A DNA stretch of 64,000 nt from Hyphomicrobiaceae bacterium (GTDB lineage Bacteria > Pseudomonadota > Alphaproteobacteria > Rhizobiales > Hyphomicrobiaceae), in assembly GCA_022844275.1 (NCBI GenBank), contig JALHMB010000001.1:558001-622000 (forward strand). The letters run 5' to 3'. Positions 1-64,000 of this stretch are shown here, in pieces. The translations under genes were made by a program, and so were the position numbers. Under the pieces are notes generated by a model. That model did not search any database and was not told where the DNA came from. It saw nothing but the letters and a program-made list of their open reading frames with translations. Position 1 is the first letter of the stretch. Each line of letters begins with the position of its first letter.

Positions 1-364
1 GACCTCGGTCTGGAATGGTCGCATGGCGGCCCTTCAGGCAGCAGGCGTCCCGGCTGACATAAGCTGGGGGCAGGGGCTGTCGAAGCGCGATGCCTGGGGC
101 ATACCCAAGGGCGCCAAGAACGCAGCGAATGCCATGAAGTTCGTGGCCTACTCCACCATGGCGATCCCACAGGCGCGCGTCGCCTGGGGCATTCCCTATG
201 GCTCGGTCAACATCAAGTCGAACGAGTTCATTCCGGAGGCTCGGCAGGCCGTCCTCCCGAGCGCGCCCGCGATCAAATCGCAGCTCGTGAACTACGACTA
301 CGACTGGTGGATCGAGAACCGCGAGGCGGTCATCGGACGGTTCAACAAGTGGCTGCTGGGCTAG
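1..364 (+). CDS. ABC transporter substrate-binding protein, C-terminal part (polyamine type)
   Basis: The frame is open from the window edge, so the 5' part is missing; about 120 residues remain. The visible part has the layout of the end of a PotD/PotF-like periplasmic binding protein, including an FVAYSTMAIPQARVAW segment and a late YDYDWWIENRE stretch before a short basic tail. The assignment rests mainly on the three following genes, which form a complete ATPase-permease-permease set in the same direction. The protein would deliver a small cationic substrate such as spermidine or putrescine to the membrane complex. Substrate is inferred from family resemblance only. Confidence 0.75.
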   Translation, partial: TSVWNGRMAALQAAGVPADISWGQGLSKRDAWGIPKGAKNAANAMKFVAYSTMAIPQARVAWGIPYGSVNIKSNEFIPEARQAVLPSAPAIKSQLVNYDYDWWIENREAVIGRFNKWLLG

Positions 365-386
365 AAGCCAGATTGGGACACGAGCG

Positions 387-1484
387 ATGATGAACGGCGT
401 TGGACGCGGCGCATCTGTGTCGCTCAACGACCTGCAGAAAAGTTACGGCGGCGTGACCGCGGTGGCTGGTGTGACGCTCGACATCCGCTCGGGCGAGTTC
501 CTGACTCTATTGGGCCCCAGCGGGTCAGGTAAGACGACAACCCTCACGATGATCGCCGGCTTCGAGACACCGACCGATGGCGACATCGCCATTGACGGCA
601 AGTCGGTCGTTGCCATGCCGCCCTATCGCCGCAACATCGGCATGGTCTTTCAAAACTATGCGCTCTTTCCGCATCTCACGGTGGCTGACAATATCGGCTT
701 TCCCCTGAAGCAGCGCGGGGTTCCCAAAGCCGAGCGGACAAAGCTCGTCGGCGACGCGCTCGAACTCGTTCAATTGCCGGGTTACGGCGCGCGCTATCCG
801 CGGCAGCTTTCCGGCGGTCAGCAGCAGCGTGTCGCACTCGCGCGGGCGATCGTGTTCAAGCCGCGCTTGCTGTTGATGGACGAGCCATTGGGGGCGCTCG
901 ACAAGCAACTGCGCGAAACCCTCCAGCTCGAGATGCGCCGTCTTCATGCGGACCTCGGCATCACCTTCATCTACGTGACGCATGATCAGGAGGAAGCCCT
1001 GACCATGTCCGACCGCATCGCGGTCATGAACGAAGGCCTCGTCGCACAGGTCGGGCGCCCCGAGGATCTCTACGACCGGCCGGACAATCACTTCGTCGCG
1101 GCCTTCATTGGGGAGTCGAACTTCCTCCCCGCTGTAGTGCGTGGCTTCGAAGACGAGGTCGTCGTTGCCGAATACAACGGCTCGCTCATACGAGCCATCT
1201 CGCCGAGCAAGCAGCGAGACGCCGGCATGAAGGTCATCCTGTCCACGCGACCTGAGCGCATCCGCTTCGCCGACGGCGCTGTGGAATCGCCAGCACCGCA
1301 GAACCGACTCAACGTCACCGTGACTGAGGCCGTATTTGCCGGCGAACGCTGCCGATATATGCTGCGGACAGGCGACGGCAGCTCGATCGTACTGAAGGAG
1401 CCGTCGAGTGCGGCCATTCGCCGTCGCGAAGTCGGCGAACGGGTAGAAATCTCTTGGTCTGTCGCGGATACGATCCTTGTCTGA
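387..1484 (+). CDS. ABC transporter ATP-binding protein, PotA-like
   Basis: 365-residue importer ATPase. The Walker A motif GPSGSGKTT is at residues 43-51, the signature LSGGQQQRVALARA starts near residue 141, and Walker B LLLMDEPLGALD with its D-loop follows near residue 160. A C-terminal region of about 120 residues matches a TOBE regulatory domain, the usual build of PotA/FbpC-type subunits. It powers the import complex formed with the two downstream permeases. The gene lies 22 bases after the binding-protein gene and its end overlaps the next gene. Two adjacent ATG codons (387 and 390) are both possible starts. Confidence 0.92.
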   Translation: MMNGVGRGASVSLNDLQKSYGGVTAVAGVTLDIRSGEFLTLLGPSGSGKTTTLTMIAGFETPTDGDIAIDGKSVVAMPPYRRNIGMVFQNYALFPHLTVADNIGFPLKQRGVPKAERTKLVGDALELVQLPGYGARYPRQLSGGQQQRVALARAIVFKPRLLLMDEPLGALDKQLRETLQLEMRRLHADLGITFIYVTHDQEEALTMSDRIAVMNEGLVAQVGRPEDLYDRPDNHFVAAFIGESNFLPAVVRGFEDEVVVAEYNGSLIRAISPSKQRDAGMKVILSTRPERIRFADGAVESPAPQNRLNVTVTEAVFAGERCRYMLRTGDGSSIVLKEPSSAAIRRREVGERVEISWSVADTILV

Positions 1485-2373
1485 AGCCGTCGAGATCCCT
1501 TCCGGAACACTGACCGTCACGCGGCCGATCGGCGTGCAATTCTCCTGGAGGAAGGCCATACCGTGGCTCCTGACCGGGCCGCTCCTCCTCTTCATGCTCG
1601 CATTCTATGCTGTACCCGTGGTGGCGATGCTTTTGCGCAGCGTCAATGATCCGACATGGACACTCGCGCACTTTCACGCTCTGGCCAGCGACACGGTCTT
1701 CTTCAAGGTTTTCTCGAACACGCTTTACACGGCATTCACCGTCACGATCGGGGCCCTGCTCTTCGGCTATCCCTTAGCTCTCGCGCTCGTGCGCACACCC
1801 CGCTGGGCGCCGGTCATTCTGATCATGATACTGCTGCCATTCTGGACGAGCGTCCTCGTGCGCAGCTATGCATGGATGGTGCTGATGGGGCGGCACGGCC
1901 TCATCAATGAGGCGCTGCTCGCGTTAGGCACGATCGAGCGGCCATTCCGCATCCTCAATACGCCGCTCGCGACGCAGATCGCGATGATCCACATACTCCT
2001 CCCGTATATGGTTCTTCCGATCGCCAACGCGCTTCGGCAGATTGATCCTTCGCTGCCGCGCGCTTCATCAGGTCTTGGCGCCACGCCGTGGGGCACGTTC
2101 CGCCAGATCACATTGCCGCTCTCCATGTCCGGCGTGGCCGCAGGAATGCTGCTCGTGTTCGTGTTGGCTCTTGGCTTCTACATCACTCCGGCCATGCTGG
2201 GCGGTCCCCGCGAGATCACGCTGTCAATGCTGATCGATCTGCAGGTCGATCAACTCAACTGGGCCTACGCAGCTACCCTTTCGGCTGTGCTGCTTGCGAC
2301 GACGCTCGCCATCATCGGCGTCTTCTATCGTCTACCCGGCGTCAGCAATGCTTTCCGAATGGGGGCACGATGA
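1477..2373 (+). CDS. ABC transporter permease 1, PotB-like
   Basis: 298-residue inner-membrane protein with about six hydrophobic segments and the cytoplasmic EAA-type loop (SSGLGATPWGTFRQITLPL) that docks on the ATPase. The only start giving the full protein is a TTG at 1477, which overlaps the end of the ATPase gene by 8 bases and suggests translational coupling. The N-terminal 25 residues are polar, and the first membrane helix begins near residue 30. It pairs with the second permease, whose ATG overlaps this stop codon. Confidence 0.88.
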   Translation: MSEAVEIPSGTLTVTRPIGVQFSWRKAIPWLLTGPLLLFMLAFYAVPVVAMLLRSVNDPTWTLAHFHALASDTVFFKVFSNTLYTAFTVTIGALLFGYPLALALVRTPRWAPVILIMILLPFWTSVLVRSYAWMVLMGRHGLINEALLALGTIERPFRILNTPLATQIAMIHILLPYMVLPIANALRQIDPSLPRASSGLGATPWGTFRQITLPLSMSGVAAGMLLVFVLALGFYITPAMLGGPREITLSMLIDLQVDQLNWAYAATLSAVLLATTLAIIGVFYRLPGVSNAFRMGAR

Positions 2374-3149
2374 CGGCCATGCGCGCGCTGTCGACGACGG
2401 TCGTCGGCTTGATCCTTCTCTTTCTCACGCTGCCCATCATTATTGTCGTGGTGGTCTCCTTCTCGTCCGCAACCTATCTCACGTTTCCACCACCCGCTCT
2501 CGGTCTGCGCTGGTACGCGGCATATTTCGGCAGCGAGGCTTGGCTGCAATCGACATGGCTGAGTATCTGGGTGGCGGCTGTCGTCGTCGTGCTCGCAACG
2601 ATCCTCGGCACGCTTGCCGCACTTGGCGTGGCCCACCTGCCGAAGCCGCTGCGCGTGCTCGCCTCCACTCTCATCCTGTCCCCGCTGATCGTACCGGGGA
2701 TCATCGTCGCAATCGGGATCTACTACGCCTTCGCACAATACGGCCTGGTCGGCTCGCCGGTCGGCCTCATCCTCGCCCACACATGCCTTGCCGTGCCCTT
2801 CGTGGTCACGAGCGTCAGCGCGAGCCTCGCCGGCATCGATCCGCGCCTGGAGCAGGCCGCTCTCAGCCTCGGCGCCACGCCCACGGGAGCGTTTTTTCAG
2901 ATCACTCTGCCGCTCATCCGACCGGGCGTTCTGGTCGGTGCGCTGTTCGCATTCATCACGTCGTTCGATGAGCTGATCGTAGCGATCTATATTTCCGGCT
3001 CTGGCGCAGTCTCACTGCCACGCCGCATGTGGGACGATCTGCAATTTCAGATCGAGCCGACTATCGCCGCAGTCTCGACCCTGACGATCGTACTGACGGC
3101 GGTCCTGATGGGCTGCGCGCATCTGCTCCAGCGGCGATCAGCGACCTGA
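2370..3149 (+). CDS. ABC transporter permease 2, PotC-like
   Basis: 259-residue permease starting at the ATG at 2370, which overlaps the TGA of the upstream permease in an ATGA arrangement. The open frame extends further upstream, but that part is the wrong-frame image of the previous gene. It has about six membrane helices and an EAA loop (LSLGATPTGAFFQITLPL), and it would form the heterodimeric channel with the preceding permease. It is the last gene of the transporter operon and is followed by a 26-base perfect hairpin. Confidence 0.9.
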   Translation: MTAMRALSTTVVGLILLFLTLPIIIVVVVSFSSATYLTFPPPALGLRWYAAYFGSEAWLQSTWLSIWVAAVVVVLATILGTLAALGVAHLPKPLRVLASTLILSPLIVPGIIVAIGIYYAFAQYGLVGSPVGLILAHTCLAVPFVVTSVSASLAGIDPRLEQAALSLGATPTGAFFQITLPLIRPGVLVGALFAFITSFDELIVAIYISGSGAVSLPRRMWDDLQFQIEPTIAAVSTLTIVLTAVLMGCAHLLQRRSAT

Positions 3150-3223
3150 CAGCCGCTGGTGAGAAGATCTGGGTTCAGGGCAGTGTCACGTGGCCTAAAT
3201 CGGGAAATACCCAGGTAGAGTCC

Positions 3224-3249
3224 GATGCCATGGCCACGGCCATGGCATC
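3224..3249. terminator. Inverted repeat between convergent genes
   Basis: Two perfect 12-base arms (GATGCCATGGCC and its complement) separated by AC. It lies between the end of the transporter operon and the end of the leftward cupin gene, so it is well placed as a bidirectional transcription stop. No clear T-run follows on either side, so efficiency is uncertain. Confidence 0.45.
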
Positions 3250-3274
3250 AGTGTCCTCGTATCGGCTTAGGCGA

Positions 3275-3652
3275 TTAGCCCCACTTGGTGTCGGCGCCGA
3301 CGAGCATGATCGTGATGTGGCCCATGGTCGAGTCGGCCTTGGCGCCGTGCCAATGGCGCTCACCGGCCTTGATGTGCGCGACATCGCCGACGTTGATCTC
3401 GCGCTGCTCGTTCTCCATCGCCACAATGCCGGAGCCCGATGTCACGATCAGGATCTGATCGCAGTCATGAATGTGCCATCCGGTATTGCAGCCTTGGCTG
3501 AAGTTCACGATCGAGCAGGTGAAGTCCTTCGACTCGCCCGCCTCGAGGATGGTCTGCCTGGTCCTTTCGACCGGCCCCGTCCAACCTGCGGTGCGCTCGG
3601 CCGCGCCCGGGGCCGGCAGGGTCGGGATATCCTTCAGTGTTACGACTTTCAC
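3275..3652 (-). CDS. Small cupin-fold protein
   Basis: 125-residue single-domain cupin. The start is a GTG at 3652, chosen because AAAGGAGG lies 8 bases before it; the frame is open further upstream without such a signal. Metal-binding residues of cupin motif 1 are visible as WHIHDCDQ near residues 59-66, and motif 2 as ERHWHGA near residues 98-104. These proteins bind a divalent metal and act as small dioxygenases, isomerases or binding modules. The sequence does not settle which. It is a single gene facing the end of the transporter operon. Confidence 0.75.
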   Translation of the reverse strand: MKVVTLKDIPTLPAPGAAERTAGWTGPVERTRQTILEAGESKDFTCSIVNFSQGCNTGWHIHDCDQILIVTSGSGIVAMENEQREINVGDVAHIKAGERHWHGAKADSTMGHITIMLVGADTKWG

Positions 3653-3887
3653 GACGCACGCCTCCTTTGTTGGCCCTGAGGCCTCAATCAATACCCCTCG
3701 CCATATCACAGCCGGGCGTGATCGCAGTAGCATAGGGTGCAAGCAAACTGCGATATCGAAAGCGTCTTAGACTGCGCTTAGGCAAATGTCGGATCTTGCA
3801 TAGCTTGCGGCTCGTTAGCCTCTCGGCTTCCCCGAAATGGCCAGATGCTGCATTCTGAAGGCAAGAGATATCAGTGAGGAGATTGCG

Positions 3888-4988
3888 ATGCCGCTTGGAG
3901 TTCCGCCCATTGATCGCCGCGTCGTGCTACTTGGTCTCGCCGGCTCGACCGTTGCCACCTCAGCCGCAGCTCAGCAGGGCGGACATGCGCATCACGGAGG
4001 CATGTACGAAAGCCTAAAGCAACCCGGCCGCGTTGGCCTCCCGGCCGAAGCGGCCACTCAACATGTGACGGACAGCCCGGCGAAGCGAGCCGGAAATCCG
4101 GGTGCGTGGATGAGCAAGGCGCCGCTGCCCATTCCGCGCAGCGAGATGGCCTGGGCGACCGTCAAGAATGGTCAGATGCACCTGCTCGGCGGCTACGGCG
4201 AGCAGCGCGTCGACCGCAACTACCATCACATCTACGATCCGAAGTCCGACAAGTGGCTCGAAGGGCCGCCGCTACCCATCGGGGCCAATCACGTGGGTGT
4301 CTGCGTTGTCGAAGGCCGCCTTTTTGCGCTCGGCGGATTCGTCGAGCAGAACCGAAAGCCGCACGACCAGTGCTTTGTGCTCGATCCCGGCGCAACGCAA
4401 TGGCGACAGATCGCCTCGCTACCAAAGCCATGTGGTGCGATCGGCACGGCGGACGCCGGCGGCACTCTGCATCTCATCGGCGGCGCAATCGGCGATACTT
4501 TCGCCGACAAGAAGTCGGTCGATTGGCACTACGCCTACGACGCCAAGGCCGACCGATGGGAGCCGCGCCGCCCCATGCCTCTCGGTCGCGACCATACCGG
4601 TGTCGTCTACGTCAACGGGCTCATCCATCTCATTGGCGGCCGGGTCGACAGTTTCCACACGAACTCAAATCTCCACCACGCCTACGACCCGAAGGCCGAC
4701 AAGTGGGAAGCACGGCGGCCATTCCCGACCGCGCGATCAGGGCACGGCGCGGTGCTGCTCAAGGGCAAGATCTTCTGCATGGGTGGCGAGGGCACAGACC
4801 GCGTCTACGGCCAGAACGAAGCCTACGACGTTACCACGGACACATGGGAATCCTATGCGCCGATGCTGACGCCGCGACACGGTCTCGGGGCGGTCGCAAT
4901 CGGCGACGCCATTTACGTAGCGGGAGGTGGACCCGTGATGGGCGGCGGTATCCAGAGTGCCATCAACGAGGCGTTCTCTTTGGGTTGA
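3888..4988 (+). CDS. Exported Kelch-repeat protein
   Basis: 366 residues from the ATG at 3888, which has GAGGAG about 7 bases upstream; an earlier in-frame ATG at 3837 lacks a ribosome site. The N-terminus carries a twin-arginine-like signal (DRRVVLLGLAG, then ATSAAAQQ), so export, possibly by Tat, is likely. The rest is a series of five to six Kelch blades of about 50 residues with recurrent YDPK-DKW and LGG/IGG motifs, expected to fold as a beta-propeller. A His-rich patch (HAHHGG) follows the signal. The function of this propeller is unknown; candidates are carbohydrate or protein binding. Confidence 0.75.
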   Translation: MPLGVPPIDRRVVLLGLAGSTVATSAAAQQGGHAHHGGMYESLKQPGRVGLPAEAATQHVTDSPAKRAGNPGAWMSKAPLPIPRSEMAWATVKNGQMHLLGGYGEQRVDRNYHHIYDPKSDKWLEGPPLPIGANHVGVCVVEGRLFALGGFVEQNRKPHDQCFVLDPGATQWRQIASLPKPCGAIGTADAGGTLHLIGGAIGDTFADKKSVDWHYAYDAKADRWEPRRPMPLGRDHTGVVYVNGLIHLIGGRVDSFHTNSNLHHAYDPKADKWEARRPFPTARSGHGAVLLKGKIFCMGGEGTDRVYGQNEAYDVTTDTWESYAPMLTPRHGLGAVAIGDAIYVAGGGPVMGGGIQSAINEAFSLG

Positions 4989-4996
4989 CCGCTGCA

Positions 4997-5203
4997 TCAT
5001 TCGGCGATCATGGCCAGTGCGGCGCGGCGATCACCGGGCTTCAATCGGAGAAACAATTTGCGGGCTTGCGCGATGTCTCGCGCCGTGCCCGTTTCTTCAG
5101 CCGCCTTGAGAGCCTTCACTGTAGGATTATCGGCCCCACATATGAATGTGAGAGCTTTCGCGAGACGCCCCATGGTCTCGCGGTCGATTGATGCCTCGTC
5201 CAT
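4997..5203 (-). CDS. Small protein of the end-joining operon
   Basis: 68-residue mostly helical protein of no recognised family (Ala, Arg and Lys rich, one Cys). It is accepted as real because GCAGGAG lies 6 bases before the ATG and because it begins only 23 bases after the DNA ligase gene in the same direction. It is the last gene of the Ku-LigD-ligase unit. It might be an accessory factor of that repair system or simply a passenger. It ends a few bases from the end of the convergent Kelch gene. Confidence 0.6.
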   Translation of the reverse strand: MDEASIDRETMGRLAKALTFICGADNPTVKALKAAEETGTARDIAQARKLFLRLKPGDRRAALAMIAE

Positions 5204-5226
5204 ACGGAACTCCTGCAGGTGTTGTA

Positions 5227-6225
5227 TCAGAGCGCGTCGCTTGCCTCTTCGGCGGACTTGTCTTCGCGGAGCCCCTTGAAGGCTGCATGACGCAGCAGAC
5301 CATCACCGGTCAAGGCACGGTATTCCACTTGCGCGACAAGTTCGGGGCGCAGCCAGACCACGCCGCGGCGCTGCTCGGGATCGAGCTTGTCTGCAAAAGG
5401 CGGTGTCGCCCGGCGCAACGGCTGCGCAGTCTTCCACAACTCGGCCGCCGTTGTGCGACTGAAGCCTGTCCCGACACGCCCCATGTACCTCAGGCGACCG
5501 CGGTGATACCGCCCCATCACGAGAGCGCCGACGGCCTTCTTCTGCGCAGTCGAATCGAGATAGCCGCCGATCACGAACTCGTCCGTCAAATGGCAGGTGA
5601 TCTTGATCCAGTCGCCGGTTCTCCCAGAACGGTAGGGCTTGTCCGCACGCTTTGAAATGATCCCTTCGAGACCGAACTCGCAGGCCTTGTCCAGCATCTG
5701 CGGACCGTCGACTGCGAAGTGTTCACTGAAGCGCAATGCGCCGGACTTGCGCCCCCTCAGAACCTTCGCAAGCACGCTTTTGCGTTCGACGAGAGCAGCG
5801 CCGCGGAGATCAATGCCCTCGAGATAGAGGAGGTCGAACGCATAGTAGACCATGCGCCCGCCTGTGCCGGCCTTGAGATCCGCGACCAGCTCGGAAAAGC
5901 TCGTCGTACCGTCCTCATGCTCGACGACGACCTCGCCATCGAGGATCGCCGTCTCGACATCAAGCGCTGTCAGCGACTTGGCTACTCGCGAAAAACGCTT
6001 TGTCCAGTCCAGGTTGTTGCGCGTGAGCAGCGTGACGTTCCCGTGCTCAATCCTCGCTTGCAGGCGATAGCCATCAAACTTGATCTCGTGCACCCATTGC
6101 TTGCCGTCCGGCACGTCCTTCTGGCGCTGTGCGAGGCAAGGCGCGATGAAATCCGGGAGCGGCGCGGCTTTGCCAACGCGAATAGGTAGCTTCTGAGTGC
6201 TGTGCTTCCGCAATGCGCGCGGCAT
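5227..6225 (-). CDS. ATP-dependent DNA ligase (LigD ligase domain as a separate protein)
   Basis: About 332 residues from the ATG at 6225; a TTG at 6243 overlapping the previous stop is the alternative. The adenylation motif EIKFDGYR supplies the catalytic lysine near residue 49. Downstream nucleotidyltransferase motifs are visible (ILDGEVVV, DLLYLEG, LEGIISKRAD, DWIKITC), followed by an OB-fold C-terminal domain. The protein seals nicks using ATP. Size and motifs match the ligase domain of bacterial LigD rather than replicative NAD ligases. In many bacteria this domain is fused to the polymerase and phosphoesterase domains, but here it is a free-standing gene about 10 bases after them. Confidence 0.88.
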   Translation of the reverse strand: MPRALRKHSTQKLPIRVGKAAPLPDFIAPCLAQRQKDVPDGKQWVHEIKFDGYRLQARIEHGNVTLLTRNNLDWTKRFSRVAKSLTALDVETAILDGEVVVEHEDGTTSFSELVADLKAGTGGRMVYYAFDLLYLEGIDLRGAALVERKSVLAKVLRGRKSGALRFSEHFAVDGPQMLDKACEFGLEGIISKRADKPYRSGRTGDWIKITCHLTDEFVIGGYLDSTAQKKAVGALVMGRYHRGRLRYMGRVGTGFSRTTAAELWKTAQPLRRATPPFADKLDPEQRRGVVWLRPELVAQVEYRALTGDGLLRHAAFKGLREDKSAEEASDAL

Positions 6226-6235
6226 AGAAAGCGAC

Positions 6236-7879
6236 CTATCCAATCAGCTTCTTAATGGCGGCCTTCAATGATCGCGCGCTCGTGTTGTAGTCACGCCAAG
6301 CCGTCGAGCGAGAAAGCAGCTTAGGCGTCGTCCAGATTGTGAAGCGCTTGGGATCGAGGCCAGGACGCACCTGCTGCCAGGTCAGCGGCATGGAAACGGT
6401 GGCACCTGGACGCGCACGCGGTGAGAGCGGCGCCACGGCCGTCGATTTCGTGTCGTTTCGCAGGTAATCGAGGAAGATGCGCCCCCCGCGTAGCGCTTTC
6501 GTCATCTTGATGAGATAGCGCTCTGGCCGTTCCTCGGCCATGCTCGCGCAGATCGTCTGGGCAAACATCTTGGCTTCATCCCAGCCTATGCCATCGCGCG
6601 CCGTGACGCGCAGCGGCGTGACGACATGCAACCCCTTGCCGCCCGTCGTCTTGCAGAAGGCAACGAGGCCACAAGCTTCCACGCGCGATTTTAGTTCCCG
6701 CGCAGCCGCGACGACATCGTCGAAGGAAACGTCCGGGCCGGGGTCCAGATCGAAGACGAGTCGACCCGGCACATCCGGCTTGCCAGGCGCATTGTTCCAT
6801 GGGTGAAATTCCAGCGTGCCCATCTGCCCCATGGCGACGAGCCCTTCGACCGTATCGATCTGGACATAGGGCTCGCGGTCGCCGGAAATCTTCACCTCCG
6901 TGATCTCGTCGAGCCCCAGCTTGGCGTGGCGCTGGAAGAACGTCTGCCCCTCTATGCCGTCAGGAGCCCGCAGCAGTGAGCATGGCCGCCCCTCGATATG
7001 GGGAAGCATCCATGCACCCACTTCGGCGAGGTAGTGGGCGAGATCGAGCTTAGTGACGGCGCGTGTATCACCCTCCGCCGGCCAGAGGACTTTATCCGGT
7101 TTGGAAATGGCAATGCCTAGCAATGGATCATCGCCTTTGGGCGCTGCCGTGCGCCTGGCGCTGCTGCTTGCGCGCGCTGCAGCACGCCGCACAGGTGTCG
7201 CGGGCTTATCGGTCGTGCTCCATACGGCATCAGATTTGAAGGTGCGTGCGCGCCCGCTCATGAACGCACTCGGGCTCTCGCCTTTACCCGCTGCGATCTG
7301 TGCCATTGTCCGGCCCGAGGCGACCGAACGATCCTTCTTGAGCACGTCAGCTTGCGTCTTCGCGCGGGCCCACTTGTCGCGATGCTTGATGAGCAGCCAG
7401 TTCGTGCGCTTGCCGCCGTAGCGATCGCCCGCCATGCGTACGAGCACCCAGCTCCCTTTGAGCTTCTCGCCGGCGACCACGAACTTCAGATCGCCATCGC
7501 GCAGCATCGTGTCGACGGATTTGTCGCCTTCGGGCATCCAGAAGCCGCGATCCCACAGCATGACAGTGCCACCGCCGTACTCGCCTTTGGGGATCGTTCC
7601 CTCGAAGTCACCATAGTCGAGTGGATGATCCTCCACTTCCACGGCGAGGCGCTTGTCGCTCGGGTCGAGCGAAGGTCCGCGTGTCACGGCCCAGGACTTG
7701 AATACGCCGTCGACCTCGAGGCGGAGGTCGTAGTGCAGGCGCGTCGCGTCGTGCTTCTGGATGACGAAGCGCGGGTACTGCGCCGGCTTGATCTTTCTCG
7801 TGCCGCTCGGCTCTGCAGTCTTCGTGAAGTCGCGGCGGGACTGGTATTCTGAGAGTTTTTTTGCCGCCATCGCTGCCAT
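6236..7879 (-). CDS. ligD: LigD-type protein: 3'-phosphoesterase plus primase-polymerase domains, no ligase domain
   Basis: 547 residues. An N-terminal phosphoesterase domain (about 1-170) shows [14 protein letters not shown] near residues 42-55 with the catalytic His and Asp, then [13 protein letters not shown] and YGGG. A basic Ala/Ser/Arg linker (about 210-250) leads to an archaeo-eukaryotic-primase-like polymerase domain with the DLD metal-binding motif near residue 374 and GGKGLHV. In end joining these domains trim 3' ends and add nucleotides before sealing. The ligase domain is absent and is encoded by the next gene. The ATG at 7879 follows the Ku stop by 3 bases; an in-frame ATG at 7870 is possible. 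Confidence 0.9.
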
Positions 7880-7882
7880 CCG

Positions 7883-8764
7883 CTATCCAGCGCGCCGGCG
7901 CGCCGGTTTCGCCTTCGGCCGCCGCTTTGGCTCCTTGGACGCTGGCTCCTTGGACGCAGCCTTTGCCGGCGTCTTCTTGCCACCACCTACGCTTTTGCGC
8001 AGGGCTTCCATGAGATCGACGACGTTCGAGCCCTTCGGCCGCTCTTCCTCCGAGTAGGCAACAATTCGCCGACCCTTGAGCTTGTCCTGGATCAGCGCCT
8101 TCAGCGCCGTCGCATAGTGATCTTCGAATTTCGAAGCGTCGAATGCGGAGGCCTTGCGACCGATCAGCTCGGCGGCGAGATCTACCATCTCCTTGTCCGG
8201 CTTCGTCTTCGGGATCTCGTCAAAGTAATCGCTCGCATCGCGCAACTCGTCTGCATAGCGCAGCATGACCATGACGAGACCATCATCGAGCGGCGCGATC
8301 GCGACCAGCCACTCGCGCCCGCCGATCGTCAACTGGGCGAGGCCGGCCTTGCCCGTCTTGCGCATGGCTTCGCGGATGACGGCATAGCCCTCGCCCGCGA
8401 TCTTGTCGCCCGGGACGATGTAGTAGGGCCGCTCGAAGTAGCGCCAGTCGATCTCGGCGACATCGACGAACTGAGCGATATCGATCGTCTTCTTGCTCTC
8501 GAGCTTGACGGCATCTACCTCTTCGGGCTCGAGCGTGATGTACGTATCGGAATCGACCTCGTAGCCCTTCACGATGTCGCTGTTCTCGACCTTGCCGACA
8601 CCGGGCACGACCTTCTCGTAGTTAATGCGGCGGCCCGACGGCTTATGGATCTGGCGGAAGGAGATCTCGGATTTCGATTCCACGGCGTTGTAGATCTCGA
8701 CGGGAATGGAAACGAGCGAAAGGCGAAGAAAGCCTTTCCAATAAGCACGTGCTTGCTTCGGCAT
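7883..8764 (-). CDS. ku: Ku DNA end-binding protein
   Basis: 293 residues. The N-terminus (ARAYWKGFLRLSLVSIPVE) is the standard start of bacterial Ku, and the core covers about residues 5-255. The C-terminal 35 residues are rich in Lys, Arg, Ala and Pro, an extension seen in many bacterial Ku proteins and linked to DNA binding. Ku forms a homodimeric ring on double-strand break ends and recruits LigD. It is the first gene of the leftward ku-ligD-ligase-small ORF unit. A candidate stress promoter lies about 55-80 bases upstream. Confidence 0.95.
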   Translation of the reverse strand: MPKQARAYWKGFLRLSLVSIPVEIYNAVESKSEISFRQIHKPSGRRINYEKVVPGVGKVENSDIVKGYEVDSDTYITLEPEEVDAVKLESKKTIDIAQFVDVAEIDWRYFERPYYIVPGDKIAGEGYAVIREAMRKTGKAGLAQLTIGGREWLVAIAPLDDGLVMVMLRYADELRDASDYFDEIPKTKPDKEMVDLAAELIGRKASAFDASKFEDHYATALKALIQDKLKGRRIVAYSEEERPKGSNVVDLMEALRKSVGGGKKTPAKAASKEPASKEPKRRPKAKPARRRAG

Positions 8765-8810
8765 GACGCGGCACTCGGATGCAACAGCGCGCGGGAGGCG
8801 CGCAGACCTC

Positions 8811-8828
8811 TGTTATCAAACGATAACA
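8811..8828. repeat. 18-base dyad over the ku promoter region
   Basis: Perfect 7-base arms TGTTATC and GATAACA with a 4-base centre. It lies about 50 bases upstream of the ku start, exactly over the -10 part of the candidate promoter, and so resembles a repressor operator. The factor is unknown. Confidence 0.4.
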
Positions 8829-8844
8829 CGCGCAGGATAGTTCC
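8819..8844 (-). promoter_or_regulatory. Candidate EcfG-type (general stress) promoter of the ku operon
   Basis: On the minus strand GGAAC (8844-8840) is followed after 17 bases by CGTT (8822-8819). This matches the consensus used by alphaproteobacterial general stress sigma factors. It would give a leader of roughly 45 bases before the ku ATG. About one exact match of this pattern is expected by chance in a window of this size, so the location is what makes it credible. Confidence 0.45.
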
Positions 8845-8931
8845 TGGCACGGACAAACGTAGTGCCGATGGGTGCGCCGGTCCAGAGCCGCCGCACGGGA
8901 ACGCGTCGGGAACACGGTCTCCGATTGGCGC

Positions 8932-11034
8932 CTAGGACGCCGCCGCGACGATCGCATCGCGCGTGATGGGCAGCGTTCGGACCCGAATGCCGAGCGCCCG
9001 GTGCACCGCATTGCCGATAGCCGCTGCCGTGGGACCTGTCGCCGTCTCGCCGACACCTAAAGGCGGCAACTCCGGCCGAACGATCAGGCTCACCTTGATC
9101 TCCGGCACTTCCGAGAAGCGCAGGATCGGGTAGCCCTCCCAGTCGCGCGTCGTGACGGCATCGCCTTCGAAACTCACGCGCTCCTTGAGCGTCCAGCTTG
9201 CCGACTGAACGATCGCGCCTTCGATCTGGTTTTTGATGCCGTCGGGATTGATGGCTTCGCCAGCATCGATGGCGGCCCACGCGTGCGTCAGGCGCACGCG
9301 CTCGTCACACACGACGCGCGCCACGACCGCGCAATAGGCACTGCGGTTCTTGTACTGGCAGAAGCCGATGCCGAGCCCCTCGCCCTGGACCTGAGGTCCG
9401 GGCCAGTCCGCCATTTCCGCCGCCTTGGTGATCACCTCGACGGCCCGCGCATCTGCGAGATGTTTGATCCGCAGCGCAACGGGATCAGCGCCGATCTCCG
9501 CCGCGACATCATCCATCAGCGTCTCGATGGCGAAGATGTTCGCGTAGCCGCCAAGCGCCCGCAAGGCCGAGGTGCGATAGGGCAGGCCACGAAGAATGCG
9601 CTTCGAGACGTGGATGTTTGGGAAGGCATAGATCGGCAACGCATTGCGGTCGGCGCCGCCACCGCGCTCCAACGGGACATCGGGTGGAGATCGTTTCTCC
9701 ATGGGCGTTGCCAGACGCTCGGCAGCGACGAGATTGATCGTGCCGCCACGGCCTGGGCGCGATACGTGTGCCTGGCTCTGGGATTGAAGGGTGAATGCCG
9801 TGATGCGTCCGTCGCCATCGACCTTGACCTCGGCCTTGACGATCGCACCCGGCCCGAGCGGAGCAAGCGAGAAATCGGCTGCGCGCGACCACAACACGCG
9901 CACGGGACGCCCCGGCACTGCACGTGCGAGCATGGCCGCCTCGTAGGCAACATCATCCTGTCCGGAATGGCCGTACGTGCCGGCGCCAGGTACGTGGATC
10001 ACCACGACTTTTCCGGCATCGATGCCGAGAGCCTTCGCGATCGGCGCGCGCATATCGTGCACGGCCTGGCTGTGCGAGTAGATCTCAAGTGCATCGCCAC
10101 GCCAAATCGCAATGGCGCACGATGGCGCGATGGAAGCGTGGGCGATGTAAGGCCGCTCAATCTCGGTCTTGATGGAACGCCCACCTGCCGATGCTACATC
10201 GCTCTTCTCCATGACGAGCTCGGGCTCGGCAGCGTCGACGGCGATGGCCTCCCGCATGAGCGAGGGCACGGTGAAACCTTGCGACCACGTTGCGAGGCGC
10301 GCGGCGCGCGCAATTGCTCGCGCTGCCACATCCTCGCGGTCAGCGATGATGCCGATAAAGGAGCCGTCGCGGACCACCTGCACGCTTGGGAAGGCGCGCC
10401 TGAGCGCGTCTTCGTCGAATGTCTCGAGGCGACGGCTTGAGGCCGGCGGATCGAGCGTGCGACCATGCAGCATACCCGGCAGCTCGATGTCGTGAATGAA
10501 ACTGGCCCCGGTCGCCTTGGCCGCCAGATCGATGCGCGGCATGGAGGTGCCGACAAGCCGTCGCTCGGTCGGGCTCTTAGGCTTTGCATAATCGAGGACC
10601 GGTACTGCGAGCTCCACGGAGGACGCGAGAGACCAGTAGGTGAGGTCTGTCTCGCGACCACTCACAAAAATGCGGCCATCCTCGACGGAAAGGTTCTCGG
10701 GCGGTGTCTGCAGGAGCTTCGCGGCTTCGGCGATAAAGATCGCCCGCACTGCGGATGCCGCCAGGCGTACCGCGCGACCACCAGTCTCGATGGACAGGCT
10801 GCTCGATGTGCCCGCTTCGAGTGGTCCCAGTGCCGTGTGGCCCGCAATGAGCTCGACGCTCTCCGGCGCCACATCCATCTCGTCGGCAGCAATCTGCACG
10901 AGAGCCGTGCCGATGCCCTGCCCGATCTCGACTTTGCCGGACTTGAGGACGACGGTGCCGGTGCGCGAAAGATCGATCCAGTCGCTGCAGTGCGGATTCT
11001 CGGTCAGGCTCGGCGATGATGCGATCGTGCTCAT
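8932..11034 (-). CDS. Molybdenum hydroxylase large (molybdopterin-binding) subunit
   Basis: About 700 residues from the ATG at 11034, which overlaps the TGA of the iron-sulfur subunit gene (ATGA); the open frame before it is not coding. The protein has the blocks of the xanthine dehydrogenase/isoquinoline 1-oxidoreductase beta family: GKVEIGQGIGTALVQIAADE near the start, central molybdopterin domains, and near the C-terminus GVGETATGP containing the family's catalytic Glu. It would hydroxylate an aldehyde or N-heterocycle using water as oxygen source. No Tat signal is visible, unlike many IorB proteins. The substrate cannot be deduced. Confidence 0.85.
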   Translation of the reverse strand: MSTIASSPSLTENPHCSDWIDLSRTGTVVLKSGKVEIGQGIGTALVQIAADEMDVAPESVELIAGHTALGPLEAGTSSSLSIETGGRAVRLAASAVRAIFIAEAAKLLQTPPENLSVEDGRIFVSGRETDLTYWSLASSVELAVPVLDYAKPKSPTERRLVGTSMPRIDLAAKATGASFIHDIELPGMLHGRTLDPPASSRRLETFDEDALRRAFPSVQVVRDGSFIGIIADREDVAARAIARAARLATWSQGFTVPSLMREAIAVDAAEPELVMEKSDVASAGGRSIKTEIERPYIAHASIAPSCAIAIWRGDALEIYSHSQAVHDMRAPIAKALGIDAGKVVVIHVPGAGTYGHSGQDDVAYEAAMLARAVPGRPVRVLWSRAADFSLAPLGPGAIVKAEVKVDGDGRITAFTLQSQSQAHVSRPGRGGTINLVAAERLATPMEKRSPPDVPLERGGGADRNALPIYAFPNIHVSKRILRGLPYRTSALRALGGYANIFAIETLMDDVAAEIGADPVALRIKHLADARAVEVITKAAEMADWPGPQVQGEGLGIGFCQYKNRSAYCAVVARVVCDERVRLTHAWAAIDAGEAINPDGIKNQIEGAIVQSASWTLKERVSFEGDAVTTRDWEGYPILRFSEVPEIKVSLIVRPELPPLGVGETATGPTAAAIGNAVHRALGIRVRTLPITRDAIVAAAS

Positions 11035-11504
11035 GCGCGGGCACTCCCGGCAAGTGCCGCCCGCTCGATGGCACGCATAATTCGGACATGCGCACCGCAT
11101 CGACAGAGATGATCATCGAGCGCTGCGGATATGTCGGTCCGGCTCGGTGTTGCATTATGGTCCAGCAGCGCCTTGGCGCGCATGAGAATGCCGGCGAGAC
11201 AGTAACCGCACTGGCCTGCCTGCTCCTCGAGCACGCTGTCGATCAGGGGGTGATTGGTGCCGTTGCCGACGAGTGACTCCACGGTTTCCACGCGCTGTCC
11301 GGCGATGGAACCGATAGGTACCATGCACGCTGTCTGCGGCCGGCCGTCGATCAGCACGGTGCAGCTCATGCATTGGCCTTCGACGCAGCCTGCCCGCGTC
11401 CCCCTCAGGCCGAGGTCATTGCGAAGGACATAGAGAAGCGGCGTATCGGGCTCGACGCGAACGTCGAGCGCCTTTCCATTGACGTGCAGACTGATGACTT
11501 CCAT
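11031..11504 (-). CDS. Molybdenum hydroxylase small subunit, two [2Fe-2S] clusters
   Basis: 157 residues. The N-terminal plant-ferredoxin-like domain has the cluster cysteines GCVEGQCMSC and a later Cys near residue 60. The C-terminal helical domain has GQCGYC and CRCG for the second cluster. It passes electrons from the molybdenum subunit to an external acceptor. The gene is coupled to the large-subunit gene by a 4-base overlap. No FAD subunit gene is adjacent, so this is probably a two-subunit enzyme of the isoquinoline/nicotinate dehydrogenase type that uses a cytochrome acceptor. Confidence 0.9.
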   Translation of the reverse strand: MEVISLHVNGKALDVRVEPDTPLLYVLRNDLGLRGTRAGCVEGQCMSCTVLIDGRPQTACMVPIGSIAGQRVETVESLVGNGTNHPLIDSVLEEQAGQCGYCLAGILMRAKALLDHNATPSRTDISAALDDHLCRCGAHVRIMRAIERAALAGSARA

Positions 11505-11574
11505 TGAGCGCGCCCATCGTGGTGAATGAGATGGGACGTTAGCTCAAGTTCACGGGGTTGCGCACCAATCAAGT

Positions 11575-12123
11575 TCAGGCCAGCACAGGCCCATTGCGAA
11601 GATAGATCGTTCGGACGAGCTTGCCCGTCGACGTCCCGTCGATCGTATCCTCGAAACTCGGCAGGCTGATCCATTCGCCGGTAGGCAGGCGCCGCTCGGC
11701 AGCATGGCGACGACCGGCCGTGCTTATATCGACGCGGATGCGAATATCGCCGCGCAATGCGGCATCGATCAGCTCCACGGCCTCGCCCGCGAGCGCAAAC
11801 TCGTCGCGCCACTCGTCGAGCCACACCACATAGCGCCCACGAGCCGTCTGGATTGACATGGAGAAGCCGCCGGGCACCGTGCATCGGATGGAGATCTTAT
11901 TCTCCGTCAGAACGAGCGGGAGCTCCGGGTAGTTTTCCGCAAGATGCGCGATCTCCTTGAGGACCCGCATGTGGAAGGCCTGGCCGATCGTCGCCTCGAG
12001 CGCAGCGCGCGAGGCACACTCCGCTGTGGCCGCTGACTGGCCGGCTTGAGTTGCGCCGGCATCATCAGTCATCAGCCATTCTGCATCGCCTCGGCACTCA
12101 TAGTCGCGGGAAACGCCGCCCAT
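11575..12123 (-). CDS. Hypothetical protein upstream of the molybdenum hydroxylase genes
   Basis: 182 residues from the ATG at 12123, which is preceded by GGAGG at 5-6 bases; an earlier in-frame start lacks such a site. No signal peptide or membrane helix is seen. The C-terminal half has alternating charged and hydrophobic strands (FSMSIQTARGRYVVWLDEW), suggesting a compact alpha/beta fold. It runs in the same direction as the hydroxylase genes, 70 bases before them, so it may belong to their operon. I do not recognise the family. Confidence 0.6.
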   Translation of the reverse strand: MGGVSRDYECRGDAEWLMTDDAGATQAGQSAATAECASRAALEATIGQAFHMRVLKEIAHLAENYPELPLVLTENKISIRCTVPGGFSMSIQTARGRYVVWLDEWRDEFALAGEAVELIDAALRGDIRIRVDISTAGRRHAAERRLPTGEWISLPSFEDTIDGTSTGKLVRTIYLRNGPVLA

Positions 12124-12267
12124 TGTTGCCTCCGATCCGCCAAACCTTATCAAGGCCGAATTTAGGCGAAAGGCAATGGAGCGGTAACTGTCGCTCGCGC
12201 CAGCTGTCGCATTTGACAGGTGGCTAAATCCACTAACGCTGCAAATAGGATCGCGCTTAAGCGCTCT

Positions 12268-12966
12268 CTAGGGAACAAAAAGCTGCTGGGAAACCGCCTT
12301 TGCAACGGCCTGAGTGGTCGTTGCGCACTGCAATTTCTCGCGCGCAGCATTGAGATGAAACCGCACGGTTCGCTCGCTTATGCCGAGGATCGTACTGACT
12401 TCCCACGCCGTCTTTCCGGCCGCCATCCATCTGAGGCAGTCGATTTCCCGTGCGGAGACCATAATTCCCTTCTCGTTGCCGCGGCCGAAAATGCGCAGCA
12501 TATGTTGATGGAAATATTGCCCCAGCGCGGTGAATTCCCGCTCAATCGTCGGCTTTCGGGCCGGCCATTCCTCGATCCCCTGCTCGGGCCGAACGATCAG
12601 ACCCGCCACCTCACCGTGATGGCTGGTCAGGGCAATCGCAAGATCGCGGGTGCCGAGCTTGGGCGAGCAAGCAGGCGGATCGGAAGCCCGACGTTCATCG
12701 CCACCCGTTTCGAACAATGCCCTGAGGCCGAGACGCGCCACGTTGGCGCGCTCGCGGCTCGTTGCGTGGCGAGCCCAGGCATCTGCGTAATTGCAGTGGA
12801 TGAAGCGCTCCGTCGTGCCGCTCGATATGGGGATGTTGACTGCGACGTAGATGACGGACGACAGCGGATAGGCTTCGCGCGCGACCCGAAGGAACGCCGC
12901 TCCCTGGTTCCGCTCCTGGGCATCGGTAGTGGACACGCCCAAGTTCTGAAGAAGATCTTCGAACAT
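12268..12966 (-). CDS. LuxR-family quorum-sensing-type transcription regulator (solo)
   Basis: 232 residues. The C-terminal HTH (about 168-230) includes AAGKTAWEVSTILGISE and TVRFHLNAAREKL; the GKTxWE pattern is typical of the acyl-homoserine-lactone group of LuxR proteins. The N-terminal domain (about 15-160) is weakly similar to the autoinducer-binding fold, with NYADAW where the family has NYPxxW, but the conserved Asp-Pro pair is not evident, so the ligand may differ. No luxI gene is in the window. It is transcribed away from the type I secretion locus, and a lux-box-like dyad lies between them. Confidence 0.85.
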   Translation of the reverse strand: MFEDLLQNLGVSTTDAQERNQGAAFLRVAREAYPLSSVIYVAVNIPISSGTTERFIHCNYADAWARHATSRERANVARLGLRALFETGGDERRASDPPACSPKLGTRDLAIALTSHHGEVAGLIVRPEQGIEEWPARKPTIEREFTALGQYFHQHMLRIFGRGNEKGIMVSAREIDCLRWMAAGKTAWEVSTILGISERTVRFHLNAAREKLQCATTTQAVAKAVSQQLFVP

Positions 12967-13093
12967 CCGTACACGCTCCCACCTCTCGCTTTAGCGCGGG
13001 CGCGACTACGGCAAAATTAAAACATTCAATAAAACTCGACCGAACTCGATCGAAGCCGGAACGTCTTGAATGAGATATTTCAAACGCCGCTCG

Positions 13094-13115
13094 AAACTGT
13101 CCGATCCGACAGTTT
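13094..13115. promoter_or_regulatory. lux-box-like dyad between luxR and the secretion locus
   Basis: Perfect 8-base arms AAACTGTC and GACAGTTT around CGATCC. The inner 20 bases keep the CTG...CAG spacing of known lux and tra boxes. It is about 130 bases upstream of the LuxR start and 150 bases upstream of the first secreted-protein gene, in an A/T-richer intergenic stretch that also holds a 12-base palindrome GAACAATTGTTC at 13193-13204. Nothing else was recognised in the roughly 300 bases between the two genes. Confidence 0.6.
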
Positions 13116-13266
13116 GATGAATTCATTGGCGACCAAAATACCATTTCTGGGACGGCTATCCCTTAGGAAGCTTTTGCTGCTGCCAGAGATTCGAACAATT
13201 GTTCTTCTTCTGACAACAAAATTGAAAGGCTTCCAGTTCAACATGACAATTGAGGAGATATGCCCC

Positions 13267-13935
13267 ATGGGACAACCCATCGAGCAATACGCGCCGGCTC
13301 CTGAACCGCCTCCCGCTTCCAGCTGCGAGCCGGCAGCACCCCCTGCCTGTGAACCGGTCACGCCCCCAGAGGCGAGCCCACACGCAGAGGCGTCGGATAC
13401 ATCACTCAGCATCGACCTGACAGGCCTCCTCAGCAGTCTGTCAAATATCTCCGTCAATGGCGAAGTGGGCCTCACCTTGCCGCAGGTCAGTGTGGACCTG
13501 AGCAGCGGTGCTAGCCAGTCTGACAGCAATGGCGGTGAAGCCTGCGCGGATGACGTCTCGGGCAGCACCTCAGGCGGCATCAGCATCGATGTCGGCACTT
13601 CGGCGAGCACGGACGGGAGCGTCATGCCAATTCTCAGTCTCGACAGCGAGACGGATGGCGTCATCCACGTACCCCTGCTTGGCGAGAACGGCCTTTTTGG
13701 CGGTATCGGCGGGACCGCCGACTTCGGCAGCCTGCTGAATGCGGCCATGCTCGACGTCGGAAACGTCGACTCTATGAGCTCGGTCATCGGGGGCGACATC
13801 TACGACGGCAACGTCCCGCTCGCAGGCGACCTTTCTTCGGCACTCGGGTCAACGCTCGATCTGCTGACAACAACATCATCGCTGTTCGACGTACCTGCCC
13901 TGGACATCCTGGGTGGTGACGGACTGGACGGCTGA
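13267..13935 (+). CDS. Acidic Ser/Gly/Asp-rich protein, candidate type I secretion substrate
   Basis: 222 residues from the ATG at 13267, with GAGGAG 9 bases upstream; the frame is open back to 13066 but that part looks intergenic. A Pro/Ala/Glu-rich start (about 10-45) is followed by a low-complexity, strongly acidic region rich in Ser, Gly, Asp and Leu with almost no basic residues. The protein ends in ILGGDGLDG, which contains one RTX-like GGxGxD element. Low charge, few Cys and a position before an ABC exporter are typical of type I secretion cargo. No family recognised; function unknown. Confidence 0.65.
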   Translation: MGQPIEQYAPAPEPPPASSCEPAAPPACEPVTPPEASPHAEASDTSLSIDLTGLLSSLSNISVNGEVGLTLPQVSVDLSSGASQSDSNGGEACADDVSGSTSGGISIDVGTSASTDGSVMPILSLDSETDGVIHVPLLGENGLFGGIGGTADFGSLLNAAMLDVGNVDSMSSVIGGDIYDGNVPLAGDLSSALGSTLDLLTTTSSLFDVPALDILGGDGLDG

Positions 13936-14059
13936 ACCAATTGCACCGTCGCGCGGTGCTGCGGCACCGTGCGACGCGGCAGAAGAAAAGAACGGGGGGA
14001 AGCGCGAGCGGAGGCGACGCGATTCCTGTCGTCCTCCGTGATCTTGTGGAGGAAGGCCT

Positions 14060-15532
14060 ATGCTCAGTGGAGACCGGGGTCGCGAGCTTGCTGCCGACGC
14101 CGCCAGCCGAGGCGGTGCAGCCATACACGGCCCTCAGCGCGAGCGAGGACTCTGGAGCTTTCTGACGTGGTCGTTCTTCCTTTCCCAGCTCGCTGCCGGA
14201 AACGCCTTCGCAGCCGGCGCGGCACAAGCCGGCAGTGCGACTGACCTGAACTCTCCTGATGGCACGGCCGACGCCGGAAAGATCGGCGCCGCTCTCCTTG
14301 GAACGCCTGACGCCCGTCCGCTTGGCGACCTGGAAGCCCAATCCGCGACGACATCGTCGGCGGGAGCGCCACTACAGAACACCTCAGCGCCTGGCGACGC
14401 CAATTTGGGCGGCATCGAGCAACTCGACCTGGCGAGCGACGCAGGCATCGCTCTTGAGGTCGCGGCAATACAGGGCACAACGGGATCTGAGGCAATGCTC
14501 TCGGATGCCGCGCTACCGGCTTCGGCAAGCGAGAGCGATAGCACGATCGCGCCCGATACGCCGACGATCGTGCTGCCAGACATCGAGCTGCCACAGATCG
14601 TTGAGTTGCCTCCTGTACTCGAAACTGTCGGTGATATCGCCGACGGCCTCGGCGGGACGCTGGACAACCTCTTGACGCCGATTGCCGAAGCCGTCGAAGA
14701 CCTAGCCAGCGTTCTCGAGCCGACACTCGACAATCTCCTCGCGCCGGTCGCTGATCTCACTGCTGCTCTCGGTCCGACACTGGACGGCCTCCTGGAGCCG
14801 ACCGTCGAAACCGTCGAGGATCTGGCCACCGTTCTCGGGCCGACACTCGATCTGGCACTCGCACCCGTCGAGGCCCTCACCGATGGCCTTGCGGACGCTC
14901 TCGAGACGGCGCTCGATCCCCTGCTTGCGCCCGTGGCGAACCTGACGGACGACGTGGGCAATCTCATCGAGCCCATCGGCGGCATCGCCGGGGAGATCAT
15001 CCAACTCGCCGACCCTGTCATCGATATCGTCGAGCCACTCCTGGACCCGATCATGAATGCCGTCGAAGCCGCGCAGCCGGTCCTCGACCCCGTGCTCGAG
15101 GTTGCTGCACCCGTCGTCGATCTTCTCGAACCGACCATCGAGCCCCTGCTGCAGCCTCTGGCACCTGTCGCCGCGCCCGTGCTCGACCTCCTGCCGTTGA
15201 GCATGGGCAACGACGGCTTCCTCGGTGATCTCTTCGGTATCAATGAGCCGACCGATGCCGTCGGCTCGACCGGCACACTTGAGTTTGCCATCGATGTGGA
15301 CGCGAGCCCTCATGATCTCATCGAGGCAGGCGCCTACACGGAGTTCGGTATCGAGCTGAACCTGAACCCGATTGGCAACGAAGGTGGCACTGGCGATCTC
15401 GTCGAGCATATCGCCGAATCCGTGAGCTCCCTCGTCGACGACAGCGACGATGCGGGCAACGCGATGCCGTCGTTCCTGGGAAGCTTGCAGCACGACCTTG
15501 GCCTGCGAGGATTGGGTGAAGGGCTGATCTGA
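14060..15532 (+). CDS. Repeat-rich acidic protein, candidate type I secretion substrate
   Basis: 490 residues from the ATG at 14060, with GGAGGAAGG just upstream. A hydrophobic segment at about residues 31-50 (LWSFLTWSFFLSQLAAGNAF) precedes a long acidic part. From about residue 188 to 300 a motif of about 22 residues recurs, built around VEDLA-VLGPTLDNLLAPV. Looser EP/DP-LLDP repeats continue to about 380. The C-terminus (about 400-490) is non-repetitive and acidic. Basic residues are rare. Its stop overlaps the start of the ABC exporter gene (TGATG), so the two are co-translated. It is probably cargo of that exporter, perhaps a surface or matrix protein. Confidence 0.7.
   Translation: MLSGDRGRELAADAASRGGAAIHGPQRERGLWSFLTWSFFLSQLAAGNAFAAGAAQAGSATDLNSPDGTADAGKIGAALLGTPDARPLGDLEAQSATTSSAGAPLQNTSAPGDANLGGIEQLDLASDAGIALEVAAIQGTTGSEAMLSDAALPASASESDSTIAPDTPTIVLPDIELPQIVELPPVLETVGDIADGLGGTLDNLLTPIAEAVEDLASVLEPTLDNLLAPVADLTAALGPTLDGLLEPTVETVEDLATVLGPTLDLALAPVEALTDGLADALETALDPLLAPVANLTDDVGNLIEPIGGIAGEIIQLADPVIDIVEPLLDPIMNAVEAAQPVLDPVLEVAAPVVDLLEPTIEPLLQPLAPVAAPVLDLLPLSMGNDGFLGDLFGINEPTDAVGSTGTLEFAIDVDASPHDLIEAGAYTEFGIELNLNPIGNEGGTGDLVEHIAESVSSLVDDSDDAGNAMPSFLGSLQHDLGLRGLGEGLI
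14629..14960 (+). repeat. Degenerate tandem repeats of about 66 bases within the secreted protein gene
   Basis: Five imperfect units encode LDNLLxPxAxxVEDLAxVLxPT-like segments, one of them shortened to 18 residues. The repeats are conserved in protein sense more than in exact DNA, implying an older duplication maintained by selection. Confidence 0.6.
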
Positions 15533-17514
15533 TGGCGACCGGGGGAATATCCAACGCCGGCAATACGCCGGCCCCGGACATGCGCGGGCGTCCAGAGACG
15601 CAAGCGATCACGAGTAGGCACGAGAAGCTTGCGAGCGCCGCTGCGTCGGACCGGGAGGGGCGGTTGGCGCGCCTCCCACAACTGCCGCGCATTGCGCTGC
15701 TTGCTCAAATTGCGCAGCTTGTTCGCTGGTCGGACTGGCGCGCCAAGTGGCCATTCTTACACCAAGCAGCCGACGACGCGGTTGAGGACGCGCAAGCCAG
15801 CAGCGATCCACTGACGCGCTGGCGCGAGATCGCGCGCAGCAACCTCATAGCCGTCGGCATCTTCTCGGTGTTCGTCAACCTGCTCATGCTGACGATGCCG
15901 ATCTATCTCTTCCAGATCTCCGATCGCGTGCTCACGAGCCACAGCCTAGACACGCTGCTCATGCTGACGCTGGTCGTCATCGGCCTCATCGGCGTGCTCT
16001 CGTTGCTCGACACGCTCCGTCGGCAGGTGCTGAGCCGCCTCGCGACGCGCATGGAGACGATCCTCGGCGGCCCGATCATCGCCAGTATCATTGGGCAGGC
16101 CCCCGCGAGCGACGGCGGCAACGTCCAGCCGTTGCGCAATTTGCACCAGGTCCGTGGCTTCCTTTCCGGGCCGACCATGCTCGTGCTGTTCGATGCGCCC
16201 ATGGCGCCGCTCTATTTCGCGGCGATCTTCCTGATCCATCCGCAGCTCGGCTACCTGGTTCTGATCGCGGGCCTGCTGCTGATCGGCATCGCAGTTCTCA
16301 ATCAGCGCGCGACATCCATCCCGCTCCGGCAGGCCGGCGCGTACGGCTCGAAGGCCGATGCGCAGGCAGAATCGCTCGCCCGCAATGCCCAGGTCGTAAA
16401 CGCCATGGGCATGCTGAACGAGAGCGTAGCGCAATGGGGCCGCGAGCAGGCGGCAGCACTGACCATGCAATCCGACGCGCAGGACCGCAGTGTCTGGATC
16501 AGCGGCCTCTCGCGCTTCGTGCGCCTCATCACGCAGATCGCGATCCTCGGCTGGGGCGCCTACCTCGCACTCAACGGCCACCTCACGGGTGGCATGATGA
16601 TCGCCGCATCGATCATCGCAGGCCGCGCGCTGCAACCGCTCGAAGGCATGATCGAGGGCTGGCGCAGCGTGCTGCAGGCGTGGACGGCCTACGGCCGTAT
16701 GTGCGCCGCAGTGCAGGCCCTGCGGAATGAGCCGCCGCGCCTGAAGCTGCCTAAACCCAAAGGGCATCTCGTCGCCGACAAGCTGCTCTATCTGCCTGCC
16801 GGCACCAAGGAGCCCGTGCTCAATGGCGTGAGCTTCGAGCTGAAGCCGGGCGAGTCACTGGCGATCGTCGGGCCTTCGGGATCCGGAAAGTCGACGCTAG
16901 CGCGGATGCTGGTCGGCTGTCTGCATCCGACCGCCGGCAAGATCCGGCTCGACGCGACGGAGCTGCGCAACTGGGACCGCCGCCAGTTCGGCGAGTTCAC
17001 CGGCTACCTGCCGCAGGAGGTCGAGCTCTTTCCCGGAACGATCCGCGAGAACGTGTGCCGCATGCGCGGCGACCTGCCCGACGAGACCGTCTATCGCGCG
17101 GCTCAGCTGACGAGTGTGCACGAGATGATCTGTCATCTCCCGAGCGGCTACGAGACGGTGCTCGAGCGCAGTGGCGCGCCGCTTTCGGGTGGCCAGAAAC
17201 AGCGCATCGCACTTGCCCGCGCCTTCTTCGGCGATCCTGCCCTCGTCGTGCTTGATGAGCCGAACTCCAATCTCGATGCCGTCGGCGAGCAGGCGCTCAC
17301 CGAGGCCATGCAGCGCGCCAAGCAGAACCGCATTACCGTCGCCGTGGTCACGCAGCGCCCGGCGCTCCTCAATATCGTCGACAAGGTGCTGATCCTGCGC
17401 GGCGGCCGGGGCGACGCCTTCGGCACGCCGCATGAAGTGCTGCGCCGCCTCTATGCAGCCAAGAACCCGACGTCGCCAGCGCCAGCATCGACGCCGGCCG
17501 AGGCCGCCGAATAG
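15532..17514 (+). CDS. Type I secretion ABC transporter (PrtD/LapB-like permease-ATPase)
   Basis: 660 residues. An N-terminal extension of about 105 residues has no Cys-protease (C39) motif. It is followed by a membrane domain of about six helices (about 108-380) and an ATPase domain with GPSGSGKST near residue 446, LSGGQKQRIALARA near 555 and VVLDEPNSNLD as Walker B. This fits the HlyB/PrtD exporters that move proteins with uncleaved C-terminal signals from cytoplasm to outside. The start overlaps the stop of the upstream cargo candidate. The adaptor gene follows after 19 bases; no TolC-type gene is nearby. Confidence 0.9.
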   Translation: MATGGISNAGNTPAPDMRGRPETQAITSRHEKLASAAASDREGRLARLPQLPRIALLAQIAQLVRWSDWRAKWPFLHQAADDAVEDAQASSDPLTRWREIARSNLIAVGIFSVFVNLLMLTMPIYLFQISDRVLTSHSLDTLLMLTLVVIGLIGVLSLLDTLRRQVLSRLATRMETILGGPIIASIIGQAPASDGGNVQPLRNLHQVRGFLSGPTMLVLFDAPMAPLYFAAIFLIHPQLGYLVLIAGLLLIGIAVLNQRATSIPLRQAGAYGSKADAQAESLARNAQVVNAMGMLNESVAQWGREQAAALTMQSDAQDRSVWISGLSRFVRLITQIAILGWGAYLALNGHLTGGMMIAASIIAGRALQPLEGMIEGWRSVLQAWTAYGRMCAAVQALRNEPPRLKLPKPKGHLVADKLLYLPAGTKEPVLNGVSFELKPGESLAIVGPSGSGKSTLARMLVGCLHPTAGKIRLDATELRNWDRRQFGEFTGYLPQEVELFPGTIRENVCRMRGDLPDETVYRAAQLTSVHEMICHLPSGYETVLERSGAPLSGGQKQRIALARAFFGDPALVVLDEPNSNLDAVGEQALTEAMQRAKQNRITVAVVTQRPALLNIVDKVLILRGGRGDAFGTPHEVLRRLYAAKNPTSPAPASTPAEAAE

Positions 17515-17533
17515 AGACGGGGGAGAGCGCGCC

Positions 17534-18886
17534 ATGAGCAACTGTCCGAGCATCGACCAATGGCACAAGGGCGTACCGACCGACAGCCGCGCCCCTATTC
17601 GCATTGGTGCGGCACTTCTTCTGCTCTGCCTCGGCGGCTTCAGCGTCTGGGCTTCCGTCGCGCCGCTCGAAGGTGCAGTCGTGGTCTCGGGTTCGTTCGT
17701 CGCGACCGGCCAGAACAAACAGGTGCAGCACCTCGAGGGCGGCATTGTCCGTGACGTGCTCGTGCGCGAGGGGCAACTCGTCGAAGCTAACCAGCCTCTC
17801 GTCCGACTCGATCCGACGGCGCCGGAGGCAAGGCTGCGCCGCCTGGTCCTGAGGCGCCATCGCCTCGTCATCCACAAAGCGCGCCTCGAAGCCGAGGCCA
17901 GGGGTGAAGAACACTTTGCGCTTCCCGATCTCGCGAGCTTTGACGAGAACCGCGAGGAGATTGCCGGCATCTATACGAGCCAGCAAGTCGAGCTCAAGGC
18001 GCGGCGCGCCAAGATCACCGACGAGGAGTCTGTTCTGCGTCGCGAGATCGCAGGATTGCGGGAAAGCATCGGCGGCTATCAGGCCCAGGCCAAGGCCACC
18101 CAAGAGCGCATGGATCTCTTCGCGCAGGAATTGAAGGACAAGTCCGAGCTGCTCGACCGTCAGCTCGTGCGCAAGACCGAGATCCTCGCGCTGCGGCGCG
18201 CCGAAGCCGGCCTTTCCGGCGAGCTTGCGAGCTTGGTCGCGCGGGCGGCGGATGCGCGCGAGCGCGTGTCGCGCGCCGAGCAACAGATCTTGCAACTGAG
18301 GTCGGCGGCTCTGCAGAAATCGCTCGAGGATCTGCGCGCGACCGAGACCGAGCTCGACGATGTCAACGAACAGATCCGCGCCGCGCGCGATGTCATGGAT
18401 CGCATCGAGATCCGTGCGCCCGTTGCCGGCATCGTCGTGCGCCTCCTGCACAATACCAAGGGCGGTGTCGTTGCAGCAGGTGCCGTGGTGCTGGAGCTGC
18501 TGCCCGTCAACGACGAGCTGGTCATCGAAGCGCGCCTCAACCCGAACGAGGTGATCCACGTCAAAGAGGGGCTCAGCGCCATGGTCCGCCTGAACGCGCT
18601 CAACCAGCGCCTCACGCCGATGATCGAGGGGAAGGTCGTCTATCTTTCGGCCGACACGGTCTCGCAGCAGCGCGAGTCCTCCGGCGCACACGAACCTACG
18701 CGGCGCGACACTTTCGTCGTGCGAATCCAGCTCGATGACCGCAACATGCGCAGCAAGGTCGAGAACTTCCGCCCGATGCCCGGAATGCCCGCCGATGTCT
18801 TCATCAAGACCGACGAGCGCACATTCCTTGAGTACATCATGAAGCCGCTGTCGGACACGTTCGTCCGCGCCTTCCGGGAGCACTAG
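17534..18886 (+). CDS. Type I secretion membrane-fusion (adaptor) protein, HlyD family
   Basis: 450 residues from the ATG at 17534; the longer open frame starts inside the exporter gene. One membrane helix at about residues 23-45 (IRIGAALLLLCLGGFSVWA) is followed by a biotinyl-lipoyl half-motif (QHLEGGIVRDVLVREGQ), a long coiled coil (about 120-290) rich in Glu, Arg and Ala, the second lipoyl half (IEIRAPVAGIVV) and a beta-barrel end. It links the ABC exporter to an outer-membrane TolC-like channel. Confidence 0.92.
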   Translation: MSNCPSIDQWHKGVPTDSRAPIRIGAALLLLCLGGFSVWASVAPLEGAVVVSGSFVATGQNKQVQHLEGGIVRDVLVREGQLVEANQPLVRLDPTAPEARLRRLVLRRHRLVIHKARLEAEARGEEHFALPDLASFDENREEIAGIYTSQQVELKARRAKITDEESVLRREIAGLRESIGGYQAQAKATQERMDLFAQELKDKSELLDRQLVRKTEILALRRAEAGLSGELASLVARAADARERVSRAEQQILQLRSAALQKSLEDLRATETELDDVNEQIRAARDVMDRIEIRAPVAGIVVRLLHNTKGGVVAAGAVVLELLPVNDELVIEARLNPNEVIHVKEGLSAMVRLNALNQRLTPMIEGKVVYLSADTVSQQRESSGAHEPTRRDTFVVRIQLDDRNMRSKVENFRPMPGMPADVFIKTDERTFLEYIMKPLSDTFVRAFREH

Positions 18887-18913
18887 AGCGGCGTAGCCAA
18901 GCCAAACTCTCTC

Positions 18914-19975
18914 TCAAGCGCGCGCGGCCATCCCCGTCCAGCGCAGGTCGGGCGCGAGGCGGCCCGATGCCATGAGACGCTCCAGCGTCTTGAGGCGCAT
19001 AAACGGCGAGTTGCGGAAGTCCTTGTCGGCGAAGCCCATGCTGATGAGGCCATCACGCAGCCGCTCGATGGATTTCTCGAGCGTGATCTGCGGCTGGCTT
19101 GCCGGCGCGAGCTTCTGATACAGCCCGAAATCCACCTTGTAGGAGCGCTTGTCCGGCGGCGCATCGGTGTTGATGCTGACCCGCGTGCCGGGGATCGCCG
19201 CCGCGACCGCGGCAGCAAGATCGCGCACTTGATAGTTCCACTGGTCGCTGCCGACATTCACCGATAGGAGCTGGCCGCCGTTGGATGCCGGCCGCTCGAT
19301 AGCCCAGGCAATGGCCCGCGCCATATCCTCGACATCGATGAGCGGACGCCAAGGCGAGCCGTCGCTGAGCACGGTAATCTCACCGGCCGTCACCGCACAG
19401 GCGACGAAATCGTTGAGCACGAGATCGAGCCGAAGGCGCTCGGACATGCCGCAAGCCGTCGCGAAGCGCAGGAATGTCACGTTCATGGCCCCGACATCCA
19501 GGCGCCGGACGCCCTCCTCGGTGCCGATCTTCGAGCGGGCATAAGCCGTGAGTGGGTTGGTCGGATCGCCCTCCTTACGCGGACCACCTTCGGCATAGCC
19601 GTACATGCTGCAGCTCGAGGCAAAGACAAAGTGGCCGACGCCCACCGCAGCTGCCAGCCGCGCAATGCGCACGCTCGCCTCGGCGTTGATGTCGTTGGTA
19701 GCCGCCTCGAACTTGTTGCCCATCGGATCGTTGGAGATGGCAGCGAGATGCACGATCGCATCCACGCCTTTGAGCAGCTCCGCTGGAAGTTCGCGCACAT
19801 CGCCAAAAACCTGGCGGTCGAGGAAGACCTCGGGGAGTGCCGATGCATTCGTCAGGCAGTGGCCGAAGAAGCTCTGGTCGTAGCCGATGATCTCTGCGTC
19901 CGGAAAGGTGGTGCGCAGGTAACGCCCGAGCACCGAGCCGACATAGCCCATGCTGCCCGTGATAAGAATCTTCAT
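18914..19975 (-). CDS. NAD-dependent epimerase/dehydratase (extended SDR)
   Basis: 353 residues. The N-terminal nucleotide site MKILITGSMGYVG gives the Rossmann GxxGxxG. The catalytic Ser and YxxxK are visible in SSCSMYG and YARSK. It has the length of nucleotide-sugar epimerases and dehydratases, and the WRPLIDVEDMARAI segment supports this subgroup. The likely job is modification of an activated sugar for surface polysaccharide. It is a lone gene that converges with the type I secretion adaptor gene, so a role in glycosylating the secreted proteins would be pure speculation. Confidence 0.85.
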   Translation of the reverse strand: MKILITGSMGYVGSVLGRYLRTTFPDAEIIGYDQSFFGHCLTNASALPEVFLDRQVFGDVRELPAELLKGVDAIVHLAAISNDPMGNKFEAATNDINAEASVRIARLAAAVGVGHFVFASSCSMYGYAEGGPRKEGDPTNPLTAYARSKIGTEEGVRRLDVGAMNVTFLRFATACGMSERLRLDLVLNDFVACAVTAGEITVLSDGSPWRPLIDVEDMARAIAWAIERPASNGGQLLSVNVGSDQWNYQVRDLAAAVAAAIPGTRVSINTDAPPDKRSYKVDFGLYQKLAPASQPQITLEKSIERLRDGLISMGFADKDFRNSPFMRLKTLERLMASGRLAPDLRWTGMAARA

Positions 19976-20207
19976 GGCACACTGCCTTTCCTAATCGATG
20001 AGTAGTATTCCGCCGGGAGACGCCAAGCGGTGCCGTTATGATCGTGCTTGCAGAATGTGCCAAGCCCCCGAAGGGCGCTAAGCCCGCCCATGGTAACCGC
20101 CAATCTGCCCCTAAGCCTCCCCTGCGCAAGCAAATGATATGCCATCCGCTTGGCCGCGCCGTCCATGCGTCAACCATACCAGAGCGATCGTAGATCCGGC
20201 GTGACGC

Positions 20208-23200
20208 CTATTCGGCGGCCGTGCGCACGGGGGCAGGCTGGGCCGGCTCGGCGGCAGGCTCCCCGGTCTCCGCGGGGGCAGCCTCGCGGCGCCCGGAACC
20301 GAGCTTGGTCCCGACGTCTTCGAGCAGCAGATAGACAGCCGGCGTGATGTAGAGCGTCAGAAGCTGGGAGACCGCGAGCCCGCCGACGACCGCGAGACCC
20401 AGAGGCTGACGCAGCTCCGCGCCGGCGCCCCAGCCGACCGCGATCGGCAGCACGCCGAAGAGCGCCGCCATGGTCGTCATCATGATCGGACGGAAGCGCA
20501 GGAGACAGGCTTCACGAATAGCCTCTTTCGGCTCCATGCCGCGCGATCTCGCCTCGACCGCGAAGTCGATCATCATGATCGCGTTCTTCTTCACGATACC
20601 GATCAGCAGCAGGATACCGATCATGGCGATGATCGTCAGCTCGGTGTCGAACACGATCAGCGTCAGCAGCGCGCCGAGACTCGCCGAGGGCAGTCCGGAG
20701 AGGATCGTGATCGGGTGAATGAAGCTCTCGTACAGAATACCGAGCACGATGTAGATCGTGAGCACGGCCGCCAGGATGAGGATCGGCTGATCGCGGAAGC
20801 TGTCCTGGAAGACCTGCGCCGTGCCGGCGAACTGGCCGATAATGCCGGCCGGCATGTTCACGTCGCGCTCGACCTCGGCCATGCGCGTGACCGCCTCGCC
20901 GAGCGTGAAGCCCTCGCCGAGGTTGAACGTGATCGTGACGGCCGGAAGCTGGCTCTGGCGCGCAACCGAGATCGGGCCCGAGCCGAGCGTCACGCGAGCG
21001 AGCGAATCGAAGCGCACGAGCTGGCCGCTGGCCGAACGCAGATACACGCGGCTCAGCACGCTCGGATCGAGCTGATAGGTCTTGCTCGCCTCGAGAATGA
21101 CAGAGTAGTCGTTCGCCGGCGTATAGACGGTCGCAATATCTCTCTGGCCGAAGGTCGAATACAGCGTCGAGCGCAGCGTGTCCATGGACACGCCATAGCG
21201 GGCGAGCGCGTCGCGATCGACATCGATCTGCACCTGGCGGGCGCCGAGATCGAGATCGCTCGTCACGTCCGCGAAACCCGGCGTCGTCTTGAGGCGCTCG
21301 ACGAGCCGGGTCGATCCCTCATAGAGGCCATTCCTGTCGACGCCCGTCAGCGTGTACTGGTAGGCCGAGGCACCGCCGCGAGCGCCGATGCGCAAGTTCT
21401 GAAGCGGCACGGGGAAGACGCGGATGCCGACCACGCCGGCAAGCTTGCGGCGCAAGCGATGCTGGACATCCGTGATGGTAGCGCGCCCTTCGCGCTCGGC
21501 GCGCGGCTTCAGCTGCACGAATATCGAGCCGCGATTGATCGTTGGATTGAAATTGGTGCGCGCCACGTTCGAGTTGATGTAGAGCACGTCCGGATCGGTC
21601 AGAACGGCGGCTGCCACCTGGCGCTGGCGATCGAGCATGGCCGGATAGGCAATGTCGGGCTGGGCCTCGGTCCGCACGATGATGATGCTCGTATCCTCGG
21701 TCGGCATGAAGCCTTTCTTGACCGCACCGAAGGCCCACACAGTCGCGACCATCGTGCCCACCGTAAGCAGCAACATGAGGCTGCGGTGGCGCAGGGACCA
21801 GTCAAGCGAGCGGCGATAGCCGCCAGCCATGGCCGCATATCCCACCTCGAAGGCCCGCGAGAGGAAATTCGGCTTGTCGTCATGGACGCTGTGATGGCTC
21901 AGCATGCGCGAGCAGAGCATGGGCGTCAGGGTTAGGGCAATGAACCCCGACAACATGATCGCGAGGCTGATCGTGACGGCGAATGAGAAGAAAAAACGCC
22001 CGACGACACCGCCCATGAGCAGGATCGGAATAAAGACGGCAACCAGCGAGAGCGTGATCGAAAGGACCGTGAAGCCGATCTCCTTGGAGCCCTTGATGGC
22101 AGCTTCCAGCGGCTTCATGCCCTCTTCGATGTAGCGCACGATATTCTCGAGCACGATGATCGCATCATCGACGACGAAGCCGAGCGCCAGCGTCAGCGCG
22201 AGAAGTGTGACGTTGTCCAGCGAGAAGCCGAAGTAGGCCATACCGGCGAACGTGCCGATGATCGAGAGCGGGAGCGCGAAGGCAGGGATGATGGTCGCGC
22301 GCCAGTTGCGCAGAAACGCCAGAATGACGAGGATGACGAGTACGGCCGTGATGAGGAGCGTAACCTCGACGTCATGAACGGAGTCACGGATCGATTCCGA
22401 GCGGTCCGACAGGATTCGCAGCTGCAAAGTCGGTGGCAGCTCGGCCTGGAACTCGGGCACCATGCCGCGCACAGCATCGGTAACGGCGACCGTGTTGGCA
22501 TCGGGCTGGCGCCGGACTGAGACGATGATGGAGCGCTGGCCGTTGTATTCGGCATAGGCCTCGTTGTCCTCGACGGAGTCCGCGACCTCGGCCACGTCCT
22601 GCAGGCGCACGGGGGCGCCATTGCGCCAGGCGACAACAATAGGCTTGAAGTAGGCGGCCGTCGCTTCGGCGCTCTTGGTCTCCAGGATGTAGACCTGCTT
22701 GTCAGTACGGATGGAGCCGAGCGGGCCGACACCGGCAATGGCGGCAACGGCCGTGCGCAGCTCCTCGACGGAGAGACCGCGCGTCGCGAGCGCGTCGAAG
22801 TCATAGCGGATGCGGACGGCGCGCTTCTGGGCACCCTGGATGGTTACCTCGGCGACGCCGGGCAGCGTCGAGAGGCGCGGTAGCATGACCGTCTCGGCGA
22901 ACTCGTTGATCTCGGGTGCGGGCGTCGTCTCCGAGGTCAGCGCGAGGAAGATGATCGGGCTGTCCGCCGGATTGACTTTACGATAAGAGGGGGGCGCCTC
23001 GAGGTCGTCGGGCAGGCGGCGCGTTGCGACCGAGATCGCCGATTGGACGTCGAGCGCGGCGGCATCGATGTTGCGGTCGAGATCGAACTCCAGCGTGATC
23101 GAAGTCGCGCCTTCGACGCTCGATGAGGAAATGTTCGAGATGCCGGCAATGGTTGCGAACTGTCGCTCGAGAGGTGCCGCGACCGATACGGCCATGGTGT

Positions 23201-23369
23201 CCGGGCTCGCACCCGGCAGGCGCGCCGAGACCGTGATCGTCGGTACGTCAATGCGCGGGATAGCGGCAATGGGAAGCTGGCGATAGGCAAAGAGGCCCGC
23301 CAGCAGAATGGAGGCCATCAGCAGAATGGTCATCACCGGGCGACGGATGCACAGCTCCGAGATCTTCAT
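20208..23369 (-). CDS. RND multidrug efflux permease (AcrB/MdtBC-like)
   Basis: 1053 residues, the normal length of hydrophobe/amphiphile RND pumps. It has a first membrane helix at about 10-28, two large periplasmic domains, a central helix bundle with ALGFVVDDAIIVLENI in the fourth helix (carrying the proton-relay Asp pair), a second bundle with GIVKKNAIMMIDFA, and an Ala/Pro/Glu-rich tail. It exports drugs, dyes or detergents using the proton gradient. The adaptor gene lies 79 bases upstream in the same direction. No outer-membrane factor is adjacent. Confidence 0.93.
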   Translation of the reverse strand: MKISELCIRRPVMTILLMASILLAGLFAYRQLPIAAIPRIDVPTITVSARLPGASPDTMAVSVAAPLERQFATIAGISNISSSSVEGATSITLEFDLDRNIDAAALDVQSAISVATRRLPDDLEAPPSYRKVNPADSPIIFLALTSETTPAPEINEFAETVMLPRLSTLPGVAEVTIQGAQKRAVRIRYDFDALATRGLSVEELRTAVAAIAGVGPLGSIRTDKQVYILETKSAEATAAYFKPIVVAWRNGAPVRLQDVAEVADSVEDNEAYAEYNGQRSIIVSVRRQPDANTVAVTDAVRGMVPEFQAELPPTLQLRILSDRSESIRDSVHDVEVTLLITAVLVILVILAFLRNWRATIIPAFALPLSIIGTFAGMAYFGFSLDNVTLLALTLALGFVVDDAIIVLENIVRYIEEGMKPLEAAIKGSKEIGFTVLSITLSLVAVFIPILLMGGVVGRFFFSFAVTISLAIMLSGFIALTLTPMLCSRMLSHHSVHDDKPNFLSRAFEVGYAAMAGGYRRSLDWSLRHRSLMLLLTVGTMVATVWAFGAVKKGFMPTEDTSIIIVRTEAQPDIAYPAMLDRQRQVAAAVLTDPDVLYINSNVARTNFNPTINRGSIFVQLKPRAEREGRATITDVQHRLRRKLAGVVGIRVFPVPLQNLRIGARGGASAYQYTLTGVDRNGLYEGSTRLVERLKTTPGFADVTSDLDLGARQVQIDVDRDALARYGVSMDTLRSTLYSTFGQRDIATVYTPANDYSVILEASKTYQLDPSVLSRVYLRSASGQLVRFDSLARVTLGSGPISVARQSQLPAVTITFNLGEGFTLGEAVTRMAEVERDVNMPAGIIGQFAGTAQVFQDSFRDQPILILAAVLTIYIVLGILYESFIHPITILSGLPSASLGALLTLIVFDTELTIIAMIGILLLIGIVKKNAIMMIDFAVEARSRGMEPKEAIREACLLRFRPIMMTTMAALFGVLPIAVGWGAGAELRQPLGLAVVGGLAVSQLLTLYITPAVYLLLEDVGTKLGSGRREAAPAETGEPAAEPAQPAPVRTAAE

Positions 23370-23448
23370 CGCCTATCCTCTGCCCTCGTGACCTCTCCGA
23401 TACCCGATACAGCATCTGCACGCGGAATGTAGCGACGCACATCGCGCC

Positions 23449-24762
23449 TCACGTGCGCCCGCGTTCGCGTCCTGGCGCCGAAGCTGGCGTGTCGCGCGCT
23501 GCCGGTCCCGTACCGCGCTCGTCAGGCACCTTGCCTCCACCTTTCGGAGCGGCGGGCTTACTGCTCGGCGCCGCACTCGGCTCGCGAATGGTGATCGCGG
23601 CGCCGGGCGCGAGCCGCAGCTGGCCCTCGGTCACCACGCGCTCCCCAGCCGAGAGTCCATCGGAAAGATATGCGCTCGTGCCGATCACGCGGGCCAGCGC
23701 CACCGTGCGCGGCGCAACGCGTCCGTCGGCGCCGATGACCCAGGCGAGCATACCCTGCTGGGAGGGCAGCACAGCACTCGACGGCACGGCAACGAAGCCG
23801 GACCGCCGCTCCACGACGAGCTCGACCTCCACGGCCTGCCCCGGCCAGAGCACCTCATCCTCGTTCGAAACCTCGACCTTGCCCATCAGCGTGCCGGTCG
23901 ACTTGTCCACCTGGTTGTCGATGAAAATGACCTTGCCCTTGGTCTCGATCGGCGTCTCGCCGGGCACGCGGATCGTCGCCTCCGAGCGCGCAGCGAGTGC
24001 ACGGCGCAGGTTGACGAGATCGTGCTGAGGCACCGAGAAGGTCACGTAGATCGGCCGTGTCTGGTTGATGACGATGAGCGCGCCGGTGTCGGCCATGCGC
24101 ACGTTCGAGCCGAGCTCGGCTTTCAGCGCACCCGTGCGACCGGGAATGGGCGCGAGCACCGTCAGATAATCGAGCTGCGTCCGCCAGGCTTCGAATTGCG
24201 CCTCGCCTGCTGTAATGGCGGCCTTCAACGACTCGACCGTGCTGCGCTGCGTCTCGGTCGCCTGCTCGGTGACGATGTTCTTCGTCACGAGTGTCTCACG
24301 CCGGCGCAGGATGGCTTCGGCATCGGTAAGAGCCGCCCTGTCGCGCGCGATATTGGCTTCGGCCTGCTTCATTTGCGCTTTGACGAGACGATCATCGAGG
24401 CGGAAGAGGACATCACCCGCGCGTACCTCGTCGCCCTCCTTGAAGGCGATCTCGGATATCTGGCCATCGACCCGCGGCTTCACGCCGACCGTCGCAAACG
24501 GCTCGACCGTACCCGGAGCCGAGAGAATGATGGGCATTTCTGCGGTTACGGCGATGCCGGCCATGACCGGGACAGGCGCGCCGCGTGCGCCCTTGGTCGC
24601 TGCGCCGGTTGGCGTCTTCGTCGCAGCCGTCTCTTTACTGGCCGGAGCGACAACATTACCTACATGACTAAGCACAGGCCATTGCCTGGACGGCGGGTAG
24701 GCGAACCATGTCACCGCGCCCGCTGCCAGCAGGACCACGGCAATGGTAAACGACCTGCGCAT
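23449..24762 (-). CDS. RND efflux membrane-fusion protein
   Basis: 437 residues from the ATG at 24762, with GAAGGGG 5 bases upstream; the longer open frame lacks a site. A signal/anchor helix (RSFTIAVVLLAAGAVTWFA) is followed by an Ala/Thr-rich linker, the lipoyl half VKPRVDGQISEIAFKEGDEV, a short helical hairpin (about 140-215), the second half, a beta-barrel and a Pro/Ala/Gly-rich tail. It bridges the RND pump encoded next to an outer-membrane channel. About 240 bases before it hold no other gene and presumably carry the promoter; I recognised no operator there. Confidence 0.92.
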   Translation of the reverse strand: MRRSFTIAVVLLAAGAVTWFAYPPSRQWPVLSHVGNVVAPASKETAATKTPTGAATKGARGAPVPVMAGIAVTAEMPIILSAPGTVEPFATVGVKPRVDGQISEIAFKEGDEVRAGDVLFRLDDRLVKAQMKQAEANIARDRAALTDAEAILRRRETLVTKNIVTEQATETQRSTVESLKAAITAGEAQFEAWRTQLDYLTVLAPIPGRTGALKAELGSNVRMADTGALIVINQTRPIYVTFSVPQHDLVNLRRALAARSEATIRVPGETPIETKGKVIFIDNQVDKSTGTLMGKVEVSNEDEVLWPGQAVEVELVVERRSGFVAVPSSAVLPSQQGMLAWVIGADGRVAPRTVALARVIGTSAYLSDGLSAGERVVTEGQLRLAPGAAITIREPSAAPSSKPAAPKGGGKVPDERGTGPAARDTPASAPGRERGRT

Positions 24763-25002
24763 GCTTACCCCTTCTCGCTCGCCCCACCCGAATTCGGAGA
24801 ACTCTCCCTTGAGCCCTCCTGGAACCGATACAGCCGTCAACTTCGTGGAAATCAGCTTCCTGAGGGGGTGACCCACAGACGGAAGCTCACGCCGGGAGTC
24901 AGCCGCAATCTACGACGGACCACCCCCGCGCGGGAAGAACGGCGCGCGCGCGTGGTATCCGTCGCTCGCCGGAGCTCATTTCTGAAGGCCCTGCCGAGGC
25001 GT

Positions 25003-26115
25003 TCAGTGCCTGTCGGAGCCGAGCCCGGCGGCCGTGCGCGCCGCCTCGACAACGGCCTCCTGGTGCGGAAATAGCACGCTCGGCGGCAGGCCGGCCATGC
25101 GCGCGGCCATGATGTTCTCAATTCCCGACGGCCGACCAGTCAGCTCCTCGAAAATAGGCAGTGCAAGGAATGGTGCGGTCGGAGCGCTGTATCCCCCTTC
25201 GTGCGCGAAGACGATCCGTCCGCCGCAGAGCCGGCGTGCTGCATCCAGGACGGCACGTGTCATCCAGCGGAAATCCTCAGGTCCCAGCATCATGCGCCCG
25301 AGCGGATCGTTGTTTCCTGCATCCAGTCCGCAGGCAACGAAGATGAGATCAGGCCGGAAGCGGCTGAGCGCCGGTAGTACGACCCGCTCGAAGGCGGCGC
25401 GATAGGCGGCCGTGCCCGAGCCCGGTGGCAGCGGAAGATTGATCGTCGCGCCACGCCCAGCGCCCGCACCTGTCTGCTCGACGGCGCCGCTGCCGCCGCG
25501 CGGAAAGTTGCCGTTCTCGTGGAGAGAGATCGCGAGCACGCTCGGATCATCATAGAAGCAGGCCTGCGTGCCATTGCCGTGATGGACGTCCCAGTCGACG
25601 ACAGCAATGCGCTCGACGCCGCGGTCCACCTGGGCGTGGCGCGCAGCAATGGCGATATTGGCGAAGACGCAGAAGCCCATGCCGCCACTCGGCTCGGCAT
25701 GATGGCCCGGCGGGCGCGAAAGAACATAGGCGTTGTCCGCTGCGCCAGTCAGAACCGCGTCGACGCCGGCGATCGTCGCACCTGCCGAGAGCAGCGCCAG
25801 CTCGTAGCCACCCGGACCGATGAAGGCGCTCACCCCGAGCTGCCCGCCGTATGCGCCCGACATGGTTTTCACTTTCGCCAGATAGTCCGGCGAATGCACG
25901 CGAAGGATATCCGTATCGCTGGCCCGCGCGGGCGTGATGACCTTCATGTGTGCGGTCATGCCGGTCGCATCGAGCAGGTTCTTGATGCGCCGCTTAGTCT
26001 CCGGGTTCTCCGAACTCTCGCCCGGTTGCACCCAGCCGCCGACCGGCATTGGCCCCGCGAAGGTCCCGGCGTCGAACCACATCAGTTTCTCGTGCCAGAT
26101 GAGCGCGGTCGTCAT
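25003..26115 (-). CDS. Histone-deacetylase-fold amidohydrolase
   Basis: 370 residues with the arginase/deacetylase fold signatures: RPPGHHAE (paired active-site His), DWDVHHGNGTQ (zinc ligands Asp and His), a later CGLDAGNNDPLG and the HEGGY loop. The bacterial members remove acetyl groups from polyamines or other amines. The size suits the class II-type deacetylase-like group. It is a lone leftward gene near the efflux operon; an acetylpolyamine substrate is a guess from the family. Confidence 0.9.
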   Translation of the reverse strand: MTTALIWHEKLMWFDAGTFAGPMPVGGWVQPGESSENPETKRRIKNLLDATGMTAHMKVITPARASDTDILRVHSPDYLAKVKTMSGAYGGQLGVSAFIGPGGYELALLSAGATIAGVDAVLTGAADNAYVLSRPPGHHAEPSGGMGFCVFANIAIAARHAQVDRGVERIAVVDWDVHHGNGTQACFYDDPSVLAISLHENGNFPRGGSGAVEQTGAGAGRGATINLPLPPGSGTAAYRAAFERVVLPALSRFRPDLIFVACGLDAGNNDPLGRMMLGPEDFRWMTRAVLDAARRLCGGRIVFAHEGGYSAPTAPFLALPIFEELTGRPSGIENIMAARMAGLPPSVLFPHQEAVVEAARTAAGLGSDRH

Positions 26116-26271
26116 TCAGGGCTCCACGGGTTCAGGGCAGCACGACCCTACCAATGGCCACCACCGGATTCAACGAAGGGTGTGTCGCCGCAGCAGCGGC
26201 AATTGTGCCTCGACGACGCACCTCCCTTGAATTGCGGGGCGAACTGCGCAGAATGCCCTCGGGAGCTGGAG

Positions 26272-26655
26272 ATGTTGCGCCGATTGATGAGCTTTGTGGT
26301 GCTGCTGGGCGTGCTCGTGCACGCACATGCGCTCGTGCGCCACAACGGCGTGATGCTTGACGCACACCTGCAGCGAGCCACGCTGATCGCCGATCTGCTC
26401 GTCATCTGTCATCCGAGCGGCGCCGGCACCGTCGATGCAGCCAACCTGCCCGATGTGCCGCGGCCGACCGATGTCGATAACAATTGCCCGCTCTGCTCGG
26501 GCCTCGGTTCGGTGATCGCACTGCCGCCGCCGGACTTCGTTCCGTACTTCGTGGCATTCCATCTAGTGCACCCAAGCCCGCCGCCGGTTGTCCGCGGCGG
26601 CGAGTTACTGCGTACTTTCATACCCCCGGCCCGCGGACCACCTCTGGTCGCGTAA
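26272..26655 (+). CDS. DUF2946-like small exported protein (copper-locus type)
   Basis: 127 residues from the ATG at 26272, with GGGAG about 6 bases upstream. The longest open frame starts much earlier, but that part is antisense to the deacetylase gene. An N-terminal hydrophobic signal (LRRLMSFVVLLGVLVHAHAL) is followed by a conserved-looking NNCPLCSGLGS motif and a Pro-rich, His-containing end, as in DUF2946 proteins often found beside copper genes. It is the first gene of a rightward run with a TonB receptor and a YcnI-PCuAC protein. Its biochemical role is not established. Confidence 0.65.
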   Translation: MLRRLMSFVVLLGVLVHAHALVRHNGVMLDAHLQRATLIADLLVICHPSGAGTVDAANLPDVPRPTDVDNNCPLCSGLGSVIALPPPDFVPYFVAFHLVHPSPPPVVRGGELLRTFIPPARGPPLVA

Positions 26656-26732
26656 CGACTGACTGAAACGTCGGGTCGCGGCCCTTATGCCGCCGGCCCG
26701 CTCGTCATTCGCATCCGGGGATATGCGTCAAT

Positions 26733-28988
26733 ATGGAAAGCCATCCACAGCGTCGGCCTGTCTATGCGTCAGCAGCCGCGCGCCCGAGAACAATACTCAC
26801 GACATTGGTAGCAGCCGGCGCGCTCGGCGCCTTGGGAGGGACAGCGCTTGCCCAGAGCAACGCCGTGCCATTGCCGGGCCTCGTCGTCGAGACGAGCAAG
26901 GCGAAGGCAAAGGCGAAAAGTGCCAAGCGGCGTGCCGTTCAGAAGCAGACTCCAGCGCCAGTCGTTACAGAGCAAAGGCCTCAAAGCTCGCCAACCGGTG
27001 CTGGGGCCCCGATCCTGATCGAGGGACGCAACAGCCTGACGGTGCCAACGACGGCCGAGATCCAGGCCGAACTCGCCCGCATCCCGGGCTCTGTCGTCGT
27101 CGTGCCCGACACGGCTTACAAGCAGAGTACGCCCGCCACGACGATCAAGGATGTGCTCGACTACGTGCCGGGGATTTTCGTGCAGCCGAAGTGGGGCGAA
27201 GACTCCCGTCTCTCGATCCGCGGCTCTGGCCTGTCGCGCAATTTCCACCTGCGCAGTGTCCAGATCTTCCAGGATGGCATTCCACGCAATACTGCTGACG
27301 GCTACGGCGATTTCCAGGAAATCGACCCGAGCGCCTACCGCTACGTCGAGGTTTACAAGGGCGCAAATGCTCTTCGCTACGGTGCCAATTCACTCGGCGG
27401 TGCGATCAATTTCGTTTCGCCGACGGGCCGCGATGCAGATCGCATCGCGGCGAGTGCCGACGCCGGCAGCTTCGGCTTTCACCGTTTGCAATCGAGCATT
27501 TCCGGCACCAATGGCCCTCTCGACCTGTTCGTGACTGGTTCATGGCAGGAGCAGGACGGCTTTCGCGATCACAGTTGGGGTGAGGCGACGCGTGCCAGCG
27601 GCAACTTCGGTATCCGACTTTCGGAAGATGTCGAGACGCGCTTCTACTTCGGCGTCAGCGATATCATGCAGCGCATTCCCGGCAGCGTGACGCGCAGTCA
27701 GGCGCTCAACGATCCGAAAGCGGCTGCTTCTATCAACGTTACTAACGATTGGCAGCGCAACATCGATGCGTGGCGCGTCGCCAACAAGACCACTATCGCA
27801 CTGGCACCTGGCACGGCTCTCGAGTTTGGCGGCTTCTACAACGATCGTCACCTCATCCATCCGATCTTCCAGTACCTGGACTACCAGTATGAGGACTACG
27901 GCGGCTTCGCGCGTCTCGTCGACGATCGCATCGTCAGCGGATATCGCAATCGCCTTATCGCGGGCCTTCAACTCCACAACGGCCGCCTGGACAACAAGCA
28001 GTTCTCGAACGGTCCCGGAGCGACGAAGGGAACGACCCCTCTCTCGAGCTCACTAGATCGTTCGGAGAACTTGGCAGCTTACTTCGAGAACTCGTTCTAC
28101 TTCGTTCCCGACGTCGCGCTCGTGACCGGCACGCAGTTTCTGCACGCGACGCGCGACCGGACGGACAGAATCCTTACGAATGGCGATCAGGGAGGGAGCA
28201 CCGACTTCAATCTTTGGAGTCCGAAGATCGGCCTGCTCTGGGACATCGATCGTACGTGGCAAGCGTTCGTCAATGTCTCGCGCAGTGCGGAGGTTCCGAG
28301 TTTCGGCGAAAGCTCGACTGCTGCAAGTATCGCCTTCACCGACATCAAGACCCAACGCGCGACGACCTATGAAATCGGCACGCGCGGAAGACGGCCCGAC
28401 TTCACGTGGGATCTGGCGCTCTACCGAATGGAAATCGACAACGAGTTGATGTGCTACGACACGGCGCCATCGACAGGTAACTGCCAAGTCGTGAACGCCG
28501 ACAAAACGGTGCATCAGGGTATCGAGATCGGCTTTGGCGCCGCATTAATGAAGGGGCTCGTCGCTTCTGGTCCGTCGCCGGACCGGCTGTGGCTCAACCT
28601 TGCCTACACGCTCAACGACTTCCACTACGACGGCGACGCCGACTTCGGCGACAACATCCTGCCAGGTGCCCCTCGCCACTTCGTGCGCGCGGAACTGCTC
28701 TACAAGCACCCCAGTGGCATCTTCTTCGGCCCGAACACCGAGTGGGTGCCAGAGGCCTACTACGTCGATAGCGCGAACACGCTGAAGACGGCCTCCTACG
28801 CGATCTGGGGACTGAAGCTTGGTTTCGACAATGGCGGACCGTTCTCCGCCTATATCGAAGGGCGCAACCTCTCGGACGTTGCTTACATCGCGAGCGCGAG
28901 CATCACCGACCTCGCGGCGCCAACCTCGGCGCTGTTCGAGCCCGGCTCGGGCCGCGCTGTTTATGCCGGCGTCAAATACCGCTGGTGA
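26733..28988 (+). CDS. TonB-dependent outer-membrane receptor (probable copper uptake)
   Basis: 751 residues. It has a signal peptide (TILTTLVAAGALGALGGTALAQ), a TonB-box-like PLPGLVVET, a Lys/Ala-rich linker, a plug domain with TIKDVLDYVPGIFVQ, LSIRGSGLSRNF and RYGANSLGGAINFVSP, and a 22-strand-type barrel ending in the terminal aromatic of VKYRW. It imports a scarce ligand using energy from TonB. Sequence alone does not fix the ligand. Neighbours (DUF2946 before, YcnI-PCuAC after) argue for copper or a copper chelate rather than ferric siderophores. Confidence 0.88.
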   Translation: MESHPQRRPVYASAAARPRTILTTLVAAGALGALGGTALAQSNAVPLPGLVVETSKAKAKAKSAKRRAVQKQTPAPVVTEQRPQSSPTGAGAPILIEGRNSLTVPTTAEIQAELARIPGSVVVVPDTAYKQSTPATTIKDVLDYVPGIFVQPKWGEDSRLSIRGSGLSRNFHLRSVQIFQDGIPRNTADGYGDFQEIDPSAYRYVEVYKGANALRYGANSLGGAINFVSPTGRDADRIAASADAGSFGFHRLQSSISGTNGPLDLFVTGSWQEQDGFRDHSWGEATRASGNFGIRLSEDVETRFYFGVSDIMQRIPGSVTRSQALNDPKAAASINVTNDWQRNIDAWRVANKTTIALAPGTALEFGGFYNDRHLIHPIFQYLDYQYEDYGGFARLVDDRIVSGYRNRLIAGLQLHNGRLDNKQFSNGPGATKGTTPLSSSLDRSENLAAYFENSFYFVPDVALVTGTQFLHATRDRTDRILTNGDQGGSTDFNLWSPKIGLLWDIDRTWQAFVNVSRSAEVPSFGESSTAASIAFTDIKTQRATTYEIGTRGRRPDFTWDLALYRMEIDNELMCYDTAPSTGNCQVVNADKTVHQGIEIGFGAALMKGLVASGPSPDRLWLNLAYTLNDFHYDGDADFGDNILPGAPRHFVRAELLYKHPSGIFFGPNTEWVPEAYYVDSANTLKTASYAIWGLKLGFDNGGPFSAYIEGRNLSDVAYIASASITDLAAPTSALFEPGSGRAVYAGVKYRW

Positions 28989-28996
28989 TCAAAAGA

Positions 28997-29034
28997 GCGC
29001 TGCGGGCCTCTGCCGAGCAGCAGGTTCGCAGCGC
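28997..29034 (+). repeat. Inverted repeat between receptor and copper chaperone genes
   Basis: Arms GCGCTGCG and CGCAGCGC are separated by 22 bases in the 81-base gap. No T-run follows, so it may be an attenuating or RNA-stabilising hairpin rather than a terminator. Confidence 0.35.
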
Positions 29035-29069
29035 GCCGAGCATCAATATGGAATGAGGAGCACCTCACA

Positions 29070-30038
29070 ATGCACAACATCACCACTCTCCCCCTCGCAG
29101 CACTCCTGCTCGCCCCACTCGCAGGCCCAACGTGCGCGCATCCCTCGCTCGAGCGGCGCGAGGCTAGTGTTGGCGCACCATACAAGGCCATCATGCGCGT
29201 GCCGCACGGATGCGAGGGTTCGGCCACGACGCGCGTGCGCGTGCAGATCCCAGAAGGCATCATCGGCGTTAAGCCGCAGCCCAAGCCCGGCTGGACGATC
29301 GAGGCGACGCGAGGAGCTTACGCGAACACCTATCCCTACTATCACGGGGCCACGCTCACCGAAGGCGTGCGCGAGATCTCCTGGACCGGACGCCTGGCTG
29401 ACGACTATTTCGACGAGTTCGTCTTCTCGGGATTTGTCGCAGCGACATTGAAGGCGGGCGACGCAATCTACTTCCCAACCATTCAGGACTGCGAAAAGGG
29501 AAGCTCGGCCTGGACGGAGATTCCTGGCGCAGGTCAGACAGCGCATGACCTCAAGCAGCCCGCCCCGGCCATCCGCCTCGTGCAGGCAAAGGGTCACGGC
29601 CAACACAGCGCGCAGCCTGCGTCGGATACGCGCGTCTTCAAGGCTGGTGATCTCGTTATCGAGGCACCATGGACGCGGGCAACACCCGGCAAAGTCGGCG
29701 CCGGCTACATGAAGATCACCAACAATGGGAAAGAGACCGACCGGCTGATCGGCGGATCAACGGAGATCGCCAAGGACTTTGAAGTGCACGAAATGAGCAT
29801 GTCCGGCGATGTCATGAAGATGCGACGGCTCGAGAAAGGCCTCGAGATCAAGCCCGGCGCGAGCGTAGAGTTGAAGCCGAGCAGCTACCACATCATGTTC
29901 ATGGGTCTCGCGCGGCCACCGAAGGTGGATGAGACCATCAAGGGTACGCTCGTCTTCGAGCGCGCCGGCAAAGTGGCGGTCGAGTATATCGTCAGACCGC
30001 TCGGTTCCCAGCCAGCGAGCGGCGGGCATAAGCACTGA
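29070..30038 (+). CDS. YcnI (DUF1775)-PCuAC fusion periplasmic copper chaperone
   Basis: 322 residues made of two copper-binding domains. After the signal peptide (cleavage predicted after Ala23) the mature protein begins with His24, as in YcnI proteins, where the N-terminal His binds copper. The YcnI domain runs to about 165. A His-containing linker leads to a PCuAC domain (about 186-310) with the motif H240, M242, M251, H274 and M276. PCuAC proteins deliver Cu(I) to the CuA site of cytochrome oxidase. RBS GAGGAG precedes the ATG. Its position after the TonB receptor suggests a path for imported copper. Confidence 0.88.
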   Translation: MHNITTLPLAALLLAPLAGPTCAHPSLERREASVGAPYKAIMRVPHGCEGSATTRVRVQIPEGIIGVKPQPKPGWTIEATRGAYANTYPYYHGATLTEGVREISWTGRLADDYFDEFVFSGFVAATLKAGDAIYFPTIQDCEKGSSAWTEIPGAGQTAHDLKQPAPAIRLVQAKGHGQHSAQPASDTRVFKAGDLVIEAPWTRATPGKVGAGYMKITNNGKETDRLIGGSTEIAKDFEVHEMSMSGDVMKMRRLEKGLEIKPGASVELKPSSYHIMFMGLARPPKVDETIKGTLVFERAGKVAVEYIVRPLGSQPASGGHKH

Positions 30039-30051
30039 GAGGGCACGAATG

Positions 30052-30077
30052 GACCGGCGCTTCTTGCGCCGGTCTTT
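30052..30077. terminator. Rho-independent terminator after the copper genes
   Basis: GACCGGCGC and GCGCCGGTC pair perfectly around TTCTT and are followed by TTT. The hairpin also touches the stop codon of the converging gene, so it may serve both directions. Confidence 0.75.
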
Positions 30078-31207
30078 CAGCGCTCCGCCGCCCGGATCTT
30101 CAGCTTGTCAGCCAGCAGCAGGTTCGACTCGTTCGGCCTGAAGCGATAGCCGATACCGAAGTCGATGCTCTGCGGCTTGCCACGCCGAAAGACCTCGGCG
30201 AGTTCGCGCTGGTAATTGTCCGGGAATACAGCGATCGGTCCGAGATAGCGACCGTATGGGCGAAGCTGCCAGTCCTCGGACTTGAAGAAGCTGACTGGAA
30301 TGCCCGAGTCATCCTGGAGGAGGCGTTTCGACCGCTCGAGAAGATAGCCACGCACATCGGCGAAAGCGTTGGAGTGCATGAGGTAGGACGCGCTCTTGAT
30401 GAAAGCATCGCCGGGCTCGAGACTCTCGCAGAAGGCTTTGAAGCCGCTCCTGCGCCAACCACCATTCGAGAGATCTGTACGCACATAGTAGAGCGTGCGC
30501 TGCTTGCCATCGGCGCCTTTGAACAGGATCTTCGCGACGCTCGCCGCGTCCCTCGGCATACCCGCGCCCGCAGCGACGAGCGAACCGTCCTCGTTGATGT
30601 CGTGGAAGGTGACCTCGTCGATCGTCTTGCCGCTGCGCGCGAGGAAAATGTAGAGGATGGGCAGCGTGCCACTGAACGTGTTTTCGCTCAGCGTCGTGCG
30701 CATCTCGCGCGTGCGGAAGAAGCTGAAATTCAGCACCGAATTGAGTGACGAGCGGAGCTGCGCTAGCCCATAGCTCAAGGACTCGCCGCGAGGTCTGCCA
30801 ATCGACGGCAATGGCCCCGAAGGCTCGAGCGCCGCCATGACGTATGTCGTTGCCGAGGGAAAGAACGCGTCGGCATAGAGGAAGTCGGGGCCACTGAAGA
30901 AGTAGTAGAGCACGTTGCTCGGCGCCGTGAGCTCGCTTGCAGACCAGGCTCGGATCTTGCCGAGCTGCCGCGTCTCGATATTGGCCCATGCGGCGTCCAT
31001 GGTCGCGGCGTGGCGCTGCCAAGTGCGCTCGCCCGCGGCACTGGCAAGAGGGGAGCCCTCGGATGGCTGGAGTCCAGCAAGAAAGCGTGCGACGTCATTT
31101 GGCGACGCACTTTGCGCCAGTGTTGCCGACGAACCTCCGACAAGGAGCAGCAAGGCGGCCGCAGCCAACATCGCCCACCGGACAAGTCCGGCCAACCTCG
31201 TGCTCAT
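30077..31207 (-). CDS. Exported protein of unknown function
   Basis: 376 residues from the ATG at 31207; an upstream in-frame start would overlap the permease gene. A clear signal peptide (LVRWAMLAAAALLLLVGG, cleavage near SATLAQS) is followed by a soluble domain with two conserved-looking blocks: NVLYYFFSGPDFLYADAFFP near residue 95 and TLYYVRTDLSN near residue 240. The whole length is a well-formed globular composition with no repeats. It begins 17 bases after the amino acid permease gene in the same direction. I do not recognise the family; a periplasmic location is the only safe statement. Confidence 0.7.
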   Translation of the reverse strand: MSTRLAGLVRWAMLAAAALLLLVGGSSATLAQSASPNDVARFLAGLQPSEGSPLASAAGERTWQRHAATMDAAWANIETRQLGKIRAWSASELTAPSNVLYYFFSGPDFLYADAFFPSATTYVMAALEPSGPLPSIGRPRGESLSYGLAQLRSSLNSVLNFSFFRTREMRTTLSENTFSGTLPILYIFLARSGKTIDEVTFHDINEDGSLVAAGAGMPRDAASVAKILFKGADGKQRTLYYVRTDLSNGGWRRSGFKAFCESLEPGDAFIKSASYLMHSNAFADVRGYLLERSKRLLQDDSGIPVSFFKSEDWQLRPYGRYLGPIAVFPDNYQRELAEVFRRGKPQSIDFGIGYRFRPNESNLLLADKLKIRAAER

Positions 31208-31223
31208 GAAAGTTCTGCTCCGT

Positions 31224-32570
31224 TCAACGGTTCGGGTTCGACCGCTTGGGCGACAAGGCATAAACCACGAGCCCCGTTGCCATCAGCGCCAAGCCGGCCA
31301 GCGACTGTACCGGCTTTTCGCGCACCAGATAGACCAGGATGAAGAGCGTCACCACTCCGAAGATCAACGGGGTTAACGGATAGGCCCAAACTCGGAAGGG
31401 ACGCGGCAGGTTCGGCTGCCTGATCCTGAGTACGATGACGCCGATGACCGCCAGCAACGAGCATGAGAGCAGACTGAATTGAACGAACTCGAGCACACGC
31501 TCGAAGCTCTGTGTAAGCAAAAGGAACGTCGCCACTCCGAGCTGGAGGACGAGCGCCCGCGCCGGAACTCCCGCCGCCGACTTTTTGGCGAAGAAGGAAA
31601 GCGCGGAGAGATCCTCGCCCATAACCATGGTCACGCGAGGGCCGATCCACATCATGGCCGTGATGGCAGAGATAAGGCCGAAACAGATGAGCCCGCCGAC
31701 GATGCGACCGCCCCCGGGGCCGAAAATATGCTCACCGGCGACCAAACCGACATTGAGCTGTCCGGCCAGGCGCTCCATCGGCGTCGTGTAGAGGAACACG
31801 GCATTCAACGCGACGTACAAAACCATGACGATGAGAACGCCGGCAACCAGCGCCGGTGGCAGCGTGCGCGCGGGATCCTTGATCTCATCGGCAATATAGG
31901 TCGCCGCGTTCCACCCCGAGTATGAGTACATCACGTACATGAGGCCGATCGCGAACGGCGCGCTGACGATGTAGCTCAAGTCGCTCGAAGAGGGCGCAAA
32001 GGAGATTGGCTGCGGCGTCCCGAAGACAAGGCCGCAGAAGATGAGGCCTACGATCAGAGCCACTTTGAGGAACGTCGCGACGTTCGTGAACAGCGCCCCT
32101 GGTTTGGCACCGCTCAATAGAACCAGCGTGACACCCCAAACGGATGCCAGCGCGAGCCACAACTTCGGCGCGCCGGGAAAGATGCCGGCGAAATAATCGC
32201 CGAAAGCCATGGCTGCGAGCGCTACCGGCGCCGCGAAGCCGACCGTCGCCGAGATCCAGCCGGCGAGAAATCCGAGAGCCGGATGATAGATGCGCGAGAG
32301 AAAGTTGTATTCGCCGCCAGAGCGCGGCAGCGCCGTCGCAAGCTCGGCATAGGAGAGCGCGCCGCAGAGTGCCACGATACCGCCCACCGTCCAGAGCGTG
32401 ACGACCGAGAAGCCGGTCGGCAAATCGCGGACCTGAAAGCCGAGACTCGTGAACACACCGATCCCGATCATGTCGGCGACGGCAAGCGCCGTGGCTGTCG
32501 CGAGGGTTACGGTGGCAGGCCCGGCCTCGCCTATGGTGGCAGCCGGCTTGGAACTGTCAGAAGAGGCCAT
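31224..32570 (-). CDS. Amino acid permease (APC superfamily)
   Basis: About 448 residues from the ATG at 32570; a GTG at 32630 would add 20 polar residues. It has twelve or so membrane helices. The first helix has ADMIGIGVFTSLGF, the family's substrate-binding break, and helix 3 contains ALPRSGGEYNFLSR, a hallmark of the LAT/APC group. YSYSGWNAATYIADEIKDP matches the conserved sixth-helix segment. It moves amino acids or related amines by proton symport or exchange. It is followed closely by the exported unknown gene. Confidence 0.88.
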   Translation of the reverse strand: MASSDSSKPAATIGEAGPATVTLATATALAVADMIGIGVFTSLGFQVRDLPTGFSVVTLWTVGGIVALCGALSYAELATALPRSGGEYNFLSRIYHPALGFLAGWISATVGFAAPVALAAMAFGDYFAGIFPGAPKLWLALASVWGVTLVLLSGAKPGALFTNVATFLKVALIVGLIFCGLVFGTPQPISFAPSSSDLSYIVSAPFAIGLMYVMYSYSGWNAATYIADEIKDPARTLPPALVAGVLIVMVLYVALNAVFLYTTPMERLAGQLNVGLVAGEHIFGPGGGRIVGGLICFGLISAITAMMWIGPRVTMVMGEDLSALSFFAKKSAAGVPARALVLQLGVATFLLLTQSFERVLEFVQFSLLSCSLLAVIGVIVLRIRQPNLPRPFRVWAYPLTPLIFGVVTLFILVYLVREKPVQSLAGLALMATGLVVYALSPKRSNPNR

Positions 32571-32787
32571 CGTTGCTCGCGTATGGGAGGCGGGTCGCCG
32601 CGCACTGTAACTGAGGGTATGAGCACTCACAATGAGTTACAGCCTCGGACTGCCTTACCGCGCGTTGACGGCTTCATAACCACGTTCTGGCCAAGAATGT
32701 GAGATTCTATTCAGGTTTGAGTGTTGCATCAGCATAGGGATGGCGCCGCCCCGTCACCGAACGGGCTGGAGAACTTCGACCGACGGT

Positions 32788-33873
32788 ATGGGTACCGCAG
32801 AGATATCAGCGCTGGCAGTCTCGGCCATACGGCAGTCCCGCGTGGCAAGTTTGGCCGTGCGCCTCGTGCTGCTCGCAGGCCTGCTCGCGATTGTCACGGA
32901 GCCGGCTGCGGCGCAGCAGCACGCACGCCGGGTAGCGACCAGCGGCTGGGCCGTATCCGTCGTGCCGACCCCACATGCCGTCGTCTCCCGCCAGGGCCCA
33001 CTGCCGAAGTCGGTCACGCGGCTCGCATCGTTCAGTGCCGCTCCGTTCCCCTATGCGGGCGTCGTGCCGGGTGCCAATCGGCCCTTCATCGAGGCCGACG
33101 AGACGGGGCGCCGCTTCCATCGCACGGCCGGCGGCCGCGTCTATTGGGAAGACGAGCGCTACAGCGACCCGCGCGTGCTCCTGCACATTCCGCGCGGCTT
33201 CGACGTTCGCCGTCCGGGCCTGCTCGTGTTGTACTTCCATGGCCATCGCGCCAACCTGCGCCGCGACGTGTTCATGCGCCAGCGCGTGCCGTGGCAGGTG
33301 TCCATGTCGCGATCCAACGCCGTGCTCGTAGCCCCGCAGTTTGCCGTGAACGCATCCGACTCGAGCGCTGGCAAGCTCTGGCAGCGCGGTGCGCTTCGTG
33401 ACTTCGTTGATGAAACGGCCAGCCGCCTCGCCACCATGCACGGCGATCCGCGCTCCGAGGCGACTTTCGCCAACTTGCCGGTGGTGATTGTCGCCTACAG
33501 CGGCGGTGTCGGACCGGCCTCGTGGGCCATCCGCAATGGCGATCTCGGATCGCGGCTGCGCGGCATCGTGTTGCTCGACGCGGCCTACGGCGAGATGGGC
33601 GTGTTCGCCGACTGGATCGCGCGCACGCCCAATGCCTTCCTGCTCAGCACCTATACGGGCTCGACTGAGGCGCGCAATCGCGAGCTCAAGGGCCTTGTCG
33701 AGGCTCGCGGCCTGCAGGCTTTGGAGGCCGTGCCGCCGCGCATCGAGCCAGGCAACGTCGCCATCGTGCCGGCGGCGAGCGACGCCACGCACCATGACAT
33801 CCTGCTGCGGGCCTGGGCCGACGATCCGCTGCGCGACCTACTCGCCCGCGTACGCGGATACCCGCGGATGTAG
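32788..33873 (+). CDS. Exported alpha/beta-hydrolase-like protein
   Basis: About 361 residues; the start is uncertain because neither ATG (32740 or 32788) has a good ribosome site. A hydrophobic signal (LAVRLVLLAGLLAIVTEPAAAQ) indicates export. The body resembles an alpha/beta hydrolase: LLVLYFHGHR for the oxyanion loop, VVIVAYSGGVGPASW for the nucleophile turn (Ser in a YSGG variant of GxSxG), and ATHHDILL late in the protein for the catalytic His. The substrate is unknown. It ends 6 bases from the converging CMD gene. Confidence 0.65.
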   Translation: MGTAEISALAVSAIRQSRVASLAVRLVLLAGLLAIVTEPAAAQQHARRVATSGWAVSVVPTPHAVVSRQGPLPKSVTRLASFSAAPFPYAGVVPGANRPFIEADETGRRFHRTAGGRVYWEDERYSDPRVLLHIPRGFDVRRPGLLVLYFHGHRANLRRDVFMRQRVPWQVSMSRSNAVLVAPQFAVNASDSSAGKLWQRGALRDFVDETASRLATMHGDPRSEATFANLPVVIVAYSGGVGPASWAIRNGDLGSRLRGIVLLDAAYGEMGVFADWIARTPNAFLLSTYTGSTEARNRELKGLVEARGLQALEAVPPRIEPGNVAIVPAASDATHHDILLRAWADDPLRDLLARVRGYPRM

Positions 33874-33879
33874 AAGCGG

Positions 33880-34275
33880 CTACTTCGCCTCTTCCTTCAC
33901 GCTCTTGAACACTTCCGAGGCCACCATCATCGCATCGCGGATCACGGGTGCGCCGACGTAACCGATGAGGTGGAGCAACACCTCCGTCAACTCTTCCTCT
34001 GTCCACCCCTGCTTCAGGGCAAAGCGCAGGTGGATGTCGAGCTCGGGATAGCGCCCGGTCGCGGCATCCGACACGACGCAGACCAGCGTGCGCGTCTTGA
34101 GATCGATTCCGGGCCGTGTCCACAAAACGCCGAAGATACCCTCAGTCGCCACGTCGATGAATTTCTTCATCACCGGGTCCTTGGCGTATTCCGCCGTGTT
34201 GCGCTCGAAATCCTTATCTCCGCGTAACTTGCGGCGCATGGCCTCGCCGCGCTTGTAGACGTCGCTTGTCGTCAT
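33880..34275 (-). CDS. Carboxymuconolactone decarboxylase (CMD) family protein
   Basis: 131 residues from the ATG at 34275, with GGAGG 8 bases upstream; an upstream TTG overlaps that ribosome site and is rejected. The helical CMD fold is recognisable from KTRTLVCVVSDAATGRYPELDIHLRFAL and EVLLHLIGYVGAPVIRDAM. The CxxC of the AhpD peroxidase branch is absent, so a PcaC-like decarboxylase or a related ring-opening role is more likely than peroxidase. It lies 30 bases after the luciferase-like flavoenzyme gene, probably in one operon acting on a cyclic substrate. Confidence 0.85.
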   Translation of the reverse strand: MTTSDVYKRGEAMRRKLRGDKDFERNTAEYAKDPVMKKFIDVATEGIFGVLWTRPGIDLKTRTLVCVVSDAATGRYPELDIHLRFALKQGWTEEELTEVLLHLIGYVGAPVIRDAMMVASEVFKSVKEEAK

Positions 34276-34305
34276 CGGGCATTCCTCCAATTTTTTGATT
34301 ATCGG

Positions 34306-35415
34306 CTATTCGGCAGCGCGCGCGGCAATAGCGGGCGTATCGGGAACCGGCGTCCGAGCGACGATCGGCACGACCTCCTCGGCGAAGCGCCGCATCATGC
34401 GGTGGCGCGCCTCGCGCGGAACACCCGCTGTCGCATTCGACACAATGAAGTAGTCGAAACCGATACTGCGCAAGCGCGTGATCTGCGCCGCGATCGTCTT
34501 CGGCGTGCCGACGAGATTGCGATCGAGGATCGGATCGATCTTCTCTGGATCCGCCATCTCTTTCATGCCGCCGAAGATCTTCGCGAACTGCTGGTAGCCC
34601 TCGATATCGGACCAGGGCGTCGAGTCGACCGTATAGTGCTCGGCCTGGAGCTTGTAGTAGCGCGAGAGATGATCGCGAGCTTCGGCGCGCGCCTCGGCCT
34701 CCGTATCGCCGATGAAGCACTTACAGCTGATGGGAAGCGTCACGTCAGTCGCAAAGCCGTGCGATGCAGCACGCTCGCGCCAGCGCGTCAGTATCTTGAG
34801 CAGAAGATAGTCCGGGAATTGCGAGAGCGAGAGCGGAGGGAGACCGAGATCGGCCATGATCTCAGCGCTCTCAGGACTGCCGATCGCGCCGTAGAAATTT
34901 GGCCTGTTCGCGCCGAGCATGGGACGCACGACGATCTCGCGATCGAGCACCAGATGGCGGCCCTTGTAGCGAAACGGCTTGCCCTCGAGTGCAAGCTGCA
35001 AGACTTCCCAGCATTCGCGGAACCGCTCGCGCGCCTCGGTCATGGGCACGCGCATGGCGTCGTACTCGAGCTTGGCCGTGCCGCGCCCCATGCCGATGTG
35101 CAGCGGGCCGTCCGTGAGCGTGCGAAGCATCGAGACATCTTCGGCAAAGCGGACCGGGTCGTACCACGGCAGCACCATCACTGCCGTGCCGAGCCCGAGG
35201 CCCGGACAAGCGGCCGCAATGTGCGAGAGCAGCATCAGCGGATTGGGCGTCGGGTAGTAGTCGGAGAAGTGGTGCTCGACGAGCCACACGGCCTCGTAGC
35301 CGAGCTCCTGTGCCCGCCGCGCGTCACCAACTGCCTCGCGGTAGAGCGTCGCATCGCTGGCGCCTTCCGCATCCACGGCACCGATCTGCACCGCATAGCG
35401 CACTGGTCTGGCCAT
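34306..35415 (-). CDS. Luciferase-like (LLM) flavin-dependent monooxygenase
   Basis: 369 residues from the ATG at 35415, which has GAGAGGAGC upstream; the open frame before it is not coding. TIM-barrel flavoprotein features of the bacterial luciferase family are clear: LGYEAVWLVEHHFSDY near residue 40, LGLGTAVMVLPWYDPVRFAEDVSML and HIGMGRGTAKLEY. It uses reduced FMN and oxygen on an unknown substrate. It leads a two-gene unit with the CMD protein and is divergent from an Old Yellow Enzyme gene, suggesting a small catabolic locus. Confidence 0.88.
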   Translation of the reverse strand: MARPVRYAVQIGAVDAEGASDATLYREAVGDARRAQELGYEAVWLVEHHFSDYYPTPNPLMLLSHIAAACPGLGLGTAVMVLPWYDPVRFAEDVSMLRTLTDGPLHIGMGRGTAKLEYDAMRVPMTEARERFRECWEVLQLALEGKPFRYKGRHLVLDREIVVRPMLGANRPNFYGAIGSPESAEIMADLGLPPLSLSQFPDYLLLKILTRWRERAASHGFATDVTLPISCKCFIGDTEAEARAEARDHLSRYYKLQAEHYTVDSTPWSDIEGYQQFAKIFGGMKEMADPEKIDPILDRNLVGTPKTIAAQITRLRSIGFDYFIVSNATAGVPREARHRMMRRFAEEVVPIVARTPVPDTPAIAARAAE

Positions 35416-35565
35416 TGCCGCTCCTCTCTTTTGCCTTGACGTTTTCTCCCTGATCGCGAGGCTATCGCGGATTGCAGAGGTGGTCATCCCTCTCAATTCC
35501 ATGTGCATGGGGCTATGACGTCCCAGCGCAGGTGTGTGGTGCCGGACGACGCGGAGAAGATCAGA

Positions 35566-36732
35566 ATGACGATGCCAATGCTTTTCACGCCGATCACGCT
35601 CCGCAGCGTGACGCTCAAGAACCGCGTCGTCGTCGCGCCCATGCACCAATACTCGGCCGTCAAAGGACACGTCACCGACTGGCATCTCATGAATGCGGGC
35701 CGCTACGCCGCAGGCGGCGCCGGCATGGTCATGATGGAGTCGACGAAAGTCGCGCGGAATGGCTGCGGCACGGTTGGCGACACCGCGTTGTGGGACGACA
35801 GCTTCATCGAGGGCTTCGCGCGCTGCGCAAAATTCATCAAGGAGCAGGGAGCGACGGCTGCGATCCAGCTCGGACACTCCGGCCGCAAAGCGCGGCTTAC
35901 GCGCCCGTGGGAAGGCGGCAAGCCACTCAAGGGCGACGAACCCGAGATCTACGATTGGGACGACTGGGAGCTCGTCGCACCGAGCGCGGTGCCGCACTCG
36001 GACAAGGCGCCGGTGCCGCGCGCACTCTCACACAACGAAGTCCGCGATTTCGTCGGCAAGTGGGGCGATGCTGCGATCCGCGCCGACAAGGCCGGCTTCG
36101 ACGTGCTCGAGATCCATGCCGCGCATGGCTACCTGATCCATCAGTTTCTTTCGCCGGTCGCCAACGTGCGGACGGACGAATACGGCGGCAACGAGATGAA
36201 CCGCATGCGCTTCGCGGTCGAGGTGGCCGAGCACGTGCGCTCGGTCTGGCCGGCAGAAAAGCCGCTCTTCATGCGGCTTTCCTGCGAAGACGATGCAGGC
36301 TTTGGACCGGCCGAGAGCATACGTCTCTCGCGCCTGCTCAAGGACAAGGGCGTCGACGTGATCGACTGCTCGTCGGGCGGCACGCTCAACTATTCGCCCA
36401 TGGATGGCGAACGCTCCAAAAAGTATGGCTATCAGGTGCCCTATGCGGAGGCGATCCGCAAGGAGGCCGGCATCAAGACCATGGCGGTCGGACACATCGT
36501 ACACGCGGACCAGGCCGAAGCGATCCTGCGCGAAGGACGTGCCGATCTCATCGCGCTGGCACGCGAGCTCATGTACAATCCCAATTGGGCCATGGATGCA
36601 GCACAGAAGCTCGGCGCCGACCCTGATTTCATGCTCGTGCCACCGCCAATGCGCTACTGGCTTGCGAAGCGCGCGAAGTCCGCCTTCGAAGGCAAGCCCT
36701 CGACGTGGTCAAAAGGTCTCGGCGATCACTAG
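35566..36732 (+). CDS. Old Yellow Enzyme family NADH:flavin oxidoreductase (YqjM-like)
   Basis: 388 residues from the ATG at 35566, which has GGAG 9 bases before it. A single TIM-barrel domain begins LFTPITLRSVTLKNRVVVAPM, contains the conserved HAAHGYLIHQFLSP with the substrate-binding His pair and the YGGNEMNRMRF segment, and ends after a phosphate-binding AVGHIVHADQAEAIL region. There is no 4Fe-4S or NAD domain, so it belongs to the single-domain YqjM type. These enzymes reduce activated C=C bonds using NAD(P)H. It may act with the divergent flavoenzyme pair. Confidence 0.9.
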   Translation: MTMPMLFTPITLRSVTLKNRVVVAPMHQYSAVKGHVTDWHLMNAGRYAAGGAGMVMMESTKVARNGCGTVGDTALWDDSFIEGFARCAKFIKEQGATAAIQLGHSGRKARLTRPWEGGKPLKGDEPEIYDWDDWELVAPSAVPHSDKAPVPRALSHNEVRDFVGKWGDAAIRADKAGFDVLEIHAAHGYLIHQFLSPVANVRTDEYGGNEMNRMRFAVEVAEHVRSVWPAEKPLFMRLSCEDDAGFGPAESIRLSRLLKDKGVDVIDCSSGGTLNYSPMDGERSKKYGYQVPYAEAIRKEAGIKTMAVGHIVHADQAEAILREGRADLIALARELMYNPNWAMDAAQKLGADPDFMLVPPPMRYWLAKRAKSAFEGKPSTWSKGLGDH

Positions 36733-36744
36733 AGCGGCAGTCAA

Positions 36745-37542
36745 ATGCTGATTGCTCACCTCTCTGATCCGCACGTACATCCGCGCGGCGTTCTCTATCA
36801 GAACCTCGTCGACTCGAACGCAATGTTCGAGGCGGCAGTGCGCCATCTCAACAGCCTCTCGCCACGGCCAGATGTCGTGATCCTGAGCGGCGATCTCGTC
36901 GATTTTGGCACCGATGAGGAGTATGCGTTCGCGCGCGAATTGCTCGCTCCGATCCGCGAGCCGCTGCTCATGATCCCCGGCAATCACGACGAGCGGGAAG
37001 CCATGAGGCGGAGCTTCCCCGATCATGCTTATTGGCCGAAATCTGGACCGCTGAGTTTCTCCGCTACGGAGTTTGGCCCAGTCCGCATCATTGGCTTCGA
37101 CATCACGGTGCCGGGCAAGCATCACGGCGACATGGATGATGCCGCCGTCGCGTGGCTCGACGCGACGCTCGCGCGCGAGCCCGATCGCCCGACGATCATC
37201 ATGATGCACCAGCATCCGTTCGCGAGCGGCATTCCCTACATCGACAAATACGATTGCCGGCGCGGCGAGCGTCTCGCCGAGGTCGTCTCACGCTATCCAG
37301 CGGCCGTGCGCATTCTGTGCGGTCATATTCACCGCCACATGCAGTTGCAGTTCGGCGGGACGATCCTCTGCACGGCACCGAGCACGACGACGGCTATCGC
37401 GCTCCGTCTTGATCCCGCGGCCGCGCCGGCATCCTTCGTCGATCCGCCGGCCATGTTGCTCCATCACTGGCAACCGGACACCGGACTGATCAGCCACTAC
37501 GTGCCGATCGGCGATTTCCGCGGACCTCTTCCCTTTGCCTGA
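36745..37542 (+). CDS. Calcineurin-like metallophosphoesterase (CpdA-like)
   Basis: 265 residues. The full set of dinuclear metal motifs is present: AHLSDPHVHPRG at the N-terminus, LSGDLVDFG, IPGNHDER, MMHQHPF and CGHIHRHMQ. The length and motif spacing match the CpdA/Rv0805 class III cyclic nucleotide phosphodiesterase group, though related proteins cleave other phosphodiesters. It begins 12 bases after the flavin oxidoreductase gene and is probably cotranscribed with it. Confidence 0.88.
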   Translation: MLIAHLSDPHVHPRGVLYQNLVDSNAMFEAAVRHLNSLSPRPDVVILSGDLVDFGTDEEYAFARELLAPIREPLLMIPGNHDEREAMRRSFPDHAYWPKSGPLSFSATEFGPVRIIGFDITVPGKHHGDMDDAAVAWLDATLAREPDRPTIIMMHQHPFASGIPYIDKYDCRRGERLAEVVSRYPAAVRILCGHIHRHMQLQFGGTILCTAPSTTTAIALRLDPAAAPASFVDPPAMLLHHWQPDTGLISHYVPIGDFRGPLPFA

Positions 37543-37562
37543 GTGCAGGCGGCATCGGCAAG

Positions 37563-39191
37563 CTACTGCCGCGCGCCGACAGCCTTGACCTTATCGGTCA
37601 GTGCTTCAAGAGCCGCCCGCGCATGTACGCGCCCCGCGCCGAACTCATCGTCAGGTCCCTTGAGGCCGAGATCCTCGGAAGTCTCGGCCAAAACCCGCAG
37701 CACATCCTCGGGCCGAATATTCGGTGATTTCTCGAGAATGAGTGCCATGATGCCGGACACATAAGCCGCCGACATTGAAGTCCCTGACATGAACATGTGA
37801 CCGTTCTTCAGTCCCGGAACGAGAATGTCGACACCCGGTGCGGCAAAGGAAATGTAGGAGCCGCGATTTGCGTACGTATAGAGCCGCTGGGCACTATCGA
37901 GCGCCGTCACTGCAATGACGTCCGGGTAGGCCGCTGGATACGACGGCGCGGCCTCCGGACCGCCATTGCCGGCCGCAGCGACCAGGATGACGTTGCGACG
38001 GGCGACCGCTGCAACCGCCCGCTCGATGACCGGATCGCGGCCACCGCTGAAGCTCAGGTTGACGATTTGCGCGCCGTGTTGGACGGACCAGTCGAGCGCC
38101 TTGAGCACGATGAAACTCGTCGATTCCGGCAGATCGCGCTTCGGCACGGCGAAGAAGGCGCGCACGGCAAGCAGTTTCGCATCGGGGGCAATACCCGAGA
38201 CGAGGCCACGCGCGCGAATGATGCCGGCAATGGCCGTGCCATGGACGTCCGGCTTCGCGTCTTTGGTGCCCGTCGCGTCGTACGCCTCGCTGACCGCACC
38301 TTTGAGATCGCTGTGCGCCTGATCGACACCTGAATCGATCACGGCGATCTTTATACCTCGACCTGTCGCAAGCTGGTGTGCGCTCTCCGCACCAACCATG
38401 TCGAGCGCGTACTGGGCGGCACGCGCGGCCCCACCTGCGCCGGCCTGGCGCTGATAGATCATATTCGGCTGGACCAGCATCACGCGAGGGTCCGACGTGA
38501 GGGCGGCGATCACGGTCTCCACCGGCCGCTGGTCGCCGATGCGATAGACCTGAGCGCGCGCCTCGAGCAGGGCCACATTCGAGCTGCTCACGAGCTGCAG
38601 GCGATGCGTCTGCGCGAGTTGGCCCTCCGTCCCGCCGGGCTGGTTCGCGGCGACGAGCACGAGAATCTGCCGTGCAACCGAGAGATCAGGTGCGCCCGAC
38701 TGTACCTGCGGCGCGCGCTCCTCGCGTGTGCCGTTGGCACGCGGTGGTGGACCGCTGCTACCGCCACCTGGATTGGGAAGAACGATGATCGGCGGGATCT
38801 TTCCGCCGCCGGGCGGCGAGCGGTCAGGACACGCCGGGCGACCGCGCACGCCACACGTGGGCTTCGTGTCGCCGACCTTCTTGTCCGGGCAGGCCGGACG
38901 GCCCGGCACACCGCAACGCGGCTTGGATTTCTTCTCCTCGGTCAACTTTCCAGGAGGCGCACGGCGACGTCTGCGCTCTTCTTCCTGCTGCTGCGCGGCC
39001 ATGATCCCGAGAATGACCAGGCCAGTGCCCACGGAGACACCGACGCCACCGCCGCCGCCCCCTCGTCCACCCCGGTACTGACCATCGCGCCCGCCACGCC
39101 CCTGAGCCTCGGCCTCGGAGTAAGCCGAGAGACCCAGGAGTACCGCGAGCGCGGCCACTGCGAGTGTTCGAGAGAACGAGACAAAGACCAT
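37563..39191 (-). CDS. Exported subtilisin-like serine protease (S8)
   Basis: 542 residues. A signal peptide (residues 1-29, ending SEAEAQ) is followed by a Gly/Arg-rich stretch, a hydrophobic segment (about 50-66), a basic run and two copies of a CGVxGRPACPD motif (Cys 93, 101, 113 and 121). A region of about 160-250 resembles a prodomain. The catalytic domain (about 270-520) shows Asp in VIDSGVD, His in DVHGTAIAG and Ser in SGTSMSAAYVSG. It probably cleaves proteins in the periplasm or outside. It lies 46 bases after an anti-sigma gene and may be controlled by that system. Confidence 0.92.
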   Translation of the reverse strand: MVFVSFSRTLAVAALAVLLGLSAYSEAEAQGRGGRDGQYRGGRGGGGGGVGVSVGTGLVILGIMAAQQQEEERRRRRAPPGKLTEEKKSKPRCGVPGRPACPDKKVGDTKPTCGVRGRPACPDRSPPGGGKIPPIIVLPNPGGGSSGPPPRANGTREERAPQVQSGAPDLSVARQILVLVAANQPGGTEGQLAQTHRLQLVSSSNVALLEARAQVYRIGDQRPVETVIAALTSDPRVMLVQPNMIYQRQAGAGGAARAAQYALDMVGAESAHQLATGRGIKIAVIDSGVDQAHSDLKGAVSEAYDATGTKDAKPDVHGTAIAGIIRARGLVSGIAPDAKLLAVRAFFAVPKRDLPESTSFIVLKALDWSVQHGAQIVNLSFSGGRDPVIERAVAAVARRNVILVAAAGNGGPEAAPSYPAAYPDVIAVTALDSAQRLYTYANRGSYISFAAPGVDILVPGLKNGHMFMSGTSMSAAYVSGIMALILEKSPNIRPEDVLRVLAETSEDLGLKGPDDEFGAGRVHARAALEALTDKVKAVGARQ

Positions 39192-39237
39192 GGCTCTCTT
39201 CCACTTCCCATCGGGCGACTGAGCGCCCGTCCACGCC

Positions 39238-39909
39238 TTAGCGACCTGTCATTACCGCTCTGATGAGATCCTTGCGCGCAAGAATGGCATCAAAACGCTT
39301 CCGCTGTTCGTCACCCGTCGCATGGTCCTCGAAGCGGACGCTGTAGAACCCACCCGGGAGCGGCCCATCGACCATCCGTAGCCGATTATCCGCCAGCACG
39401 CGCGTGATGTCAGCGGCTGCGGCTTTGTCCGTGAAGGCAATCAGGGCAACAGCTCCATGATCGGCCTCGACGCCCGGGCGAGAGGCGGTCTGATAGCCGC
39501 CGCCACTGTCCTGCGTCAGAAGCGTGCCGAGCGCCGCCGCCTGCAGGCAGATAATGACCGCGGCAGCCGCTGCAGCCCAGCGCACCGCCCCCGGCGTCGG
39601 CGCCTCGACGAGCGACTTCAGGCCATCAATGAGGCCCGCAAACCAAGACTTCGCCGCGCCGGCGGGCGTCTCCGTACGGGCGAGTAACGAGGCTACCGAG
39701 GCGAGGCGCGGTTGAATGGCCTCGTTGCCTTCAATCGTCCCCGTCTGCTCCTCGGCAATGAGCGCAAGCTGATGGTGCATGTCCGGATGCTGTTCGAGGT
39801 AGGCCTCGACACGCGCCATATCGGCCTCGTCAAGCCTGCCGGTCATGTACCAAGGGAGGAGCATCTCGATCTCCTCACGCTCGGAAAGTTGTTCGTCGAT
39901 CCCGCTCAT
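39238..39909 (-). CDS. Membrane anti-sigma factor
   Basis: 223 residues. The cytoplasmic N-terminal part (about 1-100) contains the helical anti-sigma segment LPWYMTGRLDEADMARVEAYLEQ without the zinc-binding His/Cys set. A single membrane helix (AAAAAVIICLQAAALGTLL, about 112-132) is followed by a periplasmic domain of about 90 residues. It would hold the adjacent ECF sigma factor inactive until a periplasmic signal triggers release. Its ATG overlaps the sigma gene stop (ATGA), and the subtilase gene follows. Confidence 0.82.
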   Translation of the reverse strand: MSGIDEQLSEREEIEMLLPWYMTGRLDEADMARVEAYLEQHPDMHHQLALIAEEQTGTIEGNEAIQPRLASVASLLARTETPAGAAKSWFAGLIDGLKSLVEAPTPGAVRWAAAAAAVIICLQAAALGTLLTQDSGGGYQTASRPGVEADHGAVALIAFTDKAAAADITRVLADNRLRMVDGPLPGGFYSVRFEDHATGDEQRKRFDAILARKDLIRAVMTGR

Positions 39910-40469
39910 GGCCAGCCTCTATCGATCCCTGCTGCCGCCAGCAGCTCCGAGAGTTTCTTTCTTGCGTAGAACATCCGCGTTTTCACCGTGTTCAGCGGAA
40001 TGCCCAGGATTTCGCTCACCTCGTTGATCGACTTCTCGTGATAATAGACGAGATCGATGATCGTTCGGTGCTCCGCTGAAAGCTCGCCAATGCACCGGCG
40101 CATCTGCGCGGCCTTGTCGAGCTTTTGCGCGGCAACCTCGGGGTCATCGCCGTCGTCGGCAATGGCTCCCGCACTTTCCTCGTCGATAGCCTCCTCGCGG
40201 CGGCGCCGCATGACACTGACCGCACGGTTGTGGGCGATCGAGAGCAGCCAGGTGCCGACTGACGAGCGGGCCTCGTAGCTGCCCGCATTGCGCCATGCTT
40301 CGAGAAAAACCTCATTTGTCACCTCCTCGGCGACGGCTTCCCGGCGGACAATACGCAGCACGAACCGGTAGACGCGCAGCTGATGCCGTCCAAGCAGCGC
40401 CCGCAGTGCCGCCTGGTCCTGACCCGCGATCCGAGTGATCAGCGTCCGGTCATCCGTCTGGTCCTGCAT
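39906..40469 (-). CDS. ECF-family RNA polymerase sigma factor
   Basis: 187 residues with region 2 (FVLRIVRREAVAEEVTNEVFLEAW) and region 4 (LSAEHRTIIDLVYYHEKSINEVSEILGIPLNTVKTRMFYARKKL) of group 4 sigma factors, joined by an acidic linker (about 90-112). It directs polymerase to a specific promoter set. It is translationally coupled to the anti-sigma gene, and the subtilase gene follows, making a sigma/anti-sigma/protease unit. I could not define its promoter motif from this one locus. Confidence 0.93.
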   Translation of the reverse strand: MQDQTDDRTLITRIAGQDQAALRALLGRHQLRVYRFVLRIVRREAVAEEVTNEVFLEAWRNAGSYEARSSVGTWLLSIAHNRAVSVMRRRREEAIDEESAGAIADDGDDPEVAAQKLDKAAQMRRCIGELSAEHRTIIDLVYYHEKSINEVSEILGIPLNTVKTRMFYARKKLSELLAAAGIDRGWP

Positions 40470-40770
40470 TGCGCAACCTGGATCTATTGGCTCTGTCGCA
40501 GCGAGATGAAAATTGGTTCATTCAGTCCGGAAAAAATTCTCCTGTCGCCGGACCGAGCGCCCTCGCGGCCCGAGTAACCGGGCCGGTCCCCTCCTATGCC
40601 ATGATTTCGACGGGATGCGGTTAATGTCCGTCCGGCAAAAGCCGCTCGGGGGGTCCGTCGCATTGAGCCGGCAAAAGGTTCGGATCGAGCAGAACTCTAA
40701 AGCAACTTTGGACCTCGAATGCGACTTTGAGAATCAGCCCAGGCGTGGGTCGCATTCGAGGTCCGACGCT
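40470..40770. other. Intergenic region between sugE and the sigma operon
   Basis: About 300 bases with no supported gene. The left part must hold the promoter of the leftward sigma operon; no clear motif was recognised. The right part is dominated by the long inverted repeat listed separately at 40697-40774. Confidence 0.6.
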
Positions 40771-40774
40771 TTAG
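40697..40774. repeat. Long two-part inverted repeat at the sugE 3' end
   Basis: Outer arms CTAAAGC (40697-40703) and GCTTTAG (40768-40774) flank perfect 16-base inner arms GGACCTCGAATGCGAC (40710-40725) and their complement (40749-40764), with a 23-base centre. The outer right arm overlaps the sugE stop codon. The structure could terminate sugE transcription, but no T-run is present. The nested, perfectly matched arms also resemble small palindromic repeat elements dispersed in bacterial genomes. Confidence 0.6.
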
Positions 40775-41091
40775 GCGGGATCGAAGAGCTTGAGGCCAAC
40801 GACGCCCGCGACGATCAGGCCGATACAGGCGATCCGCGCAACCGTTCGGGGTTCACCGAGCAGCGCCATACCGAGGACCATGGCGCCGGCAGCGCCGATG
40901 CCGACCCAGACGGCATAAGCCGTGCCGATCGGAAGGGTACGGGCGGCAATGGACAGCAGGTACAAGCTGAGCACTATGGCCGCGATCGTCCAGATCGAAG
41001 GCCAAAGCCGCGTGAAACCCTCCGAATATTTGAGGCCGATGGCCCAGCCGATCTCGAGAATGCCGGCAGCGACAAGCAGTGCCCAAGCCAT
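40771..41091 (-). CDS. sugE: Small multidrug resistance family exporter, SugE/Gdx type
   Basis: 106 residues, four membrane helices. The start [26 protein letters not shown] carries the essential membrane Glu13 and the [12 protein letters not shown] pattern that separates the SugE/Gdx guanidinium exporters from EmrE-type drug pumps. Gdx proteins exchange guanidinium for protons as antiparallel dimers. The mRNA leader contains a guanidine-II riboswitch candidate, which agrees with this role. AGGAG lies about 9 bases before the ATG. Confidence 0.92.
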
Positions 41092-41111
41092 GGTGACGAT
41101 CTCCTGTATAT

Positions 41112-41157
41112 GGGGTCGTCCCCGTTATCTGCCGCAGCGGCGTCGAGGTCGTCCTCG
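41112..41157 (-). ncRNA. Guanidine-II (mini-ykkC) riboswitch candidate
   Basis: Reading leftward, hairpin P1 is CGAGG-ACGA-CCTCG (41157-41144), a 20-base linker follows, then hairpin P2 is GGGG-ACGA-CCCC (41123-41112). Twin hairpins with ACGR tetraloops are the defining feature of the mini-ykkC/guanidine-II class, which binds guanidinium through its paired loops. P2 ends 6 bases before the AGGAG of sugE, so ligand binding could expose or hide the ribosome site. Gene context (guanidinium exporter) fits exactly. Confidence 0.88.
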
Positions 41158-41198
41158 GCACGGAGGGATATAGGGTTTCGGCTCTCGCGACGCCACCC

Positions 41199-42143
41199 TC
41201 AGCTGGCGGGCGTCTCGGCGTGAGTGAGCCCCAGCAAGGCCGGCTCCGGATCATTGATCAGGAAGGTCGGCACCTGGGCCATTCGGGCTTGCATTGGCCC
41301 CTTGTCCTCGAATGCCGCGCGGAAGGCGGCGACATCGCCAAGGCCGAGCCATGCCCTTGCCACGCTGCCGCAGAGAAAGGCGCCGTCCCATGCTGCTGCC
41401 GCTAGAACGAGATCACCGGTGATGCGGCCAAGTATGCGCGAGAGCAAGGCTACTGTTCGCGCCGCCCGCAGATCCTGTGCAGTCATAGCAAATACCGCGT
41501 CTGCCGTATGCCGGGCATCGCCGGTTCCATCCCGCAACTGTGCCGCGTACAGTCGTCCGATGCCCGCACCGGAGATGAAGTCCTCGACCGTCCGCCCATA
41601 GCCGATGACGGCCGCTTCCTCCGCAGTCGCCGCCGCAAGCGACATATGCCCTGCTTCGCCGGCTGCAATGGCCCATCGGCCTTTGCTGGAGCGTACTGCA
41701 GTGGCGGCCCCAAATCCCGTACCGACGTTCACGGCAATGCGGTTGCCGGTGAGTTCCGCGCGCGCGACTCCACCGACGGGCGTGACGTCCGCGGGCTGTA
41801 GGTGCGGCAGCAGCAGACCCACGGCCTCGAGGTCGTTCACGAGCGCGACTGGCACGCCGCCAAGATACTGCGAGACTTCCTGCGCCGAGATCGACCACGA
41901 CGCGTTCGTGAGCTGCACCACATCGCCATCGACGGGACCTGCAGCGGCAATGCACACACTTTTGCACCAGCTCCGATCCGTACTTGTGCCGATGTCGGTG
42001 AGATAGGCCATCAACGCTTCAGCGAAAGAGCGCTCGCCCGCCGTCGGATAGATCCGGATCTCACTGAGATCGCCCGGATCGGCACTGATGCCGAAGCGGC
42101 TCCTCGTGCCGCCCACATCCGCAACGATCCGACTGGCCGTCAT
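41199..42143 (-). CDS. glk: Glucokinase
   Basis: 314 residues of the bacterial glucokinase family: phosphate-binding VADVGGTRSRFG at the N-terminus, catalytic-loop NDLEAVGLLL, NVGTGFGAATAV and GEAGHMS, then a C-terminal GDLVLAAAAWDGAFLCGSVA segment. It phosphorylates glucose with ATP in the cytoplasm. Its ATG overlaps the stop of otsA, so it is the last gene of the trehalose operon and would capture glucose set free by the GH15 enzyme encoded two genes upstream. Confidence 0.88.
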   Translation of the reverse strand: MTASRIVADVGGTRSRFGISADPGDLSEIRIYPTAGERSFAEALMAYLTDIGTSTDRSWCKSVCIAAAGPVDGDVVQLTNASWSISAQEVSQYLGGVPVALVNDLEAVGLLLPHLQPADVTPVGGVARAELTGNRIAVNVGTGFGAATAVRSSKGRWAIAAGEAGHMSLAAATAEEAAVIGYGRTVEDFISGAGIGRLYAAQLRDGTGDARHTADAVFAMTAQDLRAARTVALLSRILGRITGDLVLAAAAWDGAFLCGSVARAWLGLGDVAAFRAAFEDKGPMQARMAQVPTFLINDPEPALLGLTHAETPAS

Positions 42144-43528
42144 GACGCACGGCCCGACGGCGCCGACCTAAGTGCCTCGAGAAAGGCCTCGCGCCAGCGC
42201 GTGACGTTGTTCGTCCTCACGCGCTGGATGAGCGCCTCGTAGCGCTCGCGACGCTCCTCGGTCGGCATTGTCAGCGCAGTATGCAACGCCTCTGCCACCT
42301 CATTAGCGTCGTAGGGATTGACGGTAATGGCCTCGACCAGATCCTCGGCGGCACCGGCGAACTTCGACAGCACGAGGACTCCGGGATCGGCCGGATCCTG
42401 CGAGGCAATGTACTCCTTGGCGACGAGGTTCATGCCATCGCGCAAGGGTGTGACAAGCCCGACCTGGCTCGCGCGAAAGAGCGCGGTCAACGTTGCGCGC
42501 GGGATGGCACGGTGGATGTAGCGCACCGGCGTCCAGTCAAAATCGCCGAATTCGCCGTTAATCGATCCCGAAAGTCCTTCGAGCTCCTGACGGATGTCTG
42601 TGTAGGCCTCGACCTCCTCGCGCGTCGGCGGTGAGATCTGCATCATCGTGACGCGCTTCATGAGCTCCGGGTGCAGCTCGAGCAGTCGCTTGAAGGCCCG
42701 CATCCGCCCGGGCAGCCCTTTCGTGTAGTCGAGGCGGTCGACGCCAAGCACGAACATGTTGGCCATGCTGCGGCGCTGGAGGCGCGCCATCTGCGCATCG
42801 GCCTCGGGCGTGTGCGCCATCTCATAGACGGAATCGGGATCGATCCCGATCGGGAATGCGCGCGCAATGGTCGTCTTACCGAAGGCGCGTACGCGATCAC
42901 CATCCAGCGCCTCGCCACCGGCGATCTCGACGGCGTAGCGCACGAAGTTCGAGGCGTCAGTCGCGGTCTGGAACCCGACGACGTCATAGGAAAACAGCGT
43001 CTCAGCAAGCCATGCATGATCAGGAATGGCGGTGAAGAAGTCCGGGGAGGGAAAGGGAATGTGCAGGAAGAAGCCCATCCTCTCCTTGACGCCCTGCTTG
43101 CGCAGTTCGTCACCGAGCGGGATCAAGTGATAGTCGTGTACCCAGACGAGATCGTCGGGCTCGATGAGCGCAGCGAGCGACTGGGCGAGCCGCTGATTGA
43201 CGCGACGGTAGCCTTCGAGGAAGGCGTGCTCGTAAACGGCGAGATCGAGTCGGTAGTGGAAGGTCGGCCACAAGGCGCGGTTCGAAAAGCCGAGGTAGTA
43301 TTCCTCGTAGTCGCGGCGCGAAAGCGGGACCGTGGCCGTGCGAATGCCGTTGTACTGCTGAAGCCTGATGCCGGCCGCAGCATCGTCATCGACAGTAGTG
43401 CCATCCCAGCCGAACCAGAGCCCGCGTCCAGTCTGCAGCGCGTCCTCCAGCGCGACGGCGAGACCGCCAGACTGCACGGCCTTGTCGATATCGGTGACAC
43501 GGTTCGATGCCACGATGATCCGGCTCAT
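42140..43528 (-). CDS. otsA: Trehalose-6-phosphate synthase
   Basis: 462 residues from the ATG at 43528, which overlaps the stop of the GH15 gene (ATGA). GT20 family features: RIIVASNRV and the GGLAVALEDAL glycine-rich loop near the N-terminus, VWVHDYHLIPL, FLHIPFPS, VDRLDYTKGLPGR and the late PLRDGMNLVAKEYIA. It joins glucose from UDP-glucose to glucose 6-phosphate. It lies between the GH15 hydrolase and glucokinase genes in one overlapping unit, with otsB first. Confidence 0.93.
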   Translation of the reverse strand: MSRIIVASNRVTDIDKAVQSGGLAVALEDALQTGRGLWFGWDGTTVDDDAAAGIRLQQYNGIRTATVPLSRRDYEEYYLGFSNRALWPTFHYRLDLAVYEHAFLEGYRRVNQRLAQSLAALIEPDDLVWVHDYHLIPLGDELRKQGVKERMGFFLHIPFPSPDFFTAIPDHAWLAETLFSYDVVGFQTATDASNFVRYAVEIAGGEALDGDRVRAFGKTTIARAFPIGIDPDSVYEMAHTPEADAQMARLQRRSMANMFVLGVDRLDYTKGLPGRMRAFKRLLELHPELMKRVTMMQISPPTREEVEAYTDIRQELEGLSGSINGEFGDFDWTPVRYIHRAIPRATLTALFRASQVGLVTPLRDGMNLVAKEYIASQDPADPGVLVLSKFAGAAEDLVEAITVNPYDANEVAEALHTALTMPTEERRERYEALIQRVRTNNVTRWREAFLEALRSAPSGRAS

Positions 43529-45336
43529 ACGGTCGACTCCCAATGCCTTGACAGCCTCATAGCTCCATTAATGATTCCAACCATGGAGTAGGTCTGCGGA
43601 AAATTCCCCCACGCTTCACCGGTTGCCGCGTCGGTGTCCTCCGACATGAGACCGAGCGGATTGCGTGCAGCCAGTAGTCCCTCGAAAATCTCGCGCGCCT
43701 GCTCGCGTCGGCCGATGCGTGCCAGAGCATCGAGGCGCCAGAAGGCACAGACATTGAACGCCGTCTCCGGCGCACCAAAATCATCGGGCTCTTCGTAGCG
43801 CATCATGAACGGCCCGCGCGCAAGAGTCTTCTCGAGCTGGTCGACGGTCGAAACGAAGCGCGGATCCTTGGGATCGATCATGTCGACCTCGGCCATGAGC
43901 AGCACGCTCGCATCGAGGTTCTGACCGCCGAAGCTCTCGACAAAGGCCTGACGCTTGTCGGACCACGAGCGCGCAAACACCGTCGCCTTGATCTGGTCGG
44001 CGCGCTGGCGCCACATGTGTGCGCTATCGGCAAGGCCCAGATGGTGCCCAATCTTGGCAAGACGATCGCATCCAGCCCAGCACATGATGGCTGATGAGGT
44101 GTGCGGCCGGTTACGTGTCCGTAGCTCCCACATACCGGCATCCGGCTTATCGTGCAGCAAGAAGGCCTGCTCGCCCACAGTCTCGAGCCGAGCATACTCG
44201 ACGGCGCCGGCTTCCATGAAAAGCCGCCGATCGACGAAGGCCTGTGCCGCACCGAGTATCATGTTGCCATAGGTGTCATGCTGGAACTGGCGATAGGCGA
44301 GATTGCCCGCGCGCACGGGGCCCATGCCGCGATAGCCCGGCAACGCTAGAATGTCCTTCTCCGTGAGTTCCTTCTCGAGGCCGATGCCGTAGACCGGCTG
44401 GATGAAACCCTCGCTTGCGTCGGCGACGATATTCATCATCCAGCGGAAGTAGTGTTCCATCGTGCGCACGGCCGCGAGGGAATTGAGCGCACGCACGACG
44501 AAGAAGGCATCGCGCACCCAGCAGAATCGGTAGTCCCAGTTGCGTGCCGAGCCGGCAGCCTCGGGTATGCTCGTCGTCATGGCGGCCACGATCGCGCCAG
44601 TCGGCTCGTAGCTGCAGAGCTTGAGCGTGATGGCGGCGCGGATCACGGCGTCCTGCCATTCGAGCGGCAAGGCCAGGCGGTGCACCCACTCACGCCAATA
44701 CTGGATCGTGCGCTCCTCGAAGTCGCGCGCTGTTTCGGCGACTCCGCTCGTCAGCGTCTCGTCAGGCCCGAAGATAAGATTGATCTGATCGTCGAGGATA
44801 AATGCGGTTTCACCGGCGATGTAATCGATCGGCGCATCGGTCGTAAGGCGCAGCGACACGCCGGAGCTGATATAGCGAATGTGGTTGGAACCGTACGCGG
44901 CTAGTGGCGCGCTCTTGCCGTACTCGTACCGTGGCTTGACTTTGATCTTGATACGAGGACTGCCTCTGAGAGGCCGCACGCGCCGAACAAGCGTTTGCGG
45001 GCGGAAGCGCCGGCCCCCCATCCAGATGAAGCGGGGAGCGAAGTCGATGATCTCGATAGCGCCAGATCGTCCCTCGATCACCGTTCGCACAAGCGCGGTA
45101 TTATTGATGTAGCTCTGGCTGAAAGAGGCCGCGTCGAGAAGCTCTATCTCGAAGCTGCCATCGGCTGGTTCGCCGGTCGGCCCACCCAGCAGGGAGTGAA
45201 ATACCGGATCGCCGTCGAATCGGGGAAAGCAACTCCAAACAATGCGCCCGCGCCGATCAATGAGGGCGCTGATGCAGCAATTGCCGATGAGCGCCAGATC
45301 GAGCGTGCTCTTCTCTGCGCCGAGCTTCTCAATCAT
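43525..45336 (-). CDS. Glycoside hydrolase family 15 protein (trehalase/glucoamylase type)
   Basis: 603 residues. It has an N-terminal beta domain (about 1-230; starts LDLALIGNCCISALIDRRGRI) and an (alpha/alpha)6 catalytic barrel with SARNWDYRFCWVRDAFF near residue 268 and a C-terminal segment EAWGNFPQTYSMVG. This is the form found in actinobacterial and archaeal GH15 trehalases as well as glucoamylases. Inside an otsB/otsA/glk operon, trehalose hydrolysis to glucose is the best guess. The ATG overlaps the otsB stop by 8 bases. Confidence 0.88.
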   Translation of the reverse strand: MIEKLGAEKSTLDLALIGNCCISALIDRRGRIVWSCFPRFDGDPVFHSLLGGPTGEPADGSFEIELLDAASFSQSYINNTALVRTVIEGRSGAIEIIDFAPRFIWMGGRRFRPQTLVRRVRPLRGSPRIKIKVKPRYEYGKSAPLAAYGSNHIRYISSGVSLRLTTDAPIDYIAGETAFILDDQINLIFGPDETLTSGVAETARDFEERTIQYWREWVHRLALPLEWQDAVIRAAITLKLCSYEPTGAIVAAMTTSIPEAAGSARNWDYRFCWVRDAFFVVRALNSLAAVRTMEHYFRWMMNIVADASEGFIQPVYGIGLEKELTEKDILALPGYRGMGPVRAGNLAYRQFQHDTYGNMILGAAQAFVDRRLFMEAGAVEYARLETVGEQAFLLHDKPDAGMWELRTRNRPHTSSAIMCWAGCDRLAKIGHHLGLADSAHMWRQRADQIKATVFARSWSDKRQAFVESFGGQNLDASVLLMAEVDMIDPKDPRFVSTVDQLEKTLARGPFMMRYEEPDDFGAPETAFNVCAFWRLDALARIGRREQAREIFEGLLAARNPLGLMSEDTDAATGEAWGNFPQTYSMVGIINGAMRLSRHWESTV

Positions 45337-46084
45337 TGGCCACCTCGTGCATGAAGACGAGCGAGGTGGCGTGTAGCCAGTCGAGAAACAGTGGCGTGCC
45401 CTCCGCGCGATATTGCGCGATTGTCGCGCCCGGCCCGATCTTGACCGTGATACCGTCGAGTTTGTTCACGGCAGCAAAGGCATCCTCATCGGTCGCATCG
45501 TCGCCAGCGAAGAACGGTCGGCGCCCCGCAAAGGGCGCTTCCTTCAAAAAATCGAGGATGGCGGTTCCCTTGTCGGCAAGAGCCGGCTTGGCTTCGAAGA
45601 CCATCTTGCCACGCTTGATCTGGATACCCCTGCTGATCGAAGCGAGCTCGTCCATGGCCCTGCCGCAGTCGACCTCGAGATCCGGGCGCGCGCGATAGTG
45701 AAGCGCGACAGCATTCGATTTACGCTCGAGCAACAAGCCCGGCTCGCTCAGCACGAGCGGCGCGAGCAGTAGCTCGGCATGGCGCAGGAACTCCTCGTCG
45801 ATCGGCGCGGCATGGTTCTCGCCGGCGAGTGTCCGGCGAGTCAGGCCGTGGACCCCCGCGGCCGGCAGCCTCAAGGGCGCGAGCATCTCGTCAAGCTCGG
45901 CGATCTCTCGGCCGGTGATCACGGCGACGGCACCTCCGGTGGCATCAATAAGACGGCTGATCGCGTCGCGCGTCCGCTCCGCTAGCCGCACGGCGTCGGG
46001 TCGCTCGGCCAGTTCGACAAGCGTGCCGTCAAAATCGAGAAAGAAGGCAATGCTGTCGGGCTTACTCAGGATCGGTAAGGACAT
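45329..46084 (-). CDS. otsB: Trehalose-6-phosphate phosphatase
   Basis: 251 residues from the ATG at 46084. HAD-family motifs: FFLDFDGTLVE (nucleophile Asp), VITGRE (motif 2 Thr), KGTAILDFL (Lys) and FAGDDATDEDAF (metal Asp residues). It removes the phosphate from trehalose 6-phosphate. The chosen ATG has no strong ribosome site nearby (GGGGAG lies 16 bases upstream) and the frame is open to 46246, so the start is less certain than the rest. It is the first gene of the otsB-GH15-otsA-glk unit. Confidence 0.9.
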   Translation of the reverse strand: MSLPILSKPDSIAFFLDFDGTLVELAERPDAVRLAERTRDAISRLIDATGGAVAVITGREIAELDEMLAPLRLPAAGVHGLTRRTLAGENHAAPIDEEFLRHAELLLAPLVLSEPGLLLERKSNAVALHYRARPDLEVDCGRAMDELASISRGIQIKRGKMVFEAKPALADKGTAILDFLKEAPFAGRRPFFAGDDATDEDAFAAVNKLDGITVKIGPGATIAQYRAEGTPLFLDWLHATSLVFMHEVAND

Positions 46085-46426
46085 AGGAACGAAAACAATG
46101 CTCCCCTTCGATTGGTCCGTACGTTCGTTGCTGTGGTTGCGCGCGGACATCCGAACGCGGGGCGCTACGGTAGCACCCGCCGAAAAGAACGACCGGCGCA
46201 CATCGAGCAGCCGCTCACGCAGGCAGCCTGCAAGATGTAGTTGCACCGCGTTGCGGTCGCTCTATGCATATTAGATTGAACCTCATTGGCGGGGTACGCA
46301 AGCACTCCCACATGTGCCTGCAGGCACGCCACATTTGCCGACCATGCGCACACGCCCTGGTTGGAACGCATGCGAGCCGGAGATGGTTCCGGGTAATCGC
46401 CACGAGAAAGTCGCCGGAAAGCAGAA
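46085..46426. other. Divergent promoter region between the trehalose operon and the PfkB kinase
   Basis: About 340 bases without a supported gene, between two divergently transcribed units. Visible structure: a 14-base palindrome GTGCCTG/CAGGCAC at 46314-46327 and the symmetric GGAAC...GTTCC pair at 46363-46390. Long open frames on the minus strand here are continuations or shadows of neighbours. Confidence 0.6.
46363..46390. promoter_or_regulatory. Symmetric EcfG-like promoter pair
   Basis: On the minus strand GGAAC (46390-46386), 17 bases, then CGTT (46368-46365). On the plus strand GGAAC (46363-46367), 17 bases, then GGTT (46385-46388). The rightward one would start transcription about 30 bases before the PfkB gene; the leftward one would leave a leader of some 270 bases before otsB. 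It could equally be a plain GGAAC/GTTCC dyad. Confidence 0.35.
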
Positions 46427-47521
46427 ATGAAGGCTCTCACCATCGGAAGTGCGATGATCGACACGATCGCGATCATCGAATCGAGCCGTATCGAGCGCAT
46501 GACCATGCTCAATGCGGAAACGTCCTTTCTGCTGCTCGCGGAAGGCCATAAGACAGAAGCGCTCGAGATCTCGACGCACACAGGCGGGGGCGCCGTCAAC
46601 GCGGCCGTCGCAATGGCGCGGTTGGGCCTCGATGTCGCGACACTCGCCAAGCTCGGGCGTGACCAGCGCGCCGAGACGATCCTCGCGAGCCTCATGCAGG
46701 CCGGCGTCTCGACGCGCTGGCTCAGCCGCGACGATCGCGCCGCAACGGGCGCTGCCGTGATGATTTCCTCGCACGAACGTAACGCGGCGATCTTCACATT
46801 TCGAGGTGCGAACACACTGCTCGAGGACGCCGATCTGAAGCCCGATGCCTTCGAGGTCGATCTCGTGCACGTTTCCTCGCTCTCGAACCGCTCCGCAGAC
46901 CGCGTGCCACGGATTCTCGCCGAAGCCAAGCGAACCGGCGCCTTCCTCTCGACCAATCCCGGCATCCGCCAGCTTTCGAGCCGCGGCGTCGCCCTGCAGG
47001 ATGCGCTTGGCAGCATCGATCTGCTCGTGGTCAACAAAATCGAGGCCTCGGCCCTCGTACCGATGATCGCAGGGAAGATCGGCGAGGGCGGCCCGCCGCT
47101 CGGCCCCGATAGCGAGGAGCCATCGAGCACACTCGCGCGCCAAGGTCTCACCGGGGGTGGCTATCATCTGGGACTGCGTTCCTTCTTCACGGCGCTGCGC
47201 GATGCCGGCGCGCGCTATGTGCTGGTGACGGATGGGGCCGCCGGCTCCTTCCTCGCCGACCGGGACTTGATCCGCTTCTGCCCGGCGGCACCTGCGACGG
47301 TTGCGGGCACGGCCGGCGCTGGCGATGCCTATGCGGCGACCCTCGCGACATGGCTCGCCGAAGGACGGGGACCCGAGGATGCCATGCGCGCCGCCGCTCT
47401 CAACTCGGCTTCGGTGGTGGGCCACATTGATACCCAGAGCGGCCTTCTCGGTCGGGCAGCGCTCGACTCGGCGCTCAGGAGTGCCGGCAGCAAACTCCCC
47501 GTCAGCCAATGGCGCATCTGA
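46427..47521 (+). CDS. PfkB-family carbohydrate kinase
   Basis: 364 residues. Family signatures: THTGGGAVNAAVAMARLG (first PfkB motif, substrate-side glycines) near residue 51, NKIEASAL in the middle, and VAGTAGAGDAYAATLA (second motif with the catalytic Asp) near residue 295. It phosphorylates a sugar or nucleoside; ribose, fructose or adenosine types cannot be separated by eye. There is an insertion of about 25 residues around 215-240 (GGPPLGPDSEEPSS). It is divergent from the trehalose operon. Confidence 0.88.
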   Translation: MKALTIGSAMIDTIAIIESSRIERMTMLNAETSFLLLAEGHKTEALEISTHTGGGAVNAAVAMARLGLDVATLAKLGRDQRAETILASLMQAGVSTRWLSRDDRAATGAAVMISSHERNAAIFTFRGANTLLEDADLKPDAFEVDLVHVSSLSNRSADRVPRILAEAKRTGAFLSTNPGIRQLSSRGVALQDALGSIDLLVVNKIEASALVPMIAGKIGEGGPPLGPDSEEPSSTLARQGLTGGGYHLGLRSFFTALRDAGARYVLVTDGAAGSFLADRDLIRFCPAAPATVAGTAGAGDAYAATLATWLAEGRGPEDAMRAAALNSASVVGHIDTQSGLLGRAALDSALRSAGSKLPVSQWRI

Positions 47522-47593
47522 GTCGTTTGCCGGCCTGATGCTTATCCCGCCAATACCGCCCAAAAATGCGGCAGTTTCCGACCCTTGCGGTTG

Positions 47594-47608
47594 GTGTGCA
47601 GTGCACAC
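47594..47608. promoter_or_regulatory. 15-base dyad just before nasT
   Basis: GTGTGCA and TGCACAC are separated by one G, 11 bases before the nasT ATG. It occupies the position where a ribosome site would be expected and none is seen, so it may be an operator or a structure affecting translation. Confidence 0.35.
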
Positions 47609-47619
47609 AAGATGCCGTG

Positions 47620-48225
47620 ATGAATGATCGTGCGCTGCTGCACATCCTCGTCATCGACGCCAATCGCATCCGGGCCTCCATCATCGAGGAGGGCCTCAAG
47701 GAGGCCGGACAAACGCGCGTCACCGTCATTGACGAGGCCAAGGGGCTCATGCGCCGCATCGTCGAGCTCGACCCCGACGTGATCGTGATCGACCTCGAAA
47801 GCCCCAACCGCGACGCGCTCGAGCACATGTTCCAGGTATCGCGAGCCGCCAAGCGCCCGGTCGCCATGTTCGTCGACCGCACGGACGATGCCTCCATCGA
47901 GGCGGCCATCGACGCCGGCGTGTCCGCCTATGTCGTGGATGGCCTCAAGAAAGAACGCATCAAGCCGATCCTCGACACGGCGATCAGACGTTTCCGCGCC
48001 TTCGAGCGCCTGCGCGAGGAACTCGATCAGGCGCGCAGCGAACTGAGCGAGCGCAAGCGGATCGAGAAAGCCAAGGGCATTCTCATGCGCACGCGTGGCC
48101 TCAGCGAGGAGAACGCCTACGCGCTCCTCCGCTCGACCGCCATGCAGAAGAACAAGCGTATCGCCGAGATTGCCGAGAGCCTGATCACGGCTGCCGGCCT
48201 GCTCGGCGAGGAGGAAGGACTATGA
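47620..48225 (+). CDS. nasT: ANTAR-domain RNA-binding antiterminator NasT
   Basis: 201 residues from the ATG at 47620. The N-terminal pseudo-receiver (about 1-125) has IDLESPN where response regulators have the phosphorylated Asp region. A coiled segment leads to an ANTAR domain (about 140-198) with ERKRIEKAKGILMRTRGLSEENAYALLR. Family knowledge: NasT binds twin hexaloop RNA hairpins and stops premature termination of nitrate genes, and NasS sequesters it when nitrate is absent. The nasS ATG overlaps its stop, and a matching RNA leader lies before nrtA. Confidence 0.92.
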   Translation: MNDRALLHILVIDANRIRASIIEEGLKEAGQTRVTVIDEAKGLMRRIVELDPDVIVIDLESPNRDALEHMFQVSRAAKRPVAMFVDRTDDASIEAAIDAGVSAYVVDGLKKERIKPILDTAIRRFRAFERLREELDQARSELSERKRIEKAKGILMRTRGLSEENAYALLRSTAMQKNKRIAEIAESLITAAGLLGEEEGL

Positions 48226-49481
48226 ACCGAGCAACGCGATCGAGCGATCCAAACCTCGTCCGCATGGGCTTCATGCCGCTGACGGACTGTGCTCCAGTCG
48301 TGGCGGCAAGTCTGCTCGGCTTCGCGGAGGCCGAGGGCTTGAAGGTGAGCCTCAACAAGGAGGCATCATGGGCGACGCTGCGCGACCGCATTGCCGTGCG
48401 CCATCTCGATGCCGCCCATATGCTCGCGCCCATGCCCATTGCCGCGTGCTTGGGCCTGACGCCACTCGCCGATCGCCTCATCGTGCCGCTCATGCTCGGC
48501 TTCGGCGGCAATACGATCACCGTGTCGCGGGCATTGTGGGCGAATTTGAAGGCCGCTGGCGCACCGACGCGCCTCGAAGCCGAGGGGACGGCCCGTGCCC
48601 TAGCCGAGGTCGTAGCGCAAAGGCAGCGCCAGGGTACGGCGAAGCTCGTCTTCGCCGTGGTCCATCATCACTCGGCGCACACCTATCAGCTCTCGTACTG
48701 GCTTGCTGCTGCGGGCATCATGCCGAATGTCGAGATCGACATTGTCGCTGTTCCGCCACCTCTCATGCCTGCTGCGCTTGCCGCTGGCCAGATCGACGGC
48801 TTCTGCGCCGGCGAGCCATGGGGCAGGGTCGCATCCGTCGCCGGATCCGGCCGCTGCGTCACGACGAATATCGCTATCTGGCGCGCGAGCCCCGAGAAGG
48901 TTCTCGGCGTGGCCCAGGATTGGGCCGAAGAGGATCCCGAGCGCCACTTCCGCCTGATCCGCGCGGTCTACAAAGCCGCCGTGTGGTGCGATGATCCGGC
49001 AAACCGGCCAGAGCTGGCTCGGCTCCTCGCGCGCCCGGAAATCTTCGACCTCCCCGTTCCGATCCTCCACGCCAACCTCGACGGCCGCATCATGATCGAT
49101 GACGGCGAGGATAGTCGTGTCAGCGGCTTCCTGAATTTCTCCAAGTCCGCGGCGAACTTCCCATGGAAGAGCAACGCGGCGTGGTTCTACTCGCAAATGG
49201 TTCGCTGGGGCGAGACGAAGATGAGCGCGGAAGGTTACGCACGCGCGCAGGCGACCTACCGGCCGGATTTGCACCGCGCTGCGCTTGCGCCGCTCGGCGT
49301 ACCGTTACCTACGGCCAACTCCAAAATGGAAGGCGCGCTCGCCGTCGAGACGGCCGTAGCATCGACGGTGGGACGCCTTTTTCTCGCGCCCGATGGCTTC
49401 TTCGACGGCGGTGTTTTTGACCCCGAAAGCGTCGAGGCGTACCTCGCCTCGCAGCCGGTCAAAGCAACCGATCCGCGCTGA
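48222..49481 (+). CDS. nasS: Cytoplasmic nitrate sensor NasS (NrtA-like)
   Basis: 419 residues, related to the nitrate-binding NrtA protein encoded downstream (shared MGFMPLTDCAPVVAA-type start, ANSKMEGA and FFDGGVFDPESVEAYL end) but without a signal peptide. This separates the sensor NasS from the transporter's binding protein. It is coupled to nasT by a 4-base overlap, with GAGGAGGAAGG before the ATG. The known NasS binds nitrate or nitrite and then releases NasT. Confidence 0.88.
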   Translation: MNRATRSSDPNLVRMGFMPLTDCAPVVAASLLGFAEAEGLKVSLNKEASWATLRDRIAVRHLDAAHMLAPMPIAACLGLTPLADRLIVPLMLGFGGNTITVSRALWANLKAAGAPTRLEAEGTARALAEVVAQRQRQGTAKLVFAVVHHHSAHTYQLSYWLAAAGIMPNVEIDIVAVPPPLMPAALAAGQIDGFCAGEPWGRVASVAGSGRCVTTNIAIWRASPEKVLGVAQDWAEEDPERHFRLIRAVYKAAVWCDDPANRPELARLLARPEIFDLPVPILHANLDGRIMIDDGEDSRVSGFLNFSKSAANFPWKSNAAWFYSQMVRWGETKMSAEGYARAQATYRPDLHRAALAPLGVPLPTANSKMEGALAVETAVASTVGRLFLAPDGFFDGGVFDPESVEAYLASQPVKATDPR

Positions 49482-49498
49482 TTTACGAGATGGCTGCG

Positions 49499-49517
49499 TT
49501 GCACGATAAGCGCGCAA
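49499..49517. promoter_or_regulatory. NtrC-like dyad upstream of the nrtA promoter
   Basis: TTGCAC, 7 bases, GCGCAA: 19 bases long like the NtrC consensus site, with one arm mismatch. It lies about 105 bases upstream of the sigma-54 promoter, a normal enhancer distance. Confidence 0.45.
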
Positions 49518-49623
49518 TCGCCCGGTTTCCCGGCGAGGACTCCTCTTCGCACCGCCGGCGTACAAAATCGCCGCTTCGCGCTAAGCAGCTGATCTGGAAT
49601 TGATTTTAGAAGCGTTCTGGAAT

Positions 49624-49639
49624 TGGCACACTTCCTGCT
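49624..49639 (+). promoter_or_regulatory. Sigma-54 promoter of the nrtA operon
   Basis: TGGCAC, 5 bases, CTGCT, against the consensus TGGCAC-N5-TTGCW; both the invariant GG and GC elements are at the correct spacing. Transcription would start near 49650, just ahead of the NasT leader hairpins. Confidence 0.7.
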
Positions 49640-49672
49640 TCTAGGATTAACTTAAGCCAGTCCCAGTTTCCC

Positions 49673-49704
49673 AGCCCAACGACGGGCTACCGGCAGCGCC
49701 GCCG
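49673..49704 (+). ncRNA. ANTAR (NasT) twin-hexaloop antitermination element
   Basis: Hairpin 1: AGCCC-AACGAC-GGGCT (49673-49688). Hairpin 2: CGGC-AGCGCC-GCCG (49691-49704). Both loops are six bases with A at position 1 and G at position 4, the known ANTAR recognition pattern, and they are only 2 bases apart. Hairpin 2 shares bases 49695-49704 with the 5' arm of the following terminator, so NasT binding would prevent termination. Confidence 0.82.
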
Positions 49705-49760
49705 ACACGATGAAGGATCTTCTTTGAAGGTCCGGAGTTCGATGTCGCGGCGCTTTTTTT
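49695..49760 (+). terminator. Leader terminator before nrtA
   Basis: AGCGCCGC plus GACA (49695-49707, one bulged C) pairs with TGTC plus GCGGCGCT (49743-49754), followed by seven Ts (49754-49760). An inner hairpin GGATCTTC/GAAGGTCC fills the loop. It lies about 95 bases before the nrtA ATG and would stop transcription by default. Confidence 0.85.
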
Positions 49761-49853
49761 GTGTCCGGAGCGGACCAAGGCGCCACCAGAAAACGGAAGG
49801 GAACACTGCAGGCGGGCCGTTGCAGGCATTCAACCCGGAGCCAGGAGCAAGGC

Positions 49854-51203
49854 ATGCCCAAGTCAAAAGGTTCGAAATCCGTCATTCGTACCGCGGCAGA
49901 CCCATCCTCGATCGATCGTCGTACATTCATTCGGCAGGCCTCGGCAACAGCAGCCACTGCGGCACTCTTTTCATCAATCAAGGCGACTTTTCCTGGCGGT
50001 GCTTTCGCGCAAGGAGCTGGTCCCGAGGTGAAGGCCGCGAAGCTCGGCTTCATCGCACTGACTGATGCCGCACCGCTTTTCGTCGCAAAGGAAAAGGGCA
50101 TCTTCGCCAAGTACGGCATGCCCGACGTCGAAGTCCTCAAGCAGGCCTCATGGGGCACAACGCGCGACAATCTCGTGCTCGGCTCTGAAGGCAATGGCAT
50201 CGATGGCGCACACATCCTGACGCCGATGCCGTACCTGATCTCGGCAGGCAAGGTCACCCAGAACAACATCCCGACGCCCATGTACATCCTGGCGCGTCTC
50301 AATCTGGATAGCCAATGCATCTCGGTCGGCAAGGAGTACGCAGATCTCCGCATCGGCCTCGACACCAAGCCCTTCAAGGAGGCGCTCGAGAAGAAGAAGG
50401 CATCCGGCAAGGCGGTCAAAGCCGCAATGACGTTCCCTGGCGGCACCCATGATCTCTGGATCCGCTACTGGCTCGCAGCCGGTGGAATCGATCCGGACAG
50501 AGACATCGAAACGATCGTCGTCCCGCCGGCACAGATGGTGGCCAACATGAAGGTCGGCACCATGGACTGTTTCTGCGTTTGCGAGCCATGGAACCACCAG
50601 CTGATCAACCAAAACATCGGCTTCACCGCACTCACAACGGGCGAGCTTTGGAACAAGCATCCCGAAAAGTCCTTCGGCGTGCGCGCCGCTTTCGTCGACA
50701 AGTATCCGAAGGCCGCGAAGGCGCTCCTCATGGCGGTGATGGAAGCGCAGATGTGGTCCGACAAGGACGAGAACCGGGCCGAAGTCGCGGCAATCTGCGC
50801 CAAGCGGCAGTGGATCAATTGTCCCGTTGCAGACGTCACGGATCGCATGAAGGGGAAGTTCGACTACGGCATCCCCGGGAAGGTCGTCGAGAACTCGCCG
50901 CACATCATGAAATATTGGCGCGACTTCGCCTCCTATCCTTGGCAAAGCCACGACCTGTGGTTCATGACCGAGGACATTCGCTGGGGCAAATTCGAGCCGG
51001 GCTATGACTCGGCTGCACTTATCAAGAAGGTCAATCGCGAGGATCTCTGGCGCGAGGCGGCCAAAGAGCTGTCCGTGCCCGCTTCCGAAATTCCAACATC
51101 AACCTCGCGCGGCAAAGAGACCTTCTTCGACGGCAAGGTGTTCGATCCAACGGACCCTGCCGCCTATCTCAAGAGCCTCGAGATCAAGCGCCTCACGGTC
51201 TGA
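49854..51203 (+). CDS. nrtA: Nitrate ABC transporter substrate-binding protein
   Basis: 449 residues from the ATG at 49854 (AGGAG 6 bases before). A Tat signal is clear: SSIDRRTFIRQASATAATAALF, mature region from about residue 48. The body is an NrtA/CmpA-type binding protein with KLGFIALTDAAPLFVAKEKG, a WGTTRDN segment and CVCEPWNHQ. It captures nitrate, or nitrite, in the periplasm. It is the first gene behind the sigma-54/NasT-controlled leader and starts the nrtA-nrtB-ATPase transporter set. Confidence 0.9.
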   Translation: MPKSKGSKSVIRTAADPSSIDRRTFIRQASATAATAALFSSIKATFPGGAFAQGAGPEVKAAKLGFIALTDAAPLFVAKEKGIFAKYGMPDVEVLKQASWGTTRDNLVLGSEGNGIDGAHILTPMPYLISAGKVTQNNIPTPMYILARLNLDSQCISVGKEYADLRIGLDTKPFKEALEKKKASGKAVKAAMTFPGGTHDLWIRYWLAAGGIDPDRDIETIVVPPAQMVANMKVGTMDCFCVCEPWNHQLINQNIGFTALTTGELWNKHPEKSFGVRAAFVDKYPKAAKALLMAVMEAQMWSDKDENRAEVAAICAKRQWINCPVADVTDRMKGKFDYGIPGKVVENSPHIMKYWRDFASYPWQSHDLWFMTEDIRWGKFEPGYDSAALIKKVNREDLWREAAKELSVPASEIPTSTSRGKETFFDGKVFDPTDPAAYLKSLEIKRLTV

Positions 51204-51262
51204 TCAGTCCTCCCGGTGAGGGCGGATGCTCGCACCGACTTCCAAGCCACGGAGAGAACTTG

Positions 51263-52171
51263 ATGAATATGCCTGCGAGCAAATTCGAAGGCGCTATGCC
51301 TTTGGTATCCGCACAGGTGGCATCCACGCCCGCAACGATCGTGCCCATTGGCATTAAGAGACCTTCGATGTCCAGTCGTGCTCTCGCACTCCTGGCCGGC
51401 TTCGCGGCAAGAGTTATCCCGCCCGTTGTCGTCATCGCGCTCTGCCTTATCCTCTGGGAAGTCTTGTGCTCGAAGCCCGGTGCTTCCCTGCCCCCGCCCT
51501 CGCGCGTGCTCGAGGAGACATGGGAGTTGATCGTCGATCCGTTCTACGATCGCGGCGGTATCGACAAGGGCTTGTTCTGGCATCTGTTGGCCAGCCTGCA
51601 GCGCGTCACACTTGGCTATACGCTGGCCATTATTGCCGGTGTCGCTCTTGGTACGTTGGTCGGTCAATCCGTATGGGCCATGCGTGGCCTCGATCCACTA
51701 TTCCAGGTGCTGCGCACGGTGCCGCCGCTCGCTTGGTTGCCTCTCTCGCTCGCAGCTTTCCGCGACGGCCAGCCTTCGGCCATCTTCGTAATTTTCATCA
51801 CCGCCATTTGGCCGATCATCATCAACACCGCCGTCGGAATCCGGAATATCCCGACCGACTATCGAAACGTCGCGGCTGTGTTGCGGCTAAATCAGCTCGA
51901 GTTCTTCTGGAAGATCATGATCCCGGCCGCTGCGCCGTACATCTTCACGGGCCTCCGCATCGGCATCGGCCTCTCCTGGCTCGCGATCGTCGCCGCTGAA
52001 ATGCTCATCGGCGGTGTCGGTATCGGCTTTTTCATCTGGGACGCATGGAACTCCTCGCGCATCAGCGAGATCATCCTCGCCCTCATCTACGTCGGCCTCA
52101 TCGGCTTCATGCTCGACCGGCTGGTCGCCGGCATCGGCCACCTCGCCACGCGCGGCACAGCGTCAGCCTGA
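51263..52171 (+). CDS. nrtB: Nitrate ABC transporter permease
   Basis: 302 residues from the ATG at 51263, with GGAGAG just upstream (a TTG one codon earlier is also open). After about 50 N-terminal residues there are six membrane helices and the EAA-loop region (VLRLNQLEFFWKIMIPAAAPY). The late segment LAIVAAEMLIGGVGIGFFIWDAWN is typical of NrtB/SsuC/TauC permeases. It forms the nitrate channel with the adjacent ATPase. Confidence 0.9.
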   Translation: MNMPASKFEGAMPLVSAQVASTPATIVPIGIKRPSMSSRALALLAGFAARVIPPVVVIALCLILWEVLCSKPGASLPPPSRVLEETWELIVDPFYDRGGIDKGLFWHLLASLQRVTLGYTLAIIAGVALGTLVGQSVWAMRGLDPLFQVLRTVPPLAWLPLSLAAFRDGQPSAIFVIFITAIWPIIINTAVGIRNIPTDYRNVAAVLRLNQLEFFWKIMIPAAAPYIFTGLRIGIGLSWLAIVAAEMLIGGVGIGFFIWDAWNSSRISEIILALIYVGLIGFMLDRLVAGIGHLATRGTASA

Positions 52172-52182
52172 GGAGATCCACA

Positions 52183-52986
52183 ATGGCATCATCGTTCCTA
52201 AGCATCGAACACGTCTGCAAGAGCTTCGCACGAGGTCAGTCGACGACGCAGGTACTGAGAGACATCAACCTCTCCATTGTGCGCGGCGAATACGTCTCGA
52301 TCATCGGCCACTCGGGCTGCGGAAAATCTACGCTCCTCAACCTCATTGCCGGTCTGACAAAGATCACAACCGGCGGCATCATTCTCGAGAACAAGGAGGT
52401 GAACGAGCCTGGCCCCGATCGCGCGGTCGTGTTCCAAAACCACTCGCTGCTGCCCTGGCTCACGACCTATCAGAACGTCAAGCTGGCCGTGGACAAGGTG
52501 TTCTCGCAGTCGAAGTCTCGCGCAGAACGCCACGCCTGGACCATGCACAATCTCGAGCTGGTGCAGATGGTCCACGCCAAGGACAAGCTGCCTGCCGAAA
52601 TTTCCGGCGGCATGAAGCAGCGCGTCGGCATTGCCCGCGCGCTCGCCATGGAACCCAAGGTTCTCCTGCTGGACGAGCCGTTCGGTGCCCTTGACGCGCT
52701 GACCCGCGCCCATCTCCAGGACTCGGTCATGCAGATCCACGCGCGCCTCGGCAATACCGTCATCATGATCACGCACGACGTCGACGAGGCCGTGCTTCTC
52801 TCCGACCGCATCGTGATGATGACCAACGGCCCCTCGGCAACCATCGGTGAGATCCTCGACGTGCCGCTACAGAGGCCCAGGAAGCGCCTGGAGCTTAGCT
52901 CGGACCCCACCTATCTGCGTTCGCGCGAAGCCGTGATGAGATTCCTCTACGAGCGCCATCGCGCTCCAGCATTGCAGGCAGCCTAG
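52183..52986 (+). CDS. nrtD: Nitrate ABC transporter ATP-binding protein
   Basis: 267 residues from the ATG at 52183, with TGAGGAG before it; the longer frame begins inside nrtB. Walker A GHSGCGKST is near residue 42, signature ISGGMKQRVGIARA near 140 and Walker B VLLLDEPFGALD near 160. It lacks the fused binding-protein-like domain of cyanobacterial NrtC, so it matches NrtD. Its presence directly after nrtB completes the transporter. Confidence 0.9.
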   Translation: MASSFLSIEHVCKSFARGQSTTQVLRDINLSIVRGEYVSIIGHSGCGKSTLLNLIAGLTKITTGGIILENKEVNEPGPDRAVVFQNHSLLPWLTTYQNVKLAVDKVFSQSKSRAERHAWTMHNLELVQMVHAKDKLPAEISGGMKQRVGIARALAMEPKVLLLDEPFGALDALTRAHLQDSVMQIHARLGNTVIMITHDVDEAVLLSDRIVMMTNGPSATIGEILDVPLQRPRKRLELSSDPTYLRSREAVMRFLYERHRAPALQAA

Positions 52987-53016
52987 CGTCAACGTCCAGC
53001 AACATGGAGGCGTATC

Positions 53017-53433
53017 GTGACACCAGCGCAGATCGATCTCGTACAGTCCTCCTTCGGCAAGGTCGTCCCGATCGCGGAGACGGCGGCCGGCCTCTTCTAC
53101 GGCCGTCTCTTCGAGAGCGCTCCCGAGGTGAAGCCACTCTTCAGTGGCGACATGAAGGAGCAGGGGCGCAAGCTGATGACGACGCTCGGCGTCGTCGTGA
53201 ACAACCTCAAGAATCCGGATGTCATCGTGCCAGCGGCGAAGGCTCTCGCGGTCAAGCACGTCAGATATGGCGTCACCGCCGAGCACTACGCGCCCGTGGG
53301 CGCCGCGCTCATCTGGACGCTTGAGCAGGGCCTCGGCGACGACTTCACACCTGAAATACGCGACGCCTGGATTGCGGCCTACACACTGCTCTCTGGCGTC
53401 ATGATCGATGAAGCCTACTCCAAGGCTGCCTGA
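53017..53433 (+). CDS. Single-domain bacterial globin
   Basis: 138 residues, start GTG at 53017 with GGAGG 6 bases before. Globin fold features: FYGRLFESAPEVKPLF (B-C-D region with the conserved Tyr and Phe), the proximal His in LAVKHVRYGV near residue 84, and a C-terminal helix. There is no reductase domain, so it is a Vitreoscilla-type globin rather than flavohaemoglobin. Between the nitrate transporter and nitrite reductase genes, a job in handling nitric oxide or nitrite by-products is likely but inferred. Confidence 0.88.
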   Translation: MTPAQIDLVQSSFGKVVPIAETAAGLFYGRLFESAPEVKPLFSGDMKEQGRKLMTTLGVVVNNLKNPDVIVPAAKALAVKHVRYGVTAEHYAPVGAALIWTLEQGLGDDFTPEIRDAWIAAYTLLSGVMIDEAYSKAA

Positions 53434-53454
53434 GCGGCCGGATAGGGAAACAAC

Positions 53455-55923
53455 ATGAAGCAGAAGCTTGTCATAATCGGCAACGGCATGGCGCCAGGAC
53501 GCGCGCTCGAGAAGCTGTTCGAGCTGGCTCCCGACGCCTATGACGTCACGATCTTCAATGCCGAACCGCGTGTGAACTACGACCGCATCATGCTCTCGCC
53601 AGTGCTCTCCGGCGAAAAGACCTTCGATGATATCGTCATCCACGGCGATGGCTGGTACATCGAGCATGGCATCACGCTCTACAAGGGCCACAAGGTCGTC
53701 GAGATCGACCGCGAGGCAAAGACCGTACGCTCCGAGCCCGGCACGGTCGCTTCCTACGACAAGCTGATCATCGCGACGGGCTCGCTACCTTTCATTCTGC
53801 CGGTACCTGGTAGTGATCTTGCGGGCGTGCTCACGTACCGTGATCTCGACGATGTGCAGGCGATGATGCTCGCGGCGAAGGCCGGCGGTCGTGCCGTCGT
53901 CATTGGCGGCGGGCTCCTCGGACTCGAGGCAGCCGCTGGCCTCAAAGAGCAAGGCATGGAAGTCACTGTCCTCCATCTCATGCCGACCCTCATGGAGCGC
54001 CAGCTCGACGTGGCGGCCGGACACTTGCTGCAGAAGGCCGTCGAGGCCCGCGGCATCAAGGTCATCACTAAAGCGAATACCAAGCAGATCGTCGGCAGCG
54101 ACATCCGGCTCGGGCCCGCGCGCGTCGAGGCCGTCGAACTCGAGGACGGCACACGCATCCCCGCCGATCTCGTCGTCATGGCCATCGGCATCCGGCCCAG
54201 TACTGCCCTCGCCAAGGGCGCCGGCCTCGAATGCAAGCGAGGAATCGTTGTCGATGCCGGGCTGCGTACGAGCGACCCAGACATCTTTGCCCTCGGCGAG
54301 TGCGTCGAGGTGGACGGTCAGGTCTTCGGCCTCGTCGCACCGCTCTATGAGATGGCCGGCATTGCGGCCTCTCATCTCGCCGGCGACAGCGAGCCGCGCT
54401 TCGTCCCGAGCGCCACCGCGACCAAGCTCAAGGTCACCGGGATCAATCTCTTTTCCGCCGGCGACTTCGCCGACGCCAAAGATCGCCAGGAGATCGTGCT
54501 GCGTGATGCAGCGCGCGGCATCTACAAGCGCCTCGTACTCAAGGACGACCGCATCATCGGCGTCGTCATGTATGGCGAAACGGCCGACGGCGCCTGGTTC
54601 TTCGATCTCCTGCGCAAAGGCTCGGACATCGCGCCCATGCGCGACACGCTCATCTTCGGACCAGGCTTCGCGGGAGGCGGCCCTGCCGATCCTACAGCAG
54701 CCGTTGCGGCGCTGCCTGACGAAGCAGAAATCTGCGGCTGCAACGGCGTTTGCAAGGGCAAGATCACGACCGCGATCGACACGCTCGGGCTCAAGTCGCT
54801 CGACGATATACGCGCACGCACGAAGGCCTCCGCCTCTTGCGGCTCGTGCACGGGCCTCGTCGAGCAACTCCTAAAGCTCAAGCTCGGCGACCGCTACAAT
54901 ACCGCAGCCGTGCAGCCCATGTGCGGATGTACGCATCTCGGCCATGACGACGTGCGCCGGCTCATTGTCGCCCAGGAGCTGAAGTCGATTCCGTCTCTCT
55001 TGCAGGAACTCGAATGGAAGACGTCATGCGGCTGCGCCAAGTGCCGTCCTGCGCTCAACTACTACCTGCTGGCAACGTGGCCCGGCGAGTATCAGGACGA
55101 TGGCCAATCACGTTTCATCAACGAGCGCGTGCACGCCAATATCCAGAAGGATGGCACCTACTCGGTCGTCCCGCGCATGTGGGGCGGCATGACCAGCGCG
55201 AAGGAGCTGCGCGCAATCGCGGACGTCGTCGAAAAGTTCGCCATTCCGAGTGTCAAAGTCACCGGCGGCCAGCGTATTGATCTCCTTGGCGTGCGCAAGG
55301 AGGATCTGCCCGCTGTTTGGAGCGATCTGAACGATGCAGGCATGGTCTCGGGCGCGGCGTACGCCAAGGGCCTGCGCACCGTAAAGACGTGCGTCGGCAC
55401 GGATTGGTGCCGCTTCGGCACGCAGGACTCGACCGGGCTCGGCATCCGCATCGAGCGCTTCATGTGGGGTTCATGGACACCCGCGAAGGTCAAGATGGGC
55501 GTCTCGGGATGTCCGCGCAATTGCGCCGAGGCGACGTGTAAAGACGTCGGCGTCATTTGCGTCGAGTCGGGCTTCGACATCCACTTCGCCGGTGCCGCCG
55601 GTCTCGATGTGAAGCAGACCGAACTGCTCGGCCACGTCGATACGGAGGACGAAGTCATCGAAGTGATCGCGGCGCTCGTCCAGCTGTATCGCGAGCAGGG
55701 ACGTTATCTCGAACGCATCTACAAATGGACGCGTCGCGTCGGCATCGAGTCGATCCGCCAGCACGTTCTTGATGATCTCGAGCGCCGTCGCGCGCTCCAC
55801 CACCGCTTCGTTTACTCGCAGAAGTTCGCGCAGATTGATCCTTGGGCAGAGCGCGCGCAGGGCAAGGACGCTCACGAATTCCGCCCGCTCGCCGATCTCA
55901 CGCGCGTGGAGGCCGCAGAATGA
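53455..55923 (+). CDS. nirB: NAD(P)H nitrite reductase large subunit
   Basis: 822 residues. An FAD/NAD(P)H oxidoreductase part (about 1-400) begins KLVIIGNGMAPGR and contains AVVIGGGLLGLEAA. Two Cys-rich BFD-like segments follow (CGCNGVCKGK with CGSC; CGCTHLGHD with CGCAKC). The sulfite-reductase-like siroheme/4Fe-4S part is in the C-terminal half (TCVGTDWCRFGT and SGCPRNCAEATC cluster ligands). It reduces nitrite to ammonium with six electrons from NAD(P)H. The nirD ATG overlaps its stop. Confidence 0.95.
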   Translation: MKQKLVIIGNGMAPGRALEKLFELAPDAYDVTIFNAEPRVNYDRIMLSPVLSGEKTFDDIVIHGDGWYIEHGITLYKGHKVVEIDREAKTVRSEPGTVASYDKLIIATGSLPFILPVPGSDLAGVLTYRDLDDVQAMMLAAKAGGRAVVIGGGLLGLEAAAGLKEQGMEVTVLHLMPTLMERQLDVAAGHLLQKAVEARGIKVITKANTKQIVGSDIRLGPARVEAVELEDGTRIPADLVVMAIGIRPSTALAKGAGLECKRGIVVDAGLRTSDPDIFALGECVEVDGQVFGLVAPLYEMAGIAASHLAGDSEPRFVPSATATKLKVTGINLFSAGDFADAKDRQEIVLRDAARGIYKRLVLKDDRIIGVVMYGETADGAWFFDLLRKGSDIAPMRDTLIFGPGFAGGGPADPTAAVAALPDEAEICGCNGVCKGKITTAIDTLGLKSLDDIRARTKASASCGSCTGLVEQLLKLKLGDRYNTAAVQPMCGCTHLGHDDVRRLIVAQELKSIPSLLQELEWKTSCGCAKCRPALNYYLLATWPGEYQDDGQSRFINERVHANIQKDGTYSVVPRMWGGMTSAKELRAIADVVEKFAIPSVKVTGGQRIDLLGVRKEDLPAVWSDLNDAGMVSGAAYAKGLRTVKTCVGTDWCRFGTQDSTGLGIRIERFMWGSWTPAKVKMGVSGCPRNCAEATCKDVGVICVESGFDIHFAGAAGLDVKQTELLGHVDTEDEVIEVIAALVQLYREQGRYLERIYKWTRRVGIESIRQHVLDDLERRRALHHRFVYSQKFAQIDPWAERAQGKDAHEFRPLADLTRVEAAE

Positions 55924-56264
55924 CTGTCATGGAGAAGGCCTGGATCGACATCGGCGCCCTCGATGACATCCCGCGCCTCGGCGCGCGCGTCGTGAAGACG
56001 CCGCTCGGCTGCATCGCAGTTTTTCGTGCAGACAACGATGAGGTCTACGCGCTGGACGATCGCTGCCCACACAAGAATGGACCGCTGAGCCAGGGCATTG
56101 TCCATGGCCGCACGGTCACCTGCCCGCTGCACAACTGGGTCATCTCGCTTGAGCGGGGCACGGCCGAGGGCGCCGACGAGGGACAGGTCCGAACCTACAG
56201 CGTGCGCGTGGATGGCGGACGTATTCTCATTGACGCAGATGTGCTGCTCGCGCGCACGAACTGA
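55920..56264 (+). CDS. nirD: Nitrite reductase small subunit (Rieske-type)
   Basis: 114 residues from the ATG at 55920, overlapping the nirB stop (ATGA). Rieske cluster ligands are CPH near residue 46 and CPLHNW near residue 66. The protein has the short NirD length and assists NirB. The nitrate reductase gene starts 9 bases later. Confidence 0.93.
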   Translation: MTVMEKAWIDIGALDDIPRLGARVVKTPLGCIAVFRADNDEVYALDDRCPHKNGPLSQGIVHGRTVTCPLHNWVISLERGTAEGADEGQVRTYSVRVDGGRILIDADVLLARTN

Positions 56265-56273
56265 GTTAGGTCC

Positions 56274-58937
56274 ATGAACGGGGGCACAACGCGAACGACT
56301 TGCCCCTACTGCGGCGTCGGCTGCGGGATACTGGCGCGGCCACGCAGCGACGGCACAGCCGAGATTGCGGGCGACCCCGAGCACCCGGCAAACTTCGGCC
56401 GCCTGTGCTCGAAGGGCGCCGCCCTCGGCGAGACGCTGTCGCTCGAAGGGCGGCTGCTTTACCCACTCGTTCACAGCGAACGCGCGAGTTGGGATGAAGC
56501 ACTCGATCTCGTCGCGCAGAGGTTTTCGGCGGCCATTGCCAAGCATGGACCCGACAGCGTTGCCTTCTATCTCTCGGGCCAGCTGCTGACCGAGGACTAC
56601 TACGTCGCCAACAAGCTCATGAAAGGCTTTTTCGGCTCGGCCAACATCGACACCAACTCGCGGCTGTGCATGGCTTCCTCGGTGGCGGGACATCGGCGCG
56701 CATTCGGCACCGATACGGTGCCCGGCACCTACGAGGATCTGGAACTTGCAGATCTCGTCGTGCTCGTCGGCTCGAATCTCGCCTGGTGCCATCCGGTGCT
56801 CTACCAGCGCTTAGCGGCAGCCCGGGAGGCGCGCGGCACGAAGATCGTCGTCATTGATCCGCGTGAGACGTCGACGTGCGAAATCGCCGATCTTCATCTG
56901 GCCATAGCACCGGGCGCGGACGTAGCCCTCTTCAATGGGCTTCTCGCACATCTTACCGCCAGCGGGCGGCTCGATGTTGAATACATCGCGCAGCACACGC
57001 GTGGCCTACCCGCCGCACTCGCTGCCGCATCCAGCATGAGCCTTGCCGAGATCGCAGCCACGACGGCCTTGCCGACGTCGCTCATTGCCGATTTCTACGA
57101 GCTGTTCGCCGATACGGAACGCGTCGTCACCGTCTACAGCCAGGGCGTGAACCAGTCGTCCGCCGGGACGGACAAAGTGAATGCCATCCTCAACTGTCAT
57201 CTCGCAACGCGGCGCATCGGCCGGCCCGGTATGGGGCCGTTCTCGGTCACCGGCCAGCCGAATGCCATGGGCGGGCGCGAGGTCGGCGGGCTGTCGAATT
57301 TGCTCGCGGCGCACATGGAGCTCGACAATCCCGAGCATCGCCGCGCCGTCCGCGAGTTCTGGAACGCGCCGATAATTGCCGACAAGCCGGGCCTCAAGGC
57401 CGTCGATCTCTTCCACGCCGTCGAAGAGGGGCGCGTCAAAGCGCTGTGGATCATGGCGACCAATCCGGTCGTCAGCCTGCCCGAAGCCGATCGCGTGAGA
57501 GCGGCAATCGCAGCCTGCCCGTTCGTCGTAGTCACGGACGTCAATCGCCATACCGACACGACGGCTCTCGCGCATGTTCTGTTGCCCGCAGCCGCCTGGG
57601 GCGAGAAGGACGGAACAGTCACCAACTCCGAGCGGCGCATATCGCGTCAACGCACATTCCTACCCTTACCGGGCGAGGCACGGCCCGACTGGTGGCAGAT
57701 GGCGGAGGTCGCGAAGCGCTTGGGGCATGGCGCAGCGTTCCCCTACACCAGCCCCGCCGAGATTTTCGCCGAGTACGCACGGCTGACCGGCGTAGAAAAC
57801 GACGGCGCACGCGATCTTGATATCAGCAGCGCGGCGAAACTTTCCCACGCCGAATACGACGCGCTCGTTCCATTCCAATGGCCGCGCCCCGCAGGTGCTC
57901 GCCCGCAAACGACGCGCTTCTTCGCCAGCGGCAGATTCTATACGCCCGACCGCCGCGCGCGCTTCGTGCCGACGCCCTTCAAAGGACTCGCGCAGGCCAC
58001 AACGACGCGCGCGCCCCTGACGCTCAACACGGGCCGTATCCGCGATCAGTGGCACACGATGACGCGCACGGCGAAATCGCCGCGTCTCATGGGTTCTGCG
58101 CCGGAGCCGTTCATCGAGATCCATCCAACGGATGCAACAACCTTCGGCATCGTTCATGGCGCTCTCGCGGAAGTCGAGAGTCCGACAGGCACGATCATCT
58201 GCCGGGCCGCCGTCACCGATCGCCAGAGCGCCGGATCTCTGTTCGTCCCCATGCACTGGACGAGCCAGCTTGCCAACCGCGCCCGCGTGGGCGCTCTCAT
58301 CGCGGCATTCACCGATCCGTTCTCGGGGCAGCCCGAGCTCAAGGGAATGCCCGTATCGATCCGTCCGTTCGATGTCGCGTGGCAGGCCTTCGCGGTCACG
58401 CGCCGCGCACCAAACGCGCAAGCCGCTTACGTAGCAACGGCAGCCGTCAATGGCGGCTTCCGCACGGAGCTGGCGCTGCACGAGGCGCCCGAAAATTGGG
58501 ATGAACTCGCGCTGCAGATGCTCCCCGCCGGCAGCAAAGAGAACACCGAGCTGCTCGCTTATCATGACACTGCCGCGGGCCAATATCGCTTTGCCGCCTT
58601 CTCCGGCGAACAGCTCGTCGGCGCACTCTTCGTCGCACGCGGTACCCTCTCCTGCGCACGGGATTGGATTGCGGCGCAGTTGCGCGAGCCCATACCACCA
58701 GCCGCGCGCCTGCGGGTGCTCGCCGGACGTCCGGGTGGAGAGAGCAAGGATCGCGGCCCCATTGTCTGCGCCTGTTTCGAGGTGGGCCACAACGAGATCG
58801 TGGAAGCCATTACCAAGAGCGGGGCCGTGACTGTCGCGACCGTCGGCGCATGCGTGAAGGCCGGAACAAACTGCGGCTCGTGCCGCGGAGAGATCAGAAG
58901 GATACTCGATGCCGCTCGCATCCCGGAAGCCGTCTGA
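56274..58937 (+). CDS. nasA: Assimilatory nitrate reductase catalytic subunit
   Basis: 887 residues of the molybdopterin oxidoreductase superfamily. N-terminal 4Fe-4S ligands are CPYCGVGCG plus a Cys in GRLCSKG. There is a molybdenum-guanine-dinucleotide domain (about 60-600), a molydop-binding domain (about 580-700) and an added C-terminal BFD-like [2Fe-2S] domain (about 830-880) with ICACFEVGHNE and CGSCRGE. It reduces nitrate to nitrite in the cytoplasm. The extra cluster probably receives electrons; no separate NasB flavoprotein gene is adjacent, so the donor is not identified. Confidence 0.94.
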   Translation: MNGGTTRTTCPYCGVGCGILARPRSDGTAEIAGDPEHPANFGRLCSKGAALGETLSLEGRLLYPLVHSERASWDEALDLVAQRFSAAIAKHGPDSVAFYLSGQLLTEDYYVANKLMKGFFGSANIDTNSRLCMASSVAGHRRAFGTDTVPGTYEDLELADLVVLVGSNLAWCHPVLYQRLAAAREARGTKIVVIDPRETSTCEIADLHLAIAPGADVALFNGLLAHLTASGRLDVEYIAQHTRGLPAALAAASSMSLAEIAATTALPTSLIADFYELFADTERVVTVYSQGVNQSSAGTDKVNAILNCHLATRRIGRPGMGPFSVTGQPNAMGGREVGGLSNLLAAHMELDNPEHRRAVREFWNAPIIADKPGLKAVDLFHAVEEGRVKALWIMATNPVVSLPEADRVRAAIAACPFVVVTDVNRHTDTTALAHVLLPAAAWGEKDGTVTNSERRISRQRTFLPLPGEARPDWWQMAEVAKRLGHGAAFPYTSPAEIFAEYARLTGVENDGARDLDISSAAKLSHAEYDALVPFQWPRPAGARPQTTRFFASGRFYTPDRRARFVPTPFKGLAQATTTRAPLTLNTGRIRDQWHTMTRTAKSPRLMGSAPEPFIEIHPTDATTFGIVHGALAEVESPTGTIICRAAVTDRQSAGSLFVPMHWTSQLANRARVGALIAAFTDPFSGQPELKGMPVSIRPFDVAWQAFAVTRRAPNAQAAYVATAAVNGGFRTELALHEAPENWDELALQMLPAGSKENTELLAYHDTAAGQYRFAAFSGEQLVGALFVARGTLSCARDWIAAQLREPIPPAARLRVLAGRPGGESKDRGPIVCACFEVGHNEIVEAITKSGAVTVATVGACVKAGTNCGSCRGEIRRILDAARIPEAV

Positions 58938-60390
58938 GCAGGCTCCGCCGCGCATGGCGGCGCTGGCCACTCTGCCTGTCTTCCTCAATCTGGAAGGCCA
59001 GCGCGCAATCATTGCGGGTGGCACCGCGGCGGCTGCATGGAAGGCCGAGCTTCTCGCCGCTGCCGGCGCCGATGTGCAGATCTTCGCGCCTGAGATCTCC
59101 ACCGAGATGGGAGGCTTGCTCACGCGCAGTGCAGCATCGGGCACATTGACACACCACGTCGCACCATGGACCGCGGAGATTCTCGCGGGTGCCGCCATCG
59201 CAATAGCCGATGCGGAGGACGATGAGGAAGCTGCGATTTTTTACGACGCCGCGCGCGCAACCGGCGTGCCTGTGAACGTCATCGACAAACCGGCCTACTG
59301 CCAGTTTCAGTTCGGCGCCATCGTCAATCGCTCGCCCGTCGTCGTCGGGATATCGACCACAGGTGCCGCACCTATTCTAGGCCAGGCCATACGCCGCCGT
59401 ATCGAGACACTTTTGCCACCGACCCTCGCGCTCTGGGGCCAGCTTGCCGGCAAGATCAGGGAACACGTCGGGGCGCGTCTCTCTGCAGGTGCCGCACGGC
59501 GTGCGTTCTGGGAAAAGTTCGTCGACCGTGCGTTCGGCCCCGCGCCCGCGCGTAGCGAAGTACAGCACCTAGGCAATTTCATCGATGCTCTGTCGGTGCA
59601 AACCAAATCCAGCGGGCGCGCGACGCTTGTCGGAGCTGGCCCTGGCGACGCCGAGCTTCTGACACTCAAGGCTGTCCGCGCGCTGCAGGCCGCGGATGTC
59701 ATCCTCTACGATGATCTCGTGTCCGATGAGGTGCTGGAGCTGGCGCGGCGCGAGGCCAAGCGCATGCTCGTCGGCAAACGCGGCGGCCTCAAAAGTTGCC
59801 GCCAGGAGGACATCAACGCGCTCATGGTGAAGCTTGCGCGGCAAGGCCGGCATGTGGTGCGGCTCAAGTCCGGCGATCCCATGATCTTCGGACGTGCCGG
59901 CGAGGAGATCGAACAGCTCGAGCGCGCCGGCATTCCCTGTGAGGTCATTCCCGGCATCACGGCAGCGAGCGCTATGGCCTCGGCGCTCGGCATTTCGCTG
60001 ACGCACCGCGACCAAGCGCAATCCGTGCGTTTCGTCACTGGCCATTCGCGCGCCGGCGGCTTGCCGGAGACACTGGACTGGCGCGGTCTTGCCGATCGCG
60101 ACACCACGCTGATCGTCTACATGGGCGGGCGCACTGCCGGCGCTCTTGCGGCACGCCTTATTGCAGAAGGACTTCCAGCGGGCACGCCGGCAGTCGCGGT
60201 CGCCAGCCTCTCCCGCGCGGCAGAAGCACGCTGGCAGGGCACGCTCGCGACACTGCCAGAAACGGAACTCCTCGCTTCGGTGAAAGGGCCGCTCCTCATC
60301 GGCATTGGCGGAGTTTTTGCCCGTCGCGCCGTCAGTCTGGCCCAGTGCGACGATGCCATTCCAGCCCAAGAGACCGCACTCATCGGCTGA
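58909..60390 (+). CDS. cysG: Siroheme synthase (multifunctional CysG)
   Basis: 493 residues. The N-terminal dehydrogenase/ferrochelatase half (about 20-230) starts VFLNLEGQRAIIAGG; the usual GGGxVA dinucleotide motif reads GGTAAA here. The C-terminal uroporphyrinogen-III methyltransferase half (about 235-475) has GAGPGDAELLTLKA, VVRLKSGDPMIFGR and IPGITAASA. It makes siroheme for NirB. The ATG at 58909 overlaps nasA by 29 bases and has AAGGA 6 bases before it; an internal ATG at 58954 is an alternative. Confidence 0.92.
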   Translation: MPLASRKPSEQAPPRMAALATLPVFLNLEGQRAIIAGGTAAAAWKAELLAAAGADVQIFAPEISTEMGGLLTRSAASGTLTHHVAPWTAEILAGAAIAIADAEDDEEAAIFYDAARATGVPVNVIDKPAYCQFQFGAIVNRSPVVVGISTTGAAPILGQAIRRRIETLLPPTLALWGQLAGKIREHVGARLSAGAARRAFWEKFVDRAFGPAPARSEVQHLGNFIDALSVQTKSSGRATLVGAGPGDAELLTLKAVRALQAADVILYDDLVSDEVLELARREAKRMLVGKRGGLKSCRQEDINALMVKLARQGRHVVRLKSGDPMIFGRAGEEIEQLERAGIPCEVIPGITAASAMASALGISLTHRDQAQSVRFVTGHSRAGGLPETLDWRGLADRDTTLIVYMGGRTAGALAARLIAEGLPAGTPAVAVASLSRAAEARWQGTLATLPETELLASVKGPLLIGIGGVFARRAVSLAQCDDAIPAQETALIG

Positions 60391-60392
60391 GG

Positions 60393-62270
60393 CTAGCTAC
60401 TGCGCAGCACACCGAGAACGAGCGCACGCATAGCCTTCGCCTTGAGATCTTCCGGTGTGTGAAGATCCAGGCGTTCTAGCTTTTCTCGCGCACCACTCGG
60501 CACCTCGCCGGGCGCGACTCCTTGAACGAGATAGCGCACCAGTTGCGCCACCGATGCCCGGCGCAGCTTGCCGAGTGCCGGTATCAATGCCTGCTCGGTC
60601 TCGGTCATCTCGGTGCCGAGCGGAAATGGCGGCAGCAGTCCATCGCGCCGCGCTGGCGCCAAAGCTTCATCGATGCGGGCGGGCGTGTTGTCCATCGCAT
60701 TCGGCGGCAGCTTGAGATCCTTCGGCAGCTTCCCTGCCGCAACAGCGGCCTGTCGAAGCTGGGTTTGGAAGCGCGCATCCGAAACACCAAGCATTGCCGC
60801 AATGACCTCCTTGTCCGAACGGCCGCGGATGTCGGCGATCCCATACTCGGTGACGATCACGTCGCGGAGCTGGCGGGGAATGCTTGTATTCGCATGTTGC
60901 CAGTGAATGTTCGTGACGACCCTCGCCCCTTGCGTCCGCGTGCTACGCACGCCAATGATCGAGCGCGCACCGGGGATCTCGTGTGCCATCGCAACGAAGT
61001 CGCCTTGCCCTCCAATTCCGCTGATGACGCGGCCATCCTCGAGCTGATCCGAGGACGCGGCGCCGAGTAGCGTCGCCGCAAGCGCCGTATTGATGAAACG
61101 TGCATCGCGGCGCTGCGCGATCTTGGCTGCGGCATCGCCAGAGAGCGTGTTCGTGAACGAGATCGATGTCATGGCGATCTCATCCACCTCGTGAGGAGAT
61201 AACGCGCGCAGTTCCTCATAGAACGCTCGGCTGCCCAGGAAGAACCCTCCATGCACGAGCACGTCGCGTCCCGCGTCGCTCACACGTCTTTTGAGAATGC
61301 CGGCGCGCCGTAGCGCGAGAAAGCCATCGACCAGCATCTCGCTGCAGCCATAGAGGCCCTGCTCAAAGGGACCATACTCGGCACCCACGGTCGGCCGCTC
61401 GCCAAGTCGTCCCACAAGATCGCGGAAGCGCGCGCTCTGCGTGTGCCGCAGAATAAGCGCATGTGTAAGCGCATCGGCAAAGGAGCCAATGCCGATCTGC
61501 AGCGTACCACCGTCCTTGACCAGCGTCGCAGCATGCAATGCCATGGCGTAGTCGATCGTCGATACCGGCTCCTTTGGTGGCGCGAAAAGCTCAAAGTGCG
61601 GCGCCATTGGTTCGAGCAGGAAATCGAAGTGATCGCGCGAGACTGCGGCGGCACCGCTCATAAACGGGAGGTTCGCATTGACCTCTCCAGCCACCGCAAT
61701 TGGAGCACTGCTCTTCCGCCGCTTCTGGATGTAGTCATCGAGATCCAGTGAAACATCGGTGTTGGAGGAGAGGCTGAAGCGAGGCTCACCGTCTTGCCCT
61801 ATATCCGCACGCGGCGGCGCAATGAGTTGTGCGAGGACATTCACGCCTTCTCGCATGAGGTGCTTGTGCACGTGGCTGTAATTGAGGCTCGCATAGTTCT
61901 GCTGCATGGCGGGGTTCGACAGCCATTGCCCCGCCTGCAGGAAGAACTCGTGCACGGTGACGTTGGGTGCAAGTTTCCCTCGACGCATGGCCTCGGCATA
62001 GGCGAGATCCGGCCAGCTCTCAAAGAGCCGTTCCAGGAGAGGCTCGACGAAGCGCCGCTCGAGGTCGCTCTTGTAGGCCGGACGGACGAGCGTCAGTCCC
62101 GTCAGAATGCGCACGTTCAAGCGGCGATCGGCTTCGGCCAATCCATAAAGCGCATTGACGAGCAAGTTGGGCTTGCCGATGCCCACGGGAATGGCGAGCA
62201 CGATATCGCGCCCGACTTTATCGATGATCGCTTCAGCACAGCGAACAGGTTCATCATACGAGCGCGTCAA
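60393..62270 (-). CDS. Acetyl-CoA hydrolase/transferase family protein
   Basis: 625 residues, longer than the usual 430-500 of acetyl-CoA:carboxylate CoA-transferases. A C-terminal catalytic region has GIGGQGDFVAMAHEIPGAR and TEYGIADIRGRSDKEV, typical of the family. The N-terminal half (about 1-230) is a CoA-transferase-like domain starting AIIDKVGRDIVLAIPVGIGKP. The active-site Glu of the family was not pinned down. The start is a TTG at 62270 because no in-frame ATG lies near. It converges with cysG with 2 bases between them. Confidence 0.82.
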   Translation of the reverse strand: MTRSYDEPVRCAEAIIDKVGRDIVLAIPVGIGKPNLLVNALYGLAEADRRLNVRILTGLTLVRPAYKSDLERRFVEPLLERLFESWPDLAYAEAMRRGKLAPNVTVHEFFLQAGQWLSNPAMQQNYASLNYSHVHKHLMREGVNVLAQLIAPPRADIGQDGEPRFSLSSNTDVSLDLDDYIQKRRKSSAPIAVAGEVNANLPFMSGAAAVSRDHFDFLLEPMAPHFELFAPPKEPVSTIDYAMALHAATLVKDGGTLQIGIGSFADALTHALILRHTQSARFRDLVGRLGERPTVGAEYGPFEQGLYGCSEMLVDGFLALRRAGILKRRVSDAGRDVLVHGGFFLGSRAFYEELRALSPHEVDEIAMTSISFTNTLSGDAAAKIAQRRDARFINTALAATLLGAASSDQLEDGRVISGIGGQGDFVAMAHEIPGARSIIGVRSTRTQGARVVTNIHWQHANTSIPRQLRDVIVTEYGIADIRGRSDKEVIAAMLGVSDARFQTQLRQAAVAAGKLPKDLKLPPNAMDNTPARIDEALAPARRDGLLPPFPLGTEMTETEQALIPALGKLRRASVAQLVRYLVQGVAPGEVPSGAREKLERLDLHTPEDLKAKAMRALVLGVLRSS

Positions 62271-62336
62271 CTGGTGGATTTCCGTGAATTGGTAATGTCA
62301 TCGAACGCTGCAGTCCGCGGCCCGTTCCCTCGTCAG

Positions 62337-63341
62337 CTAGTGATAGCCCTCTCCCGGTCCGATCTTGCCGCGGAACATCCAGTACACGAAGGCGGTGTAG
62401 CCGAGTACGAGCGGCAACAGGAAGACAGTGCCGACGAGAAGGAAGAGCTGCGAAGCGGGGGCTGCAGCCGTATCCCAGAAGGTCAAATGCGGCGGCACCA
62501 GATAAGGCCATGTCGAGATCACGAGACCGCAGTAGCCGAGCAGAAACAGCACGACGCTGCCAAAGAACGGCTTCACATCATCCCCCCGCCGCAGCCAGAC
62601 GAAGACGAGATAGCCAACGAGCACGGTCACGAGCGGAATAGGCCAGAGATAGAAAAGATTGGGCAAGCTGAACCAGCGCGTCGCAATGCGCTCGATCGCG
62701 AGCGGCGTCCACAAGCTGACCACGGCCATGGCCGCGAGTACTGCAACGACCAACAGCCCCCCCGCGCGGCGGCCAAAATCCTGAGTGGGGCCGGACGTGC
62801 GCATGACGAGCCATGTCGCACCAAGCAGCGCATAGCCCGCCACGACCGCGAGCCCGACAAAGATCGAGAAGGGCGTCAGCCAGTCGAAGGGGCCGCCCGC
62901 ATACTGGCGATTAACAACTTCGACGCCCTGGAGGAGCCCGCCGAGGATCACGCCCTGCAGGAATGCGGCAACGATGGAGCCGCCGGCAAAGGCTACATCC
63001 CAGAGCAAATGCGAGGGCTTGGCCACCCAGCGGAATTCGAAGGAGACGCCACGCAAAACCAATGCCAGCAGCATCCCGATCACTGGCAGGTAGAAGGCCG
63101 GCATGATCACAGCGTAGGCGGTGGGGAAGGCCACCCATAGTCCGCCGCCGCCGAGCACCAGCCATGTCTCGTTGCCGTCCCAGAAGGGCGCAACGGAATT
63201 CATCATGACATCGCGATCCTCCTCCTCGCGCACGAACGGGAAGAGAATGCCGATGCCGAGGTCGAAGCCGTCGAGAATGACGTACATCGCGACGGCTGTC
63301 CCGATGAGCGCGGCCCAAATAAGCGGGAGATACGGTTCCAT
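62337..63341 (-). CDS. cydB: Cytochrome bd-type ubiquinol oxidase subunit II
   Basis: 334 residues from the ATG at 63341, with AAGGAG about 10 bases before; the longer frame overlaps cydA. It has eight to nine membrane helices, with the family segment MYVILDGFDLGIGILFPF at the N-terminus and NSVAPFWDGNETWLVLGGG after it. It pairs with CydA as a quinol oxidase with high oxygen affinity or cyanide tolerance. It follows cydA after 5 bases. Confidence 0.94.
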   Translation of the reverse strand: MEPYLPLIWAALIGTAVAMYVILDGFDLGIGILFPFVREEEDRDVMMNSVAPFWDGNETWLVLGGGGLWVAFPTAYAVIMPAFYLPVIGMLLALVLRGVSFEFRWVAKPSHLLWDVAFAGGSIVAAFLQGVILGGLLQGVEVVNRQYAGGPFDWLTPFSIFVGLAVVAGYALLGATWLVMRTSGPTQDFGRRAGGLLVVAVLAAMAVVSLWTPLAIERIATRWFSLPNLFYLWPIPLVTVLVGYLVFVWLRRGDDVKPFFGSVVLFLLGYCGLVISTWPYLVPPHLTFWDTAAAPASQLFLLVGTVFLLPLVLGYTAFVYWMFRGKIGPGEGYH

Positions 63342-63346
63342 CGCCG

Positions 63347-64000
63347 TCACTCCTTCGTGCCGAGTGAGAAGCCGGGCCCCGTGCCACGCGGCCGGCCGGT
63401 GGCCTCTCGTGCGGCTTCCTCGGCTGCCGAGAGCGGCCTGTTCGGCAGGCCTTCGGGCGCGGCCGTCGCTTCGCCTTTGGGGCCGGCGTGTATGAGGCGG
63501 TTGATGTAGTACACGCCCATCGAGAAGACGACGCCGTAGATCAGCACGAACAACACGAGCGTGCCCGCAACGCTCGCGCCTGGCACGGGCGATATACCGT
63601 CGGCCGTGCGCATGAGACCATGCACCAGCCACGGCTGACGTCCCTGCTCGGTCACGAACCAGCCCGCGAGAATGGCGATGAAGCCAAGCGACCACATGTG
63701 CGACACGGGCCAAAGGAAGGATCTGCTCTCGAAGAGACGGCCTCGCCACCAGAGATACATGCCCCAGAAACCCAGCCCGATCAGCAACATGCCGATGCCG
63801 ACCATGATGCGGAACGCCCAGAAGACATTGGCGACAGGAGGCCAGTCGCGCTCAGGAAAACTCGTGAGGCCCTGATACCTCCCGTCCCAGCTATGGGTGA
63901 GAATGAGCGAGCCGGCTTTCGGGATCGCGATCTCGAAGTGGTTCTTGCGCGCCTTCTCATCAGGGAAGCCGAACAGCACGAGCGCCCCCGGCTTGGAACC
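63347..64000 (-). CDS. cydA: Cytochrome bd-type ubiquinol oxidase subunit I, C-terminal part
   Basis: The frame is open to the window edge, so the N-terminal part lies outside; about 217 residues are visible. Conserved blocks include WAFRIMVGIGMLL and GWFVTEQGRQPWLVHGLMRT, found in the helices after the quinol loop. Several membrane helices precede a Pro/Gly/Ala-rich tail. It carries the haems and quinol site with CydB. The short tail and GWFVTEQGRQPW resemble the CIO (cyanide-insensitive) branch, but the quinol loop that decides this is not in view. Confidence 0.92.
   Translation of the reverse strand, partial: GSKPGALVLFGFPDEKARKNHFEIAIPKAGSLILTHSWDGRYQGLTSFPERDWPPVANVFWAFRIMVGIGMLLIGLGFWGMYLWWRGRLFESRSFLWPVSHMWSLGFIAILAGWFVTEQGRQPWLVHGLMRTADGISPVPGASVAGTLVLFVLIYGVVFSMGVYYINRLIHAGPKGEATAAPEGLPNRPLSAAEEAAREATGRPRGTGPGFSLGTKE

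Follow-up and report, generated by a model that had tools for sequence, protein, structure and literature searches.

A dual-hexaloop leader overlapping an intrinsic terminator ahead of nrtA in a Hyphomicrobiaceae bacterium, a very probable NasT-controlled attenuator

The window, by which we mean the whole 64,000-nucleotide stretch of Hyphomicrobiaceae DNA analysed here, carries on its plus strand a nitrate gene locus with a 372-nt gap between the end of nasS and the start of nrtA. On the 5' side, nasT (47617..48225) encodes a response regulator of the antiterminator type with REC and ANTAR domains (Pfam Response_reg, 6.9e-10; ANTAR, 7.1e-19). The GTG start at 47617 is our choice, the listed open reading frame (ORF) beginning at 47566. 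A genome-wide search gave this NasT as the single ANTAR match, and the closest NasT among records named to genus was that of Hyphomicrobium sp. CS1BSMeth3 (96% identity over the best segment). The nasS gene (48222..49481), overlapping nasT by 4 bases, encodes an NMT1-like protein of the binding-protein type (Pfam NMT1_2, 2.4e-71), which we call a nitrate sensor since the nasTS literature assigns it that role. A REC-ANTAR NasT and a binding-protein-like NasS are hence encoded side by side, as in NasS-NasT systems. The first gene downstream of the gap encodes an nrtA-type binding protein of a nitrate ABC transporter (49854..51203; NMT1_2, 9.1e-107) and is followed, from 51260 to 60390 and never more than about 60 nt apart, by nrtB-type, nrtC-type, globin, nirB, Rieske (nirD-type), nasA-type molybdopterin reductase and cysG-type siroheme synthase genes. 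The transporter and nasA names rest on domains and context, the nasA ORF matching the NasC and Fdh-alpha models under both cut-offs, whereas NirB matched its equivalog model over the cut-off (1.4e-268). The putative target genes are those of nitrate and nitrite assimilation, again as in a NasS-NasT system.

The gap holds two hairpins and a terminator. Hairpin P1 (49673..49688, plus strand) pairs AGCCC (49673-49677) with GGGCT (49684-49688) around the loop AACGAC (49678-49683), and P2 (49691..49704, plus strand), the predicted antiterminator hairpin, pairs CGGC (49691-49694) with GCCG (49701-49704) around AGCGCC (49695-49700); a 2-nt linker, AC (49689-49690), separates them. Both loops have A at position 1 and G at position 4 (A1/G4), the pattern of the first and second hexaloops of a dual-hexaloop ANTAR target. 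The intrinsic terminator (49695..49760, plus strand, 12 bp) has the 5' arm AGCGCCGC(C)GACA (49695-49707), starting at the first P2 loop base, the 3' arm TGTCGCGGCGCT (49743-49754) and a run of seven T (49754-49760), the last of which lies 94 nt 5' of the nrtA start codon. Its 5' arm absorbs the entire P2 loop and the P2 3' arm save one bulged base (49703). P2 and the terminator are mutually exclusive, as in ANTAR targets, and have bases 49695-49704 in common. The twin hexaloops and the overlap of the second hairpin with a seven-T terminator, both claimed in an earlier sequence-only reading of this DNA, were confirmed base by base. The same reading placed nasT and nasS immediately upstream; they do lie upstream, with 191 nt between nasS and P1.

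Folding of the RNA from 49665 to 49770 gave P1 plus the terminator at -48.4 kcal/mol (z = -4.7; none of 200 shuffles was as stable), and RNA ending before the terminator 3' arm folded as P1 plus P2 at -15.2 kcal/mol. By itself, the energy of the twin hairpins is ordinary, 18 of 200 shuffles being equally stable. We then defined an array as two A1/G4 hexaloops on stems of 4 bp or more, the second of which overlaps a stem of 7 bp or more before five Ts. On both strands of the window there is one such array, at 49673-49760. First-order Markov shuffling produced an array in 1 of 200 versions of the window (one strand scanned) and in 3 of 20,000 versions of the intergenic region. The rarity resides in the combined array, not in the stability of the twin hairpins. 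A second twin-hexaloop pair, inside nasS (48558-48592), failed the scan requiring an overlapping terminator. A whole-window Rfam scan returned no family at its gathering score over the leader, and two matches there were taken as chance: gyrA at 49732-49798 (18.3 bits, cut-off 45) and ncS54 (12.6 bits, cut-off 43). Elsewhere in the window, a Guanidine-II (mini-ykkC) riboswitch match on the minus strand (41111-41160; 39.5 bits, gathering cut-off 32) lies 19 nt 5' of a 106-aa minus-strand ORF (40771-41091) resembling, by eye, a small multidrug-resistance-type (guanidine exporter) protein, an ordinary arrangement.

We compared the leader with its family relatives, using a sample of 103 genomes. 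ANTAR proteins were present in 48 of these, and 52 regions 3' of ANTAR genes were fetched. From the 53 places so obtained (the window plus 52), 35 leaders, the window included, were aligned without reference to structure. This alignment omits nine leaders with long linkers, L079 (odd P1), L039 (P1 mismatch), L037 (leader between nasT and nasS) and the six places at which no such leader was found (L046, L056, L060, L063, L078 and L083). At L037 (genome G010), nasT is separated from nasS by tandem hexaloops and a sigma54-type site, an arrangement that may bring nasS, too, under the control of NasT. A1 and G4 of both loops were present in 35/35 aligned leaders, an invariance that is partly built in since the selecting scan demanded those bases; the compensatory changes are less so. 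The same bases were present in 9/9 long-linker leaders, which that scan had missed. Positions 3, 5 and 6 of the P1 loop and 2, 3 and 6 of the P2 loop vary freely among the 35, and their linkers measure 1-8 nt.

The stems covary in this alignment. For P1 plus P2, 98.1% of cells were paired, with 33 both-side changes compared to 9.7 after shuffling and 0-3 after sliding; for P1 plus the terminator, the figures were 97.8% and 58, compared to 19.7 and 0-3. Compensatory changes on both sides affected 5 of the 6 P1 pairs. Over the three P2 pairs counted, all cells pair, one pair changing on both sides and two being invariant. The overlap of P2 with the terminator is kept in the relatives, and the terminator arm covaries. 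Given these covarying stems and the rarity of the array in shuffles, we rejected a coincidental pair of hexaloops. Relatives that keep the terminator and lose the hexaloop bases, which the sequence-only reading had named as contrary evidence, were limited to one clear exception against the 35 and nine leaders above: at L187 (G024:C688), of the same genus, a second leader-like element (about 853-939) has the P1 loop AACCAT, with no G4, and carries a terminator and a sigma54-type site 5' of a frame resembling, by eye, a GntR-type regulator.

The covariance search suggested in that reading was run with R1, a model of P1 plus the terminator of which the window is one member. It gave one match in the window's own genome at E <= 0.001, and matches in 42 of the 103 genomes sampled from the family and 78 of the 297 sampled from the order, the model and ANTAR searches at order level being taken as covering the same set because counts and handles agree. 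R1 co-occurred with ANTAR proteins in both samples: within the family, 39 genomes had both, 3 the model only, 9 ANTAR only and 52 neither (Fisher p 3e-16, kinship uncorrected), and within the order the counts were 76, 2, 75 and 144 (Fisher p 2e-25, likewise uncorrected). The three family genomes with R1 only are 70-83% complete; of the two order genomes, G232 is 78% complete and G180 is listed as 100% complete. Eight of the nine family genomes with ANTAR only had a hexaloop leader in a different layout, and in G075 no hexaloop leader was found. At order level, R1 had no match in 75 of the 151 ANTAR-bearing genomes, and the hexaloop scan yielded no leader at any of the Bradyrhizobium-titled loci it covered.

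At the 80 R1 matches outside the family, hairpins were picked blind to the loop letters, while R1 itself weights A1/G4. Both loops had A1/G4 in 49 places, P2 only in 13, P1 only in 5 and neither in 13 (per loop, 62 for P2 and 54 for P1), and several loops had G instead of A at position 1. Eight of the 80 rows had no usable P1, so that part of the misses belongs to the hairpin finder. At four Mesorhizobium loci (L086, L088, L090 and L091), a second leader copy lies about 3.5 kb 3' of the first, followed in L086 and L088 by a transporter-like frame (MFS-type by eye).

The site scans relied on general consensus patterns for sigma54 and NtrC. A sigma54-type promoter, TGGCACACTTCCTGCT (GG-N10-GC), is predicted at 49624..49639 on the plus strand with 2 mismatches to consensus, which would place the +1 at about 49650, 23 nt 5' of P1. 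An NtrC-like dyad, TGCAC-N7-GCGCA, lies at 49500..49516 (plus strand) with 1 mismatch; dyads with at most one mismatch number 3 in 64 kb, and a 1-mismatch site stands at a similar position in two (L032 and L064) of nine relatives examined. Since the window holds 44 sigma54-type sites at up to 3 mismatches, the match at 49624-49639 means little alone. Candidate sites with at most 2 mismatches occurred 5' of 10/35 aligned family leaders (shuffled mean 0.07), 7/9 long-linker family leaders (0.015) and 50/79 order-level leaders (0.2; L279, of the 80 loci, was too short for this count and for the third-hexaloop count below). Near such leaders, putative sigma54-type sites are thus far above chance. 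A scan of 49400-49900 gave no sigma70-type site. A transcript start downstream of the hairpins had been named beforehand as evidence against antitermination: the sigma54-type site predicts a start upstream of them, but 25 of the 35 aligned leaders have no such site at up to 2 mismatches.

The variant leaders differ in spacing and copy number. The nine long-linker family leaders (L040-L045, L047, L080 and L081), from two family genera (g7 and g13), have the same loop bases and linkers of about 27-37 nt; with those from records titled Rhizobiales bacterium, Peteryoungia, Rhizobium and Ciceribacter (L118-L121 and L128), the range is about 27-39 nt. An extra hairpin, lacking A1/G4, tends to be present in the long linkers. 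In a small structure-blind alignment this hairpin had 72% of cells paired and zero both-side changes, so that it rests on position and recurrence, not on covariation. When 14 long linkers were each folded singly, 7 reached shuffle p < 0.05 (one, L043, had been cut too long). A search with model R2 matched 10 of 297 order-level genomes, that of the window included, and a hairpin-chain scan of five R2-matched loci gave no chains. Moreover, 13 of 79 order-level leaders carry a third A1/G4 hexaloop hairpin within 45 nt 5' of the R1 match, compared to about one expected, and none of 300 base shuffles reached that count. Third hexaloops 5' of P1 are found at L220, L222, L227, L228, L232, L234, L262, L278, L285 and L289, and in the family at L032, L071 and L076. 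We found no paper on three-hexaloop NasT leaders within the open-licence literature.

Three hexaloops also recur in the Rfam family P11 (RF00625). The Pseudomonas "sRNA" P11 is reported to act on C. elegans. The primary papers on P11 and the nitrogen-assimilation operon are reportedly Marogi 2024, Romeo 2012 and Nie 2024. Among 398 genomes of the phylum, 14 had P11 above the cut-off, and we examined 12 loci (L300-L311). All 12 had a sigma54-type site, a terminator was present, and the longest downstream frame was NirB-like, by eye, in 11. Nine of the 12 had three A1/G4 hexaloops, where the window has two; two loci had two and one had one. The window matched the P11 model at 20.1 bits (E 0.015-0.026) against a gathering cut-off of 70 bits, too weak a match for filing its leader under P11. 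A P11 search of its own genome returned eight other places at 12-16 bits, the window site being absent, and at the same loose E-value 9 of 14 control genomes had a match. P11 has been called a small RNA regulating the nitrogen-assimilation operon (PMC12080996). A joint reading, which we offer tentatively and somewhat doubt, is that NasT leaders break the fixed two-hexaloop, tight-spacing rule of EutV and that P11 is the terminated NasT leader of nirBD. If both held, the 2-nt linker of the window would be one end of a range including third-hexaloop and long-linker leaders, and P11, built on tandem hexaloops, could keep NasT off other targets. The common anatomy suggests that P11, a much-discussed "sRNA", is best taken in the first place for an attenuated leader. 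The 35 and nine family leaders and the 80 outside places are natural variants in spacing and copy number that could test the successive reading of hexaloops by an ANTAR dimer, as proposed for EutV. The third hexaloops, the linkers with an extra hairpin and the anatomy of P11 are more unusual than the leader of the window.

We consider it very probable that this leader is a NasT-controlled transcription attenuator working by NasT-dependent antitermination, a mechanism described in other genera. The anatomy and rarity of the array, the covariation of P1 and the terminator, the co-occurrence with ANTAR proteins, the sigma54-type sites 5' of leaders and the published precedents support this reading. 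Counting against it are the 2-nt linker, shorter than EutV tolerates, the two mismatches of the sigma54-type site and the 25 aligned leaders lacking a close one, the G4-less P1 of L187, the two order genomes with R1 and no ANTAR match, the ANTAR-bearing order genomes and Bradyrhizobium loci that gave no leader match, and the choice of the 35 leaders partly by A1/G4. Under nitrogen limitation, NtrC and sigma54 RNA polymerase would start the leader at about 49650. Without nitrate, NasT would be held by NasS, P1 would form and the P2 bases would be drawn into the terminator, leading to a stop at about 49760, within the T run, and a terminated leader RNA of roughly 105-110 nt. Nitrate or nitrite would release NasT from NasS, and the NasT dimer would meet the emerging hexaloops, with G4 as the specific base, and stabilise P2. 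Holding P2 would block the terminator and allow read-through into nrtABC-globin-nirBD-nasA-cysG, a 10.5-kb gene run presumably transcribed as a single unit. The sequence-only reading had spoken of a full base-level model for nitrate-dependent antitermination, which is fair only as a hypothesis, and the mechanism was already published in other genera. The locus would represent a minimal nitrate switch, with a single ANTAR protein and a single detected target in its genome and with predicted promoter, hexaloop and terminator bases.

Other explanations of the same features have to be weighed against this one. The hairpin and its seven Ts could be a mere terminator of the nasTS operon, with the nrtA promoter further 3' and incidental hexaloops. 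Indeed, nasTS transcripts would also run into the hairpin, given its place between nasS and nrtA, and the 25 of 35 family leaders lacking a close sigma54-type site upstream are in keeping with this possibility. We nevertheless regard it as quite unlikely: the stems covary and the terminator overlap is kept in relatives, the array is rare in shuffles, a sigma54-type site stands 5' of the hairpins here and before 50/79 order-level leaders, and 49400-49900 holds no sigma70-type site. It is less likely still that the attenuator is real and takes its main input from something other than NasT, such as RNA that senses a metabolite, a leader peptide or an sRNA acting in trans. The weak, sub-threshold Rfam matches at the leader (P11, gyrA and ncS54) would speak for such an input, against which R1 tracks ANTAR proteins over 103 and 297 genomes, nasTS adjoins the leader and no riboswitch family reaches its cut-off here. 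We give least credence to the notion that NasT works through translation or RNA stability and not through antitermination, given that P2 overlaps a strong seven-T terminator, that this overlap is conserved and that the nrtA start codon lies 94 nt beyond the T run. What favours it comes from elsewhere: nas control in P. denitrificans has an added translational level (PMC5424462), and ANTAR RNAs are described as acting on translation or termination (PMC8164766).

The predicted NasT-dependent antitermination at this locus can be set beside known systems. In the Paracoccus denitrificans nasA leader, as here, nasTS lies directly 5' of a hairpin-bearing non-coding leader of about 200 bp (PMC3795266, PMC5424462). 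NasT binds this leader RNA there, and nitrate dissociates NasS-NasT (PMC3795266); the first hairpin, HI, is essential, its mutation severely lowering the activity of a nas promoter fusion (PMC5424462). Binding of nitrate-freed NasT to the leader of the window would be the counterpart. The downstream genes differ, with nasABGHC after the leader in P. denitrificans and the ABC transporter genes nrtABC first in the window. In Pseudomonas, the NasT/NalA nirBD leader likewise combines a sigma54 promoter, NtrC, a leader terminator and NasT, with P. putida NasT acting on the sigma54/NtrC-driven leader (review PMC12830290), which agrees with the putative sigma54-type site and NtrC-like dyad of the window. 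Klebsiella oxytoca NasR at nasF is also a nitrate-responsive ANTAR antitermination system with A1/G4 hexaloops (PMC3369931, PMC7496416); NasR fuses the nitrate sensor to ANTAR, whereas NasS and NasT of the window are separate proteins. The eut leaders of Enterococcus faecalis, controlled by EutV, share the dual hexaloop with P2 embedded in the terminator (PMC3369931, PMC8934654), but respond to an ethanolamine/EutW signal and have linkers of 5-12 nt compared to 2 nt in the window (PMC3369931). For EutV, a 3-nt linker drastically cut induction (PMC3369931), lengthening the linker by 20 nt abolished antitermination, and the hexaloops are modelled as contacted while they emerge (PMC8934654). For actinobacteria, a linker range of 2-25 nt has been used (PMC8164766); the 2-nt linker of the window falls inside this range and outside that of eut, and the 35 aligned leaders have 1-8 nt. 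Set against these systems, the leader is a clean new example of a well-known RNA switch, the mechanism of which is not new.
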